The notes below the pieces were generated by a model. That model saw nothing but the letters and a program-made list of their open reading frames with translations, searched no databases and had not been told where the DNA came from. The translations under genes were made by a program, and so were the position numbers. Positions 1-64,000 of a stretch of 64,000 bases of DNA are shown in pieces. Each line of letters opens with the position of its first letter. Position 1 is the stretch's first letter. Origin of the DNA: an uncultured Maribacter sp. GTDB lineage: Bacteria; Bacteroidota; Bacteroidia; Flavobacteriales; Flavobacteriaceae. The DNA is taken from the NCBI GenBank assembly GCA_947498505.1, contig CANMKG010000001.1:248001-312000 (forward strand). The letters run 5' to 3'.

Positions 1-332
1 AAGTTTTCAAATTCTTTGGTGAATTTTTCTTGAAGTTTTTCAACCTCTTGTTTTTGCTCTGTGTTTTTTTGATTAAGATTTTCTATGTCAGCTTGATATC
101 GTACAATTTGATTACTCATTTGTTCTTTTTCTTGCGACAAATGATTTCTGTGTTCAACTTCGTCCATTAATTTAGACTCCATTATGGTTAGATTATTCTG
201 AAGTTGTTTCTCACGCTCTTCTAAAGCGCTTTGGCTTGATTTTGTTTTTAGATTTTGAATATAATTGCCAAGAAAGTAACCAATCGTAAGACAGATTATT
301 CCAATTAATAAGTATATAATATATGGATTCAT
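1..332 (-). CDS. rmuC: DNA recombination protein RmuC, N-terminal part (cut by window edge)
   Basis: Reading leftwards from an ATG at 332-330 there is an open frame to the window edge, about 110 residues. It begins with one membrane segment (MNPYIIYLLIGIICLTIGYF) and continues as a long charged, glutamine- and glutamate-rich coiled coil ending KFTKEFENL. This is the arrangement of RmuC: an N-terminal anchor, a coiled coil, then a nuclease-like domain that would lie outside the window. RmuC limits rearrangement at inverted repeats. The identification rests on the anchor, the coiled coil and the family-like end segment only, since the catalytic domain is not visible. A 65-base gap with no clear signal separates it from the ATPase gene to its right. 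Confidence 0.72.
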   Translation of the reverse strand, partial: MNPYIIYLLIGIICLTIGYFLGNYIQNLKTKSSQSALEEREKQLQNNLTIMESKLMDEVEHRNHLSQEKEQMSNQIVRYQADIENLNQKNTEQKQEVEKLQEKFTKEFEN

Positions 333-397
333 TAGAAGCTTTGCTTAGAAGAAGTAAAGATAGTGGTTTTAAGAATTAATTGTGAAAAGGTGGTAGG

Positions 398-1192
398 TTA
401 CTTTTTAACCCTAAATGAAGCGGTTTTAGAGTCAAAAACAATAGTTTCTGAAGGGAATAAATTATCAAAATGAGCATTGGTAATCAGACTTTCAGGTGTC
501 CCAAATTGATTGTTGTTTTTTTTGAGAATCAACATTTTGTCACACATTTGAATGGCTAACTCTATTTCGTGAGTGGTAAATAAAATGGTTTTATTGGTTT
601 TATTTGCAATGGACTTTAATAATTTTATTACCGTTGCTTTATGGTGTAAGTCTAAATGTGTAGTAGGTTCATCCAATAGCATAATTGGAGTGTCTTGAGC
701 AAGTGCCCTAGCGATTAATGCACGTTGCAATTGTCCATCACTTAGTTGATAACATTTTCGATTTTTTAAATCTACTAAATCAACCATGTTTATAGCAGAT
801 TCAATCTTAGCTTCGTCCTTCATGGTTAGGGTTCCTAACCAATTGGTGTAGGGTTGTCTTCCAAGCGAAACTAATTCGGTTACGGATAAGTTTTTTGATG
901 CAACCTGGTCAGTTAGTACCAGACTTACATTCACAGCTAACTCTTGGGCACTATAACTACCAATCTGTTTTTGATTTATAGAGATTTCTCCAGATAGTTT
1001 TTTTTGAATATTACCTAATGTTCTTAAAAGAGTGGATTTTCCAACACCATTTATACCAACAATAGCAGTAAGTTCTCCTTTTTGAACTTGAAAATCAATA
1101 ACATCGCCAATAAAAGTTTGCTTTCCTTTATCAGCATAACCAATACGAAGGTTTTGAGCTTTAAAAACGTTATGTGAATTTTCAGTTTCTAT
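398..1192 (-). CDS. btuD: ABC transporter ATP-binding protein, BtuD-like (non-canonical start)
   Basis: This is the ATPase of an iron-siderophore/cobalamin type importer and the last gene of the minus-strand btuFCD cluster. The frame holds Walker A (GINGVGKST, near residue 46), an LSGGQ variant (LSDGQ), Walker B (IMLLDEP) with a D-loop, and a switch histidine (TTHE). The only standard start in frame is a GTG at 934-932, which would remove Walker A and cannot give a working ATPase. Upstream the frame stays open to a TAA at 1198-1196 and contains no ATG, GTG or TTG. An ATA at 1192-1190 sits where homologues usually have Met, ten bases after the permease stop, and I use it as a tentative start (264 residues). 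A mutated start, a rare start codon with coupling to btuC, or a sequence error are all possible. B12 as substrate is inferred from the neighbours. Confidence 0.8.
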   Translation of the reverse strand: METENSHNVFKAQNLRIGYADKGKQTFIGDVIDFQVQKGELTAIVGINGVGKSTLLRTLGNIQKKLSGEISINQKQIGSYSAQELAVNVSLVLTDQVASKNLSVTELVSLGRQPYTNWLGTLTMKDEAKIESAINMVDLVDLKNRKCYQLSDGQLQRALIARALAQDTPIMLLDEPTTHLDLHHKATVIKLLKSIANKTNKTILFTTHEIELAIQMCDKMLILKKNNNQFGTPESLITNAHFDNLFPSETIVFDSKTASFRVKK

Positions 1193-1202
1193 AACTTAGA
1201 TT

Positions 1203-2234
1203 TTAAAAAATCATTTTTCTTTTTCTAACCAATAACCAAATCACAATTGGAGCTCCAAAAAGCGAGGTAATTGCGTTAATAGGTAGAACATTGGCCGAAG
1301 TTGGTAATTGTGCAATACTATCGCAAATAAGCATTAAAATAGCGCCATAAATTAAAACGGCTGGAACCAGAACTTTATGGTCCGTTGTATTAAAAATTTG
1401 CCGTGTTAAATGTGGTACTGCTAAGCCGATAAATGCAATAGGACCAGCAAAAGCAGTAATTGTTCCTGCTAAAATTCCCGTTGCAGAAATAATTACGTAT
1501 CGTTTTTTTTTGATATCAACCCCTAAGCTTCGAGCATAATTTTCACCCAATAGCATTGCGTTTAAAGTTTTAATTGCTGAAACACTTAATAAAACTCCTA
1601 AGGTGACTAAGCATGCAAGTAGTAAAACTTGATTCCATGATAGGTCTCCAATGCTACCAAATGACCAGTAAACATATCGTTGTAACTCTTCAGCATTTGA
1701 AAAAAAAGATAAAACACTTACAACTGCCGAAGTAAGACTTCCAAACATTAGTCCAATAATCAAAAGTGTCATAGTGTCTTTAACTTTAGAAGCAACAATC
1801 ATTACAGACATTAGTACAACAAAACTCCCAATACTTGCTACTAAAACAATTGAAAAATTGCTCATTATAGTAAAAGCGAAAAAGCTACTCAACAATGATG
1901 AGCCCATAATTAACAAAGCTACACCAAGGCTAGCCCCAGAACTTATTCCTAAAACAAATGGTCCTGCAAGCGGATTTCTGAATAGAGTTTGCATTAGTAA
2001 GCCACTCAACGCTAACCCACTACCGGTTAATATTGCCGTTAAAGCTTTAGGTACTCTGTAATTCCAAATAATATATTTCCAAGATTCATTTTCAATCTTA
2101 GTGCCTAGTAAGGTGTTTAAAGTGTCTTTAAATGGAATTGAAACTGAACCAAAACATATATTAACCAGTAAAAACAATATTAACAAAAACGATAATATTG
2201 TGAAGAGCTTAATATGTTTGTTTTTGGTATTCAT
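1203..2234 (-). CDS. btuC: FecCD-family ABC permease, BtuC-like
   Basis: A 343-residue, very hydrophobic protein with about ten membrane segments, the usual length for the FecCD/BtuC permease family. It carries the family segments WNYRVPKALTAILTG near residue 58, QTLFRNPLAGPFVLGISSGA near 82 and GPIAFIGLAVPHLTRQIF near 265, the last being the region that docks the ATPase. It forms the inner-membrane channel with the ATPase at 398-1192 and receives substrate from the lipoprotein at 2235-3371. Its ATG directly follows the TAA of that upstream gene, so the two are probably translationally coupled. Siderophore or haem permeases look alike. The adjacent cobalamin riboswitch and BtuB/BtuG genes favour B12. 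Confidence 0.85.
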   Translation of the reverse strand: MNTKNKHIKLFTILSFLLILFLLVNICFGSVSIPFKDTLNTLLGTKIENESWKYIIWNYRVPKALTAILTGSGLALSGLLMQTLFRNPLAGPFVLGISSGASLGVALLIMGSSLLSSFFAFTIMSNFSIVLVASIGSFVVLMSVMIVASKVKDTMTLLIIGLMFGSLTSAVVSVLSFFSNAEELQRYVYWSFGSIGDLSWNQVLLLACLVTLGVLLSVSAIKTLNAMLLGENYARSLGVDIKKKRYVIISATGILAGTITAFAGPIAFIGLAVPHLTRQIFNTTDHKVLVPAVLIYGAILMLICDSIAQLPTSANVLPINAITSLFGAPIVIWLLVRKRKMIF

Positions 2235-3371
2235 TTATTCCAAAGGCTGGTAAAAAAAAGACTTATAATTTGGTAAAAGTTCGGGATGAAAAATATGAAT
2301 AAGGTCTTTCAATACCAAATCTGGTCTTGTGGCAGCTAGCTCAAAAAAGAGTATTCCACCTGTTTCACCCGTGGTACTGGTGAAAGAATATATGTTTTTC
2401 TCTTTAAAGGGTTTAAATTGCCCGTAGTGCGGGCTACTGCTTTTTAACTCACCGTATGTTTTAAAATTAGAGGGTGACAGCCAAAAATCTGCGTTTTGCG
2501 CAGTTTCTAAAACATTTTCCCACCCTAAAGAAAGGCTTCCGTTTTCAGTATTGTCCGACCAAAGGTAAGTGGTGTTGGCGTCCTTTAAAAATTGAGCAGC
2601 CCAACTTTTTCCGCCAGGTAAATACCAAACATCTTTAAACATGGCACCACACATTACGGTGGGCTTTTTTGTAGCTTTTTTGGCCAGGGCTACCGTTTGT
2701 AAATAATCCGTTTTGATAGCATTAAAAATACTGTCCCCTTTTTTTTCTAGCGCATATAATGCTGCAAAAAACTTAATCCATTCTGCCTTGGCAAGCGGTG
2801 TTTCTTCGGTCCATTCTCCATTATAGAGTACTGGAATGTTAGATTTTGAAATGGTGTTGTACGCTTTATTCTGATTAAGACCAAAACCAATTACGGCATC
2901 AGGTTGAAGAGTAATTACCATTTCGGTATTAATAAATTCATTATTTCCTAATTCTTTAACCTTTCCATCTGAAATTCTTTTTCTTGTTTTTTTAGAAGAA
3001 ACGTATTCCGTCTGTGGAAATCCAATTAGTGTGTTTTCCATATCTAATGCCTCTAATGCGGGTATATGAGTTGTAGATGTTACTACAATATTTTCAATTG
3101 GAACGGTAAGTATAGCATCGTAATCTTCTTTGTTTATAGTTACTTTATGTTGAATGTTTTTGGGAATTAAAGCATAGGTAAAACTGTCCTCAGCATTTGG
3201 CCATGGCGAGGTAACTTTAATAATGCTAATGCCGGATTCTAACTTATTAATCGCAAATCCTTTAGCATATAAAACATTTGCAGATGTTGCTGCTTTTTCT
3301 ACTTTTTTTTCAATAGTTTTTTTGCAACTGAAGCATAAAAAAAATGCGATAACAAATAATAGTTTTTTCAT
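2235..3371 (-). CDS. btuF: Cobalamin-type substrate-binding lipoprotein, BtuF-like
   Basis: A 378-residue periplasmic binding protein of the helical-backbone (TroA-like) class. It starts with a lipoprotein signal ending LCFSC, lipidated at Cys16. The residues after the cysteine are basic (KKTIEKK), not acidic, so there is no surface-export signal and it should face the periplasm. Conserved features include VTSTTHIPALEAL near 115, VIGFGLNQN near 170 and NGEWTEETPLAKAEWIKFFA near 190, typical of flavobacterial B12/siderophore binding proteins. It is first in the minus-strand importer operon and diverges from the riboswitch-controlled btuB. Binding B12 is inferred from context. Family membership is clear. 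Confidence 0.82.
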   Translation of the reverse strand: MKKLLFVIAFFLCFSCKKTIEKKVEKAATSANVLYAKGFAINKLESGISIIKVTSPWPNAEDSFTYALIPKNIQHKVTINKEDYDAILTVPIENIVVTSTTHIPALEALDMENTLIGFPQTEYVSSKKTRKRISDGKVKELGNNEFINTEMVITLQPDAVIGFGLNQNKAYNTISKSNIPVLYNGEWTEETPLAKAEWIKFFAALYALEKKGDSIFNAIKTDYLQTVALAKKATKKPTVMCGAMFKDVWYLPGGKSWAAQFLKDANTTYLWSDNTENGSLSLGWENVLETAQNADFWLSPSNFKTYGELKSSSPHYGQFKPFKEKNIYSFTSTTGETGGILFFELAATRPDLVLKDLIHIFHPELLPNYKSFFYQPLE

Positions 3372-3372
3372 A

Positions 3373-3409
3373 ATATCAATTGATATAAAAGAAGAATGCT
3401 ACAAAAATA
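3373..3409 (-). promoter_or_regulatory. Probable promoter region of btuFCD with 14-bp palindrome
   Basis: On the minus strand TATTTTTG at 3409-3402 matches the Bacteroidota -7 element TAnnTTTG and lies about 30 bases before the btuF ATG. I see no TTG at the ideal distance upstream. Between it and the gene lies a perfect palindrome, ATATCAATTGATAT (3373-3386), in the short leader. No cobalamin riboswitch would fit in this leader. Confidence 0.4.
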
Positions 3410-3556
3410 ATTTAGCGCAAGGTAGTAATTGTCATGTTTGTAAACGGAGTTCTGATTTAATTTTGGTGTAAAACATTAATAATTACTTTTTGTAATATTC
3501 ATAAAGGACGATAAAAAAGTTAATTTAAAATTGGCGATTTGTATTAAAATAAAGAC

Positions 3557-3564
3557 TAATTTTG
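3557..3564 (+). promoter_or_regulatory. Putative -7 element for the riboswitch-btuB transcript
   Basis: TAATTTTG matches TAnnTTTG and would start transcription near 3570, just before the first conserved riboswitch segment. A TTG occurs at 3531-3533, but the 23-base spacing is longer than the usual 19 to 21. Confidence 0.45.
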
Positions 3565-3574
3565 CCATGAGTTT

Positions 3575-3790
3575 GGTTTTTACTGCTCTAGAAGTAGTAA
3601 GATTAAAAGGGAATCTGGTGATTCTAAATTATAAATAGAAAATTCCAGAACTGTTCCCGCAACTGTAAGCTTAGTTCAACTTAAGTTGAATGACTATCAT
3701 TATTCTTCAGCATGCCACTGCTTCTTTTTGGAAGTGGGAAGGTTTATGATAGTACGCAAGTCAGGAGACCTGCCAGGTTCGTAAATTAAT
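3575..3790 (+). promoter_or_regulatory. Cobalamin (B12) riboswitch aptamer
   Basis: The conserved segments of the cobalamin riboswitch appear in order: AAAAGGGAATCTGGTGATTC (3605-3624), CCAGAACTGTTCCCGCAACT (from 3645), GCCACTG (3714-3720), TGGGAAGG (3735-3742) and the B12 box AGTCAGGAGACCTGCC (3759-3774). ACTATCAT (3693-3700) pairs with ATGATAGT (3746-3753), and TTCAACTTAAGTTGAA (3675-3690) can form an optional arm. It lies upstream of btuB on the same strand, as expected for B12-repressed outer-membrane uptake. The outer limits are approximate. Confidence 0.95.
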
Positions 3791-3794
3791 TCTG

Positions 3795-3815
3795 AGACTT
3801 TCGGGTAAAAGGTCT
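3795..3815 (+). promoter_or_regulatory. Hairpin between riboswitch and btuB start (likely expression platform)
   Basis: AGACTTT (3795-3801) pairs with AAGGTCT (3809-3815) around a CGGGTAA loop, ending eight bases before the btuB ATG at 3824. There is no U-tract, so control of translation initiation fits better than termination. A loop at this place could make the kissing contact with the aptamer that cobalamin riboswitches use. That contact is inferred, not demonstrated. Confidence 0.6.
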
Positions 3816-3823
3816 TTGAGATT

Positions 3824-5689
3824 ATGACACGTAAGGAAAAAATATTCTCTTTGTTAGTGCTATTTTGTGTAATAGCCGGAACATTCGCTCAAAAGCAATC
3901 TACTATTGTTTTAGATGAGGCAGTGCTTACTGATGCAAAATTAAAAGCTTTTGCTCATGGTGTAAAAGTTAAAAAAGTAAAAGATACTTTAACTGAAAAA
4001 AATAGTGTTTCGTTAACAGATGCGTTGCGTTTTAATACCCCAATTTATTTTAAGGAAAATGGTTACGGTATGGTTTCGTCTCCATCATTCAGGGGAACTA
4101 CTGCATCGCAAACAGCAGTAATTTGGAACGGTATACCTGTAAATTCTCAATTGAATGGTCAGACCGACTTTAATACTATTAACTCTGAAAATTATGATGA
4201 GATTTTAGTTAGAAGTGGTGGAGGAAGTGTTCAGTATGGAAGTGGAGCTATTGGAGGTAGTATTCATTTAAATGATGAACAAAAATTCAATCAATCTTTA
4301 AAAAATGAGTTGTTACTTTCTTATGGGAGCTTTAATACCCAAAAAGTAAATTATACATCATCTTATGGTACCAAAAAATGGACCTTTGGTTTAGGGGTAA
4401 ATTACAATGCATCCGATAATGACTACAAATATTTAGGGACAGACCAAAAAAATAAAAATGGAGAGTTTAGTAACTATAACGTTAATGCAAATCTGGCTCA
4501 TTTTATAGGTGAAAATCATTTGCTCAAATTGTTTCACAATACCTATTTTGGAGATAGAAATTTTTCGGGAACGTTAACGGCGATTACAAATAACAATTAC
4601 AAAAGTATAACTTCACGGTCGTTACTAGAGTGGAACCATTTTAGTGCAGGTTTTTCTGGAAAATTAAAGGTGGCTTACTTATATGAAAAATATAAGTTTT
4701 TTATAAATAAAGATAGGTCGGAGTTTAGCTTTGGGAAAGCTAAAAATACCATTTTAAACTACGATTTTAAGTATTACTTAGGTGATATTAAGTTAAACGC
4801 AATTGTAGAGTATAATTATACCAAAGGAGAAGGCAGTTCAATAGTGATTGATGAAAGGATTATTACTTCAGGTACTGTTTTAATTTCTCATGAAATCTCA
4901 AATAAAATTTCGTACGATGTAAGTTTACGTCAAGATTTTGTGAAAACCTATGACAGCCCTTTTTTGTTTGCTGCAACGGGTAAATATAATCTAACAAAGT
5001 TTTATACTACTACTTTAAATGCTTCTCGAAATTACCGAATGCCAACTTTTAATGATTTGTTTTGGAACCCTGGAGGTAATTTAAATTTATTACCCGAAAG
5101 TTCAATACAAGGGGAATGGGGGCATATTTTAAAAAAACCAAATTATCAATTACAGGTTGCAGGTTATTATATTTCTTCAAAAAACTTAATACAGTGGCGA
5201 CCACCTAAAATAGATGATGTCGAGACTCCTAAATTAGATGGTGTTTGGACTCCTAGAAATGTAGACAGTTCACGTCAATACGGAGGTGAATTTGAATTTA
5301 TATTTAGTCAAAAATTTGGTAAGCACTTTTTTGATTGGAGTGGGGTGTATGCCTATACAATTTCAGAGGACCAGTCAACAGGTAATCAACTAATGTATGT
5401 GCCAAAGCATAAGATAACATCAAATATAAATTATAGCTATAAAAAATGGAATTCGTACATGCAAACACTATATGCAGGAAAGGTATTTACAACCACAGAT
5501 AAAAGTAGTTCTCTTCCTGGTTTTACGGTTACAAATATTGGTGTTGAAAGGAAGGTTGATTTTATTTCAGGGTTACAAATAACATTTGGATTAAAGATAA
5601 ACAACCTTTTTAACAAAGCGTATCAAAATATGGCATTTAGACCAATGCCTAATAGAAATATTCAAACTCAAATTATAATTAAATTTTAA
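3824..5689 (+). CDS. btuB: TonB-dependent outer-membrane receptor for cobalamin, BtuB-like
   Basis: A 621-residue outer-membrane receptor, close to the usual BtuB length. It has a cleavable signal ending GTFAQ, a plug domain at about residues 45-160 (segments SSPSFRGTTASQTAVIWNGI and GSGAIGGSIHLND), then alternating beta strands ending in the aromatic IQTQIIIKF typical of barrel insertion. It lacks the N-terminal carboxypeptidase-like domain seen in SusC-type receptors. The cobalamin riboswitch in its leader gives strong support for B12 as substrate, and the next gene encodes a BtuG-like lipoprotein. It would take B12 across the outer membrane and pass it to the divergently encoded BtuFCD. 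The start is an ATG right after the leader hairpin. Confidence 0.92.
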   Translation: MTRKEKIFSLLVLFCVIAGTFAQKQSTIVLDEAVLTDAKLKAFAHGVKVKKVKDTLTEKNSVSLTDALRFNTPIYFKENGYGMVSSPSFRGTTASQTAVIWNGIPVNSQLNGQTDFNTINSENYDEILVRSGGGSVQYGSGAIGGSIHLNDEQKFNQSLKNELLLSYGSFNTQKVNYTSSYGTKKWTFGLGVNYNASDNDYKYLGTDQKNKNGEFSNYNVNANLAHFIGENHLLKLFHNTYFGDRNFSGTLTAITNNNYKSITSRSLLEWNHFSAGFSGKLKVAYLYEKYKFFINKDRSEFSFGKAKNTILNYDFKYYLGDIKLNAIVEYNYTKGEGSSIVIDERIITSGTVLISHEISNKISYDVSLRQDFVKTYDSPFLFAATGKYNLTKFYTTTLNASRNYRMPTFNDLFWNPGGNLNLLPESSIQGEWGHILKKPNYQLQVAGYYISSKNLIQWRPPKIDDVETPKLDGVWTPRNVDSSRQYGGEFEFIFSQKFGKHFFDWSGVYAYTISEDQSTGNQLMYVPKHKITSNINYSYKKWNSYMQTLYAGKVFTTTDKSSSLPGFTVTNIGVERKVDFISGLQITFGLKINNLFNKAYQNMAFRPMPNRNIQTQIIIKF

Positions 5690-5692
5690 AAA

Positions 5693-6760
5693 ATGAAAAT
5701 TAAACATGGAATTTTGGCCTTGATGGCGGTAGGATTATTTAACGTATCCTGTAACAATGATGATGATGAGAATAATATTCCTTTGGGAGTATATGACAAT
5801 GGAATATTGGTTGTAAATGAAGGTCCTTTTTTAGATGGTACTGGAACAATTTCGTTTATTTCTGAAGATTTAGAAACTAACGAGTCTGCTATTTATAATA
5901 AAGAAAATAATGCAGATTTAGGAAATGTTGCTCAATCTATGCGACTTATTGGTGATGAGGCCTATATTATAGCCAATGTATCTAATAAGATAGAAGTTGT
6001 AAATAGATATTCTTTTGAATACGTAGCAACAATAGATACTGGTTTAGAAAACCCAAGATTTTTGGTAGAAGCAAATGGAAAAGGTTATGTTTCTAATTGG
6101 GGAGATACTAGTGATGAAACTGATGATTATTTAGCAATCATTAATTTAACAACCAATCAGGTTGAAGGAACTATACCCGTAGCTTTAGGTCCTGAAAGAA
6201 TGCTAGTTAAAGATGGAGTAATTTACGTGGCGCACAAAGGAGCTTGGGGAACTAACAATATTATTTCGGTAATTAATACAAGCACTCAGGAAGTGTCTAC
6301 GACTATTACAGTTGGTGACAGACCCGACTCATTACAAATAGACGACAGTGATAATCTGTGGGTGCTTTCTAAGGGGGAACCTGCTTGGACAGGGGCAGAA
6401 ACTGCGGGACAATTAGACATAATTAATGTTTCAACAAACGAAGTATCTAGTACTCTTGAATTTGGTAGTACGGAACATCCAAGTTATTTGAACATAGAAG
6501 GAGATGATTTGTATTATAATTTAGGTCAAGATGTTTATACGCTAACCACATCGGCAACTAGTTTACCTTCTACGTCAATTTTAACGCACACAGCTGCTGG
6601 ATTTTACGGTATGGATGTTAACAATGGAAGATTATATATTTCGGATGCTGGAGATTTTGCAAGTAATGGAACCTTGTCTATTTACGATTTATCTACTAAC
6701 GCATTAGTAAAAGACCTAACGGTTGGTAGAAATCCTAATGGAGTTTATTTTAATGAGTAA
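5693..6760 (+). CDS. btuG: Surface lipoprotein beta-propeller, BtuG-like (YncE/DUF5074 type)
   Basis: A 355-residue lipoprotein: the signal ends FNVSC and is followed at once by NNDDDEN, an acidic stretch of the kind that directs Bacteroidota lipoproteins to the cell surface. The rest is a set of repeated blades with motifs such as YIIANVSNKIEVVNRYSFEY, GYVSNWGD, VEGTIPVALGPERMLV and VGRNPNGVYF, matching seven-bladed YncE/DUF5074 propellers. Three bases separate it from btuB. In Bacteroides the propeller BtuG binds B12 very tightly and caps BtuB. The position, fold and surface signal here fit that role. Assignment as BtuG is by context and fold, since I cannot check the ligand pocket. Confidence 0.75.
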   Translation: MKIKHGILALMAVGLFNVSCNNDDDENNIPLGVYDNGILVVNEGPFLDGTGTISFISEDLETNESAIYNKENNADLGNVAQSMRLIGDEAYIIANVSNKIEVVNRYSFEYVATIDTGLENPRFLVEANGKGYVSNWGDTSDETDDYLAIINLTTNQVEGTIPVALGPERMLVKDGVIYVAHKGAWGTNNIISVINTSTQEVSTTITVGDRPDSLQIDDSDNLWVLSKGEPAWTGAETAGQLDIINVSTNEVSSTLEFGSTEHPSYLNIEGDDLYYNLGQDVYTLTTSATSLPSTSILTHTAAGFYGMDVNNGRLYISDAGDFASNGTLSIYDLSTNALVKDLTVGRNPNGVYFNE

Positions 6761-6783
6761 ATATAGCCAATTGTAGTTATAAC

Positions 6784-6816
6784 AAATAAGGCTCACTTTT
6801 AAAGTGAGCCTTATTT
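6784..6816. terminator. Bidirectional terminator between btuG and S41 protease genes
   Basis: AAATAAGGCTCACTTT and AAAGTGAGCCTTATTT form a long, nearly continuous stem (6784-6816) with an A-tract on one side and a T-tract on the other, so it can end transcripts of both convergent genes. Confidence 0.85.
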
Positions 6817-6839
6817 ATATAGATAAAATAGATTTGTTG

Positions 6840-8330
6840 TTATTCCATCTTAACAAGTTTGGTTACATACATGTTATCTTTAGTAGGTGTAAACATTTTC
6901 GAATTCGTAAATGATTTTGCCGGCATTCCAACAGTGAAATTTCTTTTACTAGAAGTTCCGGTAATTTCTTGAATAGCTCTAGCTAACAGAGGTTCGCTTT
7001 CATCACCAAGTACTCCAAGGTTTTCTAAATCTTCTTCCAACTCAATATCTGCAGGAAGACCGCTAGTGTAATCAGAAAAACCATCAGCATTTTCATTTCT
7101 ACCAATTAATGGTTGAATAGCCCATTTATTGTCCGCATTAATATTACCTTCTCTAGATGGGTTGTAAATAAAATCATTATCAGGGTCATCAACCATGGTA
7201 ACAGAAAATTCATTTTTTCCTCTTGTAGCTTCTCCTATTTGAACAACATCAATATAGGGTTCTAGTCCGTTAATAACTAGTTCACTAGACGACGCTGAAC
7301 TGTTGGTAGTAATAATATAAACTTTGTTTAAATTTAAGGTGTTCACTGCAGAGCCGTCGTTTGTTACATCCCCAAAATAATCGTTAAGATCTATGTTATT
7401 ACTTTCCAAATATGTTTGATATTTTTCGTTGTATCTAGCTTTTAGAAATACTTCATCTGTATTAGTATCATAAATCATACTAGATAATAAACGTGCCGAA
7501 TTTACCGATCCACCCGGGTTGTATCTTAAGTCAAGAATTAAATCGGTAACATTATTTGCTTTAAATTCTCCAAACGCGTTATTAAGTTGCTCATCATATT
7601 CATTAGTAAACCCATTGTAAATCAGGTAACCAATTTTTTTGTCTCCAATTTCAAAAGTTTTATGTAAATAAACGGGATTTTCAGCTAAACCAGCTATTTT
7701 AGTTAGTTCAACTTCTTTACCGTTTGGTGTAAGTACATTACCCATAATGTCTGCCATATTTAAGGTATAAGTATCAGCTTCACCAAACAATAAATCTCTA
7801 TAATTGCTGAAATTTAAGGTTTGACCGTTTACTCCTGTAAATAACTCTCCTCGTGTAATATTTTTAGTTGAAGCATCTGAACCAGGAATTACATATCTAA
7901 CATACCCAAAAACATCATCACTATCGGTAAAACTAATTAGACCAAATTCGAGCCCGTTACTTTTTGATATCCCAGCTAATGATTCGGTTAGTTCTTTATA
8001 ATCCTGTGCTAGAAAACTAAATCTATCTTCGTTGAACAATAATTTTTCATTAAAAAACTTCTCAGGATCTTCCTCAGAGGCTAAAAAATCCGTGTAAGCT
8101 TTTTGCCCTTCAGCAGTATTTGCGAACTTTGTATCTGAGAGGTTAGGAACGTCCGTTTGCCAAAAATACCAAAGATTCATTGCTTTCCACATAAAGTCTT
8201 GAACCGTTACATCTGCGGTTGGTTCTGGTTCTATTGGGTTAGGTTCTAAGTCGTTATCGTCATTTTTAGAACAACTATATAATAGTAGTCCAGATGTAAC
8301 AAATAACAGTAAATACTTTTTAAAATTCAT
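6840..8330 (-). CDS. S41-family serine protease lipoprotein (C-terminal processing peptidase type)
   Basis: About 496 residues from the preferred ATG at 8330, where the protein begins MNFKKYLLLF and has a lipobox LLLYSC. An ATG seven codons upstream (8351) puts charged residues before the signal and is less likely. After the cysteine comes SKNDDNDLEPNPIEPEP, an acidic stretch that suggests surface display. A PDZ-like region (about 140-200) is followed by the S41 core with LILDLRYNPGGSVNSARLL, the catalytic serine region TTNSSASSSELV and the lysine region IGEATRGKNEF. Serine and lysine of the S41 dyad are therefore present. It is a single gene facing btuG. The substrate is unknown. Confidence 0.85.
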   Translation of the reverse strand: MNFKKYLLLFVTSGLLLYSCSKNDDNDLEPNPIEPEPTADVTVQDFMWKAMNLWYFWQTDVPNLSDTKFANTAEGQKAYTDFLASEEDPEKFFNEKLLFNEDRFSFLAQDYKELTESLAGISKSNGLEFGLISFTDSDDVFGYVRYVIPGSDASTKNITRGELFTGVNGQTLNFSNYRDLLFGEADTYTLNMADIMGNVLTPNGKEVELTKIAGLAENPVYLHKTFEIGDKKIGYLIYNGFTNEYDEQLNNAFGEFKANNVTDLILDLRYNPGGSVNSARLLSSMIYDTNTDEVFLKARYNEKYQTYLESNNIDLNDYFGDVTNDGSAVNTLNLNKVYIITTNSSASSSELVINGLEPYIDVVQIGEATRGKNEFSVTMVDDPDNDFIYNPSREGNINADNKWAIQPLIGRNENADGFSDYTSGLPADIELEEDLENLGVLGDESEPLLARAIQEITGTSSKRNFTVGMPAKSFTNSKMFTPTKDNMYVTKLVKME

Positions 8331-8376
8331 AGCAGCTTTATTTCTAAACATAGTATTAGTCTAATCAAAAATTATT

Positions 8377-8413
8377 CCAAAAGGTAAGAAAAATAGTATA
8401 AATAACCTTTTGG
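8377..8413. repeat. Inverted repeat in the divergent region before the S41 and ECF sigma genes
   Basis: CCAAAAGGT (8377-8385) and ACCTTTTGG (8405-8413) are perfect inverted copies 19 bases apart, 47 bases upstream of the S41 start. The spacing could suit a dimeric regulator. It could also be a chance repeat. I see nothing else firm in the 202-base divergent interval. Confidence 0.35.
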
Positions 8414-8553
8414 TGATGGATAAATAATTAGTTCTTTTCTTTGCAAAATACTTACATATCAAAGAATAAAAAATTTTTTGTAACAAAATTCGATGTACTT
8501 CGTCTTCTTTTTGTAGACACTTAAAAACGGTTTACAAACAACTAAACCAAAAA

Positions 8554-9063
8554 ATGAAACAGTCAGAATTTTTAAATGTGGTAATGCCTTTTAAGGACAA
8601 GCTATACAGGTTAGCAAAGCGCTTGTTAGTTTCTACAGAAGAAGCAGAAGATGCTACTCAAGAAATTTTGTTAAAACTGTGGACCAAAAAACAGGTCATG
8701 GAGAGCTATAATAATGTTGAAGCTTTTGCTATGACAATGACAAAAAACTTTTGTTTAGATCGCTTAAAATCAAAGCAAGCTGGGAACTTAAAGTTGGTAC
8801 ACAGTAATTATGGAGATGAAAATACTTCATTACAAAAACAAGTAGAGGCAAGGGACAGTGTTAGTCTAGTAGAACGTATCATGGAGGAATTACCAGAGCA
8901 ACAGAAACTGGTTTTGCAATTGAGAGATATTGAGCAATACAATTTTGATGAAATTGAAAATCTCTTAGGAATGAAGCCAACTGCAATAAGGGTAACGTTA
9001 TCCAGAGCAAGAAAAACAGTAAGAGAAAAATTAATGCAACAACATAATTATGGAATTGGATAA
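8554..9063 (+). CDS. ECF-type RNA polymerase sigma factor
   Basis: A 169-residue sigma-70 family protein with only regions 2 and 4. Region 2 includes LYRLAKRLLVSTEEAEDATQ and EILLKLW (residues 17-45). Region 4 includes LPEQQKLVLQLRDIEQYNFD and the recognition helix KPTAIRVTLSRARKTVREKL (about 112-163). It overlaps the next gene by 14 bases, the usual arrangement for an ECF sigma factor and its membrane regulator. The DUF4252 genes that follow on the same strand are its likely targets or partners. I found no clear autoregulated promoter upstream. Confidence 0.9.
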   Translation: MKQSEFLNVVMPFKDKLYRLAKRLLVSTEEAEDATQEILLKLWTKKQVMESYNNVEAFAMTMTKNFCLDRLKSKQAGNLKLVHSNYGDENTSLQKQVEARDSVSLVERIMEELPEQQKLVLQLRDIEQYNFDEIENLLGMKPTAIRVTLSRARKTVREKLMQQHNYGIG

Positions 9064-9472
9064 AATTGAAAATATATTAGAAAAGTATTTCGAAGCAACT
9101 GCTACAGTTGCAGAGGAGGAAACTTTAAGAGCGTATTTTTCGCAAGAAAGTGTAGCACCACATCTTGAGCAATACAAGCCATTGTTTCAATATTTTTCTA
9201 TAGCCAAAGAAGAAAAGTTTACAAAGCAAGTTCCACTAAAACCTAGAAAAAATACATATAAGTGGCTTTCTATTGCAGCAGTAGCAGTTTTAGTATTTGG
9301 TTTATATTTTGGTTATCAAGATTATCAAGAGCAAAAAGAGGCTGAATATGCCTATAGCGAAACAAAAAAAGCGCTAAACCTTTTAGCTCAAAATTTTAGT
9401 CGAGGTACTGAAAAAGTAGCTTATTTAAACGAGTTCGAAAAAACAAAACAAAAAATTTATAATAATAATTAA
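9050..9472 (+). CDS. Single-pass membrane protein, probable anti-sigma factor
   Basis: A 140-residue protein with a cytoplasmic helical part (1-72, including ILEKYFEATATVAEEETLRA and LEQYKPLFQYF), one membrane segment (WLSIAAVAVLVFGLYFGY, about 74-91) and a short outer tail rich in Lys and Gln. The size, topology and 14-base overlap with the ECF sigma gene match small flavobacterial anti-sigma-like proteins. No zinc-binding HxxxCxxC motif is present, so it is not the ZAS type. The role is inferred from layout. There is no diagnostic catalytic or binding motif. Confidence 0.65.
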   Translation: MELDKIENILEKYFEATATVAEEETLRAYFSQESVAPHLEQYKPLFQYFSIAKEEKFTKQVPLKPRKNTYKWLSIAAVAVLVFGLYFGYQDYQEQKEAEYAYSETKKALNLLAQNFSRGTEKVAYLNEFEKTKQKIYNNN

Positions 9473-9483
9473 AATTAAAAATC

Positions 9484-10029
9484 ATGAAAAAGTTAATTAT
9501 ACTAATCGCAGTGGTACTACTACCTTTCGCAGGGTTTTCACAGTCGATATTTGATAAATATGAAGATTTAGATAACGTAAGTGCCGTTGTAGTAAATCAG
9601 AGTATGTTTAGGTTACTTTCTAAAATAGATGTTGAGGTAGATGATCCAGAGGCTAAAGATTTTATGGATATCGCACAAAGCCTTAAAAACTTAAAGGTAT
9701 TCATTACAGAGGATAAAAAGGTTTCTGCTGATATGTTAAAGACCATGAATAGTTATTTAAAATCAGCAAAACTAGAGGAGTTAATGCGTATTAAAGATAA
9801 AGATGCTAACATAAAGTTTTATATTAAAGAAGGTAAAGATGCAGACCATGTAAGCGAGTTATTAATGTTTGTTACTGGAATGAAAAATGCCAATGTAGAA
9901 GTAGATGGACGAAAGTTTGAAACCGTATTATTGTCCTTAACAGGAGATATTGATTTAAACAAAATAAGTTCGCTTACTAACAAAATGAATTTACCAGAAG
10001 AACTTAATAAGGCAGGGAAACAAAAATAA
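9484..10029 (+). CDS. DUF4252 protein, first copy
   Basis: A 181-residue exported protein with a signal peptide ending PFAGFSQ. The mature part fits DUF4252: SIFDKYEDLDNVSAVVVNQS at the start, SLKNLKVFITEDKK near residue 75, KLEELMRIKDKDANIKFYI near 100 and DHVSELLMFVTGM near 125. The family has no known activity. It follows the probable anti-sigma gene by 11 bases and is a tandem duplicate of the next gene, which has the same length and the same conserved segments. With the sigma factor it probably forms one envelope-response operon. Confidence 0.8.
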   Translation: MKKLIILIAVVLLPFAGFSQSIFDKYEDLDNVSAVVVNQSMFRLLSKIDVEVDDPEAKDFMDIAQSLKNLKVFITEDKKVSADMLKTMNSYLKSAKLEELMRIKDKDANIKFYIKEGKDADHVSELLMFVTGMKNANVEVDGRKFETVLLSLTGDIDLNKISSLTNKMNLPEELNKAGKQK

Positions 10030-10036
10030 ATTATAG

Positions 10037-10074
10037 TTGAATAAAAGGTAGGTTATATGCTACCTTTTATTCAA
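10037..10074. terminator. Perfect 15-bp hairpin between two DUF4252 copies (attenuator-like)
   Basis: TTGAATAAAAGGTAG (10037-10051) and CTACCTTTTATTCAA (10060-10074) pair perfectly around an eight-base loop. The right arm contains CCTTTTATT instead of a clean T-run, so it may terminate only partly or may stabilise the upstream mRNA end. It lies inside an otherwise same-strand cluster, suggesting unequal expression of the sigma/anti-sigma/first-copy part and the later genes. Confidence 0.6.
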
Positions 10075-10105
10075 AATTCATCATCAATCAATTAAATCAA
10101 TAATC

Positions 10106-10651
10106 ATGAAAAAAATCACATTAGTTTTAGTATTAGCCATTTTACCGTTTTTTGGATTTTCCCAATCGCTTTTTGATAAGTATGAAAGCATGGAAAATGT
10201 TGGTTCAGTAGTCATTAACAAGAGTTTAATTAACCTCATGTCCTCAGTTCACGTAGACGGTGTGGATAAAGAAACAGAGGATTTCATTGAAATGGCAAAA
10301 AGTTTAAATTCCTTAAAAGTTTTTATTACTGAGGATAAGGCCACTGCTAAAGATATGAGTGTTAGTGTTAAAAAGTATTTAAGAACAGCTAAGTTGGAAG
10401 AGTTAATGCGTGTTAAGGACAAAGATGTTAATGTTAAATTTTATATCAGAGAAGGAAAAACACCAGATCACGTGAAAGAGTTGTTAATGTTTGTAACGGA
10501 CATGGGTAATTTAGATATAAATGTTGATGGAAGAAAATTTGAAACTGTTTTACTGTCAATCACTGGAGATATCGATTTGAGTAAGATAAGTACCCTTACC
10601 AATAAAATGAATTTACCAAAGGAATTAAATAAGGTAAATAAGGAGGAATAA
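10106..10651 (+). CDS. DUF4252 protein, second copy
   Basis: Also 181 residues, with a signal ending PFFGFSQ. It shares long segments with the first copy, for example SLFDKYESMENVGSVVINKS, KLEELMRVKDKDVNVKFYI, GRKFETVLLS and TLTNKMNLPKELNKV, so the pair arose by tandem duplication. Divergence is greatest in residues 45-65 and 80-95. The function is unknown. It sits after the intra-operon hairpin, and six bases separate its stop from the nearest upstream ATG of the third DUF4252 gene. Confidence 0.8.
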   Translation: MKKITLVLVLAILPFFGFSQSLFDKYESMENVGSVVINKSLINLMSSVHVDGVDKETEDFIEMAKSLNSLKVFITEDKATAKDMSVSVKKYLRTAKLEELMRVKDKDVNVKFYIREGKTPDHVKELLMFVTDMGNLDINVDGRKFETVLLSITGDIDLSKISTLTNKMNLPKELNKVNKEE

Positions 10652-10675
10652 TGGCAAATGCCTAAAAGAATAAAA

Positions 10676-11221
10676 ATGAGAAAAGTAATATTTAAAATAG
10701 CAGCAGTAGTAGTCATGTCGTTATCATTAGCCTCGTGCTCATCTACGCAAAGTTTACAGGAGTACTATGTAGATAATTCTGAAAACCCTAATTTTTTATC
10801 CTTTGATTTACCAGCAAGCTTGTTAAATCTTGAGGAAGTACAATTAACGGAAAAGCAAAAAGAAGCTGTTTCTTCGTTAAAGAAACTTAATGTTTTAGCT
10901 TTTAAAAAAACAATGGATAATGCTGTTGAGTACAAGACAGAAGACGAAAACGTAAAAGCTATTTTAAAAAACGATAAGTACACGCAACTTATGAAAATGA
11001 ACTTAAGTTTTGCTAAAGCGACTGTAAAATATTTAGGAAAAGAGGATGCTATAGATGAGGTTGTTATTTACGGTAGTAATAAGGATAAAGGTTTTGCTGT
11101 AATTCGAGTTTTAGGAGATAACATAAACCCTGCAAACTTAGTTCAATTATTACAAGCGGTACAAAAATCTGATTACAAAGGAGAAGGCTTAGGTCAGTTA
11201 ACTGATTTATTTAAAGAGTGA
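10676..11221 (+). CDS. DUF4252-like lipoprotein, third and divergent copy
   Basis: About 181 residues from the ATG at 10676, which opens directly with MRKVIFKIAAVVVMSLSLAS followed by the lipidated Cys. An ATG six codons earlier (10658) would put extra charged residues before the signal. Unlike the two preceding copies it is a lipoprotein. The body keeps the DUF4252 plan (SSLKKLNVLAFKKT, LNLSFAKATVKYLGKEDAI-like region, VIYGSNKDKGFAVIRVLGDN, NPANLVQLLQAV) but has little direct identity to the other two. It closes the ECF-led cluster before a strong terminator. A membrane-anchored partner for the soluble copies is a reasonable but untested idea. Confidence 0.72.
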   Translation: MRKVIFKIAAVVVMSLSLASCSSTQSLQEYYVDNSENPNFLSFDLPASLLNLEEVQLTEKQKEAVSSLKKLNVLAFKKTMDNAVEYKTEDENVKAILKNDKYTQLMKMNLSFAKATVKYLGKEDAIDEVVIYGSNKDKGFAVIRVLGDNINPANLVQLLQAVQKSDYKGEGLGQLTDLFKE

Positions 11222-11236
11222 ATCTGCTTTAGCGAT

Positions 11237-11276
11237 AAAAAAATCCCGTTGACTTTTTTTTCAACGGGATTTTTTT
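11237..11276. terminator. Intrinsic terminator after the ECF/DUF4252 cluster
   Basis: AAAAAAATCCCGTTGA (11237-11252) pairs with TCAACGGGATTTTTTT (11261-11276) around a T-rich loop, giving a strong stem followed by a T-run on the plus strand. Confidence 0.92.
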
Positions 11277-11375
11277 GCATTAAATTTCTATGAATTCTAT
11301 TTTTTTTATCTGAATTAGTGACCTTCTCTATATATTCGTGTCATAAAACTGAACACTAAATTTAAAAACATTATT

Positions 11376-12191
11376 ATGGACAACGCTAGTATATGGATTG
11401 ACAAAGGAATTGAATTTATAGTAGAATATGGACCTAAAGTAATAGGTGCAATTTTAATATATATTATAGGTTCATGGATTATTTCAAAGATTGTTAAGGT
11501 CGCTAAGAAATTAATGGGTAAAAGAAACTATGATGAGTCTCTTCAAAAATTTCTGTTAAACTTAATTAGTTGGGCACTTAAAATATTTTTGATTATTACA
11601 GTGATTTCAACCTTAGGGGTTGAAACAACGAGTCTTGCCGCCGTAATAGCTGCCGCTGGTTTAGCTATTGGGTTAGCTCTACAAGGTTCCCTTTCTAATT
11701 TTGCTGGAGGGGTGCTTATAATGATATTTAAGCCTTATAGAATTGGAGATTTAATTGAAGCTCAAGGTACCTTAGGTGAGGTAAAAGAAATAGAAATTTT
11801 TACCACTAAATTAGTTACACCTGATAACAAATTGGCAATTGTACCAAATGGAGCTATGGCTAATGGTAATATTATTAATTACACTGCTGAAGGAAAAATG
11901 AGGGTAGATTTAACCGTTGGTGTTGGTTACGGTGAAGATATAAAAACGGCAAAGGAAGTTTTGTTGGAAGTTTTAACTTCTGATCCTAAAGTATTAAAAG
12001 ATCCAGCACCATCAGTAAATGTTTCAGAATTGGCAGACAGTTCTGTGAATTTTGCAGTTCGTCCTTATGCTGCACCTGCTGATTACTGGGATGTATATTT
12101 TGGTACATTGGAAAATTGCAAATTAGCATTAGATAAGGCTGGTATTGAAATTCCTTACCCACATGCTGTTGAAATTCAAAAACAAGGATAA
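11376..12191 (+). CDS. mscS: Small-conductance mechanosensitive channel, MscS family
   Basis: A 271-residue protein near the length of E. coli MscS. It has three membrane segments: about 15-33, 60-80 and the glycine/alanine-rich pore helix SLAAVIAAAGLAIGLALQGS (about 90-110). The conserved beta domain follows (FKPYRIGDLIEAQGTLGEVK, TPDNKLAIVPNGAMANGNI, about 128-165), then the alpha/beta vestibule. It opens under membrane tension to release solutes on osmotic downshock. It stands alone between two terminators. The segment TATATTCG near 11331 is one base from the TAnnTTTG pattern. Confidence 0.92.
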   Translation: MDNASIWIDKGIEFIVEYGPKVIGAILIYIIGSWIISKIVKVAKKLMGKRNYDESLQKFLLNLISWALKIFLIITVISTLGVETTSLAAVIAAAGLAIGLALQGSLSNFAGGVLIMIFKPYRIGDLIEAQGTLGEVKEIEIFTTKLVTPDNKLAIVPNGAMANGNIINYTAEGKMRVDLTVGVGYGEDIKTAKEVLLEVLTSDPKVLKDPAPSVNVSELADSSVNFAVRPYAAPADYWDVYFGTLENCKLALDKAGIEIPYPHAVEIQKQG

Positions 12192-12212
12192 TTGTTATTT
12201 GTGGTATCAAAG

Positions 12213-12246
12213 AAAAAGCCGCTAGCTTTATTGCTAGCGGCTTTTT
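12213..12246. terminator. Terminator between mscS and purB (convergent)
   Basis: AAAAAGCCGCTAGC (12213-12226) and GCTAGCGGCTTTTT (12233-12246) form a 14-bp perfect stem with a six-base loop and T-runs on both strands, so it serves both genes. Confidence 0.93.
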
Positions 12247-12269
12247 TTATTTGGTTGACTTAAACAACA

Positions 12270-13613
12270 CTAAATGCCCGTATAGTTATTTGGAGTTATA
12301 ACCTTTAATTCTGTTTTTATAGCATCAGATACCTCTAGAGTTTCAATAAAATTAGCCATAGAGTCTTTAGTTATTTTTTCGTTAGTACGAGTTAAACCTT
12401 TTAAAGCTTCATATGGATTTGGATATCCTTCACGACGTAAAATGGTTTGAATAGCCTCAGCAACAACAGCCCAGTTGTTTTCTAAATCTTCTTCAAATTT
12501 CGCTGAATTTAATAGTAATTTATTTAAGCCTTTTAACGTAGACTGAAAAGCAATTACGGTATGGCCGAACGGAACACCTACATTTCTTAAAACCGTACTA
12601 TCTGTTAAATCTCGTTGTAAACGAGAAACTGGAAGTTTTGCAGATAGATGCTCAAAAACAGCATTTGCGATACCTAAATTTCCTTCAGAATTTTCAAAAT
12701 CAATTGGATTTACTTTATGCGGCATTGCCGATGAGCCAACTTCACCTTTTTTGATTTTTTGTTTGAAATAATCCATTGAAACATAAGTCCAAAAATCTCT
12801 ATCCAAATCTAAGATTATTGTGTTTATTCTTTTCAAGGTATCAAACAATGCAGCCATGTGATCATAATGTTCAATTTGAGTGGTCGGAAAAGAATGGTGT
12901 AATCCTAACTTTTCTTGAACAAACTTTTGACCAAACGCCTTCCAATCTATTTGTGGATAAGCAACCTTGTGCGCATTATAATTACCAGTAGCACCACCAA
13001 ATTTGGCTGCGCTTGGAATATCGTTTAGTAAATTAAATTGTTCATTTAATCGGGTTACAAAAACATCAATTTCTTTACCCAATCGAGTCGGAGAGGCAGG
13101 TTGACCATGTGTTCTAGCAAGTAATGGAATTTCTTTCCACTCTTCAACCAATTCTTCCAATTTATTTTTCACTTCAAAATATAATGGAACATAAACATCA
13201 TTCATAGCTTCCTTAATGGAAAGCGGAATAGCCGTATTGTTAATATCTTGAGAGGTTAATCCAAAATGGATAAATTCTTTAAACTCACTAAGACCTAGTT
13301 TGTCAAAAGCTTCTTTAATAAAATATTCTACCGCCTTTACATCATGATTAGTGACTTTCTCGATTTCCTTTATAGATTGCGCGTCTTCTGCATCAAAATT
13401 CTTATAAAGCTCTCTCAAAGCACCAAATTTAGTATTGTCAAAAGTAGAGAGTTGTGGAAGTGGAATTTCACAAAGTGCAATAAAATATTCTATTTCAACT
13501 TGAACTCTGTATTTTATTAAAGCTTCTTCTGAGAAAAAAGGAGCTAAAGATTGTGTTTTACTTCGGTATCTCCCATCTATTGGAGAAATGGCGTTAAGAG
13601 GATTCAATGTCAT
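12270..13613 (-). CDS. purB: Adenylosuccinate lyase
   Basis: A 447-residue member of the fumarase/aspartase superfamily. It catalyses two steps of purine synthesis, the cleavage of SAICAR and of adenylosuccinate, each releasing fumarate. Visible are the N-terminal NAISPIDGRYRSKT, the catalytic-region segments GLTSQDINNTAIP (near 113) and ARTHGQPASPTRLGKE (near 166), and the superfamily signature GSSAMPHKVNPIDFEN (near 292). It is first in a minus-strand run that precedes mscS and is preceded by its own -7 element. Confidence 0.96.
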   Translation of the reverse strand: MTLNPLNAISPIDGRYRSKTQSLAPFFSEEALIKYRVQVEIEYFIALCEIPLPQLSTFDNTKFGALRELYKNFDAEDAQSIKEIEKVTNHDVKAVEYFIKEAFDKLGLSEFKEFIHFGLTSQDINNTAIPLSIKEAMNDVYVPLYFEVKNKLEELVEEWKEIPLLARTHGQPASPTRLGKEIDVFVTRLNEQFNLLNDIPSAAKFGGATGNYNAHKVAYPQIDWKAFGQKFVQEKLGLHHSFPTTQIEHYDHMAALFDTLKRINTIILDLDRDFWTYVSMDYFKQKIKKGEVGSSAMPHKVNPIDFENSEGNLGIANAVFEHLSAKLPVSRLQRDLTDSTVLRNVGVPFGHTVIAFQSTLKGLNKLLLNSAKFEEDLENNWAVVAEAIQTILRREGYPNPYEALKGLTRTNEKITKDSMANFIETLEVSDAIKTELKVITPNNYTGI

Positions 13614-13640
13614 CTTTTTGGTTATTTCTTATTGAAGCCG

Positions 13641-13648
13641 CAAAGATA
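13641..13648 (-). promoter_or_regulatory. Putative -7 element for purB
   Basis: TATCTTTG on the minus strand matches TAnnTTTG and ends 28 bases before the purB ATG. No TTG is seen at ideal spacing. Confidence 0.45.
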
Positions 13649-13673
13649 CTTATAAGTTAAGGAGTTTAAAAGC

Positions 13674-14234
13674 CTATTTTAGCTTTGCTAACACCATTCT
13701 TGCTCTTGCCTTATAAGCAGCACTACCACTACCGTAGTTTTGTTCCAGAACAAGTCTAAGTTCAGGTGAAATCCAATCATATTTTTTAGATAATAAAAGC
13801 AAACAGCTCATAGAATATGCTTTTGTAGCCACTTTTACATCACTTATTAACCAGTCAAAAGCAGCAGTCGCAATACGTTCTAAATGTATTTCACTTAATT
13901 GCTCTTGAGCTTCATTTACTGTTTTAGAAAAATACGCATTAATTAAAAACTCATTAATTTTTGCAATTGGCCGAATGGAAGAGTCTAAAATAAGTTTAGG
14001 TTGTAATTCTGTAAATTCATTTAAATATGGAAAAATGGTATTTAGATTTTTCTTTGCTGCAAATTCAACGACCCAACATGCTTTTGAAGAAATAGGATTT
14101 TTTACTTCCGCAGCAATTACCAACAACGTTCCTATAAGGCTAGGGTTGCACATAACCAAGTCTGCCATTTCTTGTCTTTTTTCGCGAGAATGGTTTACAT
14201 AATCTAAAGATTTATAAAGGTCTTCAAACGTCAT
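13674..14234 (-). CDS. Helical-repeat-like protein of unknown function
   Basis: A 186-residue protein with no signal peptide or membrane segment. It is predicted to be almost entirely helical, with repeated hydrophobic helix pairs (VMCNPSLIGTLLVIAAEV, KACWVVEFAAKKNLNTIFPY, RIATAAFDWLISDVKVATKA, SMSCLLLLSKKYDWISPEL), resembling HEAT- or ARM-type scaffolds. I do not recognise a catalytic motif. Its ATG directly follows the sirtuin stop codon, so the two are translated together. Because purB lies downstream, proteins of this kind are easily mislabelled adenylosuccinate lyase. Nothing in the sequence supports that label. Confidence 0.75.
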   Translation of the reverse strand: MTFEDLYKSLDYVNHSREKRQEMADLVMCNPSLIGTLLVIAAEVKNPISSKACWVVEFAAKKNLNTIFPYLNEFTELQPKLILDSSIRPIAKINEFLINAYFSKTVNEAQEQLSEIHLERIATAAFDWLISDVKVATKAYSMSCLLLLSKKYDWISPELRLVLEQNYGSGSAAYKARARMVLAKLK

Positions 14235-14927
14235 TTATACATTTTGGTTTAATATGCCTACAAGTTTTGGAACTCCCGAAACCGCTGTTTCGGCTAATAT
14301 GGTAAGATTGTTGAAATCATTTTTTCCAACACTAGGTTTTGGGTCTATAAAATAAATGGGAGTGTTTGAGGCAACATAATTTACTAAGCTAGCAGCTGGA
14401 TAAACTTGCATAGAAGTACCAATAATAACTAATATATCAGCTTTTTCGGTAATGTTAATTGCAAGCTCTAAAAGAGGAACTTGCTCGCCAAACCATACAA
14501 TATGAGGACGTAATTGACTAAGGTCACTTGCCAAGTCTCCCAGGTTAATATCCGTCGTACAATCTGTTATGAGGTTTTCATTTTTAGAACTTCGAGCTTT
14601 CAAAAGCTCACCGTGAAGATGCAATATCTGTGTGCTTCCTGCACGCTCATGTAAATCATCTACATTTTGGGTAATTATACTAACATTAAAGTTCTCCTCT
14701 AACTTAGCCAGTGCTTCATGCGCTTTGTTAGGAGAAACCTCAAATAATTGTTTCCTACGTTGATTATAAAAATCTAAAACCAATTCAGGGTTTTTAGCAA
14801 ATCCTTGAGGAGAAGCAACTTCTATAATATCATGACCTTCCCACAGTCCGTCGGCATCTCTAAAGGTATTTATACCACTTTCAGCGCTTACACCAGCTCC
14901 AGTTAGTACAACAATGTTTTTTTTCAT
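14235..14927 (-). CDS. Sir2-family NAD-dependent protein deacylase without zinc cysteines
   Basis: A 230-residue sirtuin. The NAD-binding motif GAGVSAESGI is at residues 9-18, QNVDDLHERAGS near 89, the catalytic His in LHLHGE near 104, then PHIVWFGEQVP and GTSMQVYPAASLV. It would remove acyl groups from lysine using NAD and make nicotinamide and O-acyl-ADP-ribose. The zinc module between the catalytic His and PHIVWFGE, which in CobB has four cysteines in two CxxC-like pairs, here has a single Cys (LITDCTTDI) and is short, so it cannot bind zinc in the normal way. It forms a two-gene unit with the helical protein. Confidence 0.9.
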   Translation of the reverse strand: MKKNIVVLTGAGVSAESGINTFRDADGLWEGHDIIEVASPQGFAKNPELVLDFYNQRRKQLFEVSPNKAHEALAKLEENFNVSIITQNVDDLHERAGSTQILHLHGELLKARSSKNENLITDCTTDINLGDLASDLSQLRPHIVWFGEQVPLLELAINITEKADILVIIGTSMQVYPAASLVNYVASNTPIYFIDPKPSVGKNDFNNLTILAETAVSGVPKLVGILNQNV

Positions 14928-14974
14928 TAGAACTAAATATTCATATAAAAATAGACTTTTATTATATTCGATGT

Positions 14975-15631
14975 ATGGTAAATGAACATCTTTTAGCGTA
15001 TTTGGAGGGTTTTCTATCTGATGAAAGGAAACAACGATTTATAGAAATTTTGTCCCAGAGAACAAAGTATTTAACCGTTGCAATTGAAGACGTATATCAA
15101 ATGCATAATACAAGTGCTGTAATTCGTAGTTGCGAGGTTTTTGGCATACAGGAGGCTCATGTAGTGGAAGAACGTTACGGAAAGCGTCTAGATAAAAATA
15201 TATCCATGGGAGCACAGCAATGGGTTGATGTGCATGAATATACTAATGTAGATGAGTGTATTAAAAATTTAAAAACTAAAGGTTATAAAATTGTAGCCAC
15301 CACACCTCATAACGATTCATGTTTTCTTGATGATTTTAAAATAGAAGATAAAACGGCACTATTTTTTGGAACAGAAAGAGATGGTTTGAGTGATACGGTA
15401 ATGGAAAATGCCGATAGCTTTCTAAAAGTACCTATGGTAGGTTTTACGGAGAGTTTAAATATTTCTGTATCTGCTGCAATAATACTTCAGAATTTAACGA
15501 ACCAGTTAAAAAAAGGAGATTTTTCATGGCAATTAAGTGATGAGGAAAAGTTGGAAAAGCGATTAGATTGGTCAAAAAAATCAATAAAAAGTATTGAAGG
15601 TATATTAGAGCGTTATCATAACCATATGTAA
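14975..15631 (+). CDS. trmH: SpoU/TrmH-family tRNA 2'-O-methyltransferase
   Basis: A 218-residue SPOUT methyltransferase. The three family motifs are visible: the N-terminal MHNTSAVIRSCEVFG (about 47-61), the SAM-loop FFGTERDGLS (about 130-139) and the knot VGFTESLNISVSAAIILQNL (about 153-172). It most likely methylates the ribose of G18 in tRNA. A close paralogue acting on rRNA would share these motifs. The N-terminal TrmH-like segment starting YLEGFLSDERKQRFIEIL favours the tRNA enzyme. It diverges from the sirtuin gene by 47 bases. Confidence 0.86.
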   Translation: MVNEHLLAYLEGFLSDERKQRFIEILSQRTKYLTVAIEDVYQMHNTSAVIRSCEVFGIQEAHVVEERYGKRLDKNISMGAQQWVDVHEYTNVDECIKNLKTKGYKIVATTPHNDSCFLDDFKIEDKTALFFGTERDGLSDTVMENADSFLKVPMVGFTESLNISVSAAIILQNLTNQLKKGDFSWQLSDEEKLEKRLDWSKKSIKSIEGILERYHNHM

Positions 15632-15673
15632 TTTTTATTATCTTGAAAGCTCAACCAATTAAAACTTAAAAAG

Positions 15674-16198
15674 ATGATGACGTTAATTTACATTCTTGCG
15701 GGCATTGTGGCATTAGTAATTTTACTGGCAATAATTGCTCCTAAAAACTACAATGTATCTCGAAGTACGGTGGTTAATAAGGACAAAGCTACTGTTTTTG
15801 AATATTTAAAGTATTTAGAAAAACAAAGAGAATGGTCTCCTTGGCAGAAAAAAGACCCTAATATGGAACAAAAACTTACTGGTACTGATGGCACAGTTGG
15901 CGCAGTGAGTTATTGGAACGGAAATAAAGATGTTGGTGAAGGAGAACAGGAAATAAAAAAAATTGTAGAAGGAGAAACTATTGAAGGTGAATTACGCTTT
16001 TATAAACCTTGGAAATCTACTTCTGATTGTTATTTAAATGTGGAAGATGCAGGAGGGGGGACAAAAGTAACCTGGGGTTTTTCTGGAAAAAACAAATTCC
16101 CCGTTAGTATTATGATGTTGTTTATGAATATGGATAAAGCTGTAGGGAAAGATTTTGAAGAAGGTTTAGCTTCGTTAAAACAAAATTTAGAAAGTTAA
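15674..16198 (+). CDS. SRPBCC (START-like) family membrane-anchored protein
   Basis: A 174-residue protein with an N-terminal membrane segment (LIYILAGIVALVILLAIIA) and an SRPBCC domain: NVSRSTVVNKDKATVFEYL, QREWSPWQKKDPN, EGEQEIKKIVEGETIEGELR and VTWGFSGKN. These beta-barrel proteins bind small hydrophobic molecules, and the ligand here is unknown. The next ATG lies two bases after its stop, and a VOC domain protein follows, so the two are probably co-transcribed with trmH or from a promoter of their own. Confidence 0.82.
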   Translation: MMTLIYILAGIVALVILLAIIAPKNYNVSRSTVVNKDKATVFEYLKYLEKQREWSPWQKKDPNMEQKLTGTDGTVGAVSYWNGNKDVGEGEQEIKKIVEGETIEGELRFYKPWKSTSDCYLNVEDAGGGTKVTWGFSGKNKFPVSIMMLFMNMDKAVGKDFEEGLASLKQNLES

Positions 16199-16200
16199 AT

Positions 16201-16578
16201 ATGGAACATAATTTAGTAGGCTGGTTTGAAATTCCTGTTACCGATATGGATCGTGCTAAAAAGTTTTACGATACGGTTTTTCAAATTGAAATAGGAATTC
16301 ATGATTTAGATGGTGTTATTATGGGGTGGTTTCCAAATGCACCAAATAAATCCGGAGCAACAGGCTCATTGGTAAAACACAAAAGTTATGTGCCAAGCGA
16401 AACGCATGGAGCTGTAATATACTTTTCTTGTAAAGATTTGTCAAATGAATTAAGTAGGGTGGAAGATGCAGGGGGAAGAATTCTTCAGTCTAAAACAGAA
16501 ATAGGCGGAGGACACGGATTTATGGCCTTATGTATTGATTCTGAAGGAAACCGTATTGCGTTGCATTCTAACGTATAA
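16201..16578 (+). CDS. VOC (glyoxalase/bleomycin-resistance) family protein
   Basis: A 125-residue two-module VOC protein: WFEIPVTDMDRAKKFYDTVF at the start, HGAVIYFSCKDLSNELSRVE in the middle and FMALCIDSEGNRIALHSN at the end. The metal ligands used by some members would be His and Glu. An early Glu (WFEIPV) and the late DSEGNR are present, but metal binding is unproven. It is translated two bases after the SRPBCC gene, and both may serve a small-molecule function. Confidence 0.85.
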   Translation: MEHNLVGWFEIPVTDMDRAKKFYDTVFQIEIGIHDLDGVIMGWFPNAPNKSGATGSLVKHKSYVPSETHGAVIYFSCKDLSNELSRVEDAGGRILQSKTEIGGGHGFMALCIDSEGNRIALHSNV

Positions 16579-16594
16579 TCTTAATATGTAATAA

Positions 16595-16638
16595 ATATAA
16601 AAGAAATAGAGGCTAATTGGCCTCTATTTCTTTTATAT
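16595..16638. terminator. Long perfect terminator overlapping the HMA gene end
   Basis: A 19-bp perfect stem (16595-16613 with 16620-16638) and a six-base loop. The right arm encodes the last residues of the metal-binding protein (KEIEA), and the loop contains its stop. T-runs on both strands allow termination of both convergent genes. Confidence 0.88.
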
Positions 16639-16828
16639 TAAACCCCGCCTTTGTGACAGCATTTATCACGGCATTTTTGTCATCATCGTCTAAGTTTACC
16701 TCTAGAATTTTATCAGGATTTTCCGTATCAACTTTCCATAAATCAACATTTTCCAATTCATTTAAAGCAGGAGTAACCGATTTTATGCAATTTCCGCAGT
16801 TGATATTTGTTTTAAATTTTACAATCAT
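16613..16828 (-). CDS. Stand-alone heavy-metal-associated (HMA) domain protein, CopZ-like
   Basis: A 71-residue single HMA domain (ferredoxin-like fold) with the metal-binding pair CGNC in KTNINCGNCIKSV. The usual GMTCxxC context is replaced by NINCGNC, but both cysteines are kept. It follows the copper ATPase by five bases on the same strand, so it is probably a cytoplasmic copper chaperone feeding the pump or regulating it. Its stop codon lies in the loop of the terminator hairpin. Base composition matches the neighbours and no sign of transfer is seen. Confidence 0.88.
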   Translation of the reverse strand: MIVKFKTNINCGNCIKSVTPALNELENVDLWKVDTENPDKILEVNLDDDDKNAVINAVTKAGFNIKEIEAN

Positions 16829-16833
16829 ATTTT

Positions 16834-19068
16834 TTAATTAAATGTGTACTTTTTTAATCGTAAACTGTTTAGAATAACTGAAATAGAACTTAGTGCCATT
16901 GCGGCACCCGCTATCATAGGGTTTAAAAGAAAACCATTTATGGGATATAAAATTCCAGCAGCTATAGGTATTGCCACTATATTGTAAATAAAAGCCCAAA
17001 ATAGATTTTGCTTAATAGTTTTTAAAGTAGCTTTCGAAAGTTGAAGAGACTTTACAATTTGGTTTAAATTGGAGTTTGTTAAAGTTATACCTGAACTTTC
17101 TATGGCTATGTCTGTTCCATCACCCATGGCTATGCCAACATCTGCTTGTGCAAGGGCATGAGCGTCGTTGATTCCATCTCCAGCCATAGCAACCAAATGC
17201 CCTTTGTTTTGTAATTCTTTGATATAATTTCCTTTTTCATTTGGAAGAACATGCGCTTTAAAGTTTGTAATACCGACTTGGTTGGCCGTTGATTTTGCAG
17301 CTTCATATATATCTCCAGTTAACATGTGAACGTTTATACCAGATTTTTGAAGTTTTTGAATTGCATATTTTGCATTTGTCTTAATACTATCAGAGATTGC
17401 ATAAATAACTTTAACCCGCTTGTTTATACTAACAAATACCAAAGTTTTTCCTTCAGACTGTAATCTTTTGATATTTGATTTAAGCTCTTCAGGGATTTCT
17501 ACAGAATTATTATCCATTAACGTTTTGTTGCCAATGAAATACTGGTTGCCGTCGTAAATTCCGTTAGTTCCCATTCCAGTAATACTTTGAAATGATTGGG
17601 GATTGTCTACTTCAATTCCTTTATCTTTTAAGTATTCTACTATAGATAACGCAATAGGATGTTCTGATTGCGATTCTATTGCTAAAACTCCTTTTTGAAT
17701 AGCAACTATGTTGGCTTCTTTAACAGATAAAAAATCTGTTATTAAGGGTTTTCCATGAGTTATGGTTCCTGTTTTATCTAAAACCAAGGTGTCAATTTTA
17801 TAAGCTGTTTCTAATACTTGAGCATCTTTAATTAAAATTCCATTTTCTGCAGCTTTTCCAATACCAACTATTAGCGCAGTTGGTGTGGCAAGACCTAGAG
17901 CACATGGACATGCTATTATCAGCACCGTAATTACCGATACTATAGCGTGGGTTATTGGTGGTTCAGGACCAATAAATAACCAGATGAAAAAAGTGATGAG
18001 AGCAATTAAAAGAACAGCAGGGACAAATATTCCGGCTATTTTATCCGCAAGTTTTTGAATTTTGGGCTTTGAATTTTGGGCCTGTTTAACCAATTGTACA
18101 ATTTGAGATAATAGTGTATCCTTACCTACTTTTGTTGCAATTATTCGTAATGCGCCTTTCTGATTAATAGTACCAGCGTAAACAAGATTTCCTTTAGTTT
18201 TTTCAACTGGAATAGGTTCTCCAGTAATCATACTTTCATCAATAAAAGAAATACCTTTTTTTACTTTTCCATCTACTGGAATTTTATCTCCTGGTTTAAT
18301 TATGATTAGCTCACTTGTTACAATTTCATCAGTTGCAATAGTCAGTTCCTCTCCGTTTCTTATAACTGTAATTTCTTTTGGAGTTAGCCCCATTAGTTTT
18401 TGAATAGCACTAGAGGTTTTGCTTTTTGCTTTTTCTTCAAAGAATCTGCCCAAGAGGATAAAAGTTATAATAATTACCGCAGATTCGTAATATACATGCG
18501 GTGCGATACCTTTATTTAAAAAGTATTCAGGGTAAACTGTATTAAAAACACTAAACAAAAAAGCAACTCCAGTACTTAAGGCTACAAGGGTATCCATGTT
18601 GGCATTCAAAAATGTTAGCTTTTTAAACGCATTTACATAAAACTCAGAACCACTCCACAAAATAACAGGAATAGATAATACTAGTAACAACCAGTTTTGA
18701 AAAGGAAACTGACCCATTAAAAACATTGAAATAACGAAAACAGGTGTAGAAAAAATTACCGCAATTACCAATTTACGCTTTAAGGAAGTGAGTCTTTTTT
18801 GTTCCAAAACCTCAAAGTTATTAGTGATTTCAGAAGTATCACCAGTGATAATAGTATATCCTATGTTTTTTGCTTTTTCCCCAATACGTTGCAAGGATGT
18901 TTTAGAAGAATCGTATTCTAAAATGATAGAATTATTAGGATAATTTACTTGAGCTTTTTTTACGCCAGATTCCTTACTAAGGTGTTTTTCTAAGCTTAAA
19001 GCACAAGCGGTACAGGTCATTCCGGAGACCTTATAATTTGTAGTTTGATATATTTTTTCCGTACTCAT
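16834..19068 (-). CDS. copA: Copper-translocating P1B-type ATPase
   Basis: A 744-residue heavy-metal P-type ATPase. An N-terminal HMA domain carries GMTCTAC (residues 16-22). The membrane part has about eight helices, with the ion-site CPC motif (CPCALGLATP, near 386). The actuator has the TGE loop (MITGEPIPVEK, near 284), the phosphorylated aspartate is in DKTGT (near 431), and the hinge has GDGINDAHAL (near 629). The CPC and the late NS segments match Cu(I) export ATPases (P1B-1). It exports copper from the cytoplasm, and the HMA protein is directly downstream. I see no CueR-like regulator nearby. Confidence 0.94.
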   Translation of the reverse strand: MSTEKIYQTTNYKVSGMTCTACALSLEKHLSKESGVKKAQVNYPNNSIILEYDSSKTSLQRIGEKAKNIGYTIITGDTSEITNNFEVLEQKRLTSLKRKLVIAVIFSTPVFVISMFLMGQFPFQNWLLLVLSIPVILWSGSEFYVNAFKKLTFLNANMDTLVALSTGVAFLFSVFNTVYPEYFLNKGIAPHVYYESAVIIITFILLGRFFEEKAKSKTSSAIQKLMGLTPKEITVIRNGEELTIATDEIVTSELIIIKPGDKIPVDGKVKKGISFIDESMITGEPIPVEKTKGNLVYAGTINQKGALRIIATKVGKDTLLSQIVQLVKQAQNSKPKIQKLADKIAGIFVPAVLLIALITFFIWLFIGPEPPITHAIVSVITVLIIACPCALGLATPTALIVGIGKAAENGILIKDAQVLETAYKIDTLVLDKTGTITHGKPLITDFLSVKEANIVAIQKGVLAIESQSEHPIALSIVEYLKDKGIEVDNPQSFQSITGMGTNGIYDGNQYFIGNKTLMDNNSVEIPEELKSNIKRLQSEGKTLVFVSINKRVKVIYAISDSIKTNAKYAIQKLQKSGINVHMLTGDIYEAAKSTANQVGITNFKAHVLPNEKGNYIKELQNKGHLVAMAGDGINDAHALAQADVGIAMGDGTDIAIESSGITLTNSNLNQIVKSLQLSKATLKTIKQNLFWAFIYNIVAIPIAAGILYPINGFLLNPMIAGAAMALSSISVILNSLRLKKYTFN

Positions 19069-19151
19069 AAGTCTAACTACAAAGTACGTAATAAGAAATG
19101 TGAAATTTAGTTAACGAACAATTATTTGTGGCAAATAGTTCTATTGATTTT

Positions 19152-19523
19152 TTATACGTGTTGATCTATTAGTATAAGGTTTCCATCAGGGTCAGTGACC
19201 ATTATACTTGCAGGACCTTTTGTTGAGGTATCCGCTTCACTGGTTAAAGGAATGTTTTTTGACTTTAATTGTTCTTGAATTTCTCTTACGTCATCAAATT
19301 CTGAGAGAGCGTTGGCATTGGCATCCCAGCCTGGATTAAACGTTAGAATATTGTTTTCGAACATTCCCTGAAATAACCCAACAAGTGAGTCTTCGTTTTT
19401 CATTATTATGTAGTTTTTTTCGATATCTCCCGCAAACAGGGAAAATCCTAAGCTTTCATAAAAGGTTTTTGAAGCAACAATATCTTTTACGGCAAGGCTA
19501 ACTGAAAAAGCTCCTAATTTCAT
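19152..19523 (-). CDS. VOC family protein (glyoxalase superfamily)
   Basis: About 123 residues from the ATG at 19523 (MKLGAFSVSLAVKDI), preferred over an ATG nine codons upstream that adds an unrelated MKCHLKTNT stretch. One VOC unit is clear: SVSLAVKDIVASKTFYESLG, MKNEDSLVGLFQGMFENNIL and PASIMVTDPDGNLILIDQHV at the end. Members bind or modify small molecules. The ligand is unknown and no cluster context helps. Confidence 0.85.
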   Translation of the reverse strand: MKLGAFSVSLAVKDIVASKTFYESLGFSLFAGDIEKNYIIMKNEDSLVGLFQGMFENNILTFNPGWDANANALSEFDDVREIQEQLKSKNIPLTSEADTSTKGPASIMVTDPDGNLILIDQHV

Positions 19524-19609
19524 AGTATTTGTTTTTAAATGACACTTCATGTTTTAAGTATCACAAAAGTTACTATTTTTTAGGGTATTAGCTTTGGTGT
19601 CGGGTAATT

Positions 19610-20392
19610 TTATCTCTTTTTTCTGTTTAAAACTTTATACTCTTCATAGCATCCGCTTATGGCATCAAGTATTTGAAGGTCGTTCGCAGTTTTAATAAAG
19701 GATTTTGAATAGTTACAGTTGTTTAAAATATCTTCTAAATCAATTTTTTCCAGTTGAAGTAATTCAGTAAGTATTTCTCTATCAAATTTGGAAGCTAATA
19801 AATCTCTAATATTATCGTCCTCCTTCATTTCTTTTAGTTTACGCATTTGTTTAGGCTTTTTGCCAAAAAGGTTGCGCAATAAGTCCGCAGGATTCAAAAT
19901 TGCACCCAATACTTTAGTAACAGCACTTGGATTTTTACTACCTGCTTCATAGCCTACAGATAGTCCGGAAATACTATATTGAAAAGCATTATTTATAGGT
20001 AGGTTTTTTACATCTATTTCTAAATACCCAGTGAGTTGGTAAGGTTTAACAATAACCTCTTCCAAGGCATATGCCAATTCGGTTAATGCGATTTTTGTTC
20101 CTTTAAACTTAAACATATCGTTTGTTACCCTTACTTTTTGAGACTTGAAACCTAAATAGGAAAAGTAAAGGGTGTCGTTAACTGAAGCAGTAATGGAAAA
20201 TTCCCCTTTTTGATTGGTTATTGTACCCTGTATTTTGTTCAGGTTTACAATATGAACACTCTCCATAGGAGCACTTGTTTGCGCATTAATTACTAAAGCA
20301 CTAATTTCTTTTTCTACAGGAGGTTTTGGTGTTTCTTGAGCAAAACCAATAAAATTTATAAGGCAAAAAAATGTTATAATGTGCTTTTTCAT
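19610..20392 (-). CDS. Exported protein with carboxypeptidase-regulatory-like domain
   Basis: A 260-residue protein with a signal ending IGFAQ, then a carboxypeptidase-like beta-sandwich at about 28-110 (ISALVINAQTSAPMESVHIV, GTITNQKGEFSITASVNDTL, YFSYLGFKSQKVRV). This domain is common at the front of TonB receptors but here has no plug or barrel. The C-terminal half is charged and helical (KKPKQMRKLKEMKEDDNIRD) and I do not recognise it. It probably stays in the periplasm or at the outer membrane. The function is unknown. Confidence 0.75.
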   Translation of the reverse strand: MKKHIITFFCLINFIGFAQETPKPPVEKEISALVINAQTSAPMESVHIVNLNKIQGTITNQKGEFSITASVNDTLYFSYLGFKSQKVRVTNDMFKFKGTKIALTELAYALEEVIVKPYQLTGYLEIDVKNLPINNAFQYSISGLSVGYEAGSKNPSAVTKVLGAILNPADLLRNLFGKKPKQMRKLKEMKEDDNIRDLLASKFDREILTELLQLEKIDLEDILNNCNYSKSFIKTANDLQILDAISGCYEEYKVLNRKKR

Positions 20393-20429
20393 AAAATCTG
20401 GAATGAAAATCTAAAGTACAAACAAAATA

Positions 20430-20455
20430 AAAAAATACGCCGAAGCGTATTTTTT
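20430..20455 (-). terminator. Terminator of the DEAD-box helicase gene with a cUUCGg tetraloop
   Basis: AAAAAATACGC (20430-20440) and GCGTATTTTTT (20445-20455). Read on the minus strand, the loop is TTCG closed by C and G, an exceptionally stable tetraloop, followed by a T-run. It ends the helicase transcript. Confidence 0.9.
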
Positions 20456-20469
20456 TAATATACAATTAA

Positions 20470-22245
20470 CTAAAAGAAGTCACTATTTCTTCTTTTGCTT
20501 CTTCTTTTTCCAGAATTATTGTTTTGAGAAGAGCTAGAATAGGAATCTTTTCTGCGACCACCGCTGTTTCTTCCTTTTCCTCTGTCTCTACTACGCCCTC
20601 TATCTCTTCCACCGCGTCTTCCACCGCCGCCAGGATTTTTAGAAACTTCAACATTTACAAAACGACCATCTACTTTAAAATCGGTAAAAGTTTTTAAAAC
20701 GGTGTCTGTATTTTCTGCTTCAGTATTGAAAAAAGAGAAACTTTCTTTTACATCTACTTTATAAACATCTTCTTTACCCAAACCTACAGTGTCGCGAATA
20801 AAGTCTTTAAGAGACATCCAGTCATAACCATCTTTTTCACCAACATTTACAAAGTACCTTACGGATCCACTCGTTGGGGCATCGCCTCGGTTATTTCTAC
20901 TTCTGTCTCTATCTCCACCATCTGATGAATTAAGATCTTTGGCTTTGTTGTAATAGTTGTAAAAACGGGTGAACTCTACTGAAACAATTTTTTTAATCAG
21001 TTCTTCACGGTCAATACCTTGAAAAACGTCATTAATGGCTGGCAAAAAGCTTTCAACTTCTTCATTAATCTCAGTGTCTTTTATCTTGTTTGCCAAGTGG
21101 TAAAGCTGAATTTCACAGATTTCCATTCCTGTTGGAATGTTTTTCTTAATGAAATCAGTTTTTATTTTATTTTCAATTGCTTTTATTTTTCTAAGTTCAC
21201 TACGCGTAACAATTACCATAGAGATACCTGACTTTCCTGCTCTACCTGTTCTACCACTACGGTGGGTATAGGTTTCTATCTCATCTGGCAATTGATAGTT
21301 AATTACATGAGTAATATTATCCACATCTATACCACGTGCAGCCACATCTGTAGCAACTAACATTTGAATTTGGTTTTTTCTGAAGGAGTTCATTACCAAA
21401 TCACGCTGATTTTGACTTAAATCACCATGTAATGCGCCAGCACTGTAACCATCCTCAATAAGTTTTTCTGCAACACGTTGTGTATCTCTTTTTGTTCTAC
21501 AAAATACTACAGAAAAAATATCAGGATTAGTATCTGCAAGTCGTTTTAAAGCAGGATAACGGTCTCTACCACCTACAACATAATATTCATGTTGTACAGT
21601 TGAAGCTCCAGAGTTTTTATGCCCAACGGTAATTTCTTGCGGAGAGTGCATAAATTTTTTGGCGATAATAGATACTTCTCTAGGCATTGTTGCAGAAAAT
21701 AACCAAGTAGATTTTTCATCAGGAGTGTTAGATAAAATATCTTTAATATCTTCAAAGAAGCCCATGTTAAGCATTTCATCAGCTTCATCTAAAATGCAAT
21801 AATCTATTTTAGATATGTTTACCATTCCTCGGTTAATCATATCTTTCATACGACCTGGAGTTGCAACAACAATTTGCGCACCTCTTTTTATTTGTCTTGC
21901 TTGTTCAGTAATACTAGCACCACCATAAATAGCTACTACGTTAAGGTTTTTCTCATATTTTGAGTATGACTTTAACTCGTTGGTGATTTGTAAACACAAT
22001 TCACGTGTTGGTGATAAAATAAGACCTTGCGTAGTTCTACTATCAGTATCAATTTTTTGAATTAGAGGAAAACCAAATGCGGCTGTTTTTCCAGTACCTG
22101 TTTGTGCTAAGGCAACTAAATCGGTTTCGCTTTCCAGTAGAATAGGAATAGCTTTTTCTTGAACTTCAGAAGGGGATTCAAATCCCATGTCATTAACGGC
22201 GTCCAATAAGGATTTTTGCAACCCTAGTGCTTCAAATTTTGTCAT
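20470..22245 (-). CDS. deaD: DEAD-box RNA helicase, DeaD/CsdA-like
   Basis: A 591-residue ATP-dependent RNA helicase. The core has AQTGTGKTAA (motif I, near 45), SPTRELCL (Ia), TPGRMKD (Ib), DEAD (near 152), SAT (III), ATDVAARGIDVDN and HRSGRTGRAG (V and VI, to about 335). A DbpA-type RNA-binding fold follows near 465-535 (VRYFVNVGEKDGYDWMSLKD), then a glycine/arginine/serine-rich disordered tail (GGRRGGRDRGRSRDRGKGR). It is expected to help ribosome assembly and mRNA unfolding, and such genes are often cold-induced. A leader of about 100 bases with a hairpin precedes it. Confidence 0.93.
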   Translation of the reverse strand: MTKFEALGLQKSLLDAVNDMGFESPSEVQEKAIPILLESETDLVALAQTGTGKTAAFGFPLIQKIDTDSRTTQGLILSPTRELCLQITNELKSYSKYEKNLNVVAIYGGASITEQARQIKRGAQIVVATPGRMKDMINRGMVNISKIDYCILDEADEMLNMGFFEDIKDILSNTPDEKSTWLFSATMPREVSIIAKKFMHSPQEITVGHKNSGASTVQHEYYVVGGRDRYPALKRLADTNPDIFSVVFCRTKRDTQRVAEKLIEDGYSAGALHGDLSQNQRDLVMNSFRKNQIQMLVATDVAARGIDVDNITHVINYQLPDEIETYTHRSGRTGRAGKSGISMVIVTRSELRKIKAIENKIKTDFIKKNIPTGMEICEIQLYHLANKIKDTEINEEVESFLPAINDVFQGIDREELIKKIVSVEFTRFYNYYNKAKDLNSSDGGDRDRSRNNRGDAPTSGSVRYFVNVGEKDGYDWMSLKDFIRDTVGLGKEDVYKVDVKESFSFFNTEAENTDTVLKTFTDFKVDGRFVNVEVSKNPGGGGRRGGRDRGRSRDRGKGRNSGGRRKDSYSSSSQNNNSGKRRSKRRNSDFF

Positions 22246-22258
22246 AATATGTTATTGT

Positions 22259-22362
22259 TAATCGCAAATATGTATGTTACACAGAGCGATTATCGATTAT
22301 AACCTATCATTCTCATCGTAACACATGCTATACCAGCGGCATTAATTAAAGCTGCAAAGGTA
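22259..22362 (-). promoter_or_regulatory. Promoter -7 element and structured 5' leader of the DEAD-box helicase gene
   Basis: TACCTTTG (minus strand, 22362-22355) matches TAnnTTTG, placing transcription start about 100 bases before the gene. Within the leader TAATCGC (22292-22286 on the minus strand) pairs with GCGATTA (22265-22259), a seven-base stem 13 bases before the start codon. A long, foldable leader fits cold-regulated expression, but that is inference. Confidence 0.5.
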
Positions 22363-22382
22363 CATTTATTTATTTTAGTAAG

Positions 22383-22961
22383 TTAAAAGAGTTTTTGAAG
22401 GTGACTTATGAGCTTTTTAGTAGCAATTCCTCTGTGACTTATATCGTTTTTAACTTGCAAAGGTAGTTCAGCAAAAGTTTGTTTATATCCCTTAGGTTTA
22501 AATATGGGGTCATAACCAAATCCTTTTTGTCCATGCTTATGAGTTGTGATTTCTCCTTCAACAATTCCTTCAAAAAATAAAGATTCATTATTTAGGTTTA
22601 AGGCTATAACGGTTTGAAATTTAGCCGTTCTGTCTTTTTTTGAATCTAATTCTGATAACAACTTTGTCATATTGTCTTCAGAACTTTTTTGTTCTCCAGC
22701 GTATCGGGCAGAAAATACGCCTGGTGCGCCATTTAGAGCATTGACTAATAATCCAGTATCGTCAGCAAAACATGGTAGGTTGTATTTTTGAGTAACATAG
22801 TCCGCCTTTAATTTTGCATTACCTTCTAAGGTATTTGAAGTTTCTGGTATATCTTCCAAACACCCAATGTCAGTTAACGAAACTAGGCTAATTTGAGGTG
22901 GTATCAAGGCTTGTACCTCTTTTAACTTATTATTGTTGTGTGTTGCAAAAACTAGTTTCAT
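22383..22961 (-). CDS. rdgB: XTP/dITP pyrophosphatase (RdgB/HAM1)
   Basis: A 192-residue HAM1 protein of normal length. It has the N-terminal MKLVFATHNNNKLKEVQALI, the metal-binding FADDTGLLVNALNGAPGVFS (about 66-85) and SARYAGEQ, then the late GYDPIFKPKGYKQTFAELP and KNDISHRGIA. It hydrolyses non-standard purine triphosphates (XTP, ITP, dITP) to monophosphate and pyrophosphate, preventing their incorporation. It lies upstream of the helicase gene on the same strand, whose putative -7 element lies 20 bases beyond its stop. Confidence 0.95.
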   Translation of the reverse strand: MKLVFATHNNNKLKEVQALIPPQISLVSLTDIGCLEDIPETSNTLEGNAKLKADYVTQKYNLPCFADDTGLLVNALNGAPGVFSARYAGEQKSSEDNMTKLLSELDSKKDRTAKFQTVIALNLNNESLFFEGIVEGEITTHKHGQKGFGYDPIFKPKGYKQTFAELPLQVKNDISHRGIATKKLISHLQKLF

Positions 22962-23020
22962 TAAAATGTTTTAAGATGTTTACATTTGTTTAAAAGGTTT
23001 CAAAAATAAACATTAATTAT

Positions 23021-23473
23021 ATGGAGTTAAAAATACCGCCGGTTTTGGTTATTGCTATTTTTGGAGTGCTTATTTATCTTTTGGCAACTTTTTCACCCTT
23101 TGGATATTTTGATTTTTTTGGAAGACGAGAGTTACTGTTTTTTCTTGGTGCTTTAGGGATTTTAATTACCGGAAGTTCTATTTTTCAGTTTGTAAAATCA
23201 AAAACTACGGTTGACCCTGGAAACCCTAGTAAGGCTTCAAGCTTAGTTACCAGTGGAATGTATAAATATTCTAGAAACCCTATGTATTTGGCAATGCTAT
23301 TACTGTTAACTGTATGGGTTTTGCATTTAGGAAATGCCTTTAACGCATTGTTTTTGGCTGGTTTTGTCAAGTATATGACTAAATTTCAAATACTTCCAGA
23401 AGAAGAAGCTCTAAAAAAGACTTTTGGTAAAGAGTATACAAAGTATTGCGCTGCGGTTAGAAGATGGTTTTAA
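23021..23473 (+). CDS. Isoprenylcysteine carboxyl methyltransferase-like membrane protein
   Basis: A 150-residue membrane protein with four hydrophobic segments (about 7-25, 37-54, 85-105 and a half-length one before 120). The family signature is near the middle: VTSGMYKYSRNPMYLAMLL, followed by the C-terminal EEEALKKTFGKEYTKYCAAV, as in ICMT/PEMT/NnrU-type methyltransferases. It could methylate a lipid or small molecule with SAM. The substrate is unknown in bacteria. It stands alone between rdgB and the SatD-like pair. Confidence 0.82.
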   Translation: MELKIPPVLVIAIFGVLIYLLATFSPFGYFDFFGRRELLFFLGALGILITGSSIFQFVKSKTTVDPGNPSKASSLVTSGMYKYSRNPMYLAMLLLLTVWVLHLGNAFNALFLAGFVKYMTKFQILPEEEALKKTFGKEYTKYCAAVRRWF

Positions 23474-23552
23474 TATTAGTTATTTGGCTTATAATAACAA
23501 ATATTAGTTTTTTTGCTTATATTTTATTATATTAGCTTTTTAACTTATAATT

Positions 23553-24164
23553 ATGATAGCAGTATTAACAGGAGATATTGTAAAATCTAGTAGCGCAGAC
23601 ACTTTTATATGGGTAGATATATTGAAGCAATATTTTTCAACTCTAGGGAACACTCCAACGGAATGGGATATTTATAGAGGAGATGAATTTCAGTTAAAAA
23701 TATCACCCGAAAATGCACTGCTAGTAGCTATAAAAATAAAAGCCTTAATAAAATCAGTAGAAGGTTTGGATGTTCGGATTGCAATAGGTTTGGGAGAAGA
23801 AACTTATGTGGGTGAGGGTATAAGCGAATCAAACGGAAGTGCATATAGTCGTTCTGGTAGAGATTTTGAAACTTTAAAAGGGTTAAAGCATAATTTAGTA
23901 GTTGCAACATCAAGTACAGTCTACAATAATACCCTAAATTTAATGCTTAAATTGGCGTTAAACTTTATGGATAATTGGAGCGTGGTTTCAGCGGAGATAA
24001 CAACAATTGTCTTAAACAATCCAGATTGGTCGCAAGAGAAAATTGCTGAAGAATTAGGGGTGAAGCAATCAGCCGTAAGTCAACGAAAAAAAAGGGCAAG
24101 GCTTCATTTGGTTTTAGAGCTTTTAAAATATTACAAGAACACATATAAAAAGGCATCAGAATGA
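23553..24164 (+). CDS. SatD-like protein: cyclase-fold-like domain plus helix-turn-helix
   Basis: A 203-residue cytoplasmic protein. The first 130 residues (AVLTGDIVKSS at 3-13, IYRGDEFQL at 41-49, VRIAIGLGE near 74, GSAYSRSGRDFE near 91) follow the order of motifs in class III nucleotide cyclases and GGDEF domains: an Asp after strand one, a GD-type hairpin, an RIGIG-like strand and an xxSGR segment. Residues 150-178 form a clear helix-turn-helix (WSQEKIAEELGVKQSAVSQR). Together these match the SatD family, first seen in a streptococcal acid-tolerance operon. The start codon of the DUF3307 gene overlaps its stop. DNA binding is likely. Nucleotide binding is an inference from motif order only. 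Confidence 0.75.
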   Translation: MIAVLTGDIVKSSSADTFIWVDILKQYFSTLGNTPTEWDIYRGDEFQLKISPENALLVAIKIKALIKSVEGLDVRIAIGLGEETYVGEGISESNGSAYSRSGRDFETLKGLKHNLVVATSSTVYNNTLNLMLKLALNFMDNWSVVSAEITTIVLNNPDWSQEKIAEELGVKQSAVSQRKKRARLHLVLELLKYYKNTYKKASE

Positions 24165-24868
24165 TATTGTTTACAAAATTATTTTTAGCGCATTTAATAG
24201 GCGATTTTGTTTTGCAACCATCAAAATGGGTAATTCATAAAGAGGCAAATAAGGCTGCATCAAAATACCTATATGTTCATGTTTGCATACATTTTTTGGT
24301 TACAATGTTATTGTTATGGGATTTAAGCAGTTGGAAACTAGCACTAATAATTACCATTTCGCATTATGTGATAGACGTGGTAAAGCTATATTCAACACCC
24401 TTATTTAAAAATAAGAGTATTCCGTTTTTTATAGACCAATTATTGCATGTTGCAGTGTTATTTGGAGTAGCCTATTATGGTAACTTTTTTAATCATGTTG
24501 TGGATTTATTTCAAAACTTAAACTGGGTATTAGTTACCGCTGTGGTTTTTGTCAGCTTTCCTGCAACCATTATTATGGAGAAGTTATTGGAAAATATGTC
24601 CAATCAAATACCAGTAGACCACAAATCTCTGCCTAATGCAGGTAAGTATATTGGAATGATTGAACGGTTGTTTGTTCTACTTTTTATAATTATTGGAAGA
24701 TGGGAGGTTATTGGGTTATTAATAACGGCAAAATCGGTTTTTAGATTTAACGACTTAAAAGAAAGTAATAACCGAAAACTTACGGAATACATTTTAATAG
24801 GGACTTTATTAAGTTTTGGAATAGCTATTCTCACGGGATTAATTTACTTAAACTTAATCCAAGCTTAA
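24161..24868 (+). CDS. DUF3307 membrane protein
   Basis: A 235-residue protein with about six membrane segments. Conserved polar residues lie in or near them: LAHLIGDFVLQPSKWVIHKE at the start, YVHVCIHFLVTMLLLW, and ISHYVIDVVKLYS with His and Asp, followed by FFIDQLLHVAV. This repeated H/D pattern in the membrane suggests metal or proton chemistry, which is only inferred. The ATG lies inside the TGA of the SatD-like gene (ATGA), so translation of the two is coupled. The pairing with a SatD-like protein points to a shared job that is not established here. Confidence 0.82.
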   Translation: MILFTKLFLAHLIGDFVLQPSKWVIHKEANKAASKYLYVHVCIHFLVTMLLLWDLSSWKLALIITISHYVIDVVKLYSTPLFKNKSIPFFIDQLLHVAVLFGVAYYGNFFNHVVDLFQNLNWVLVTAVVFVSFPATIIMEKLLENMSNQIPVDHKSLPNAGKYIGMIERLFVLLFIIIGRWEVIGLLITAKSVFRFNDLKESNNRKLTEYILIGTLLSFGIAILTGLIYLNLIQA

Positions 24869-25082
24869 TTTCTAGTTTTTTAGATAGAAGAATAGCAGCA
24901 TAAAGTCGTTTTTCTTGTCATTTTTTTAAAAATTTAATTCAAGCACGCCTCTTTTTGTTTTATTTTTTTAATACACCCTCTGAGATTAAATTAATAGTTA
25001 TTTTTATGGCTTATTTTTGTTGAAAATAGAAGAAAAATGCGAGGGTATTTTTCAATAAACTACAAGTTTAAAAGTAATTAAG

Positions 25083-26966
25083 GTGGGTAGAAAATACGTT
25101 TTTGATTTTGATAGTACGCTAACTAGGGTAGAGGCCTTAGATGTTTTAGCAGAAATGACTTTAGAGGGAAAATCTAATCGCGAAGAAGTTATTAGTGAAA
25201 TTCAAAGAATTACCAATTTGGGGATTGATGGTGATATCTCCTTTACACAATCATTAGAGCAACGAATTAAACTGTTGAATGCTCATAAGAACGATTTAGA
25301 AGGATTAGTAAAAGAATTAAGGCAAAAAATTTCAAAATCAATAGCTTCAAATAAGGAGTTTTTTGAAAAATTTGCTGATGATATTTATGTAGTTTCTTGT
25401 GGTTTTAAAGAATTTATAGACCCTATTGTTGAAGAATATAATATTCCGTCAGATAGAGTGTATGCTAATACTTTTGAATTTGATGGTCAAGGCAATATAG
25501 TAGGTTTTGATGTGGATAATGTGCTTTCGCAGCATAACGGAAAAATAGAGTGCCTTAAACAAATGAACCTAGAAGGTGAGGTGCAGGTTATAGGTGATGG
25601 TTATAGCGATTATGTAATGAGAGAAGCTGGTATTGCAGATAAATTTTTTGCATACACAGAAAATGTCCATAGAGAAAAAGCAACTAATAATGCTGATCAC
25701 ATAGCTCCTAATATGGATGAGTTTCTTTTTGTAAACGATTTGCCTCGTAACATATCTTATCCAAAAAACAGAATTAAAATATTATTGTTAGAAAACGTTC
25801 ATCCAGCAGCTTTTGACAATTTATCCGAAGACGGATTTTCTGTAGAGTTGGTAAAAACTTCACTATCAGAAGAAGACCTTATTGAAAAAATTAAGGGAGT
25901 TCATGTTTTAGGAATACGTTCTAAAACACAGGTAACTAAAAAGGTACTTGATGCGGCTGACAAATTGTTAGTAGTTGGTGCGTTTTGTATTGGAACAACA
26001 CAAATAGACTTAGATTATAGTAAAAAACGAGGTGTAGTCGTTTTTAATGCACCGTATAGTAATACACGTTCTGTTGTAGAATTAGCAATAGGTCAAATAA
26101 TTATGCTAATGCGTAATGTATTTCCTAGAAGTTCGGAAATTCATAATGGGGAATGGAATAAAACAGCCATAAACTCTAGAGAAGTTCGTGGTAAAAATCT
26201 TGGTATTGTTGGCTATGGTAATATAGGTAAACAGTTATCTGTATTAGCAGAAGCTATAGGTATGAGAGTTTACTACTATGATTTAGATGATAAATTAGCT
26301 TTAGGTAATGCCATAAAATGTAACTCATTAGAAGATTTGTTAAGCATTTCAGATGTGGTAACCCTGCATATTGATGACAATAAAGCAAACAAAAACTTTA
26401 TTGGTGAACGCGAGATTAATAGAATGAAAAAAGGTGCTATTCTTATTAACTTAGCGCGTGGATTTGTTGTTGATATTCCTGCATTAGTAGCAGCATTAAA
26501 AAGTGGAAAACTAGGAGGGGCAGCAATTGATGTTTACCCAGAAGAACCTCGCAAAAATGGCGAATTTAAGACTGACTTACAAGGACTGTCTAACGTAATA
26601 CTAACACCTCATGTTGGTGGTAGCACAGAAGAGGCTCAACGCAATATTGCGGATTTTGTTCCGAATAAAATAATGGAATATATAAATGCAGGGAGTACTG
26701 TTGATGCGGTTAATTTTCCAAATATTAGACTTCCAAAGCAAACTAATGCACACAGGTTCTTACATATTCACAAAAATGTACCTGGTATTATGGCTAAAAT
26801 AAACGAAGTTTTAGCAAAATATGAGATGAATATTTCTGGTCAATATTTATCAACAGATAGTGAAGTAGGTTATGTGATTACTGATTTAGATAAAGAATAT
26901 AATAAAGATGTAATTCAAGCATTAAGAAAAATTGATAACACCATCAAATTTAGAGTGTTATACTAA
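25083..26966 (+). CDS. serA: Fused phosphoserine phosphatase-like / D-3-phosphoglycerate dehydrogenase (SerB-SerA)
   Basis: A 627-residue two-part protein. Residues 1-210 are a HAD phosphatase of the SerB type: the DxD motif is in VFDFDSTLTR (6-15), with VVSCGFKEF and GDGYSD later. Residues 235-540 are a phosphoglycerate dehydrogenase with the NAD fold GIVGYGNIGKQ (near 373), the catalytic region ARGFVV and HVGGSTEEAQ. An ACT regulatory domain ends the protein (about 557-627: HKNVPGIMAKINEVLAKYEM). Two of the three serine-synthesis steps are thus on one chain. The start is GTG, giving MGRKYVFDFD directly. No in-frame ATG was found nearby. SerC is not in the window. Confidence 0.9.
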   Translation: MGRKYVFDFDSTLTRVEALDVLAEMTLEGKSNREEVISEIQRITNLGIDGDISFTQSLEQRIKLLNAHKNDLEGLVKELRQKISKSIASNKEFFEKFADDIYVVSCGFKEFIDPIVEEYNIPSDRVYANTFEFDGQGNIVGFDVDNVLSQHNGKIECLKQMNLEGEVQVIGDGYSDYVMREAGIADKFFAYTENVHREKATNNADHIAPNMDEFLFVNDLPRNISYPKNRIKILLLENVHPAAFDNLSEDGFSVELVKTSLSEEDLIEKIKGVHVLGIRSKTQVTKKVLDAADKLLVVGAFCIGTTQIDLDYSKKRGVVVFNAPYSNTRSVVELAIGQIIMLMRNVFPRSSEIHNGEWNKTAINSREVRGKNLGIVGYGNIGKQLSVLAEAIGMRVYYYDLDDKLALGNAIKCNSLEDLLSISDVVTLHIDDNKANKNFIGEREINRMKKGAILINLARGFVVDIPALVAALKSGKLGGAAIDVYPEEPRKNGEFKTDLQGLSNVILTPHVGGSTEEAQRNIADFVPNKIMEYINAGSTVDAVNFPNIRLPKQTNAHRFLHIHKNVPGIMAKINEVLAKYEMNISGQYLSTDSEVGYVITDLDKEYNKDVIQALRKIDNTIKFRVLY

Positions 26967-26990
26967 TAATTAGCTTGCTAATTAGTATTT

Positions 26991-27026
26991 AAAAAATCCA
27001 AATGGACATTACCATTTGGATTTTTT
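26991..27026 (+). terminator. Terminator after the SerB-SerA gene
   Basis: AAAAAATCCAAATGG (26991-27005) pairs with CCATTTGGATTTTTT (27012-27026) around ACATTA, with a T-run. A second hairpin (AATTAGC..GCTAATT, near 26970) lies just before it. Confidence 0.9.
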
Positions 27027-27131
27027 TTATTTACTAGGTTTTTTCACCTTGAAAATAACGCGTTTGACAACATTTTATTTATTGTAGCTTATGTAATATG
27101 TAAATTGTAGGAAAAATATGATTTATAAATA

Positions 27132-27965
27132 ATGAATCTCATAAGCGCACTATTTAAAAAATTCTGGAAAAGGAACTATAAAAAAGGGTTTAACACGTAC
27201 TATTTGTTGGTACTCACTATTATTCTACTCACAGTTGGTACACAAACAATTGTTCAATATTCCTTATCAAAGCAAAGTTCAAATACTTTTGTAGTTAATA
27301 TAGCAGGAAGACAAAGAATGCTTTGTCAAAAAGCAGTTAAAGAATTCTATAATTGCAAATACGGAGAAAATTGCGAGTACGGTGATTTACGATACGCGTT
27401 GTCTTCTTTAAAACGAGTGCATACCGATTTACAGAACGGGAATGAAAAATTGGGAATTTACGATTTTGAAGATGAAAGCATTAGAGAGAATTTCGCCAAG
27501 CTACAACCTTTTTTAGATGGTATTTATAATGCATTAAATGACCCAAGGGAAATGTACAATGCATCAATAAGTGATTTAAAGTATAACGAGGAAAACTTTT
27601 TACTTATCATGGATGATATTGTGGCACAATATCAAAAAAGATCAGAGCAAGATGTTCGAAATATGATGCTTATTGAAAAATACTTGGCCATACTTTCTGT
27701 AATTGTTGTTCTCATCGAAATCATTTTTATTGTTAACCCTATTATTGATCGAATATTAAAACAAAAGAAAAAGTTAGAAGAAATTGCATGGCATCAATCT
27801 CACGCCTTTGCCAATCACGTTAAAAACATAAAGGACCATCAATATGTTTTACGAGTTGAAAAAGACCCTGAAAGACAAAAGGAAATTGTAAAGTTTGTGG
27901 TTGAAGAGTTAGATGGGGTGGAAGAGGTTTCTCAATTTATGGTAAAAGCATTGAAAAAAGCTTAA
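27132..27965 (+). CDS. Membrane sensor with PilJ-type domain and histidine-kinase-like H-box, no ATPase domain
   Basis: A 277-residue protein with membrane segments at about 23-43 and 185-205 enclosing a helical periplasmic domain. That domain opens with VVNIAGRQRMLCQKAVKEFY (near 57), the PilJ/NarX-type sensing signature. After the second membrane helix comes LEEIAWHQSHAFANHVKNI (about 218-236). The IAWxQSH form closely resembles the H-box of flavobacterial histidine kinases and keeps the histidine. The protein then stops after 40 more residues, with no HATPase domain and no room for one. It may signal through a partner or be a reduced kinase. No response regulator adjoins it. Confidence 0.75.
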   Translation: MNLISALFKKFWKRNYKKGFNTYYLLVLTIILLTVGTQTIVQYSLSKQSSNTFVVNIAGRQRMLCQKAVKEFYNCKYGENCEYGDLRYALSSLKRVHTDLQNGNEKLGIYDFEDESIRENFAKLQPFLDGIYNALNDPREMYNASISDLKYNEENFLLIMDDIVAQYQKRSEQDVRNMMLIEKYLAILSVIVVLIEIIFIVNPIIDRILKQKKKLEEIAWHQSHAFANHVKNIKDHQYVLRVEKDPERQKEIVKFVVEELDGVEEVSQFMVKALKKA

Positions 27966-28439
27966 TTATTGGTGGTGATAGGGTTCATTTTTTAAAATTG
28001 TAAAAGCTCTATACACTTGCTCAACAGCAAACAAGCGTATCATCTGATGAGAAAACGTCATCGCTGAAAAACTAATTTTTCCTTGAGCTTTTTTATAGAT
28101 AGCTTCGCTAAAACCATAAGGTCCACCAATTACAAACACAAGTTGCTTTAGGCCTGAGTTCATTTTTTTTTGTAAAAACTGAGAAAACTCCATGGAAGTA
28201 TATTGTCTTCCATTTTCATCCAGTATTATTAAAGCATCGGTGGGAGAAAGTTGTTTTAAAATTAAATCACCTTCTTTTTCTTTTTGTTGGGCTTGCGATA
28301 AGTTCTTTGCATTTTTTATATCGGGAATAATTTCCAATTTAAACTTAATGTAATGCTTAAGTCTTTGTTCATATATACCAATTAATTTAAGTAATTCACT
28401 ACTATCTGTTTTACCAATGGCAAGAAGCTTTATTGTCAT
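27966..28439 (-). CDS. rlmH: 23S rRNA pseudouridine-1915 N3-methyltransferase
   Basis: A 157-residue SPOUT enzyme of normal length. Visible are MTIKLLAIGKTDSSELLKLI at the start, LDENGRQYTSMEFSQFL (near 78), the glycine-rich SAM loop VFVIGGPYGFSEAIYKKA (near 105) and the C-terminal HQMIRLFAVEQVYRAFTI with KNEPYHHQ. It methylates pseudouridine 1915 in helix 69 of the large ribosomal subunit. It is convergent with the PilJ-domain gene without a gap, and its stop directly follows that gene's stop on the other strand. Confidence 0.95.
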   Translation of the reverse strand: MTIKLLAIGKTDSSELLKLIGIYEQRLKHYIKFKLEIIPDIKNAKNLSQAQQKEKEGDLILKQLSPTDALIILDENGRQYTSMEFSQFLQKKMNSGLKQLVFVIGGPYGFSEAIYKKAQGKISFSAMTFSHQMIRLFAVEQVYRAFTILKNEPYHHQ

Positions 28440-28514
28440 GCTTCAAAGTTAAATCAATTTCTTAAAATGGTGTTTGTTTTTACTATTTTAGCGCAAAAGG
28501 AAGATTACCAAATT

Positions 28515-29372
28515 ATGATTTCAGAAAAACAATTTCAATTAGAAATAGACGGAATAATAAAAAATGCAATTCGAGAAGATGTTGGAGATGGTGACCATAG
28601 CTCTTTGGCATGTATACCATCAACAGCTAAAGGAAAAGCAAAACTTTTAGTAAAAGATGAGGGAATTATTGCGGGGATTGATTTTGCCAAGCAAGTTTTT
28701 AATTATGTGGATGAAAATTTAGTAGTTGAAACTCATATAAAAGATGGAACTCATGTAAAATACGGAGATATTGTTTTTCATGTAGAAGGTAGTTCGCAAA
28801 GCATATTAAAATCAGAGCGTTTAGTTCTAAATGCTATGCAACGTATGAGCGCTATTGCAACTAAAACTAATTCTTACGTAAAATTGTTAGCGGGCACAGG
28901 AACAAAAATATTAGATACCAGAAAAACTACTCCGGGTATTAGAGCTCTTGAAAAATGGGCGGTTAAAATTGGAGGAGGAGAAAATCATAGATTTGCTTTG
29001 TATGATATGATTATGTTAAAGGATAATCATATAGATTTTTGTGGAGGACTTACTCAGGCTATTGAAAAAACTAAACAATATTTAAGTGAAACTAACAGGG
29101 ACCTAAAAATTATAGTTGAAGCACGAAACCTTGATGAAATAAAAGAAATACTGAAAACTGATGGTGTTTATCGTATATTAATTGATAACTTTAATTATGA
29201 AGATACCAAAACAGCAGTAAATTTAATAGGTGATAAATGTTTAACGGAATCTTCAGGAGGTATTAATGAAGATACAATTAGAGCTTATGCGGAATGTGGC
29301 GTAAATTACATTTCATCGGGAGCCTTAACACATTCTGTTTATAACATGGATTTAAGCCTTAAAGCAGTTTAG
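28515..29372 (+). CDS. nadC: Nicotinate-nucleotide pyrophosphorylase (carboxylating)
   Basis: About 285 residues from the ATG at 28515 (MISEKQFQLEIDGIIKNAI), preferred over an ATG 16 codons earlier that adds an unrelated hydrophobic stretch. It carries REDVGDGDHSSLACIP at the N-terminus and the quinolinate/PRPP-binding DTRKTTPGIRALEKWAVKIG with GGGENHRFALYDMIMLKDNH (about 135-175), ending ESSGGINEDTIRAYAECGVN. It converts quinolinate and PRPP to nicotinate mononucleotide in NAD synthesis. NadA and NadB genes are not in the window. The next gene begins five bases later. Confidence 0.94.
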   Translation: MISEKQFQLEIDGIIKNAIREDVGDGDHSSLACIPSTAKGKAKLLVKDEGIIAGIDFAKQVFNYVDENLVVETHIKDGTHVKYGDIVFHVEGSSQSILKSERLVLNAMQRMSAIATKTNSYVKLLAGTGTKILDTRKTTPGIRALEKWAVKIGGGENHRFALYDMIMLKDNHIDFCGGLTQAIEKTKQYLSETNRDLKIIVEARNLDEIKEILKTDGVYRILIDNFNYEDTKTAVNLIGDKCLTESSGGINEDTIRAYAECGVNYISSGALTHSVYNMDLSLKAV

Positions 29373-29377
29373 TTTAA

Positions 29378-30346
29378 ATGTCAGCGGAAATAGAAGAAAA
29401 ACTAAAAAAAATACCCATTATCAATTGGGTGGTTCTTCTATTAAAAAAAGTGAAATTGCCTGCTTTTGAAGGATTGTCGGCTTACGATTTGGCAGAACGC
29501 TACATTGTGGGAATTGTTCAGGGAGCGGTATCTTCAAGAGCAAGTTCTATTGCTTTTAGTTTGTTTATGGCGTTGTTTCCGCTCCTAATTTTTATGTTCA
29601 CACTAGTGCCATTTATAATTTCATATATCAGTGTAGGAAATTCTGATTTTGATAATGATTTTTTGCCTTTTTTGGAATCTTTTTTACCTACTGCAACAGG
29701 TGACTATTTTGAAGAGATTTTTAAGCAAATTAAAAATCAACGAAGAGGCGGCTTATTATCGTCATCTTTTTTAATATCTATTTTCTTAATGGCAAACGGA
29801 GTAAATGCAATTTTTAGTGGTTTTGAAAACTCGTACCATGTTAATTTAAATAGAAATTTTTTTCGACAATATTTATATGCATTAATGGTGGGGTTAATAC
29901 TGTCCGTGCTTATAATCGTAGGTTTTGTTGCTTTTATATATTTTGAAATTTACGTATTACAGTATTTAAGTAACTTCGCGGCAAACACAGGGGGGTATGT
30001 GTTAGATGAAGGAGAAATTATTGGGGTGCAAATAGGTAAATTTTTGTTCTTTATAGTATTATCGTATTTAACAACAGCAATTCTGTATTATTTTGGAACT
30101 GCTGAAGGTAAGCAAGCTCGTTTTTTTTCAGTAGGCGCTTGGGTTACGACAATTCTATTTGTTTTAACTTCATATTTATTCGGAGTTTATGTTGAAAAAT
30201 TTGCACGTTACAACGAGCTATATGGGGCACTTGGTGGATTATTAATATTAATGGTGTATATATGGTTAAACTCTAATATTTTACTACTCGGTTTTGAATT
30301 AAATGCGTCATTAAATTTTCTACGAAAAATATCCAAAAAGAAATGA
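29378..30346 (+). CDS. YihY/BrkB-family inner-membrane protein
   Basis: A 322-residue membrane protein with about six segments. Family features include SRASSIAFSLFMALFPLLIF (near 60), GLLSSSFLISIFLMANGVNA (near 125) and the late LYGALGGLLILMVYIWLNSN with ILLLGFELNA. Family members were once called ribonuclease BN, but the membrane family itself has no proven enzymatic role. It lies five bases after nadC, and its last codon overlaps the ATG of the next gene (ATGA), suggesting one transcript from nadC to the DUF2147 gene. Confidence 0.88.
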   Translation: MSAEIEEKLKKIPIINWVVLLLKKVKLPAFEGLSAYDLAERYIVGIVQGAVSSRASSIAFSLFMALFPLLIFMFTLVPFIISYISVGNSDFDNDFLPFLESFLPTATGDYFEEIFKQIKNQRRGGLLSSSFLISIFLMANGVNAIFSGFENSYHVNLNRNFFRQYLYALMVGLILSVLIIVGFVAFIYFEIYVLQYLSNFAANTGGYVLDEGEIIGVQIGKFLFFIVLSYLTTAILYYFGTAEGKQARFFSVGAWVTTILFVLTSYLFGVYVEKFARYNELYGALGGLLILMVYIWLNSNILLLGFELNASLNFLRKISKKK

Positions 30347-30783
30347 TAAAGAATAAAAAGTATCTTACGCTTATAATATTATTATTGAGCGTATACATAA
30401 GTAATGCTCAAAGTATTTTTGGAAAATGGAAAACTATTGATGATAGAACAGGTAAGCCAAAAGGAATCATAAATATTTATGAGAAAGATGGATTTATGTA
30501 TGGTGATGTTATAAAAATTCTGGAAAAAGGAAAAGAAAATGCACTTTGTGTAAAATGTGATGGAGATTTAAAGGATAAGCCTGTAATAGGCATGACCATT
30601 ATTGAAGGGCTTGAAGAAAAGGAGGATGGTGTTTGGAAAGGTGATACCTTATTTGATCCGGAACAAGCCATGACATTTAGATGTAAAATATGGTTGAATC
30701 CTGAAAATAAAAACGAGCTTAAGGTTCGGGGATATTTGCTGTTTGTTTACCGGACGCAAACTTGGTTGAGGGTAGAAGAATAA
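30343..30783 (+). CDS. DUF2147 exported protein
   Basis: A 146-residue protein with a signal peptide ending YISNAQ, then the DUF2147 domain: SIFGKWKTIDDRTGKPKGII, INIYEKDGFMYGDVIKIL, a CVKCDGDLKDKPVIGMTII segment with a Cys pair, and LNPENKNELKVRGYLLFVYR. The fold is a small lipocalin-like beta barrel. The activity is unknown. The start codon overlaps the stop of the YihY gene, and priA begins five bases after its stop. Confidence 0.85.
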   Translation: MIKNKKYLTLIILLLSVYISNAQSIFGKWKTIDDRTGKPKGIINIYEKDGFMYGDVIKILEKGKENALCVKCDGDLKDKPVIGMTIIEGLEEKEDGVWKGDTLFDPEQAMTFRCKIWLNPENKNELKVRGYLLFVYRTQTWLRVEE

Positions 30784-30787
30784 TGTT

Positions 30788-33244
30788 ATGCAATATTTTG
30801 TAAACGTAATATTACCTATTCCGTTAGAAAAACTTTTTACCTATAGTATTTCTGAGGCGGAGGCTAAAATGCTAAAACCAGGTATACGTGTTGCTGTCCC
30901 ATTTGGAAAATCTAAAATATATACAGCCCTTGTATATGAAGTACATAATACTCCTCCAGATGTGTATGAAGCAAAAGAAATTCATCAAATTTTAGACGAT
31001 AATCCAATTGTACTGGATGTTCAGTTACAGCATTGGAAATGGATTTCTGAATATTACATGTGTACCCTTGGAGAAGTTTTCAGAACTGCTGTTCCTAACG
31101 CTTTCTTGTTGGAAAGTGAAACTTTAATACTTAAAAATAATTATGCAGAGGTAGATGAAGCCTCTTTAAAAGATGATGAGTTTTTGGTGTATGAGGCATT
31201 ACAGCATCAATCTATATTAAAAGTACATGAAGTAAGTGCTATAGTGGAGCGTAAAAATGTACTACCAATTTTGAATAGATTAATTGCCAAAAACATTATT
31301 CATTTAAAAGAAGAAGTATACGAGCGGTATAAACCAAAATTGGTGCGTTTTGTAAAGTTGGAAAAAGAACATGAAACCGAAGAAGGTTTAGAAAATTTAT
31401 TGAATTCGTTAACACGAGCACCAAAGCAAAGTCAGGTTATCTTATCACTATTTCAATTGCAAGCTGTTCATAAAAAACCTATCAGCGTATCAGATTTAGA
31501 AAAGAGTAGCGGAGGCTCAAAGGCAGTAATAAAATCATTAGTAGATAAAAAGGTTCTTAAAGAGTATTACATTCAAACGGATCGGGTTTCATATCAGGGA
31601 GGTGAAGAAAATTCCAAATTAAAACAGCTTAATGAATATCAAGAAACTGCTTTAGCGGATATAAAATTTGCTTTTAATGAAGATAAAGTAACTCTCCTGC
31701 ATGGTGTGACATCTTCAGGTAAGACGGAGGTTTATGTAAAGTTAATTGAAGAGTATTTAGTTGATAACAAACAAGTGCTTTACTTATTGCCAGAAATAGC
31801 TTTAACTACACAATTAATAACTAGGCTACAAACCTATTTTGGTGAAAAGGTAGCGGTATATCATTCTAAATATACGGTTCATGAGCGTATTGAGGTTTGG
31901 AACAATGTGTTATTGAATAAGACAAAAGCTAAGATTGTTATAGGAGCGAGATCCTCATTGTTTTTGCCATTTTCCAATTTAGGGTTAATAATTGTAGATG
32001 AGGAGCACGAGAGTTCGTTTAAGCAATTTGACCCCGCTCCACGTTATCATGGTCGAGATGCAGCTATCGTCTTAGGCCATTTGCATAAAAGCAAAGTATT
32101 ATTGGGTTCGGCAACACCAAGTTTAGAAAGTTTTTATAATGCTAAACTAAAAAAGTATGGTTATGCAAAAATAGAGAGGCGTTTTGGAAACGTTTTAATG
32201 CCAGATATGGAGTTGGTTGATATTAAAGAGCAATCTAGAAAGCGAAGAATGAAAGGGCATTTTTCTGAACGGTTATTAGAAGAAATGACAGAAACACTAG
32301 ATGCTGGAGAACAAATAATTCTTTTTCAAAATAGAAGGGGGTATGCTCCTATTTTGGAATGTACAACATGTGGACATTCTCCTCAATGCCCGAATTGTGA
32401 TGTGAGTTTAACCTATCACCAATACCGTAAACAATTACGTTGTCATTACTGTAGTCATTTTATTGCTTTACAGGAAAGTTGTCAGGCTTGTGGTAGTGCC
32501 GAGTTAGATACCAAAGGTTTTGGAACTGAACAAATAGAACAAGAGGTAAAAGAACTATTCCCAAAAGCCAAAGTTGGGCGAATGGATTTAGATACAACTA
32601 GAGGTAAATATGGCTATGAGAAAATAATTACAGCATTTGAACAACAGGAGTTAGATATTTTGGTTGGCACACAAATGCTTACTAAAGGATTGGATTTTAG
32701 GAATGTGAATCTTGTAGGGATATTAAATGCAGATACCTTACTTAATTTTCCTGACTACCGAGCACACGAACGTAGTTTTCAGCTATTAACTCAAGTAGCG
32801 GGTAGGGCTGGGCGTACTAAAAAAAGAGGAAAGGTAATTATACAAAGTTATAATCCATATCACCAAATATTAAAGCAAGTAACTACAGGTGATTACAGCA
32901 CCATGTTTGAAGAGCAATTGTATGACCGAGAGCAGTTCAAATATCCTCCTGCTCATAGAATTATAAAAATAACATTTAAACATCGAGATTATAACGTACT
33001 TAATGAAGCAGCAGCATGGTTTACCAAATCGTTATACAGGTATTTTGGAGAAAATGTTTTAGGTCCAGAATATCCGCCTGTTGCCAGAATAAGAAATCAG
33101 TACCTTAAAAATGTTCTTATAAAGATGGAAAAAAATCAATCTTTGGCTAAAACAAAAAATAGCATTAAAAAGATTGATAAATCTTTCAATGCTATTTCTC
33201 AGTATAGAAGTGTACGTGTAATCTACAATGTAGATCACATATAA
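30788..33244 (+). CDS. priA: Primosomal protein N' (replication restart helicase PriA)
   Basis: An 818-residue helicase. After an N-terminal DNA-binding part it has Walker A (HGVTSSGKTEVYVKL, near 305), DEEH (IIVDEEHESSF, near 402), GSATPS, and a zinc module with four Cys pairs between about 520 and 580 (CTTCGHSPQCPNC, RCHYC, SCQAC). Helicase motifs VGTQMLTKGLDF and QVAGRAGR follow. It reloads the replisome at stalled forks. Length and motif order are normal. It is the last gene of a run that starts at nadC, with no terminator hairpin visible before the convergent LytTR gene. Confidence 0.96.
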   Translation: MQYFVNVILPIPLEKLFTYSISEAEAKMLKPGIRVAVPFGKSKIYTALVYEVHNTPPDVYEAKEIHQILDDNPIVLDVQLQHWKWISEYYMCTLGEVFRTAVPNAFLLESETLILKNNYAEVDEASLKDDEFLVYEALQHQSILKVHEVSAIVERKNVLPILNRLIAKNIIHLKEEVYERYKPKLVRFVKLEKEHETEEGLENLLNSLTRAPKQSQVILSLFQLQAVHKKPISVSDLEKSSGGSKAVIKSLVDKKVLKEYYIQTDRVSYQGGEENSKLKQLNEYQETALADIKFAFNEDKVTLLHGVTSSGKTEVYVKLIEEYLVDNKQVLYLLPEIALTTQLITRLQTYFGEKVAVYHSKYTVHERIEVWNNVLLNKTKAKIVIGARSSLFLPFSNLGLIIVDEEHESSFKQFDPAPRYHGRDAAIVLGHLHKSKVLLGSATPSLESFYNAKLKKYGYAKIERRFGNVLMPDMELVDIKEQSRKRRMKGHFSERLLEEMTETLDAGEQIILFQNRRGYAPILECTTCGHSPQCPNCDVSLTYHQYRKQLRCHYCSHFIALQESCQACGSAELDTKGFGTEQIEQEVKELFPKAKVGRMDLDTTRGKYGYEKIITAFEQQELDILVGTQMLTKGLDFRNVNLVGILNADTLLNFPDYRAHERSFQLLTQVAGRAGRTKKRGKVIIQSYNPYHQILKQVTTGDYSTMFEEQLYDREQFKYPPAHRIIKITFKHRDYNVLNEAAAWFTKSLYRYFGENVLGPEYPPVARIRNQYLKNVLIKMEKNQSLAKTKNSIKKIDKSFNAISQYRSVRVIYNVDHI

Positions 33245-33251
33245 AATCAAA

Positions 33252-33944
33252 CTAGACGTTACTTAAAGCTTCCGCCAATTCGGTTTTCTTATTCCTACTT
33301 AAAGGAATAGACCTGCCACTAACTTCTACATTTTTACTATTAAACTTTTCAACTTTTTCAAGGTTCACGATATATGATTTGTGAATTCTTAAAAACTTCT
33401 CAGAAGGCAATTGCGCTTCAAAAGATTTCATTGTTGATAAAATTACGATATTAGCTTCATCTGTAACTAATTTAATGTAGTCACCAAGAGCTTCAATCCA
33501 CTTAATATCGTTAAGAATAACTTTTCTCTTTTTTAGATTACTTTTTACAAAGATGTGTTCTTCGTCCTCAGTTACCTTATTCATTTGTTCAAACTTGGCA
33601 ACAGCTCTTTTTACAGAGGCATCAAAACGAGCCATAGTTATTGGCTTGTGAAGATAATCTGTTACGTCGTAATCAAAGGCTTTTAAGGCGTAGTCTGGCT
33701 TTCCAGTAATTAAAATTACTTGCGGGCTATTTTCTAAAGACTCAAGTAGGTCGAATCCTGTAATAATTGGCATTTCAACATCAAGAAAAATAAGGTCAAT
33801 CTCGTTGTTTTTAATACCGTTCTTAGCTTCAATAGCGTTGCTGTATTCAGCCACCATAGCCAGATTGGGATGATTGTTTACCAATTTAGCGACTGCCATT
33901 CGTTGCATAGACGAATCGTCAACAATAATACTTCTTAATTTCAT
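33252..33944 (-). CDS. LytTR-family response regulator (orphan)
   Basis: A 230-residue regulator. A receiver domain spans about 1-120, with the acid pair VDDS near the start, the phospho-acceptor Asp in LIFLDVEMPIITGFDLL (near 54) and Lys in DYLHKPITM (near 100). A LytTR DNA-binding domain spans about 135-228 (KWIEALGDYIKLVTDEANIV, EKFLRIHKSYIVNLEKVEKF). LytTR regulators bind pairs of direct repeats. No histidine kinase gene flanks it. The usual partner in this group is a LytS-like kinase elsewhere. It is convergent with priA and diverges from rpsF. Confidence 0.92.
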   Translation of the reverse strand: MKLRSIIVDDSSMQRMAVAKLVNNHPNLAMVAEYSNAIEAKNGIKNNEIDLIFLDVEMPIITGFDLLESLENSPQVILITGKPDYALKAFDYDVTDYLHKPITMARFDASVKRAVAKFEQMNKVTEDEEHIFVKSNLKKRKVILNDIKWIEALGDYIKLVTDEANIVILSTMKSFEAQLPSEKFLRIHKSYIVNLEKVEKFNSKNVEVSGRSIPLSRNKKTELAEALSNV

Positions 33945-34123
33945 AAAAGGCTGATTTGTGGGGTTAAATCATCGACAAAGAACTGAAAAAACATGATGAA
34001 CTGCAACAAAAGATGTAAACAATGCATTGTTTATTGTGTAATTGTCTCTGACCATAGGTTAATTTGATTTATAGGTTAAGTTTCATTATTTCTTGTAACC
34101 ATAACGAAGAAAATTCTGTTTTC

Positions 34124-34154
34124 TTGTAATAACTCGTAAATATTATTACTTTTG
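34124..34154 (+). promoter_or_regulatory. Promoter of the rpsF-rpsR-rplI operon
   Basis: TTG (34124-34126), a 20-base spacer, then TACTTTTG (34147-34154), matching the Bacteroidota -33/-7 pattern. Transcription would start near 34160, leaving a leader of under 20 bases, too short for an S6:S18-binding structure. Confidence 0.72.
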
Positions 34155-34177
34155 CAGACTTAAAAATTTATAATATT

Positions 34178-34519
34178 ATGAATCATTACGAAACTGTTTT
34201 CATTTTGAATCCCGTTCTATCTGATACTCAGATAGAGGAAACAGTTAAGAAATTTGAAGATTTCTTAATTAAGAATGGTGCCAAAATGGTAGCCAAAGAA
34301 AATTGGGGGCTAAAAAAATTAGCTTATCCAATACAGCACAAGAAAAGTGGTTTTTACCATTTGTTCGAATTTACAAATTCTGGAGAAGTTGTTTCTGCTT
34401 ATGAGCAGGAGTTCAGAAGAGATGAGCGTGTAATGCGTTTTCTTACTGTAAAATTAGACAAGCACGCTATTGAGTGGGCAGAAAAAAGAAGAACAAGGTT
34501 AAAAACAGCTAAAGCGTAA
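34178..34519 (+). CDS. rpsF: 30S ribosomal protein S6
   Basis: A 113-residue S6 with the expected start [20 protein letters not shown], the [20 protein letters not shown] segment (about 43-62) and [17 protein letters not shown] near the end. S6 binds S18 and helps assemble the platform of the small subunit. It leads the conserved rpsF-rpsR-rplI operon, which in many bacteria also holds a single-strand-binding protein or priB gene. None is present here. The gap to rpsR is five bases. Confidence 0.97.
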
Positions 34520-34524
34520 GTACT

Positions 34525-34821
34525 ATGGCATCAATAGAACAACAAGCAAAAGGTAAAAAAGATGGGGAAATTAGATATTTAACCCCGCTTAACATTGAAA
34601 CCAATACGAAGAAAAAGTATTGTCGTTTTAAGAAATCAGGTATAAAATATATTGACTACAAAGACGCTGATTTTTTAATGAAGTTAGTAAACGAACAAGG
34701 TAAATTGTTACCAAGAAGACTTACTGGAACTTCTTTAAAGTATCAAAGAAAAGTAGCTCAAGCAGTTAAAAGAGCACGTCACTTGGCATTAATGCCTTAT
34801 GTAGGAGATTTATTAAAATAA
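34525..34821 (+). CDS. rpsR: 30S ribosomal protein S18
   Basis: A 98-residue S18 with a Bacteroidota-style N-terminal extension ([20 protein letters not shown]) before the conserved [20 protein letters not shown], the central [20 protein letters not shown] and the final [15 protein letters not shown]. It pairs with S6 on the 30S platform. It is the second gene of the operon, with rplI 12 bases downstream. Confidence 0.97.
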
Positions 34822-34833
34822 AAGAAAATAACC

Positions 34834-35286
34834 ATGGAACTTATATTAAAAGAAGACGTTCAAAACCTAGGGTTTAAAGACGACTTGGTTAGCGTGAAAA
34901 ATGGATATGGAAGAAATTTCCTTATTCCTCAAGGATTGGCAACTTTGGCCACTCCATCTGCAAAGAAAGTTTTAGCAGAAAATTTAAAGCAAAGAGCTCA
35001 TAAAGAGAAGAAAATTATTGATGCTGCACAAAAAACTGCAGAGGCATTAAAAGCTTTAGAATTAAAAATAGCTGCGAAAACTGGTGCTGGTGACAAATTA
35101 TTTGGTTCAATTACAAATATTGATGTTGCTGCAGCAATTGAAAAGCAAGGACATAGTATTGATAAAAAATACATTTCTATTCTAGGAGGTTCTGTTAAAA
35201 GAACTGGTACTAGTACTGCTCAAATTAGACTTCACAGAGATGTTGTTGTACCATTTACATTTGATGTAGTTGCTGAGAAAAAATAA
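34834..35286 (+). CDS. rplI: 50S ribosomal protein L9
   Basis: A 150-residue L9 with the two-domain layout: an N-terminal rRNA-binding part (MELILKEDVQNLGFKDDLVS, VKNGYGRNFLIPQGLA, residues 1-45), a long lysine-rich linking helix (about 45-80) and a C-terminal globular domain (KLFGSITNIDVAAAIEKQG onward). It lies at the end of the rpsF operon and is followed by a strong terminator. Confidence 0.97.
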   Translation: MELILKEDVQNLGFKDDLVSVKNGYGRNFLIPQGLATLATPSAKKVLAENLKQRAHKEKKIIDAAQKTAEALKALELKIAAKTGAGDKLFGSITNIDVAAAIEKQGHSIDKKYISILGGSVKRTGTSTAQIRLHRDVVVPFTFDVVAEKK

Positions 35287-35311
35287 CAAAAAACGTTGTT
35301 TATAAGTATTG

Positions 35312-35342
35312 AAGAGTTGCTGTTAAGCAACTCTTTTTTTTT
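35312..35342 (+). terminator. Terminator of the rpsF-rpsR-rplI operon
   Basis: AAGAGTTGC (35312-35320) pairs with GCAACTCTT (35327-35335) around TGTTAA, followed by a long T-run. Confidence 0.93.
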
Positions 35343-35345
35343 GGT

Positions 35346-35353
35346 TAAATTTG
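35346..35353 (+). promoter_or_regulatory. Putative -7 element of the Oar-like receptor gene
   Basis: TAAATTTG matches TAnnTTTG, just after the ribosomal terminator and 40 bases before the receptor ATG. No TTG lies at the ideal distance. Confidence 0.4.
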
Positions 35354-35393
35354 AGTTAATTTCTTATCGACTAATCTTAAAATTTAAAAACTC

Positions 35394-38300
35394 ATGAACA
35401 AGCAATTACTCAGTGCTTTACTATTACTATTTGCAGTGTCTGCGTTTTCTCAGGTTACCACCTCAAATATTAGAGGAACGGTACTAGATGACGCTAATGT
35501 TTCTTTATTTGGAGCAAATGTTGTGGCAATTCATACGCCAACAGGTACTAAATATGGAGCAATTACAAATGAAGAAGGAAGGTTTAATTTACTTAACCTT
35601 CGTGTAGGTGGCCCTTATGAGATAACAATCTCATATGTAGGTTTTAAAAATTATGAACAAAAAAATGTTTTCCTTTCTCTAGGTACAACGTTTAATGTAG
35701 ATGTTTCGTTGCAATCTGAAAGTCAAGCACTGGATGAAGTTGTCGTAATATCTACTCAAGGTGGTACATTTGGTAGTGATCGCACCGGCGCTGAAACTAG
35801 TGTGGGGAGAAGGGAGTTGACGAAACTTCCAACAATTTCGCGTTCAGCTCAAGATTTTACGCGTTTAGAACCAACAGCTAGTGGAAACTCTTTTGGCGGA
35901 CGTAATGATCAGTTTAATAACTTTTCTTTGGATGGCGCTAATTTTAGTAATCCGTTTGGATTGGACGCGCCAACTCCAGGTGGTCAAACAGGTTCACAGC
36001 CAATTTCATTGGATGCCATTGATCAAATTCAGGTTGCGACAGCACCTTACGATGTAACTCAATCTGGTTTTACAGGAGCTTCAGTAAATGCGGTTACTAA
36101 AAGCGGTACTAATGAATTTCATGGAACTGTTTACGGTTTTTATAGAGATGAAAGCTTAACTGGAGGAAAAATAAAAGGAGATAAGGTAACTAAACCAGAC
36201 TTAAAACAAAATCAGTATGGTGTTAGTATTGGTGGACCAATAGTTAAAGATAAATTATTCTTTTTTGCAAATTTTGAAAAAGATGAGAGAGACGATTTAG
36301 GATCAAATGGTTGGATACCAAATACAGGCTCTGGTGCTATTAATGAATCTAGAGTATTGGAGACAGATTTGCAAGCAGTCCAAAGTGATTTGGCAAGTAT
36401 TGGTTACGACACAGGAAGATATGAAGGGTTTACATTTGGATCAAACTCAACAAAAGGTATTTTTAAAATAGACTGGAATATTAATGATAATAACCGTTTA
36501 GCGGTAATTTATAATTTTTTAAGAGCCTCAAGAGAACAATCTGCGCATCCAACTGCAATTACAGCAAGGGAACCAAGTTTTGCTACATTGCAATTTGAGA
36601 ATTCTGGCTATGAAATTAACAACAACTTGAATTCTGTTCAGATAGAATTAAACTCTACCTTATCAAATGAGGTGACTAATAAACTTCAAGTTGGTTATAC
36701 ACATTTTGATGATTTTAGAGACCCTTTATCTACTCCAGCGCCTTCAATAAATATCACGAAAGAAGGGACTAACTATATTATTGCTGGTCATGAACCTTTT
36801 TCTGTTCATAACCGATTGGATCAAAAGGTATTTCAGATTACGAATAATATGAATATTTTTAAAGGTAATCATACCTACACGGTTGGATTTGCTTTTGAAA
36901 AGTATGAATTTGATAATTCATTTAATCTTACGAGTTATGGATTTGATTTGTTTGGAAGTGTAGATATCAATGATTTTCAAGCAAGCAATTATGTGGATAC
37001 TTTTGCTGCTGCAGAGGCTACATTTAATGCAAACAATCAGCTTGAAGATGGAGCTGTTGGTGGATGGTCTTTGGCTGAAACTAATGTTGGTCAGTTATCA
37101 TTTTATTTGCAAGATGAATGGGCTGCAACTGATGACTTTAAGTTGACTTATGGGGTGCGTTTTGACAAACCTTTATATTTTGATACCAAAAGTAAGATAG
37201 CGGAAAACATTGATAGAAAAGGTACATACCAGGGAGATAATGTTTATTTTAATCCTAATACGGGGCAACCAACAACTATTGATTCTGAACAATTACCAAC
37301 GAACGATTGGTTAGTATCGCCAAGATTAGGATTCAACTGGGATATCAAAGGAGATAGAAGTTATCAATTACGTGGTGGTACTGGAGTATTTACGGGTAGA
37401 CTTCCTTTTGTTTGGTTAGGAAATCAAGTACAAGGAGTGGATTTCTTTTTCTTTCAGGCAGTGGATCCAGGTTTTAAATGGCCACAAGTATGGCGTACAA
37501 ATATTGGTTTAGATCATAGATTTGAAAATGGTTTGGTGGTTACAGGAGATATATCATATACAAAAGACTTGAATGCTCCTCACGTGCAAAATTGGGCATA
37601 CAGCGACCCTTCTGGAACATTAAATGGGCAAGTAGATAATAGGCCAAGATATCAAGATAGCGATATTTCAAGAAATGCTTTTGGTGGGCCTACTAGTGCT
37701 TACGTATTTACAAATTCAGATAAAGGAAGAGTTTGGAATGTAGCACTAAAAGCGCAAAAAACGTTTAAAAATGGTCTTTATACTAGTTTTGCGTATAGTT
37801 ATCTAAACTCTAAAGATATAAACTCTATTGAAGCTGAAATCACCGGAGATGCATTTGATTTTAACCCTAACCAAGGTGATGCAAATGCTGATGTTTTAGG
37901 GTTTTCAAAATATGGAGATACACATCGTTTTATCGGAGTGGGGTCAAAGGAATTTAAATATGGAAGTGAAGACAGATGGGGAACTACAATATCTACGTTT
38001 TTTGAATACGCAAAAGGAGGTAGATTCAACTATACGTATGCTGGTAATATAAATAACGATAGTTCTTTTCAGAATAACGATTTATTGTATATACCAACAT
38101 CATCAGAAGTGCAGCAAATGCAATTTTCTGGAGCAGGGCAAGCAGAAGCTTTTGAAAATTATATTCAGCAAGACGATTATTTAAGTGATAATCGTGGAGA
38201 ATATATGGAGCGATATGGAGCTCTAGCACCATGGAGAAGTCGTTGGGATGTAAAATTGCTTCAAGATTATAGGTTTAAGGTTGCTAATGGTAAAACAAAT

Positions 38301-38525
38301 ACAATCCAATTTAGTATAGACGTTTTGAATTTTGGAAACCTTATTAATTCTAATTGGGGAGTTATTCAGCAACCAAATAATCAAAATCCACTTCAGGTTT
38401 CTGTTGATCCTGTTACAAACGTTCCTACCTATACTTTTAATCCAGAGTTGACTAAAACTTTTGGTTCAGTATCTGGTTTAGAGTCAAGGTGGCAAGCACA
38501 AGTTGGGCTTCGTTACATTTTCTAA
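35394..38525 (+). CDS. Oar-like TonB-dependent receptor with N-terminal carboxypeptidase-like domain
   Basis: A 1043-residue outer-membrane protein with a signal ending SAFSQ. A carboxypeptidase-regulatory-like domain (about 25-110: SNIRGTVLDDANVSLFGANV, ISYVGFKNYEQKNV) precedes the plug with ALDEVVVISTQGGTFGS, the asparagine/glycine-rich GNSFGGRNDQFNNFSLDGAN and GFTGASVNAVTKSGTNEFHG. A long barrel follows, ending ESRWQAQVGLRYIF. This order matches Oar/OmpA-like receptors, which in myxobacteria and flavobacteria serve outer-membrane transport or protein export. No SusD-like gene follows, so it is not a glycan-uptake pair. The substrate is unknown. Confidence 0.9.
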   Translation: MNKQLLSALLLLFAVSAFSQVTTSNIRGTVLDDANVSLFGANVVAIHTPTGTKYGAITNEEGRFNLLNLRVGGPYEITISYVGFKNYEQKNVFLSLGTTFNVDVSLQSESQALDEVVVISTQGGTFGSDRTGAETSVGRRELTKLPTISRSAQDFTRLEPTASGNSFGGRNDQFNNFSLDGANFSNPFGLDAPTPGGQTGSQPISLDAIDQIQVATAPYDVTQSGFTGASVNAVTKSGTNEFHGTVYGFYRDESLTGGKIKGDKVTKPDLKQNQYGVSIGGPIVKDKLFFFANFEKDERDDLGSNGWIPNTGSGAINESRVLETDLQAVQSDLASIGYDTGRYEGFTFGSNSTKGIFKIDWNINDNNRLAVIYNFLRASREQSAHPTAITAREPSFATLQFENSGYEINNNLNSVQIELNSTLSNEVTNKLQVGYTHFDDFRDPLSTPAPSINITKEGTNYIIAGHEPFSVHNRLDQKVFQITNNMNIFKGNHTYTVGFAFEKYEFDNSFNLTSYGFDLFGSVDINDFQASNYVDTFAAAEATFNANNQLEDGAVGGWSLAETNVGQLSFYLQDEWAATDDFKLTYGVRFDKPLYFDTKSKIAENIDRKGTYQGDNVYFNPNTGQPTTIDSEQLPTNDWLVSPRLGFNWDIKGDRSYQLRGGTGVFTGRLPFVWLGNQVQGVDFFFFQAVDPGFKWPQVWRTNIGLDHRFENGLVVTGDISYTKDLNAPHVQNWAYSDPSGTLNGQVDNRPRYQDSDISRNAFGGPTSAYVFTNSDKGRVWNVALKAQKTFKNGLYTSFAYSYLNSKDINSIEAEITGDAFDFNPNQGDANADVLGFSKYGDTHRFIGVGSKEFKYGSEDRWGTTISTFFEYAKGGRFNYTYAGNINNDSSFQNNDLLYIPTSSEVQQMQFSGAGQAEAFENYIQQDDYLSDNRGEYMERYGALAPWRSRWDVKLLQDYRFKVANGKTNTIQFSIDVLNFGNLINSNWGVIQQPNNQNPLQVSVDPVTNVPTYTFNPELTKTFGSVSGLESRWQAQVGLRYIF

Positions 38526-38552
38526 GTTAAAAACAAATATTTTATAAGTAGA

Positions 38553-38586
38553 AAGGCCATACAATCGTATGGTCTTTTTATTTTTG
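38553..38586 (+). terminator. Terminator after the Oar-like gene, overlapping a -7 element
   Basis: AAGGCCATAC (38553-38562) pairs with GTATGGTCTT (38567-38576), one G-U pair, followed by TTTTATTTTTG. The T-tract contains TATTTTTG (38579-38586), which fits TAnnTTTG and could start the next gene about 20 bases later. Confidence 0.75.
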
Positions 38587-38605
38587 CAAATTAAAATCAA
38601 TCGTT

Positions 38606-39076
38606 TTGAAATATACAAGACTTTCAAAGGAACAATTAGAGGAACTACACCCAGAGTTTATAAACTTTTTGGCATCCCAGTCTATTACTGGTGATGAGTG
38701 GAGTGATATAAAAGCAAATAAGCCAGATGTTGCTGAAGATGAAATAGACGTTTTTAGTGATTTAATTTGGGAAGGAGTGTTGAGTAAAGTTTCGTATTTA
38801 GAGAATATTTCGGCTCAGCAAATGCATTTGTTTGCCATGGAAGAAAAGGAGATGAAATTGATATCTGTGAAATTGAGGAACCCAGAGGTGGACTTAACCA
38901 CCAAAACAGGTTTTGATTGGTTTAAGAAAAATTGGCAATCAGATTTTGTAGATTACCTCACAGCTTCTAAAATGTATACCGATGATAAAAATTTGGATAA
39001 ATTTAAATTAATAGAACAAGGAGCGGTAATTACTAAAGGTGATTTATATAGATGGTTTGATAAAGTTATTGGATAA
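38606..39076 (+). CDS. Conserved flavobacterial protein, DUF6495-like (TTG start)
   Basis: A 156-residue soluble acidic protein starting MKYTRLSKEQLEELHPEFIN, with QSITGDEWSDIKANKPDVAE, LISVKLRNPEVDLTTKTGFD and a final KGDLYRWFDKVIG. It resembles a flavobacterial family of unknown function found next to hisS. The family name is from memory and uncertain. The start is a TTG at 38606. No in-frame ATG gives a similarly complete N-terminus, and the start fits a -7 element ending 20 bases upstream. It precedes hisS by 68 bases. Confidence 0.7.
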   Translation: MKYTRLSKEQLEELHPEFINFLASQSITGDEWSDIKANKPDVAEDEIDVFSDLIWEGVLSKVSYLENISAQQMHLFAMEEKEMKLISVKLRNPEVDLTTKTGFDWFKKNWQSDFVDYLTASKMYTDDKNLDKFKLIEQGAVITKGDLYRWFDKVIG

Positions 39077-39144
39077 GCCGATATTTGTTAAAACCAGTAA
39101 TCGTATTAGCTAAAATATATTAGCGTATAATTTCCATAAATATA

Positions 39145-40521
39145 ATGGCACAAAAACCATCAATTCCAAAAGGGACAAGAGATTTTACTCCGTCAGAAGT
39201 AATAAAGAGAAATTACATTTTTGATGTAGTTAAAAAACACTTTAAAACATTTGGTTTTCAGCCAATAGAAACACCGTCATTTGAAAATTCGGATACGTTG
39301 TTGGGTAAGTATGGAGAAGAAGGAGATCGTCTTATTTTTAAAATATTAAATTCTGGAGACTTTATTGGAAAGGTTGATGATGTAACCTATAGTTCAAAAA
39401 GGTCTAGTTCTTTAGCTCCAAAAATTTCTGAAAAGGCTTTAAAATACGATTTAACGGTTCCTTTTGCTAGGTATGTGGTAATGCATCAAAATGATATTGA
39501 CTTCCCTTTTAAGCGATATCAAATACAACCAGTGTGGAGGGCAGATAGGCCTCAGAAAGGGAGATTTAGAGAGTTTTACCAGTGCGATGCAGATGTAGTA
39601 GGTTCTGATTCATTGTTACAAGAAGTTGAATTTGTACAACTTTATGATACTGTTTTTAGTGACTTAAAATTAGAGGGAGTAACTATAAAACTAAATAATA
39701 GAAAAATTTTAGCAGGTATTGCAGAAGTGATAGGTGCTAAACGTTCGTTAATAGATTTTACCGTTGCTTTAGATAAGTTGGATAAAATAGGGGAAGAGGG
39801 AGTTAAAAAAGAAATGCTTGAAAAAGGTATTTCTGAAGTAGCTATTGAAAAAGCTGCACCGTTGTTTTCGTTGTCTGGTTCAAATGCTTCTCAATTGGAG
39901 TTGTTAGAAAAATTATTGACAGATTCAGAGGAAGGAACTAAAGGGGTTCAAGAACTTAGGTTTATTATAGAAACTATTGAAACTCTTGGTTTACAATCCG
40001 CTAGCCTTGCGATTGATGTAACGCTTGCAAGAGGACTTAACTACTATACAGGAGCTATATTTGAAGTTAATGCACCTAAGGGTGTTAAAATGGGTTCTAT
40101 AGGAGGTGGGGGCCGTTATGATGATTTGACTGGGATTTTTGGACTTAAAAATGTAAGTGGAGTAGGAATTTCATTTGGACTAGATCGTATTTATTTAGTT
40201 CTTGAAGAGTTAGGACTTTTTCCAGAAAATATTGACCAGTCGCTTCAAGTACTTTGCTTGAATTTTGGTGAAAATGAAAGTTTGGCTGCGTTAAAGTTGA
40301 TTTCTGAATTGCGAAAAGTGGGGGTGAAATCTGATTTATACCCATCTAAAGCTAAAATGCAAAAGCAGTTTAAGTATGCCAATAATAGAAAAGTTCCTTT
40401 TGTAATTTTATTAGGAGAAGAGGAGTTAAAAAATAATTCTTTTGTAGTGAAAAATATGGAAAAAGGAACTCAAGAAACCTATTCGCTAGGTAGTGTTTCG
40501 GAGTTTGTTTCTACATTATAA
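39145..40521 (+). CDS. hisS: Histidyl-tRNA synthetase
   Basis: A 458-residue class II synthetase. Visible are the N-terminal KPSIPKGTRDFTPSEVIKRN, motif 2 YDLTVPFARYVV with FKRYQIQPVWRADRPQKGRF (about 95-145), the histidine A segment ARGLNYYTGAIFEV (near 294), the glycine-rich GSIGGGGRYDDLTG and motif 3 GVGISFGLDRIYLVLEEL. A C-terminal anticodon-binding domain follows (DLYPSKAKMQKQFKYANNRK). It charges tRNA-His. The last six bases overlap the convergent NUDIX gene, so no terminator fits between them. Confidence 0.96.
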   Translation: MAQKPSIPKGTRDFTPSEVIKRNYIFDVVKKHFKTFGFQPIETPSFENSDTLLGKYGEEGDRLIFKILNSGDFIGKVDDVTYSSKRSSSLAPKISEKALKYDLTVPFARYVVMHQNDIDFPFKRYQIQPVWRADRPQKGRFREFYQCDADVVGSDSLLQEVEFVQLYDTVFSDLKLEGVTIKLNNRKILAGIAEVIGAKRSLIDFTVALDKLDKIGEEGVKKEMLEKGISEVAIEKAAPLFSLSGSNASQLELLEKLLTDSEEGTKGVQELRFIIETIETLGLQSASLAIDVTLARGLNYYTGAIFEVNAPKGVKMGSIGGGGRYDDLTGIFGLKNVSGVGISFGLDRIYLVLEELGLFPENIDQSLQVLCLNFGENESLAALKLISELRKVGVKSDLYPSKAKMQKQFKYANNRKVPFVILLGEEELKNNSFVVKNMEKGTQETYSLGSVSEFVSTL

Positions 40522-41064
40522 TTTTTTCTTTATTTCGGAATGTATTGTGGTGTAATACGAAGTTTCGTGTGGAACTAATTTTCTTTCCAAGCTTTCGGCT
40601 GCTATACTTTTTTTAAAGTCATCTAAAGTAATTAAATCAAGAGCTTCAACTTCAGAATCTTGCTTTTTTAAATTTTGTAAAGAAGTTCCTAATTTGCAAA
40701 TATATGTGTGGTGAAATTCACAGTCTATTAGTTCTTCATGATGCTTTTGTATAGATTTAAAAGTTCCTATTTTTTGTAGCTCTTTTGGTTCAACCATTAA
40801 TCCAATTTCTTCTTCTATTTCTCTTAATGCAGAAATTTCAATAGCTTCCCCGGCACCAATATGTCCTGCTACAGAAACGTCCCATAATAGTGGGTGAGTG
40901 TCTTTGTTTTTCCCGCGTTGTTGAATTAAAACTTCTCCTTTTTTAGTATAAAACCAAACATGAACTGTTTGGTGAAAAAGGCCTTTTTTATGTGCAACGG
41001 ACTTCATTGCTATTTCACCAGTGAAGTCTCCTTTTTCGTTTAATATGTCAATTAATTCATCCAT
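40516..41064 (-). CDS. NUDIX hydrolase (IPP-isomerase-like domain)
   Basis: A 182-residue NUDIX protein with the complete box GX5EX7REUXEEXGU in GHIGAGEAIEISALREIEEE followed by IGL (about 67-89). Preceding it is FHQTVHVWFYTKKGEVLIQQ RG, and the layout (HKKGLFHQTVHVW, WDVSVAGHIGAGE) resembles the YfcD/IPP-isomerase-like group, which hydrolyse nucleotide-linked substrates. The substrate is unknown. Its ATG lies 10 bases after the end of a terminator hairpin placed in the 39-base gap behind the M42 peptidase gene, so it may depend on readthrough or a promoter I cannot see. Confidence 0.88.
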   Translation of the reverse strand: MDELIDILNEKGDFTGEIAMKSVAHKKGLFHQTVHVWFYTKKGEVLIQQRGKNKDTHPLLWDVSVAGHIGAGEAIEISALREIEEEIGLMVEPKELQKIGTFKSIQKHHEELIDCEFHHTYICKLGTSLQNLKKQDSEVEALDLITLDDFKKSIAAESLERKLVPHETSYYTTIHSEIKKKL

Positions 41065-41073
41065 AAAAAAAAC

Positions 41074-41097
41074 AAATCCCTCAATTAAGAGGGATTT
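41074..41097 (-). terminator. Terminator between M42 peptidase and NUDIX genes
   Basis: AAATCCCTC (41074-41082) and GAGGGATTT (41089-41097) form a nine-base stem. On the minus strand it is followed by GTTTTTTTT and then, two bases on, by the NUDIX start codon. It ends the M42 transcript or attenuates entry into the NUDIX gene. Confidence 0.82.
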
Positions 41098-41103
41098 AAT
41101 ACT

Positions 41104-42192
41104 TTAATCAAAATAACTAAATGTTTCTCCTTCTTTTATAGTTAGTAGAGTTTCGTAAATTAAACGAATAACGTTTTCTACATCATCTCTATGAACAGTT
41201 TCAACTGTTGTGTGCATATATCTTAATGGTAAAGAAATTAAGGCAGAAGCAACACCTCCATTACTGTAGGCGAAAGCATCTGTATCCGTACCTGTTGATC
41301 TCGACGCCGCCATACGTTGAAATGGTATTTTTTTGTCTTCGGCAGTTTCGATAATACGTTCGCGAAGTTTGTTTTGAACAGCTGGTGCATAAGAAATAAC
41401 AGGGCCAGCGCCAATTTCGGTATGTCCTTGTACTTTTTTGTCAATCATTGGGGTAGTGGTATCATGACAAACATCTGTAACAATTGCAACATCAGGTTTT
41501 ATGGTATGCGTAATCATTTCTGCACCACGCAAGCCTATTTCTTCTTGAACTGCATTTGTGATGTACAAGCCAAATGGTAATTCTACCTTATTTTCATGTA
41601 ACAAACGAGCAACTTCAGCTATCATAAAACCACCCGCTCTATTATCAATGGCTCTACATACAAATTTATCTTTGTTTAATATTTGAAATTCATCTGGGTA
41701 AGTAATAACACATCCAACATGAACGCCCATTTTCTCAACTTCTTCTTTGTTTTTAGCTCCAACATCGATTGTTATATTGTCCAGTTTTGGAGGTTCTTCT
41801 TTTGCTCTATTTCTAGTATGAATAGCTGGCCAACCAAAAATACCTTTTACAATTCCCTTTTTAGTATGAATGTTCACCCATTTTGAGGGAGCAATTTGAT
41901 GATCACTTCCGCCATTTCTGATAACATGTAGCAAACCATTATCTGTAATGTAGTTTACATACCAGGCAATTTCATCTGCATGACCTTCAATAACAACCTT
42001 GTATTTTGCATCGGGATTAATAACACCAACAGCTGTTCCGTAGGTATCTGTGATGAAAGTATCTACATAAGGTTTTAAATAGTCCATCCATAATTTTTGA
42101 CCTTCCCATTCGTAACCTGTTGGAGCTGCATTATTTAAATATTTTTCAAAAAACTCAAGCGATTTTTTATTAATGATCTTTTTACTAGTCAT
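41104..42192 (-). CDS. M42-family metallo-aminopeptidase
   Basis: A 362-residue zinc peptidase of the M42 family (glutamyl aminopeptidase/TET type). Metal ligands are visible as His in VIEGHADEIAWYV, Asp in RAIDNRAGGFMIAEV, the catalytic Glu pair in VQEEIGLRGAEM, Asp in VTDVCHDTT and His in LRYMHTTVETVH. Family members form large assemblies that trim peptides in the cytoplasm. There is no signal peptide, consistent with that. It is followed by the NUDIX gene on the same strand across the terminator. Confidence 0.94.
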   Translation of the reverse strand: MTSKKIINKKSLEFFEKYLNNAAPTGYEWEGQKLWMDYLKPYVDTFITDTYGTAVGVINPDAKYKVVIEGHADEIAWYVNYITDNGLLHVIRNGGSDHQIAPSKWVNIHTKKGIVKGIFGWPAIHTRNRAKEEPPKLDNITIDVGAKNKEEVEKMGVHVGCVITYPDEFQILNKDKFVCRAIDNRAGGFMIAEVARLLHENKVELPFGLYITNAVQEEIGLRGAEMITHTIKPDVAIVTDVCHDTTTPMIDKKVQGHTEIGAGPVISYAPAVQNKLRERIIETAEDKKIPFQRMAASRSTGTDTDAFAYSNGGVASALISLPLRYMHTTVETVHRDDVENVIRLIYETLLTIKEGETFSYFD

Positions 42193-42293
42193 TTACATTT
42201 AATTTAAATACAAACATAGCAATATTCACGTATTTTTAATACTTACGCCACCTATTTATCGTTAATTTTGTGAGAGCTTACGATTTAGATTAG

Positions 42294-42980
42294 ATGATAA
42301 AATATAGTTTACGTTTAGTTTTTGTTTTATTGGGAGTTAATGCTTTTTCTCAAATTGAAGATCAACCATTAGATTCCGTTGCAGAAAAACTAATTATAGT
42401 TGCGGGTGATTCAATAGTACAAAGTTCTATTGGTTTGCAAGAGGCTTATGTTTTTGGAAAGTTGAAATTTGATTCTTATAACGAAAAACTTAAATATTAC
42501 ATTCTTAGAAGGAAAACTGTAAAAGTATACCCTTATGCTAAGCTTGCTGCCGAGCGGTTAGTAGAGTTGAATGATAGTTTAAAAGTGATTACCAAAAAAC
42601 GTAAGCGTAAAAAGTATACCAAAAAGGTTCAAAAATACATTGAAGGAGAGTTTTCTGAAGAACTTAAAAAATTAACCCGAACGGAAGGGCAAATTCTAGT
42701 TAAGTTAATTCATAGGCAAACTGGTACAACTGCTTTTGATTTGGTTAAGGAGTTGCGAAGTGGATGGAGAGCGTTTTGGTATAATACCACAGCAAATATG
42801 TTTGATATTAGTATAAAGGAGGAGTTTCACCCAGAAGAAATTCATGAGGACTATTTAATTGAAGATATATTGCAAAGAGCTTTTGCCTCATATAAGTTGG
42901 AAAGACAAAAATCGGTTTTAGATTATGATTATTCTAAACTGAGCAACAAGTGGAAAAAACAATCGAAAAAAAAGAGCTAA
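42294..42980 (+). CDS. DUF4294 exported protein
   Basis: A 228-residue protein with a signal ending NAFSQ, then the DUF4294 domain: KYYILRRKTVKVYPYAKLAA near 75, a very basic KKRKRKKYTKKVQKYIEGEF near 105, RTEGQILVKLIHRQTGTTAF and LVKELRSGWRAFWYNTTANM. The domain is widespread in Bacteroidota and of unknown function. The positive helix suggests binding to an acidic surface, which is speculation. TAATTTTG at 42262-42269 matches a -7 element. Its stop overlaps the convergent DUF6095-like gene by four bases. Confidence 0.83.
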   Translation: MIKYSLRLVFVLLGVNAFSQIEDQPLDSVAEKLIIVAGDSIVQSSIGLQEAYVFGKLKFDSYNEKLKYYILRRKTVKVYPYAKLAAERLVELNDSLKVITKKRKRKKYTKKVQKYIEGEFSEELKKLTRTEGQILVKLIHRQTGTTAFDLVKELRSGWRAFWYNTTANMFDISIKEEFHPEEIHEDYLIEDILQRAFASYKLERQKSVLDYDYSKLSNKWKKQSKKKS

Positions 42981-43213
42981 TCTTTGTTTTTTTTACCAAA
43001 TACGGCATCCATAATTATTTTTATACTTCTAAAGCCCATTACAATTGCACCAACTCCTAAAATAATACCTATAATAAATACAGGCCAATAAAAAGGATGT
43101 CCTTCATTTTTAAAAGCTTGGTACACCACAAAAGGAGCTGTAAACATTAAAATAACCGTGTAAACAATGCTTTTAATGCCTTTAAAAAGCAGTTCTTTAT
43201 TAGTTCTTCTCAT
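42977..43213 (-). CDS. Small two-pass membrane protein, DUF6095-like
   Basis: A 78-residue protein with two membrane segments (SIVYTVILMFTAPFVVYQAF, about 15-34; FIIGIILGVGAIVMGFRSI, about 46-64) and basic ends (RRTNKELLFKGIK, FGKKNKD). Small proteins of this shape (DUF6095) are found in flavobacteria with no known role. The family label is from memory. Its start follows the stop of the DUF4249 gene directly, so it probably belongs to the TonB-receptor/DUF4249 transcript. Confidence 0.72.
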   Translation of the reverse strand: MRRTNKELLFKGIKSIVYTVILMFTAPFVVYQAFKNEGHPFYWPVFIIGIILGVGAIVMGFRSIKIIMDAVFGKKNKD

Positions 43214-44026
43214 TTATTCAATTACAATTGACCCGCTATATGTTTGACATATGGCAAAATAACCTAGTGCAAAATTAGCGTTATTTGATGTATTGATAAA
43301 ATTACCTCTTGCCGTTGTTGAAGGAGTTTGAAAAGGGCCTTGGTCTCCACCGCTGCTTTGCAGTATTAGTAGATTCATGTAATTATAAAAGCTTTCATTT
43401 ACTCCTAAAAGGGTAATATTAATTTCGCGACCCGCACTTAAATTATTATCGTAGAAATAGGAAAAAGTAAAAGCTTGGTCTTTATAAAAAGTATCTTCAG
43501 AGACTAAAAACTGACTAAAATCTAAATCAAAAAGGTAAAAATCATCGCTGCCTTTTCGGTCTTCAAAAGTAATTACTATTTCAGTTTCATTACCTTCAAA
43601 TAAGGTTTTGTCACCTTGAGCGACATTTAAAATTGGAGTTGAGGGTACGTAACTGGTTTCAGCGGTATATATTTCGTTATTATAAACTGCAGTTAAAGTT
43701 ATATCGCCATTTATTAATTCATTAGTACTCCATAGTCCAGAATAAACTCCACTGTCTTCCTCTTCCTGAGTTAGTACTACTAAATTTTGAGAAGAATTGT
43801 TGGTTAAACGAATTTCGGTTAGGTTGGCAGGAACGTTTTCTTCAAAAAAAGAGCTACTTAAACTTGCTTTTACGTCAATTGCAGAAACCACTTGCGTGGG
43901 ATCATTAACTCTTATAATAGCATCTAGAATTAAACGAGGTTCTTCAGTTGGCAAATCAACGGATATGGTTTCTTGACATCCAAATAAAAGACCTAGGCAA
44001 AAGAAATTAAATAGTAACTTCTTCAT
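43214..44026 (-). CDS. DUF4249 lipoprotein, partner of a TonB receptor
   Basis: A 270-residue lipoprotein with a signal ending LLFGC and an acidic-rich start (QETISVDLPTEEPRLIL). The rest is beta-rich, with DUF4249 segments LDAIIRVNDPTQVVSAIDVK, ITLTAVYNNEIYTAETSYVP and FYNYMNLLILQSSGG. DUF4249 genes typically follow a TonB receptor in Bacteroidota, and here the receptor ends three bases upstream. It may be a surface cap or ligand-binding partner, in the way SusD partners SusC, but this is not shown. Confidence 0.85.
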   Translation of the reverse strand: MKKLLFNFFCLGLLFGCQETISVDLPTEEPRLILDAIIRVNDPTQVVSAIDVKASLSSSFFEENVPANLTEIRLTNNSSQNLVVLTQEEEDSGVYSGLWSTNELINGDITLTAVYNNEIYTAETSYVPSTPILNVAQGDKTLFEGNETEIVITFEDRKGSDDFYLFDLDFSQFLVSEDTFYKDQAFTFSYFYDNNLSAGREINITLLGVNESFYNYMNLLILQSSGGDQGPFQTPSTTARGNFINTSNNANFALGYFAICQTYSGSIVIE

Positions 44027-44029
44027 GAT

Positions 44030-46402
44030 TTAAAATTTAAAATTATAAGTAACTGCCGGAACAATACCAAATATTGATGTTCTAAGAGCTTCATTAACAC
44101 CAGTGTCTTCGTTTCTTCTAAAGTTTATTGAGGCCGCATTTTTTCTGTTATATAAATTGTATATACTAAATACCCATTCCCCTTGCATTTTTCTTTTTTC
44201 GTTTTTTCGAGGTGTTAGTGTTGCTGAAACGTCTATTCTATGATAATTTGGGAGTCTCTCCGTATTTCGCAAGCCATAATAAGGAATTGTAAGGTTTTGA
44301 AACGTAAACTGTCCTATTGGATAATTGGTAGGTTGTCCTGTTTGAAAAACAAAGTTGGAATTAAAATTCCACTTTTTGTTTAAATCGTAGCTAGCAAATA
44401 TAGATATGTCGTGTGTTTTATCGTAAGGGGTATTATACCAATCACCATTATTAATACCACTTTCAATGGCGGTTCTACCTGGTGTTTGTTGCTCAGATTT
44501 TGAGAGCGTATAAGCTAACCAGCCTTGAAATTTACCATCGTTTTTTCGAAGTAAAAATTCCCAGCCGTAGGCGCGAGCTTTACCATTTAGTATTATACGT
44601 TCAATATTTTCATTGGCAATTAGATTAGCTCCATCTATATAGTCAATTCTATTTTTAATTGTTTTATAAAACACTTCCGTTTCCAAAGCATATTTGCCTC
44701 CAAAATTTTTAAAATATCCTAAAGCGTATTGATCCAATAACTGTGGCTTTGTGAATTTTCCGCTAGGTGTCCAAACATCTAAGGGAGTAGGAGAGCTCGT
44801 ATTGGATAATAAATGTAGATATTGTGATAATCGAGTATAACTTGCTTTTAATGAATTTTTTTCATCAATACTATAGGCCATAGAAATTCTAGGTTCTATA
44901 TTATTGAATGTTTTAACGGCACTGTTTCTGCTAGCTGAAGTAGTGGAGATAGGTGTTGCTTCTTCGTATAAATTAAGTTCAGGATTAAAGTTAATAGGAT
45001 TATCATTTTCGTAAACACTAATTTCACTTTGCCCTAGTCGAATAAAATTACTGAATCTTAATCCGTATCCAATGCTTAGTTTATTAGAAACATTGTGTTC
45101 AAAATCTATGTACGCTGAAAATTCGTTGGCATACTTTTTAAATAATTTGTCTTTTAAAATTCCAGAGGCCTCATTACTTGGTTCAATTTCCCCGGGGTTA
45201 AAGCTGTAGTAAATATTGTTTAGACCGTAGTTAATTTGAAGTTTGTCACTTACATAATTTTTTAAATCGTATTTAATATTAAAGTTTTGAATCCCTGAGT
45301 TCCAATTAAACCCAACAAAATCTAACTTAAGACCATAAAAATAATCGGAATAGATCAGAGATAAATTTGAAAACAGCTTGTCAGAAAACAAATGATTCCA
45401 TCTAAAATTAACTAACGAATTTCCATAAGTATTAACAAAACTATCGCTAATGCTAAATACATCTCTTCCAAAATAGCCAGATAGGTAAAAGTTATTTTTT
45501 TCGTTTGCCTTATAATTGATTTTAGCATTTAGGTCATAAAAAAAAGCTTTGTTGTCTATATCTAGAAGCGGAAGAAAAAGGTGAGCATACGATGACCTTC
45601 CACCAATTAAAAATGCGGCCTTATTTTTTTTAAGAGGTCCTTCTAGTAGTAACCTGCTTGCAACTAATCCAATACCTCCATTAGCTTTAAACTCTTTACT
45701 ATTTCCCTCTTTTTGAAAAATATCTAAAACGGATGAAACTCTTCCACCATATCTAGCAGGTATGCCACCCTTATATAATTTAATGTCTTTAATGGCATCA
45801 GGATTAAAAACTGAAAAAAAGCCAAAAAGATGAGAAGAGTTATATATTATGGCTTCATCTAATAAAATAAGGTTTTGGTCAGCCGCTCCACCTCGAACAT
45901 TAAATCCAGATGAGCCTTCACCTGCATTGGTAACGCCTGGTAATAGTATAATAGACTTAATAACATCAGCTTCACCTAATACCACTGGTATGCGTTTTAT
46001 GGTTTCGGCAGATAAAGAGTTTACACTCATTTGGGGTTTTCTAATATCCAGCTTTTCTGTATTCTCGGTAACTATTACTTCATTAAGCTGTTCTACTGCC
46101 TCCGTTAGTGCAAAATTTATTTTCTTATTACTATCTAAGATAATTTTTTTAGAGATATCCTTAAACCCTAAATAGCTAACAGAGATAGTGTAAGTACCTT
46201 CGGGAATAGTTATAGAGTAGAACCCATATTCGTTAGTAGTAACTCCGGTTTTAAGCTCAGGAATTGTAACATTAACACCAATTAGTGTCTCATTGCTGGA
46301 AGTTTCGTTTACAGAGCCACTTATTGTATACTTTTGTTGTCCTGAAACATATAGAAAGCAGTTAAGCAATAGAAATGTAAAAACTTTAAAGGTTTTATTC
46401 AT
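44030..46402 (-). CDS. TonB-dependent receptor with carboxypeptidase-like N-terminal domain
   Basis: About 790 residues from the ATG at 46402, which opens with a signal (MNKTFKVFTFLLLNCFLYVS). An ATG eight codons earlier adds MESQKIAL before it and is less likely. A carboxypeptidase-like domain (about 25-110: YTISGSVNETSSNETLIGVN, TISVSYLGFKDISKKI) precedes the plug (AVEQLNEVIVTEN, SGFNVRGGAADQNLILLDEA, GGIPARYGGRVSSVLDI), then the barrel ending IFGIVPAVTYNFKF. With the following DUF4249 lipoprotein it forms a two-component outer-membrane uptake unit. The substrate is unknown, and no iron- or B12-type control is seen. Confidence 0.92.
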   Translation of the reverse strand: MNKTFKVFTFLLLNCFLYVSGQQKYTISGSVNETSSNETLIGVNVTIPELKTGVTTNEYGFYSITIPEGTYTISVSYLGFKDISKKIILDSNKKINFALTEAVEQLNEVIVTENTEKLDIRKPQMSVNSLSAETIKRIPVVLGEADVIKSIILLPGVTNAGEGSSGFNVRGGAADQNLILLDEAIIYNSSHLFGFFSVFNPDAIKDIKLYKGGIPARYGGRVSSVLDIFQKEGNSKEFKANGGIGLVASRLLLEGPLKKNKAAFLIGGRSSYAHLFLPLLDIDNKAFFYDLNAKINYKANEKNNFYLSGYFGRDVFSISDSFVNTYGNSLVNFRWNHLFSDKLFSNLSLIYSDYFYGLKLDFVGFNWNSGIQNFNIKYDLKNYVSDKLQINYGLNNIYYSFNPGEIEPSNEASGILKDKLFKKYANEFSAYIDFEHNVSNKLSIGYGLRFSNFIRLGQSEISVYENDNPINFNPELNLYEEATPISTTSASRNSAVKTFNNIEPRISMAYSIDEKNSLKASYTRLSQYLHLLSNTSSPTPLDVWTPSGKFTKPQLLDQYALGYFKNFGGKYALETEVFYKTIKNRIDYIDGANLIANENIERIILNGKARAYGWEFLLRKNDGKFQGWLAYTLSKSEQQTPGRTAIESGINNGDWYNTPYDKTHDISIFASYDLNKKWNFNSNFVFQTGQPTNYPIGQFTFQNLTIPYYGLRNTERLPNYHRIDVSATLTPRKNEKRKMQGEWVFSIYNLYNRKNAASINFRRNEDTGVNEALRTSIFGIVPAVTYNFKF

Positions 46403-46475
46403 TAAAGCAATTTTTTGTGATTCCAATATAGATATAATAGTTGGACGAAAACTTTAATTATTCCTTAAAAAAAAG

Positions 46476-46504
46476 AAAAGCCTTTGCTTTGGGCAAAGGC
46501 TTTT
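46476..46504 (-). terminator. Terminator of icd
   Basis: AAAAGCCTTTGC (46476-46487) and GCAAAGGCTTTT (46493-46504) form a 12-bp stem. On the minus strand a long T-rich tract follows. Confidence 0.92.
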
Positions 46505-46523
46505 AAAATATAATGGATTAAAA

Positions 46524-48755
<2,232 letters not shown>

Positions 48756-48766
48756 TTAAAGCGGAG

Positions 48767-48774
48767 CAAATATA
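48767..48774 (-). promoter_or_regulatory. Putative -7 element of icd
   Basis: On the minus strand TATATTTG, an exact TAnnTTTG match, lies 26 bases before the icd ATG. The upstream TTG is not at ideal spacing. Confidence 0.5.
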
Positions 48775-49314
48775 CGATTTTAAGATGTAGGGGACGAATA
48801 TCATGGGAAATACGGAAGCGGTAAATGCAAATGATAAAAGCCATATCACAGCACTAAGTACTATTGATATGGCTTTCTTAGAAAGTATACAAATTAACGT
48901 TTTGTATTTACAACAAAACCGCAACCCTTGATTGCCTTTGTATACTATTCTTACGTTTGGAAAAATTTTTGTAATTATTTGGTTTTTAATCAAATAAATG
49001 CTCCTTTTTCCTTTTTGTAGTTTTAGTAATGTACTAGTTATTGTTTACGAATAAACACTGTTACAATACCCATACCTATTATAAAAAAGCGACAGCTTTT
49101 TGCATAAGCACTCATCTCATTGTTGTTTTTTACGACAACGATAGATTAAACCACAATATAAAGAACGTTAACTTCATAAGGATTTTGATTTATATCATGC
49201 TTGACATTTCCTCAAAATCTTACTTTAAATTTAGCAAATTTATATTTTGATACCTAAAAATTTGAGAAAAACGAATAAACACTGTATTAACAGTAGTTAT
49301 TAACAATTGTTCAT
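48775..49314. other. Non-coding stretch between icd and rplS
   Basis: Over 500 bases without a convincing gene. One possible minus-strand frame of 86 codons (48993-48733) starts with TTG and runs over the icd start. A plus-strand frame of 69 codons (49041-49250) has an odd, cysteine/histidine/tyrosine-rich composition. Neither looks like a real protein. A short hairpin AAAAAGC-GACA-GCTTTTT (49084-49101) has T-runs but only two G-C pairs. The interval could hold an unrecognised small RNA. Confidence 0.5.
49047..49285 (+). repeat. Direct repeat of ACGAATAAACACTGT
   Basis: The 15-base sequence occurs at 49047-49061 and again at 49271-49285, 224 bases apart, both inside the non-coding stretch. 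It is not continued elsewhere in the flanks and is too short to identify an element. Confidence 0.6.
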
Positions 49315-49349
49315 AAAAAAAGCATCGATTTTTAAAAATCGATGCTTTA
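49315..49349 (-). terminator. Terminator of rplS
   Basis: AGCATCGATTTTT and AAAAATCGATGCT (core 49321-49346) make a 13-bp perfect stem, and the minus strand continues with a T-run. It follows the rplS stop by about 27 bases. Confidence 0.88.
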
Positions 49350-49375
49350 AGAAGTATTTCTTTAAGATTATAGGT

Positions 49376-49726
49376 CTATCCTCTAATCTCTTTAATTCTT
49401 GCTTTTTTACCAGTTAAGCCTCTAAAGTAGAATATACGTGCTCTACGTACTTTACCTTTCTTGTTAACTTCTATTTTTTGTAATGCTGGCATGTTCAATG
49501 GAAAAATACGCTCAACACCTACTGTACCAGACATTTTACGAATAGTAAAAGTTTCGGTAGATCCACTACCTCTTCTTTGTATAACTACACCTTTAAAGAA
49601 CTGTGTACGTGTTTTTTCTCCTTCTTTAATTTCGTAGTAAACTGTGATAGTATCACCTGCAGAAAACTTTGGAAATTCTTTTTTAGATACAAACTCTTCT
49701 TCTACGAACTTAATTAATGATTCCAT
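49376..49726 (-). CDS. rplS: 50S ribosomal protein L19
   Basis: A 116-residue L19 with FPKFSAGDTITVYYEIKEGE near 19, TQFFKGVVIQRRGSGSTETF (near 41), SGTVGVERIFPLNMP and the basic tail GKVRRARIFYFRGLTGKKAR. It lies at the subunit interface of the ribosome. trmD, its common operon partner, is upstream on the same strand, but rplS has its own well-formed promoter and terminator, so it can be expressed separately. Confidence 0.97.
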   Translation of the reverse strand: MESLIKFVEEEFVSKKEFPKFSAGDTITVYYEIKEGEKTRTQFFKGVVIQRRGSGSTETFTIRKMSGTVGVERIFPLNMPALQKIEVNKKGKVRRARIFYFRGLTGKKARIKEIRG

Positions 49727-49794
49727 AATATATTTTTCAATGTTATATTAGAACAACATACACGATTTTCGCCAGAGGTTATTTTAACAGTGTG

Positions 49795-49824
49795 CAAAAA
49801 TAGGTTATAAATTAATAACTGCAA
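49795..49824 (-). promoter_or_regulatory. Promoter of rplS (full consensus)
   Basis: On the minus strand TTG (49824-49822), a 19-base spacer and TATTTTTG (49802-49795) match the Bacteroidota promoter exactly. Transcription would begin near 49788, giving a leader of about 60 bases. Confidence 0.82.
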
Positions 49825-49867
49825 GTAATTTTAATAGTTTTTTGAGAATTTGGATACCTGGTTTGAG

Positions 49868-50542
49868 TTACTTTAGTAAGTCTGGGCGCAATTTTTCGGT
49901 TCTTTTTAAAGCTTCCTCTTCACGCCATGCTTCTATTTTAGGAAAGTTACCACTTAGAAGTATATCTGGAACTTTCATTCCTTTATATTCGGCAGGTCTT
50001 GTATATACTGGTGGAGCTAATAAATCATCCTGAAAAGTGTCGGTTAGGGCAGAGGTCTCATTACTTAAGACCCCAGGTATTAATCGTATTATAGTATCGC
50101 ATAATACAGCAGCTCCTAATTCACCTCCAGATAAAACATAATCTCCAATAGAAATTTCTTTCGTAATAAAAGCATCACGTACTCTTTGGTCCACACCTTT
50201 ATAATGACCACATAAAATAATTATGTTTTCATACAACGAAAATTTATTTGCAGTTTTTTGATTTAGTGTTTCACCATCGGGGGTCATGTATATAACTTCA
50301 TCATACTCTCGTTCAGACTTTAGTTTCGAAATGCATTTGTCAATAGGTTCTATCATAAGAACCATACCCGCACCACCTCCAAACTGATAATCGTCTACTT
50401 GGTTATAACTTTTATCTGTGTAGTCTCTAATATTATGAAAATGAACTTCCACTAATCCTTTTTCAATTGCTCTTTTTAATATTGAGGCTTCAAAAGGACT
50501 TTTTAACAGTTCCGGTAATACCGTGATGACATCAATTCTCAT
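49868..50542 (-). CDS. trmD: tRNA (guanine-37 N1)-methyltransferase
   Basis: A 224-residue SPOUT enzyme. Visible are [20 protein letters not shown] at the start, [20 protein letters not shown] (near 50), the knot region [17 protein letters not shown] (near 107) with [18 protein letters not shown] and the late GKAWREE-like [20 protein letters not shown]. It methylates G37 next to the anticodon and so prevents frameshifting. It is preceded by a -7 element and followed by rplS across 141 bases that hold the rplS promoter. Confidence 0.97.
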
Positions 50543-50573
50543 TAAAAAATTACTTTAGTAAGTTTTAGCGGCT

Positions 50574-50581
50574 CAAAAGTA
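50574..50581 (-). promoter_or_regulatory. Putative -7 element of trmD
   Basis: TACTTTTG on the minus strand (50581-50574) matches TAnnTTTG, 31 bases before the trmD ATG. A matching TTG is not seen. Confidence 0.45.
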
Positions 50582-50656
50582 ATGAAAACGTTATAAAACT
50601 ATCTTTTGTTGAGAAATTATAAATAAGACCATTCAGTAGTAAAATTTTATCCTAAT

Positions 50657-50688
50657 AAAAAAGGCTCCTGATAGTGGAGCCTTTTTTT
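50657..50688 (-). terminator. Terminator of the coiled-coil membrane protein gene
   Basis: AAAAAAGGCTCC (50657-50668) and GGAGCCTTTTTT (from 50676) pair around TGATAGT. On the minus strand a T-run follows. It overlaps the last two bases of the gene's stop region. Confidence 0.9.
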
Positions 50689-51301
50689 ACTTTATTTTTT
50701 TCTGCTTATTAATTTCATCTTGCAGTTGTCTACTAATTTTTTGTTCCCTTTCTAGGGCACGTCTTCTATGGTCTTCATATTCTTTTTCAACCTCAGAAAG
50801 AGCAACCTTAGCTTCTTGCGTTAAAATATTACTTCTTCTGAATCTATATATAAAAACAAATAGAAGTATTAAAAGTACAATTACAATTGTCCAAAGTATT
50901 ACTCTATAGGTTGCTTTTGAAACTAAAATGCCTAGAAAAGCCATACTGTCTTTTTCTTCAGTAACTTTACTTAAGTTATTTGTAGTTTCTTCTAATTTTT
51001 TATTTAAAGATGATATTGTGGTTTCATGCCCCGATATAGTTGCATTTAAACCGGCAGTTTTACCATTAATAAGATTAATAGAATCTAAGACATTTTTTCT
51101 TAGTTTATAAAGATGCGATTCTTTTACAACTTCATATCTTACTCCAGCAGCTCTATAGTTTCCTGATTTTTTAGAAATAAAGTCAAATTGACTACTTATA
51201 GTTCCATCGTCCAAAGACATTTTGGTGTCTTGTTCCTGTGCGTTTTGGGTCTGATACGCAAACAAGAAGGTAAATAACAAAAGTGTTTTCAAAAATTTCA
51301 T
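50687..51301 (-). CDS. Exported coiled-coil membrane protein of unknown function
   Basis: A 204-residue protein. A signal peptide ends YQTQNAQ. A coiled coil follows (about 70-120: HETTISSLNKKLEETTNNLS), then one membrane segment (YRVILWTIVIVLLILLFVFI, about 132-151) and a second charged coil (KVALSEVEKEYEDHRRRALE). No enzymatic motif is visible. Because it lies beside trmD it can be mislabelled as tRNA methyltransferase, but it shares nothing with that family. It would sit in the inner membrane with coils on both sides and could be a small scaffold or envelope-organising protein. Confidence 0.75.
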   Translation of the reverse strand: MKFLKTLLLFTFLFAYQTQNAQEQDTKMSLDDGTISSQFDFISKKSGNYRAAGVRYEVVKESHLYKLRKNVLDSINLINGKTAGLNATISGHETTISSLNKKLEETTNNLSKVTEEKDSMAFLGILVSKATYRVILWTIVIVLLILLFVFIYRFRRSNILTQEAKVALSEVEKEYEDHRRRALEREQKISRQLQDEINKQKKIK

Positions 51302-51374
51302 TAATGAAATGGTTAACGTTAAAAAATGATTTAGAGGGAACTAAATTACTTTAATAAAATCAATTAAGAAAAAA

Positions 51375-51422
51375 AATTGACAACAAGCTTTTACATCTTT
51401 GTTAAATTACTTGTTGTCAATT
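51375..51422 (-). terminator. Terminator of GAPDH with a long loop
   Basis: AATTGACAACAAG (51375-51387) and CTTGTTGTCAATT (51410-51422) pair perfectly over 13 bases with a 22-base loop. On the minus strand T-rich sequence follows. Confidence 0.72.
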
Positions 51423-51427
51423 AGATG

Positions 51428-52876
51428 CTAATAGTACGTATATCTTCTTACTTTCGAAATATATTTGGCTAAACGTATTACTTGATGGGAGTATCCATAC
51501 TCATTATCATACCATATATATAATACCACATTTTTGCCTTCGGAATCAACAATAGTTGCTCTACTATCGTATATTGAAGGAGCCGACGTTCCCACAACAT
51601 CGGTCGAAACCATTTCCTTGCTTAACGAATATTTTATTTGTTCAACCAAATCGCCTTCGAGGGCATATTTTTTTAATATCGTATTTATGCCATCTAAGGA
51701 TGTTTCTTGTTCAATTTCAAGATTTAAAATGGCTAAAGAACCATTTGGAACGGGTACTCTTATTGCATTAGATGTAAGCTTACCTTCCAAAGCGGGAAGT
51801 GCTTTCGCCACCGCTTTTCCAGCGCCGGTCTCTGTTATAACCATGTTTAAAGCAGCAGATCTTCCTCTACGGTACTTACCGTGCATATTATCTACAAGGT
51901 TTTGATCATTTGTATATGCATGAATAGTTTCTAGATGCCCTTTTTTTACGCCAAGAGAATCATCAATTACTTTTAAAATTGGAGTGATAGCATTTGTAGT
52001 GCATGATGCAGCTGAAAAAATATCAATTTTATCGGGGCTATAATCTAAGTGATTTACACCGTGTACTATATTTGGAAGTTCTATACCCGGAGCGGTAAGT
52101 AAAACTTTAGCAGCTCCTTTAGCTTTTAAATGTTTACCTAGAGCTTCTTTATTTCTAAAGGCACCTGTATTATCTATAATTAACGCATCTTTTATACCGT
52201 ATTTAGTATAGTCTATATCTTCAGGATTTTTTGCGCTTATTACATTAACAGTTGTTCCATTAATAATTAAAACATTGTTGGCTGCGTCAACATTTACGGT
52301 TCCGCCAAACTCACCATGTACAGAGTCAATTCGTAATAAACTGGCTCTTTTTTCTAAAACTTCTTCGTTTAAATCACCTCTAACAACAATAGCACGTAAT
52401 CGCATTTGATTACCTTTTCCTGTTTTAGCCATTAGTTCGCGAGCTAGCAATCTTCCAATTCTTCCAAATCCATATAAAACAACATCTTTAGGTTTCGGGT
52501 TTTTAAACTTGCTTGCATCCTTTAATTTTTCAATCACAAAAGCTTTTATGTTGTTAAAGCTGTTTTCTTCGGAATGAAATTCATAGGTCAATTTGCCAAT
52601 GTCTAGTTTAGCTGGAGGTAGAGGAATATCATTAATTGCTCGTAAAATTTCAACAGAATCAAAAATGGATATTGGTTTTTGAACAAATTCGCCAGCATAT
52701 TCATGTAAGTGAATTATTTCGCCTACATTTTTATCATTTACCTGATTTTTAAATAATACAATTTCAATGGATTTATCATACCATAAATCACTGGTAAGTT
52801 TAATAAATTCAGTTGTTGCTTTTCGCCGATCTGCCTGGAAAGCAAGTTCTTTTTCGTACGATTTAGTTGGAGACAT
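51428..52876 (-). CDS. gap: Glyceraldehyde-3-phosphate dehydrogenase, long form
   Basis: A 482-residue GAPDH. About 130 N-terminal residues (SYEKELAFQADRRKATTEFI, LHEYAGEFVQKPISIFDSVE) precede the NAD-binding fold VVLYGFGRIGRLLAREL. The catalytic Cys is in SAASCTTNAITPILKV (near 293), with HAYTNDQNLVDNMHGKYRRG and IRVPVPNGSLAIL later. The usual short GAPDH is about 335 residues, so the extension is real but typical of a Bacteroidota subgroup. It oxidises glyceraldehyde-3-phosphate. Whether it favours NAD or NADP, or gluconeogenesis, cannot be told here. No other glycolytic genes adjoin. Confidence 0.94.
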   Translation of the reverse strand: MSPTKSYEKELAFQADRRKATTEFIKLTSDLWYDKSIEIVLFKNQVNDKNVGEIIHLHEYAGEFVQKPISIFDSVEILRAINDIPLPPAKLDIGKLTYEFHSEENSFNNIKAFVIEKLKDASKFKNPKPKDVVLYGFGRIGRLLARELMAKTGKGNQMRLRAIVVRGDLNEEVLEKRASLLRIDSVHGEFGGTVNVDAANNVLIINGTTVNVISAKNPEDIDYTKYGIKDALIIDNTGAFRNKEALGKHLKAKGAAKVLLTAPGIELPNIVHGVNHLDYSPDKIDIFSAASCTTNAITPILKVIDDSLGVKKGHLETIHAYTNDQNLVDNMHGKYRRGRSAALNMVITETGAGKAVAKALPALEGKLTSNAIRVPVPNGSLAILNLEIEQETSLDGINTILKKYALEGDLVEQIKYSLSKEMVSTDVVGTSAPSIYDSRATIVDSEGKNVVLYIWYDNEYGYSHQVIRLAKYISKVRRYTYY

Positions 52877-52950
52877 TCTTATATTTTAATTAGTTTTTTT
52901 GCTAAATTATAAATTTAATACCTCTAAAGTGATTATTTAGCAATAAAAAA

Positions 52951-52969
52951 GCCCTCAGAGTATGAGGGC
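52951..52969 (-). terminator. Terminator of the DegP-like protease gene
   Basis: GCCCTCA (52951-52957) and TGAGGGC (52963-52969) pair around GAGTA. On the minus strand TTTTTT follows. It lies about 24 bases after the protease stop. Confidence 0.9.
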
Positions 52970-52992
52970 GTATATTTTGAAGTTGCTATATA

Positions 52993-54381
52993 TTATTGAA
53001 GAATTAATCTTTCTTTTTCTCCATCTTTATTAAGCATAGTGATGCTTGTTTTTCCATATCTAGAAATTGCACCAAACAATGTTTTAGCTTTTTGAATATC
53101 ATCAATATCCTTTCCATCTAATCCAATTATTACTTTATTTTTTAGCCCATAACCTCTAAATCTTTCAGGAACACCAGTAATTTTCACACCATTTTCAGTT
53201 TTAAAGATTTTCTTGTCTTCTTCGGTTAAGTTTTTAACTTCAATACCTAATTCTGGTAATATAATTACTTGTCGTTGTTTTAATATTACGGGTACAATTT
53301 CAATATCTCCACCTCGGTCTATAGTTACAGATACGGTGTCTTTGGGTCTTTTAGTGGATAGGTAGCCCGTTAAGTCTGCAAACTTTCTAACCTTAATATT
53401 ATCTATCTTTTTAATAACATCGCCATTTTTTAGACCAGCATCTTGAGCTCCTGAATCTTCTTCAACACTATCAACGTAAATACCATCAATTTCGTTAAAT
53501 CCATTTTCAACAGCGTAAGGAGTATTCAATGATGGAGTTGTTATTCCAAGAATGCCTTTTTGAACATTACCATATTCCATAATGTCTTCAACAACTTTTC
53601 TCGCAATATTGCTTGGTACTGCAAAAGAATAGCCAACATAAGAACCGGTTTGTGATGTTATTGCGGTATTGATACCTACTAAGTCTCCATTCGTGTTGAC
53701 TAATGCACCTCCGCTGTTTCCTGGGTTTACAGCAGCGTCTGTCTGAATAAATGATTGGTCTATTCTTCCTAACGCTCTTGCTTTTGCACTTACAATTCCT
53801 GCGGTAACAGTAGATGTTAAACTAAAAGGGTTTCCAACAGCAAGTACCCATTCTCCAACTTTAATATTGTCAGAATCTGCAAAAGCTAAATAAGGTAGTT
53901 TTTTTTCGGCTTCAATTTTTATTAATGCAATATCTGAATTTGGATCGGTACCAATTAACTCAGCGTCATATGTTTTGTTATTATTTAGAGTAACCTGCAG
54001 TTGCGTTGCATTTTCAATAACATGGTTGTTTGTAACGATGTGCCCATCCTGAGAGATAATTACACCAGACCCAGTTCCAACTTGTGGCTGTTGACTTCGT
54101 TGGGAGCCGTAAAAGAACTCCATAATGTTGGTAGGTCCTTGGTTTAATGTTACATTTTTAACATGCACTACTGCATTAACCGTTGTTTCGGCAGCAGAAG
54201 TAAAATCCAATTCGTTAATTCCAGCCCCTTTCGGAGAGGTGGGAGTGTAACTTGTGTTGAATGAGGAGCTGTCATCTTTAATTACAGCATATTTTGGACT
54301 TTCAAAAAAAAGCTTGTAAGCACCTAAAGTAATTGTTCCTGCTATTATTGCAACAAGAAGAGAACTTCCTAGTTTTTTCAT
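52993..54381 (-). CDS. degP: DegP/HtrA-family periplasmic serine protease
   Basis: A 462-residue Do-type protease with an N-terminal membrane or signal segment (SSLLVAIIAGTITLGAYKLF). The catalytic triad is present: His in HIVTNNHVIENA (near 114), Asp in NSDIALIKIE (near 148) and Ser in NPGNSGGALVN (near 222). Two PDZ domains follow (about 290-365 and 380-460: GDVIKKIDNIKVRKFADLTG, VIIGLDGKDIDDIQKAKTLF). It degrades or refolds damaged envelope proteins. The unclear cleavage of the N-terminal segment leaves open whether it is soluble or anchored. It diverges from dapF. Confidence 0.95.
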   Translation of the reverse strand: MKKLGSSLLVAIIAGTITLGAYKLFFESPKYAVIKDDSSSFNTSYTPTSPKGAGINELDFTSAAETTVNAVVHVKNVTLNQGPTNIMEFFYGSQRSQQPQVGTGSGVIISQDGHIVTNNHVIENATQLQVTLNNNKTYDAELIGTDPNSDIALIKIEAEKKLPYLAFADSDNIKVGEWVLAVGNPFSLTSTVTAGIVSAKARALGRIDQSFIQTDAAVNPGNSGGALVNTNGDLVGINTAITSQTGSYVGYSFAVPSNIARKVVEDIMEYGNVQKGILGITTPSLNTPYAVENGFNEIDGIYVDSVEEDSGAQDAGLKNGDVIKKIDNIKVRKFADLTGYLSTKRPKDTVSVTIDRGGDIEIVPVILKQRQVIILPELGIEVKNLTEEDKKIFKTENGVKITGVPERFRGYGLKNKVIIGLDGKDIDDIQKAKTLFGAISRYGKTSITMLNKDGEKERLILQ

Positions 54382-54508
54382 TTTTTTAAAGTATTAATTT
54401 AACAATTGTAAAATTAAATGATTTTTTAGTTCATGTTTTGGAGTTTAACGACTTTTTAACTGCTAAAAAACCCTTAATAAAAATTATATTTGTTGTTTTA
54501 ATTAAGTT

Positions 54509-55285
54509 ATGAAGGTTACTTTTTATAAATATCAAGGTACGGGAAATGATTTTGTAATGATTGATAATCGACAAGAATTTTTCCCAAAAGAGAATCAAGA
54601 ATTAATTGCTCAACTCTGCGACAGAAGATTTGGTGTGGGGGCTGATGGATTGATTTTAATTGAGAATGATGAAGCTGAAGATTTTAAAATGGTTTACTTT
54701 AACGCCGATGGCAAAGAAGGAAGCATGTGCGGTAATGGAGGAAGATGTTCCGTGGCATTTGCGAATTTTTTAGGAATCATTGGGGAAAAGACATCGTTTT
54801 CCGCCGTAGATGGTTTGCACAATGCGACTATTAGTAATGAAATAGTGAGTTTGCAAATGCTTGATGTTTCCGAAATAAAAGAAAAATCTAATGCTTTGTT
54901 TCTAGATACAGGTTCTCCGCATCATGTGCAGTTAATACACGGTTTGGCGAATTATGATGTTGCAAAAGAAGGAGCAAGGTTGCGTTATGGAATTTATGGG
55001 AAATCAGGAAGTAACATAAACTTTGTAGAGGAAAAGCCAGATGATGTTTTTGCTGTAAGAACATATGAGCGTGGCGTTGAAGACGAAACACTCTCATGTG
55101 GCACGGGAGTTACTGCTGTTGCTCTGGCCATGCATAAGCTAGGTAAAACTCAAAAGGAACATGTTAAAATTGAAGCTGAAGGGGGTAATCTTGAGGTTAC
55201 ATTTGAGGTTGAAAATGGAATATATATAAATGTTCATTTGATAGGGGCAACAAAAGGAGTTTTCAAAGGAGAGATTGAATGCTAA
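54509..55285 (+). CDS. dapF: Diaminopimelate epimerase
   Basis: A 258-residue enzyme. Catalytic cysteines are in GSMCGNGGRC (near 74) and ETLSCGTGVTAVA (near 196), and FYKYQGTGNDFVMIDNRQ marks the start. It converts LL- to meso-diaminopimelate for peptidoglycan and lysine. Two genes for wall synthesis or cleavage (mltG and the lysozyme-like gene) are downstream, so the block is wall-related. TATATTTG (54485-54492) is an exact -7 match ahead of it. It overlaps the GNAT gene by seven bases. Confidence 0.95.
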   Translation: MKVTFYKYQGTGNDFVMIDNRQEFFPKENQELIAQLCDRRFGVGADGLILIENDEAEDFKMVYFNADGKEGSMCGNGGRCSVAFANFLGIIGEKTSFSAVDGLHNATISNEIVSLQMLDVSEIKEKSNALFLDTGSPHHVQLIHGLANYDVAKEGARLRYGIYGKSGSNINFVEEKPDDVFAVRTYERGVEDETLSCGTGVTAVALAMHKLGKTQKEHVKIEAEGGNLEVTFEVENGIYINVHLIGATKGVFKGEIEC

Positions 55286-55806
55286 GTTTACGGGGAGATA
55301 ACATATACCTTAGAGCAATTGAGTCAAAAGACCTTGATTTTTTGTACGAACTGGAGAATGATACCAATTTATGGGAAATTAGTGGTACTGTAACTCCATA
55401 TTCTAAGCAAGTTTTAAGTTTATATTTAGATAATGCACATCGCGATATTTATGATGTAAAGCAACTTCGACTTTGTATTTGTAGCATTAAAAATGATACC
55501 GTTTTGGGTCTGATTGATTTGTTTGATTTTGACCCTAAAAATAATAGAGCAGGAGTAGGCATTGTTGTGCTTAAAAATACTGATAAAAATAAAGGTATAG
55601 GTTCTGAATCGCTTACATTACTCTGTAATTACACGAAAAATGTACTGAATCTTAGGCAATTGTATGCTAATGTTTTAGAGGGTAATGAGGCAAGTATACA
55701 TTTGTTTCAAAAACATGGTTTTAGAAAAATTGGAGTAAAAAAAGATTGGATTTACTCTAATGGATCCTATAAAAATGAAATTTTGTTTCAAAAAATTAAT
55801 TTATAA
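55279..55806 (+). CDS. GNAT-family N-acetyltransferase (RimJ/RimL-like)
   Basis: A 175-residue GNAT protein starting LRGDNIYLRAIESKDLDFLY, with DLFDFDPKNNRAGVGIVVLK, the acetyl-CoA loop NKGIGSESL (R/QxxGxG/A pattern) and LYANVLEGNEASIHLFQKHG with FRKIGVKKDWIY. The substrate could be a protein N-terminus, an amino sugar or a small amine. The position between dapF and mltG is conserved in flavobacteria as far as I recall. Its start overlaps dapF by seven bases and mltG follows by three. Confidence 0.88.
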   Translation: MLSLRGDNIYLRAIESKDLDFLYELENDTNLWEISGTVTPYSKQVLSLYLDNAHRDIYDVKQLRLCICSIKNDTVLGLIDLFDFDPKNNRAGVGIVVLKNTDKNKGIGSESLTLLCNYTKNVLNLRQLYANVLEGNEASIHLFQKHGFRKIGVKKDWIYSNGSYKNEILFQKINL

Positions 55807-55809
55807 AGG

Positions 55810-56853
55810 ATGTACATAAAAAAAATACTGCTTACCATAGTTTTATTAGGAATAATAGCTGGTGGTTTTTTTGCTTATAAGGTGTATAACGCGTTTTTAA
55901 CACCGAATACTAACTTTAATAATGACGAAGCAATAGTTTTTATACCGTCTGATGCCAACTTTAATGATGTAAAAGAAATGCTGACACCTTTGCTTAAGGA
56001 TATAGATGGCTTTGAATCTGCAGCGGATAGAAAAGGTTATAGTAATAATATAAAAGGAGGTAAATACAGTATTACTAAAGGAATGAATAATAATGATATT
56101 ATTGGTTCATTACGAAGTAAAAATATTCCCGTTAAGGTTGCATTTAATAATCAAGAAACTCTTGAAGACTTAGCTGGAAGGATAGCTACTCAAATTGAAG
56201 CGGATAGTATTTCATTGCTAAAGTCCTTTAATGATACTAAGTTTTTAAGCGAAAATGATTTTAATCAAAATTCTAAATTAGCAATGTATATTCCAAATAG
56301 CTATGAGTTTTTTTGGAATACGTCGGCAGAAGGGTTTCGTAAGAAAATGTTAAAGGAGTACAAGCGTTTTTGGAACGAAAAAAGGCTTAGCAAAGCAAAA
56401 AAAATTGGACTATCAACTCAAGAAGTGTCTTCATTGGCCTCAATTGTACATAAAGAGACGGCAAAGATAGATGAGCGACCAAGAGTAGCTGGGGTGTATT
56501 TAAATCGGTTAAAAAAAGGAATTAAGTTACAGGCAGATCCAACAGTAATTTATGCAATAAAGAAAAGCAAAGACGATTTTGATTTAGTCATTAAGCGTGT
56601 TTTATATAAAGATTTAGAGTTGGATTCTCCATACAATACTTATAAATACGCAGGGTTGCCACCTGGTCCTATAGCTATGCCAGACATTTCTGCAATTGAT
56701 GCTGTGTTGAATTATGAGAAGCATGATTATTTATTTTTTGTGGCAAATGTAAAGAAGTTTGGGTACCATATGTTTGCAAAAACATTAGCTCAACATAACC
56801 GAAATAAGGCACAATATATCCGTTGGATTAATGAGCAAAAAGTAAAAAGATAG
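55810..56853 (+). CDS. mltG: Endolytic transglycosylase MltG (YceG-like)
   Basis: A 347-residue membrane protein. The anchor is IKKILLTIVLLGIIAGGFFA (about 3-22), followed by a LysM-like part and the YceG domain. The catalytic Glu is in SLASIVHKETAKIDERPRVA (near residue 217), followed by GVYLNRLKKGIKLQADPTVI and NTYKYAGLPPGPIAMPDISA. It cuts nascent glycan strands and may set their length. Its start is ATG three bases after the GNAT stop. Confidence 0.94.
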   Translation: MYIKKILLTIVLLGIIAGGFFAYKVYNAFLTPNTNFNNDEAIVFIPSDANFNDVKEMLTPLLKDIDGFESAADRKGYSNNIKGGKYSITKGMNNNDIIGSLRSKNIPVKVAFNNQETLEDLAGRIATQIEADSISLLKSFNDTKFLSENDFNQNSKLAMYIPNSYEFFWNTSAEGFRKKMLKEYKRFWNEKRLSKAKKIGLSTQEVSSLASIVHKETAKIDERPRVAGVYLNRLKKGIKLQADPTVIYAIKKSKDDFDLVIKRVLYKDLELDSPYNTYKYAGLPPGPIAMPDISAIDAVLNYEKHDYLFFVANVKKFGYHMFAKTLAQHNRNKAQYIRWINEQKVKR

Positions 56854-56937
56854 GTCACTTGTCTTGATTTTAGTTCATGTTAACTAAAAGTGTATATTTT
56901 TAACAAAGCCTTGTAAAAAAGTATAGCAAAACCATTT

Positions 56938-56945
56938 TACCTTTG
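56938..56945 (+). promoter_or_regulatory. Putative -7 element of the lysozyme-like gene
   Basis: TACCTTTG is an exact TAnnTTTG match 58 bases before the gene. A TTG occurs at 56911-56913, but the 24-base spacing is long. Confidence 0.45.
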
Positions 56946-57003
56946 CACTTGTGAAATTTAAGCGAGCCGTTTTTTTGGCTGTAAGTCTTAAGAAAACAAT
57001 TAT

Positions 57004-57633
57004 ATGAGAAGAGGGATGGCGATTTTCTGTCCTCTTATCATGACCTTTATTTTAGTGAGTTTTGGATTTAGACCTTCAAAGGTTAAGGTTCCAGAAGCTC
57101 TTAAAGTAAATAAACCTACTGAAGTTTTGTTCCCCAAAAACAAAACTTACTTTAATGCTGTAATGATTGCTCCGCCTTTTATAGGGAGCTCTTATATCGG
57201 TTTTAAGGAGGCATTGGCTTTTAAAGAGTCTCAAGGAGACTACTTTATTATTAATACCTTAGGATATTTAGGAAAATATCAATTTGGTATAGGAACATTG
57301 CAACTCATGGGAGTATATAATGCTACCGCGTTTTTAAATGATCCTAAATTACAGGAAAAAGTATTCCTGACTAACATTGCTAGAAACAAATGGATTCTCA
57401 GAAGAGATATCAAAAGGTATGTTGGCAAGCGTATAGCAGGAATAGAGATTACTGAATCAGGAATGTTAGCAGCTGCTCATTTGGCGGGTGCTGGAAATGT
57501 AAAAAAGTACTTAAGGTCCTACGGAGCTGTTGATTTAAAAGACAGTTACGGTACAAGTGTAGGGGATTACATGCGGAAATTTTCAGGCTATGATGTTTCT
57601 AATGTATTGCCAAAAAGGAACCCTAGGATATAA
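57004..57633 (+). CDS. Lysozyme/transglycosylase-like exported protein
   Basis: A 209-residue protein with an N-terminal signal or anchor (MAIFCPLIMTFILVSFGF, from residue 5). The core FKEALAFKESQGDYFIINTL followed by GYLGKYQFGIGTLQLMGVYN (about 67-107) resembles transglycosylase/lysozyme folds, with the Glu of FKESQGDY placed as a catalytic acid and the GKYQFG turn. AAAHLAGAGNVKKYLRSYG and GTSVGDYMRKFSGY end the fold. It likely cleaves peptidoglycan. It follows mltG in the same direction but has its own -7 element. Some databases call such proteins peptidoglycan-binding. No LysM motif is seen here. Confidence 0.7.
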   Translation: MRRGMAIFCPLIMTFILVSFGFRPSKVKVPEALKVNKPTEVLFPKNKTYFNAVMIAPPFIGSSYIGFKEALAFKESQGDYFIINTLGYLGKYQFGIGTLQLMGVYNATAFLNDPKLQEKVFLTNIARNKWILRRDIKRYVGKRIAGIEITESGMLAAAHLAGAGNVKKYLRSYGAVDLKDSYGTSVGDYMRKFSGYDVSNVLPKRNPRI

Positions 57634-57660
57634 AGAAAATGTAGTAAATATGAAAATGTG

Positions 57661-57690
57661 AAGCCTTGATTGTGAGAAGTCAAGGCTTTT
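57661..57690. terminator. Terminator between lysozyme-like gene and RsmI-like gene
   Basis: AAGCCTTGA (57661-57669) and TCAAGGCTT (57680-57688) form a nine-base stem followed by TTTTT on the plus strand. It abuts the stop of the convergent gene. Confidence 0.87.
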
Positions 57691-58413
57691 TTATGCCTGT
57701 AAAATAAAAATAGCGGGTTTTTTGTGTAAATCTAACTTTTCTGTTTTCCAAGCATTCACGGTTTTTGTTACAATGTATTCCGTTGGGAGTGTAATTTCAC
57801 AAGCAATACATAAAAGCGTATTGCCTGCAAGTGTTTTTAGCATTTCAGCTAAAAACTTATCGTTTCTATAGGGAGTTTCAATAAATATTTGAGATTGATT
57901 TTCTTCCTTAGATTTTCGTTCTAATTTTTTTAATGCTTTTTTTCGTTCTGCATTATCAATAGGAAGGTAACCGTTAAAAGCGAAATTTTGACCATTAAAA
58001 CCACTAGCCATTAATGCTAATAAAATAGAAGAAGGGCCAACTAGTGGAATCACTTTTATTCTTTTTTCATGTGCAATTTTAACAACGTCAGCTCCAGGAT
58101 CGGCTATGCCTGGGCAACCAGCTTCCGATAAAATACCAACATCATGTCCTTCTAAACAGGCAGTTAAAAAATCAGGAATTTCTTCGGGTTCCGTAAACTT
58201 GTTTAGCACACTTATTTTAAGACTAGATTGTGATTTTCTAGGACTTATTTTTTTAATAAACCTTCGTGCTGTTTTTTCGTTTTCAACAATGTAAAAATTG
58301 GTGCTTTCTATGGTTCTCTTGATAGAAATAGGTAAAACTTCTAATGGAGCATTATCCCCTAAAGTGGTGGGTATTAAAAAAAGACTTCCCCAAGAATTTG
58401 TTTTTGCGGCCAT
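57691..58413 (-). CDS. RsmI-like SAM-dependent methyltransferase (tetrapyrrole methylase fold)
   Basis: A 240-residue protein: SLFLIPTTLGDNAPLEVLPI at the start, ILSEAGCPGIADPGADVV (near 97), VIPLVGPSSILLALMASGF and FAFNGYLP (near 126), then ETPYRNDKFLAEML. These match RsmI, which 2'-O-methylates C1402 of 16S rRNA, though the N-terminus is less regular than in the standard enzyme (about 280 residues). A closely related SAM methyltransferase group common in flavobacteria could have another target. It overlaps the phosphatase gene by one base (TAATG). Confidence 0.82.
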   Translation of the reverse strand: MAAKTNSWGSLFLIPTTLGDNAPLEVLPISIKRTIESTNFYIVENEKTARRFIKKISPRKSQSSLKISVLNKFTEPEEIPDFLTACLEGHDVGILSEAGCPGIADPGADVVKIAHEKRIKVIPLVGPSSILLALMASGFNGQNFAFNGYLPIDNAERKKALKKLERKSKEENQSQIFIETPYRNDKFLAEMLKTLAGNTLLCIACEITLPTEYIVTKTVNAWKTEKLDLHKKPAIFILQA

Positions 58414-58862
58414 TATAGTTTTTTAGAAATCGCTTCACAAGCCTTGTCTATAAGTTGAAAAACATATTCAAAACCTCCTTCTCCGCCATAATAGGGGTCT
58501 GGTACTTCATCGGTTTCTATGCTAATCTCGTTTAAAAGTAGTTTTACCTTAGCTGCATGTTCCGTATTTCTAGTTTTTGCTAAAATGTCAGCATAATTGC
58601 TTTTATCCATGGCAAAAATTAAATCGTAATCATCAAAGTCGTTAACAGATAATTGACGGCAGCGCTGTTCCGTGATGTCTAATCCGTGTTTTTTAGCAAC
58701 TTCTATGGATCTTGGGTCTGGTCTTTTTCCAACATGATATCCAGCCGTTCCACAAGAATCTACGGTTACTTTGTCTGCATCAACTTTACTTTGCAAAATG
58801 CCTTGTGCTAGAGGAGATCTACAAATATTTCCTAAACAAACCATCAATACTTTGGTTTTCAT
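58413..58862 (-). CDS. Low-molecular-weight protein-tyrosine phosphatase
   Basis: A 149-residue enzyme with the active-site loop CX5RS (CLGNICRS at residues 9-16) and the general acid in EVPDPYYGG (near 120). It starts TKVLMVCLGNICRSPLAQGI, so the catalytic Cys is Cys9. In the same strand run as dnaA and the RsmI-like gene, it may reverse tyrosine phosphorylation linked to polysaccharide export, although no such kinase lies here. Its stop shares a base with the downstream start. Confidence 0.93.
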   Translation of the reverse strand: MKTKVLMVCLGNICRSPLAQGILQSKVDADKVTVDSCGTAGYHVGKRPDPRSIEVAKKHGLDITEQRCRQLSVNDFDDYDLIFAMDKSNYADILAKTRNTEHAAKVKLLLNEISIETDEVPDPYYGGEGGFEYVFQLIDKACEAISKKL

Positions 58863-58871
58863 ACAATGAAA

Positions 58872-60296
58872 TTAGGAAAGTTTTTTGGTAAGATCGTCAA
58901 TGTACTTACGAAACTGTTTATCCGTCTCAGCTAAATTGTCAACCGTTTTGCATGCGTGCAATACAGTGGCGTGGTCTCTTTTTCCAATTTGAGAGCCAAT
59001 ACTAGCTAATGAGGCTTTTGTGAATTTTTTTGCAAAAAACATTGCTAATTGACGTGCCTGAACAATATGTCTTTTTCTAGTCTTGGATTGCAGTGTAGCG
59101 ACGTCCATTTCAAAGTAATCGGAAACCACTTTTTGAATATAATCTATAGAAACTTCGCGTTTCGTATTTTTTACAAACTTTTCTACAACTTGTTGTGCAA
59201 GCTCCAGTGTTACCTCCTTTTTATTGAAAGATGATTGTGCAATTAATGAAATAATAGCACCTTCAAGTTCTCTAATATTTGATTTTATATGTTTAGCAAC
59301 ATAGTCAATGATATCATCTGGCATTTCAACACCGTCCCTATATAATTTATTTTTTAATATAGAGATTCGCGTTTCGTAATCAGGATTTTGCAATTCGGCA
59401 GATAATCCCCATTTGAATCTAGATAATAAGCGCTGCTCAATATCTTGCATATCAACTGGAGCTTTATCAGATGTTAATATTACCTGCTTGCCATTTTGAT
59501 GTAAATGATTAAATATATGGAAAAACACATCTTGAGTTCCGGATTTTCCAGATAGGAACTGTACGTCATCAATAATTAATACATCAATTAATTGATAAAA
59601 GTGTATAAAATCATTTCTAGTGTTTTTCTTTACAGATTCAATATATTGTTGTGTAAATTTTTCTGCAGAAATATAAAGAACGGTGCGTTCTGGATATTTA
59701 TCTTTTATCTCAACACCAATAGCATGCGCAAGGTGAGTTTTACCTAAGCCGACTCCTCCAAAAACAAGTAGTGGGTTAAAAGAAGTTCCGCCCGGTTTAT
59801 TGGCTACAGCCATACCTGCTGAACGTGCTAAACGGTTAGAATCTCCTTCAAGAAAATTATCAAAATTATAATTAGGATTTAATTGAGACTCAATTTTTAT
59901 ATTACGTATACCAGGAATTACAAAAGGGTTTCTAAGTTCTGGATTTTTGGATTTAATAGGGACATCAACTTCTTGTGCTCCCATTGCTCCTCTATTTGAA
60001 CTCGGAATTTTTTCAGTAAAAGGCTCTTTGTTTCCATAGGTGTTTTCCATACGAATTACGTAAACTAGCTTAGCGGTTTCACCTAGCTCCTTTGTAAGTG
60101 CAACCTTTAACAGTTTAACGTAATGCTCTTCAAGCCATTCGTAGAAAAATTTACTTGGTACTTGTACGCTTAATGCGCTATCAGAAAGTTTAACAGGTTT
60201 AATTGGTTCAAACCATGTTTTAAATGCCTGCGGTTGGATATTATCTTTGATAAACGCCAAACAATTGTCCCATACGGAATTAGCAGTTACATTCAT
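58872..60296 (-). CDS. dnaA: Chromosomal replication initiator protein DnaA
   Basis: A 474-residue DnaA with four domains: N-terminal interaction domain (VWDNCLAFIKDNIQPQAFKT), a linker with SSNRGAMGAQE, the AAA+ domain with Walker A (GGVGLGKTHLAHAI, near 177), Walker B (VLIIDDVQFLSGK, near 239) and RLLSRFKWGL, and the DNA-binding helix-turn-helix including KRDHATVLHACKTVDNL at the end. It opens the replication origin. The gene lies 207 bases from the divergent thioesterase gene. DnaA-box-like sequences in that gap are noted separately. Confidence 0.97.
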   Translation of the reverse strand: MNVTANSVWDNCLAFIKDNIQPQAFKTWFEPIKPVKLSDSALSVQVPSKFFYEWLEEHYVKLLKVALTKELGETAKLVYVIRMENTYGNKEPFTEKIPSSNRGAMGAQEVDVPIKSKNPELRNPFVIPGIRNIKIESQLNPNYNFDNFLEGDSNRLARSAGMAVANKPGGTSFNPLLVFGGVGLGKTHLAHAIGVEIKDKYPERTVLYISAEKFTQQYIESVKKNTRNDFIHFYQLIDVLIIDDVQFLSGKSGTQDVFFHIFNHLHQNGKQVILTSDKAPVDMQDIEQRLLSRFKWGLSAELQNPDYETRISILKNKLYRDGVEMPDDIIDYVAKHIKSNIRELEGAIISLIAQSSFNKKEVTLELAQQVVEKFVKNTKREVSIDYIQKVVSDYFEMDVATLQSKTRKRHIVQARQLAMFFAKKFTKASLASIGSQIGKRDHATVLHACKTVDNLAETDKQFRKYIDDLTKKLS

Positions 60297-60386
60297 TATT
60301 GATTAAGTCGTGTTTTGTTGGTTAGTGGTTAAGCTTTTTAGGCCTATCGTTAAATGACTAGGTCATTCATTAGTGCAAGGCAAATA

Positions 60387-60455
60387 TGTGAACAAATAAT
60401 CTAAAAAAAAAATCTAAAAGGGTTGAATTTAACCTTTTTTTTTTGCATGTTCACA
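60387..60455. promoter_or_regulatory. Inverted TGTGAACA pair and A/T tracts before dnaA
   Basis: TGTGAACA (60387-60394) and TGTTCACA (60448-60455) are inverted copies. As TTGTTCACA the first is two bases from the DnaA box TTATCCACA. Between them lie long A and T runs and the palindrome GGTTGAATTTAACC (60421-60434). This could be DnaA autoregulation or part of an origin. The evidence is weak. Confidence 0.35.
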
Positions 60456-60503
60456 CGCTTAAAATATTAACGAACAAAAGATATAATTTTTACTTGAATA
60501 ATT

Positions 60504-60896
60504 ATGAACTTTAACAAAATTTCTTTTAGGGTAAGGTATGGAGAAACGGATCAAATGGGAGTTGTATACCACGGAAACTACCCGCAGTACTTGGAAATGG
60601 GGAGGATTGAGTGGTTGAGGGATTTTGGTGTTTCATATAAAAAAATGGAGGAAAACGGAATTATGCTTCCCGTCGTTAGTATTCAGCTAAACTATAAAAG
60701 GTCTGCTTTTTACGATGATGTGTTGACACTAAAAACAACATTGAAAAAAACACCTACAGTAAGGATAGAATTTGATTATGAAATTCATAATCAAAATAAC
60801 GAACTTTTGGTAGAAGCAAATACAGTTTTAGCATTTATGGATGCAAAAACGAAAAGGCCAATTCGTTGTCCCGAATATATTTTAGATAAATTGTAA
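60504..60896 (+). CDS. Acyl-CoA thioesterase (4HBT/YbgC-like)
   Basis: A 130-residue single hot-dog-fold thioesterase: FRVRYGETDQMGVVYHGNYP (about 8-27, with the catalytic Asp in the ETDQMG motif), YLEMGRIEWLRDFG and VVSIQLNYKRSAFYDDV. It hydrolyses an acyl-CoA or related thioester. The acyl chain is unknown. Beside dnaA in flavobacteria as far as I recall. It is convergent with the YigZ gene, with four bases between the stops and no terminator. Confidence 0.9.
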   Translation: MNFNKISFRVRYGETDQMGVVYHGNYPQYLEMGRIEWLRDFGVSYKKMEENGIMLPVVSIQLNYKRSAFYDDVLTLKTTLKKTPTVRIEFDYEIHNQNNELLVEANTVLAFMDAKTKRPIRCPEYILDKL

Positions 60897-60900
60897 AGGC

Positions 60901-61512
60901 TTAATTTTTTTTGAAGTCTATCTCGTAAATACCGGAAAGTATATTTTCGAGTTTGTTAGCATCATTTTTTCTAACGGAAACAATTATTTCACAATTCATT
61001 TCCATTTTTTGAGAAATTATTTCTAATTGATGCTGTTTTATTAAACGCATTACCTTGTCCATTAATTGGTAGTCAAAAAGGAGTCTGAAGTTTACTTTAA
61101 TTATCTTTTCAATGATTGGAGCATTTTCTAAAGTTAGTTGAGCTGTTGTTTTGTAAGCGCTTATTAACCCCCCAACACCCAATTTTGTGCCTCCGAAAAT
61201 TCTTGCTACGGCAACCAGAACATTGGTAACATCATATGATTGTATTTGACCGTAAATGGGTAAACCAGCTGAGTTATTTGGTTCGCCATCATCATTTGCT
61301 CTATATCTTGGGTTAAAAGTACCAAGCTGCCAGGCATAACACACGTGGTTGGCGGTATGATGTTTTTTATGTAGTTTCTCTAATATTGATTTTATCTCAT
61401 CCTCGTTTTGCACAGGGAAAGCATAGCCGTAAAACTTGCTTTTCTTCTCTTTATGGAGTACTTCTTCAATAGGTATAGCAATGGTTTTGAATACGTCAGA
61501 AGTAGGTTTCAT
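60901..61512 (-). CDS. YigZ/IMPACT-family protein
   Basis: About 203 residues from the ATG at 61512 (MKPTSDVFKTIAIPIEEVLH), 18 codons inside the longest frame and overlapping the EamA stop by one base (TAATG). IMPACT features are clear: KKSKFYGYAFPVQNEDEIKS, HHTANHVCYAWQLG (near 55), RANDDGEPNNSAGLPIYGQI (near 75) and VARIFGGTKLGVGGLISAYK (near 105). A second ferredoxin-like domain follows. The family may bind RNA or ribosome-associated factors. The function is unsettled. Confidence 0.9.
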   Translation of the reverse strand: MKPTSDVFKTIAIPIEEVLHKEKKSKFYGYAFPVQNEDEIKSILEKLHKKHHTANHVCYAWQLGTFNPRYRANDDGEPNNSAGLPIYGQIQSYDVTNVLVAVARIFGGTKLGVGGLISAYKTTAQLTLENAPIIEKIIKVNFRLLFDYQLMDKVMRLIKQHQLEIISQKMEMNCEIIVSVRKNDANKLENILSGIYEIDFKKN

Positions 61513-62375
61513 TATGATAAAGCTACAATTAAAATACTTGCTACCGCTAAAATAATGCCTCCCCAATTTTTGACGCTCATACGTTCTTTAAATAAAAGAA
61601 TACCTAGAAAAGTAGAGAACATTACAATTGCGACATTGTTTATCGTAAATATTGATACGCTTGTTAGGTTTTTGTTATTTAACGCTTTTAGTAAAAAGAA
61701 TATGGAGAAAAAATTGGGAACTCCAAGAGCAATACCTCCCAGTATATTTTTTAAATTAATTTTTAAAGGTTTTTTACTTGATTGTACTAGTATAATGATT
61801 AATCCTATGGTAGCTGCAGAACCAAAGACTACAGCAGAAAACAAAGAAAATTCACTCTGAGACACTTTTTTTTCTTGAAAATATTTGAGTGCAACATCAA
61901 TAAATCCAGAGCCTAAAAAAACAAGAATTGGTAGTAGGTATGAAAATTTTTTGATTTCTGATTTGGTTTCTTTTGCAGAGGCAAAGTAAACTGCACTAAT
62001 AGCAAGTAAAATGCCAATTATCTTATAAACATCAATTACTTCTTTGTATAAAAAAACTCCAAAAATTACAGGAATAACAAATGACATTTTTGTGGCCACC
62101 GAAGCCACAGAAACACCTACTTTTTGTGCTGTGGCCGCCATTAGGTTGAAAACTATAATGAATAACAAGCCAAGAGCTAATGTTCCAAGAAACCATTGTT
62201 TGTTAGGAATTTCCGTAAGTTTCACGTTGCCATCATTCAATAATAAACCAACAATACATGCTACAACATAGTTGGTGATAATAGCATAAAATGTTTGAAC
62301 TTTATAAACTCCAAAAAGTTTAAATATTACAAATATTAAGCCTGTGAATAGGACACTAAAAACAAGATCTAGCAT
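61512..62375 (-). CDS. EamA/DMT-family transporter
   Basis: A 287-residue membrane protein with about ten short segments in two repeats, as in drug/metabolite transporters. Segments include LGTLALGLLFIIVFNLMAAT, VSVASVATKMSFVIPVIFGV (first EamA half) and KNLTSVSIFTINNVAIVMFS, FLGILLFKERMSVKNWGGII (second half). The substrate is unknown. Its start directly follows the HAD gene stop and its stop overlaps the YigZ start, so ribD-HAD-EamA-YigZ form one operon. Confidence 0.9.
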   Translation of the reverse strand: MLDLVFSVLFTGLIFVIFKLFGVYKVQTFYAIITNYVVACIVGLLLNDGNVKLTEIPNKQWFLGTLALGLLFIIVFNLMAATAQKVGVSVASVATKMSFVIPVIFGVFLYKEVIDVYKIIGILLAISAVYFASAKETKSEIKKFSYLLPILVFLGSGFIDVALKYFQEKKVSQSEFSLFSAVVFGSAATIGLIIILVQSSKKPLKINLKNILGGIALGVPNFFSIFFLLKALNNKNLTSVSIFTINNVAIVMFSTFLGILLFKERMSVKNWGGIILAVASILIVALS

Positions 62376-62978
62376 TTATAAGTGTTTTTTTAGATTAATA
62401 ACATCTTCTTTTCCTACTAAAAGATTCCAGCTTTTGATACCTATTTTTTCAGCAGTATTAGTATTTTCTTTAGTGTCATCAATAAAAAAGGTCTCTTCTG
62501 CTATTAAGTTATTTTCCTTTAAAACAAATGTGTAAATATCTTCATTGGGTTTTCTTAAGTTAATTTCATGCGAGAGGTAAAACTTGTGAAAACATGCTTT
62601 AAAAGCATGATACCTATCTAGCCCCATATTTTCTATTACTTTTTCAATATGTAAAGCGTTTGTATTACTTAAAAGAAACAGCTTGTGTGATTTTTCTTTA
62701 GCTAAATCTTTAATGAAGTTTAAACGGTACTCTGGAAAATCTAAGATAATAGAATTCCATGCATTAATTATTTTTTCAGTAGTTGCCTGAGGGAAGATTA
62801 TATTTAGTTTGTCTATAAATTCGGTTGAACTTATTAATCCTTTTTCGTATGAATTGGCAATTGAATTTATTTCTGGAGTTAGCCTGGTAAAACCAAATTT
62901 TGCCATTTCTTGAAAAATAGCTTTTTTATCTAGGTTTATAAAGATATCTCCAAAATCAAAAATTATATTTTTAATCAT
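62376..62978 (-). CDS. HAD-family hydrolase (YihX-like)
   Basis: A 200-residue HAD protein. The first motif is IIFDFGDIFINLD, with the nucleophile Asp kept but the next position a Gly (DFG, not DxD), as in the YihX-like subgroup whose start is LGGVLIN-like. LFLLSNTNALHIEK (motif II region), HEINLRKPNEDIYTFVLK (motif III Lys) and TFFIDDTKENTNTAEKIGI (motif IV) follow, with a cap between about 15 and 90. It probably dephosphorylates a small metabolite. In an operon with ribD a role in riboflavin synthesis (5-amino-6-ribitylamino-uracil phosphate) is conceivable but unproven. It overlaps ribD by eight bases. Confidence 0.86.
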   Translation of the reverse strand: MIKNIIFDFGDIFINLDKKAIFQEMAKFGFTRLTPEINSIANSYEKGLISSTEFIDKLNIIFPQATTEKIINAWNSIILDFPEYRLNFIKDLAKEKSHKLFLLSNTNALHIEKVIENMGLDRYHAFKACFHKFYLSHEINLRKPNEDIYTFVLKENNLIAEETFFIDDTKENTNTAEKIGIKSWNLLVGKEDVINLKKHL

Positions 62979-64000
62979 TTTTTAAAATAAGTAATTGGTC
63001 GGTTTTTAAAAGGGATTCTGAAATTAATGCACCCTGTATTTGTGGAGATTTAAGCCCTCTTGTAAATATATTTTTGCCTTTAAAAATACGTGCTTCATCC
63101 CATAAATTCGCATCAATAAAGGATTGTTGTGTTTTGCTTCCTCCTTCAACTAAAATGCTTGAAATATTATGTTTATGTGCTATTTTACATATTTCTGTAG
63201 GTAGATTTTTAGAAAAATCTACCTTTTCAAAATATGTGTTTTGAGTATTTTTTGTAATTTTTTCAGTTATTACGATAGTTTTACAACTATTGTCAAAAAC
63301 ATTAAAATTACTTGGTATTTTTAATTTTCGGTCAATTACAATACGTATAGGTTTTTTTCCTTTCCAACTTCGAGTATTAAGTTTTGGGTTGTCTTCAATA
63401 ATAGTGTTGGTTCCAGCTAGAATGGCTTGCTCTTCGCTGCGCCATTTGTGAACCAATTGTCTTGAATATTTGTTAGTAATCCAGTAGGGTTCAGGGGTGT
63501 TGTTTCTTAGTTTTTGATTTGGAGCAATAAATCCGTCCGAAGTTTCAGCCCATTTTAAAATAACGAACGGTCTTTTCTTTTCTTGAGAACAAAGAAAACG
63601 TTTATGATGCTCGCGACACTCATTTTCTAAAACGCCAAAAACAACTTCACAGCCAGCATTTTTTAATATTAGTATTCCATTACCAGAAACCAACGGGTTA
63701 GGGTCTGTGATGCCAATTATTACTTTAGGTATTTTATGTTGTACAATTAAGTTCGCACAAGGTGGCGTTTTGCCAAAATGCGAACAAGGTTCTAGAGTAA
63801 CATACAAAGTGGATTTTGCTAAAAGTAATTTGTTTTGTATACTATTTATTGCATTTACTTCAGCATGCGAACCTCCGTAAGGGCTTGTGAAACCCTCTCC
63901 GATAATTTTTTCATCATGAACAATTACACTCCCAACCATAGGATTTGGAGCAGTAGTTCCAAGACCATTTTTACCTAATTGAATACATCGGGAAATATAT
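62971..64000 (-). CDS. ribD: Riboflavin biosynthesis bifunctional deaminase/reductase RibD (N-terminus cut by window edge)
   Basis: The frame stays open to the right edge. The residues beyond the ATG at 63939 (YISRCIQLGKNGLGTTAPNP, then MVGSVIV) are typical RibD, so that ATG is internal and the true start lies outside the window. About 343 residues are visible. The deaminase has the zinc motifs HAEVNAI and LEPCSHFGKTPPCANLIV, and the reductase half includes VILKWAETSDGFIAP, AGTNTIIEDNPKLN and ILVEGGSKTQQSFIDANLWD. It carries out two successive steps of riboflavin synthesis. It leads the operon ribD-HAD-EamA-YigZ. Confidence 0.95.
   Translation of the reverse strand, partial: YISRCIQLGKNGLGTTAPNPMVGSVIVHDEKIIGEGFTSPYGGSHAEVNAINSIQNKLLLAKSTLYVTLEPCSHFGKTPPCANLIVQHKIPKVIIGITDPNPLVSGNGILILKNAGCEVVFGVLENECREHHKRFLCSQEKKRPFVILKWAETSDGFIAPNQKLRNNTPEPYWITNKYSRQLVHKWRSEEQAILAGTNTIIEDNPKLNTRSWKGKKPIRIVIDRKLKIPSNFNVFDNSCKTIVITEKITKNTQNTYFEKVDFSKNLPTEICKIAHKHNISSILVEGGSKTQQSFIDANLWDEARIFKGKNIFTRGLKSPQIQGALISESLLKTDQLLILKND

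What the first reader, a model, noticed from the sequence alone, without database searches (positions are those of the whole stretch)
23553..24868. SatD-like protein: cyclase-fold motifs joined to a helix-turn-helix and coupled to a DUF3307 membrane protein
The order GDIVKSS, RGDEFQL, RIAIGLGE and SGRDFE follows the core of class III cyclase/GGDEF domains, then comes a DNA-binding helix-turn-helix. The DUF3307 membrane partner has repeated His/Asp in its helices and starts inside the stop codon. This could be a nucleotide-sensing or nucleotide-making regulator tied to a membrane protein. I know no established function for the pair.
Basis: partly seen in the sequence, partly recalled or inferred. 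Interest (0 to 1): 0.6.

Follow-up and report, generated by a model that had tools for sequence, protein, structure and literature searches.

The report
Self-regulating cyclase-fold protein with membrane partner
A little-studied gene pair of bacteria and archaea makes a DNA-binding protein built on the fold of signal-making enzymes plus a membrane protein; it appears to control itself through evenly spaced DNA repeats, and some viruses of bacteria carry the same repeats, which makes its unknown job testable.

Summary
In detail: ORFs 23553-24164 (SatD-like) and 24161-24868 (DUF3307) are real and overlap by ATGA. The first is modelled (pLDDT 95) as a nucleotidyl-cyclase palm; both presumed metal aspartates occur in 186 of 186 relatives. 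The genes pair in 81 of 82 loci. Two things were missed. First, SatD's usual partner is not the Pfam DUF3307 domain but an unnamed C-terminal membrane domain, found behind DUF3307, behind another N-terminal half, or alone. Second, palindromes phased at 28/29 bp precede satD; the spacing persists from Flavobacteriia to haloarchaea while the letters drift and covary with SatD's helix-turn-helix. Of 60 places where two strict array patterns were found in genomes, 59 lie just upstream of satD; the other is in a prophage-like region, and 15 viral contigs (9 distinct elements) carry the array with no satD found. Best reading: a metal- and probably nucleotide-binding autoregulator of a membrane effector. 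Ligand, sign of control and effector activity are not shown.

The parts
23474..23493 (+). palindrome 1 of the array, TATTAG-N8-CTTATA
23502..23521 (+). palindrome 2 of the array, 28 bp on
23530..23549 (+). palindrome 3 of the array, 28 bp on, ends 3 bp before the start codon
23553..24164 (+). SatD-like protein, 203 aa: cyclase palm plus helix-turn-helix
23553..23906 (+). nucleotidyl-cyclase palm domain, residues 1-118
   Evidence: model and fold search
23571..23588 (+). GDIVKS motif with D8, first presumed metal aspartate (186 of 186)
23676..23693 (+). RGDEFQ hairpin with D44, second presumed metal aspartate (186 of 186)
23982..24155 (+). helical DNA-binding domain, residues 144-201; recognition helix residues 172-181 (24066-24095)
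24161..24868 (+). membrane partner, 235 aa
24167..24514 (+). DUF3307 domain (PF11750), optional N-terminal half with His/Asp-bearing helices, residues 3-118
24623..24856 (+). C-terminal membrane domain, the usual partner of SatD, residues 155-232 (G165, E168, K191, G214 invariant in 23 partners)

Best explanation
The operon is a self-contained regulatory switch. Shown by computation: SatD-like is a cyclase-palm protein with an unbroken pair of presumed metal aspartates and a C-terminal helix-turn-helix; evenly phased palindromes (28/29 bp) lie before its gene and, in the genomes searched, almost nowhere else; their letters track the helix-turn-helix; the next gene usually encodes a membrane protein with a constant domain of about 80 residues that carries charged residues in its predicted helices. 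Inferred: SatD dimers bind the palindromes side by side and control their own operon, most likely repressing it, since in the window the last palindrome ends 3 bp before the start codon. A metal-bound nucleotide in the palm domain changes that binding, so that the membrane partner is made or engaged when the nucleotide state of the cell changes (stress or phage infection). The membrane partner is the effector.
For: Fold; D8 and D44 in 186 of 186; phased array in 143 of 185 satD upstream regions against 0 of 248 control segments; half-sites covary with the helix-turn-helix, 0 of 2000 permutations; 59 of 60 array places in genomes are just upstream of satD; no other copies above background in the window's genome; pairing and 4-base overlap; constant partner domain.
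Against: No ligand, binding or expression data. The array lies at different distances from the start codon (medians 5 and 34 bp for the two types, up to 212), so repression is not the only possible sign. 42 of 185 upstream regions lack a strong phased pair. Five of the 32 satD loci without DUF3307 that I read lack the partner domain, two of them cut by contig ends. Arrays in phages are not explained by autoregulation alone.
Confidence: 0.55

Rival explanations
1. SatD is an active nucleotidyl cyclase or polymerase. Assembled on its DNA array, or released from it, it makes a nucleotide messenger that opens or activates the membrane partner, in the manner of Pycsar or CBASS.
For: Both presumed metal aspartates are invariant, which a dead sensor domain need not keep; fold matches are to enzymes, among them a cyclic UMP synthase; the partner is a membrane protein; one pair lies beside a Pycsar operon.
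Against: The presumed transition-state Arg position is R in 80 and E in 71 of 186; the residue after D44 is E or S; no PADLOC model matched; the DNA-binding domain and array have no counterpart in those systems (recalled).
Confidence: 0.2
2. SatD and its membrane partner tether or segregate DNA: the array is a centromere-like site, SatD the adaptor, the partner the membrane anchor. Phages with an array alone hitch a ride.
For: Array in front of the operon that encodes its binder, as in plasmid partition cassettes (recalled); pairs on very small plasmids; some phage arrays lie between convergent genes, not at a promoter.
Against: Conserved place in chromosomes of the Maribacter lineage with one array per genome in the cases seen; an invariant presumed metal site is not needed for an adaptor; no motor gene seen beside it.
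Confidence: 0.1
3. An ordinary stress operon: SatD is a DNA-binding repressor whose palm only dimerises, and the partner is a transporter or channel for acid or ion stress. No nucleotide is involved.
For: One-operon regulon; a passage of PMC12077213 calls the S. [quoted passage not shown] conserved place in the Maribacter lineage.
Against: 186 of 186 conservation of D8 and D44; does not by itself explain arrays in viral contigs or copies on tiny plasmids. Link of the window protein to S. mutans SatD rests on a sub-threshold Pfam score.
Confidence: 0.15

Closest known systems
SatD family, Pfam PF16264
   Same: Length, motif order, palm plus helix-turn-helix; relatives over the cut-off are found in 45 of 247 Bacteroidota genomes, among them the 61%-identical relative in G008 at 29.4 bits
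   Different: The window protein itself is under the cut-off (25.9 of 29); most high-scoring members have a partner without DUF3307
DUF3307, Pfam PF11750
   Same: N-terminal half of the membrane protein, 96.3 bits
   Different: Covers only the optional half; the Acinetobacter phage member read has that half alone
Class III nucleotidyl cyclases, GGDEF domains, GTP cyclohydrolase III, Cas10 palm
   Same: Fold, Z 9.8 to 11.8 in the 50 rows shown; two presumed metal aspartates
   Different: Helix-turn-helix attached, phased array, membrane partner; catalytic residues beyond the aspartates not conserved
Pycsar (cyclase plus membrane effector)
   Same: Two-gene plan of cyclase fold plus membrane protein; adjacent in one Sphingomonas plasmid
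   Different: No PADLOC match; DNA-binding domain and own operator array
Autoregulated operator or iteron arrays of repressors and plasmid partition cassettes (recalled)
   Same: Array before the operon that encodes the DNA-binding protein
   Different: Cyclase palm as the other domain; near-fixed 28/29-bp period across phyla with drifting letters

Membership tests
SatD (PF16264) | score over the curated cut-off (29 bits) | tested here: not met
   25.9 bits for the window protein; a 61%-identical relative in G008 reaches 29.4. I therefore write SatD-like
SatD (PF16264) | shared motif order GD-I/V/L-xxS and GDxFQ | tested here: met
   D8, D44 186 of 186; S12 185; G43 185; Q47 183; F46 176, a set that includes members over the PF16264 cut-off
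DUF3307 (PF11750) | score over the curated cut-off (23 bits) | tested here: met
   96.3 bits
Class III nucleotidyl cyclase | palm fold | tested here: met
Class III nucleotidyl cyclase | two metal aspartates at the fold positions | tested here: inconclusive
   D8 in strand 1 and D44 in the strand 2-3 hairpin, invariant; no residue-level superposition was possible
Class III nucleotidyl cyclase | transition-state Arg in the helix after strand 4 (position by motif order, recalled) | tested here: not met
   residue 103: R 80, E 71 of 186
GGDEF diguanylate cyclase | GG(D/E)EF signature | tested here: not met
   RGDEF in the window; residue 42 is R in 150 and L in 29 of 186; next residue E or S
Pycsar | match to the models of known systems (PADLOC) | tested here: not met
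   no PADLOC family at E <= 1 for either protein
Pycsar | cyclic nucleotide product | not testable with these tools
   needs an enzyme assay

The most novel reading that the evidence does not exclude
SatD modules are a nucleotide-linked immune or stress system in which a cyclase-palm protein assembles on a phased palindrome lattice in its own promoter. Phages counter or exploit it with DNA alone: they carry two-palindrome arrays of the same letters and spacing that titrate SatD or recruit it. That would be DNA decoys as counter-defence, or a new hijack of a host regulator.
Probability: 0.15. Interest if true: 0.92.

Novelty: new variant of a known kind. Interest (0 to 1): 0.74.

Why it matters
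A family known only as SatD or DUF3307, seen here in Bacteroidota, Pseudomonadota, a Fusobacterium record and haloarchaea, now has a fold, a likely binding site, a usual partner domain and a prediction for every part. The array gives a direct handle: a short DNA to bind, footprint or put before a reporter, so that the ligand can be found by screening. Arrays in viral contigs and in a prophage-like region link it to phage-host conflict. If right, it adds DNA-binding autoregulators to the cyclase-palm superfamily, otherwise known for signal synthesis and type III CRISPR.

Tried and rejected
DUF3307 as the obligate partner: rejected. 34 of 94 satD loci in 247 Bacteroidota genomes have no DUF3307 next to them. 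I read 32 of these 34: the neighbour carries the C-terminal domain in 27; two are cut by contig ends (L116, L140); three lack it (L138, L316, L319). Of five DUF3307 genes that seemed to lack satD, one (L311) has it on reading, the other four (L312-L315) do not.

Known fold for the membrane protein: no PDB match (Foldseek best E 0.85; VIA Z at most 6.7, the top rows ion channels with large rmsd, not taken as relatives). A family missing from these lists is not excluded. Pfam scan of ten proteins with the C-terminal domain: nothing over a cut-off.

E. coli chromosomes: two plasmid pairs have no blastn match in 5,426 E. coli genomes. PDB sequence search with the window SatD: none at E <= 1. Cyclase Pfam families among 41 SatD members: none in the 25 families shown of 64.

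A wider regulon in the window genome: not seen. The first covariation test gave a weak signal (partial r 0.08) because two kinds of dyad were mixed; I redid it register-free. One search favoured non-palm windows by its baseline, so, with a leave-window-out baseline, is the one I use.

Viral array neighbourhoods in named phages: L325 no match, L327 only weak matches. Defence-island statistics were not done; the Pycsar and TIR neighbours are one case.

No clear array at the plasmid pairs of Salinivibrio (L206, L228), Pseudomonas fragi (L207), Sphingomonas insulae (L208) and the Fusobacterium record (L209), nor at L219 and L220.

Literature, search listings only: (most hits for 'SatD' are unrelated uses of the letters, and lists are capped). 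In the held library DUF3307 occurs in one paper, as a row of an ORF table (passage, PMC8504454). Passages seen: PMC12077213, PMC10326533; PMC4275253, PMC6942593. Kremer et al. 2001 on the sat operon was seen only as a reference. Most subscription papers are not held.

Full report
OBSERVATION. The first matches Sigma70_r4 (27.3 bits, cut-off 24.1) and, under the cut-off, SatD PF16264 (25.9 of 29). The second matches DUF3307 PF11750 (96.3 bits, cut-off 23). The window's genome is a 4.08-Mb assembly in 37 contigs. The best named relatives of its SatD are in Maribacter, Zobellia, Cellulophaga and other Flavobacteriaceae (the nearest genomes may be left out there).

FOLD. The SatD model (41-row alignment) has mean pLDDT 95.1 and pTM 0.92, with the order b1 a1 b2 b3 a2 b4 a3 b5 followed by five helices. 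Foldseek against the PDB returns class III cyclases, GGDEF domains, GTP cyclohydrolase III and Cas10 subunits; one hit is under E 0.001, many are at 0.001-0.03. VIA-align gives Z 11.8 (rmsd 2.8, 108 aligned) for GTP cyclohydrolase III 2qv6, 11.2 for Cmr2 3ur3, 10.9 for the cyclase Rv1625c (7yz9) and 10.6 for the DosC GGDEF domain (4zvg); these are near ties, so the fold is clear and the nearest family is not. In 186 SatD-like proteins D8 (strand 1) and D44 (strand 2-3 hairpin) never vary; S12 is kept in 185, G43 in 185, Q47 in 183; residue 103 is Arg in 80 and Glu in 71. A metal-nucleotide site is plausible; class III chemistry in its usual form is not supported.

PAIRING AND THE USUAL PARTNER. 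SatD was found in 32 of 60 related genomes; DUF3307 follows it in all 30 loci returned, the window's own and 29 others. It follows in 81 of 82 loci from genome and viral contigs, 56 with the 4-base overlap; the exception L082 keeps only the partner's last helix. In 247 Bacteroidota genomes 60 of 65 DUF3307 genes have satD just upstream (61 after reading the five others), but only 60 of 94 satD loci have DUF3307 next. Profiles of the two halves of the membrane protein explain this. Of the 34 satD loci without DUF3307, 32 were read: in 27 the neighbour carries the C-terminal half, either behind a different N-terminal half (239-249 aa) or nearly alone (104-137 aa); two are cut by contig ends and three lack it. 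The profile was built from DUF3307 proteins and the weakest hits are 19-31 bits, but they fall on the very next gene. Agrobacterium, Natronosalvus and Sphingomonas parapaucimobilis plasmids also have SatD plus a gene with the C-terminal half only. In 23 aligned partners G165, E168, K191, L212 and G214 are invariant and R169, R195, Y210 and S218 nearly so. No Pfam family covers the domain in the scan made. DUF3307 of an Acinetobacter phage is the N-terminal half alone, with no SatD in the stretch read. The membrane model (pLDDT 85.6, pTM 0.65) finds no solved relative.

DISTRIBUTION. Pairs were read on plasmids: pEC34A of E. coli (3,770 bp; five Klebsiella plasmids of the same length carry its DUF3307 protein at 100% identity), a 4,424-bp Klebsiella plasmid, and Enterobacter, Pseudomonas fragi, Vibrio, Salinivibrio, Pseudoalteromonas, Segatella, Sphingomonas and two haloarchaeal plasmids, plus a 2.1-Mb Fusobacterium record. 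In Sphingomonas insulae the pair lies beside a TIR gene and a Pycsar operon; this is a single case. In the Maribacter lineage it keeps one chromosomal place, between a PEMT-like methyltransferase gene and serAB. It is patchy: 150 of 249 family genomes.

THE ARRAY. Upstream regions of the window's lineage and of Flavobacterium align into repeated palindromes. In the window three copies lie at 23474-23493, 23502-23521 and 23530-23549, exactly 28 bp apart, the last ending 3 bp before the start codon. A scan of 185 distinct satD upstream regions for the best pair of like palindromes at any period from 20 to 60 gave 28 (109), 29 (32), 56 (16), 57 (5) or 58 (6): 168 of 185. Strong pairs (score at least 24) at these periods occur in 143 of 185, in 0 of 248 segments taken elsewhere in the same loci, and in 0.4% of 925 shuffles. 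The period set was named after seeing the data; 11.7% of shuffles fall in it at any score. Taking one representative a cluster, 44 of 52 clusters at 60% identity and 13 of 16 at 40% have a best period in the set. The letters differ by lineage: TATTAGC (window clade), TATTAC (Flavobacterium), TTAGCC (Vibrio), TCAACC (Enterobacter plasmid), GTTCGCC (haloarchaea). What persists is the spacing, not the sequence. Several plasmid pairs show no clear array (L206-L209, L228).

WHO BINDS IT. Over 93 representatives, similarity of the half-site profile, after removing similarity of the rest of the protein, correlates most with 12-residue windows in the helix-turn-helix (start 166: 0.31; start 172: 0.29) and at most 0.10 with windows in the palm; permuting half-sites reaches the value for residues 172-183 in 0 of 2000. 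Shared ancestry is only partly removed by this test.

WHERE ELSE IT OCCURS. In the window's own genome the single-site pattern, which was written from the three copies, is otherwise at background: 58 matches with up to 2 mismatches, the three included, against 73 for the reversed pattern. The Flavobacterium two-unit pattern (up to 1 mismatch) occurs in 25 of 81 genomes, 26 places, against 0 for the reversed pattern; 25 places are 26-212 bp upstream of satD and one is not; 46 of the 81 genomes have a satD match and none of the other 35 has the array. The window-type pattern occurs in 34 of 249 family genomes, each time 1-86 bp upstream of satD, reversed 0; 150 have a satD match and none of the other 99 has the array. 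At least one genome (G079) is in both sets. The patterns are strict, so satD genes with variant letters are missed.

PHAGES. The exception, G366:C5:251066, lies about 1 kb from a terminase small subunit gene (phrog_606, E 1e-43), in a genome whose satD has its own array. The exact Flavobacterium pattern is in 15 IMG/VR contigs (5-308 kb); the same palindromes at a 31-bp period, and reversed letters at 28 bp, are in none. Flank comparison groups the 15 into 9 distinct elements. No SatD was found in the 15 records, which may be fragments, and that search had no positive control. In 14 of 15 the two palindromes of the array are the only perfect sites in the record. Two elements place the array 2 bp before a small ORF (L326 and its copies, L327); in L325 and L330 it lies between convergent genes. 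Neighbours include an integrase, metallophosphoesterases and a repair exonuclease. Hosts of these contigs are unknown. Use of host regulators by phages is known (LexA, recalled), so the array need not be a decoy.

READING. Best supported: a metal- and probably nucleotide-binding autoregulator on a phased array, with a membrane effector in the same operon. The ligand, the sign of control, cooperativity and the effector role are inferred. 28 bp is about 2.7 helical turns, so neighbouring dimers would wind around the DNA; this too is inference. Against a defence role stand the conserved chromosomal place in one lineage and the lack of any assay; for it stand the plasmid copies and the viral arrays. 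Rivals and their tests are in their sections.

Noticed in passing
G366:C5:251066-251113 (L310:1567-1614): A two-palindrome SatD-type array (one mismatch) in a prophage-like region of a Flavobacterium genome that has satD elsewhere; about 80 bp before an 84-aa ORF of unknown family and 1 kb from a terminase small subunit.
   Followed up: partly
L321-L335 (IMG/VR contigs): Fifteen viral contigs, nine distinct elements, carry the exact Flavobacterium-type array with no satD found; some arrays lie between convergent genes.
   Followed up: partly
L222:2459-2788 and Ralstonia phage RsoM2USA ORF187 (passage in PMC8504454): Phages encode short DUF3307 proteins (109 and 134 aa); the first is the N-terminal half only and has no SatD in the stretch read.
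   Followed up: partly
L203 (pEC34A, 3,770 bp) and L212 (4,424 bp): On very small plasmids the SatD-partner pair is the main cargo beside replication or mobilisation genes and short ORFs.
   Followed up: no
L208:2162-9652 (Sphingomonas insulae plasmid): The pair lies between a TIR-domain gene and a Pycsar operon.
   Followed up: no
L082:6001-6680: In a Eudoraea MAG satD is intact but of the partner only the code for the last helix remains.
   Followed up: no
Flavobacterium loci such as L085 and L111, upstream of satD: The spacer inside the palindromes differs between species but is alike among copies of one array, as if copies are homogenised.
   Followed up: no
window 25083-26966: GTG-started 627-aa ORF that fuses a HAD-type (phosphoserine phosphatase-like) domain to a 2-hydroxyacid dehydrogenase with an ACT domain, a serB-serA-like fusion.
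   Followed up: no
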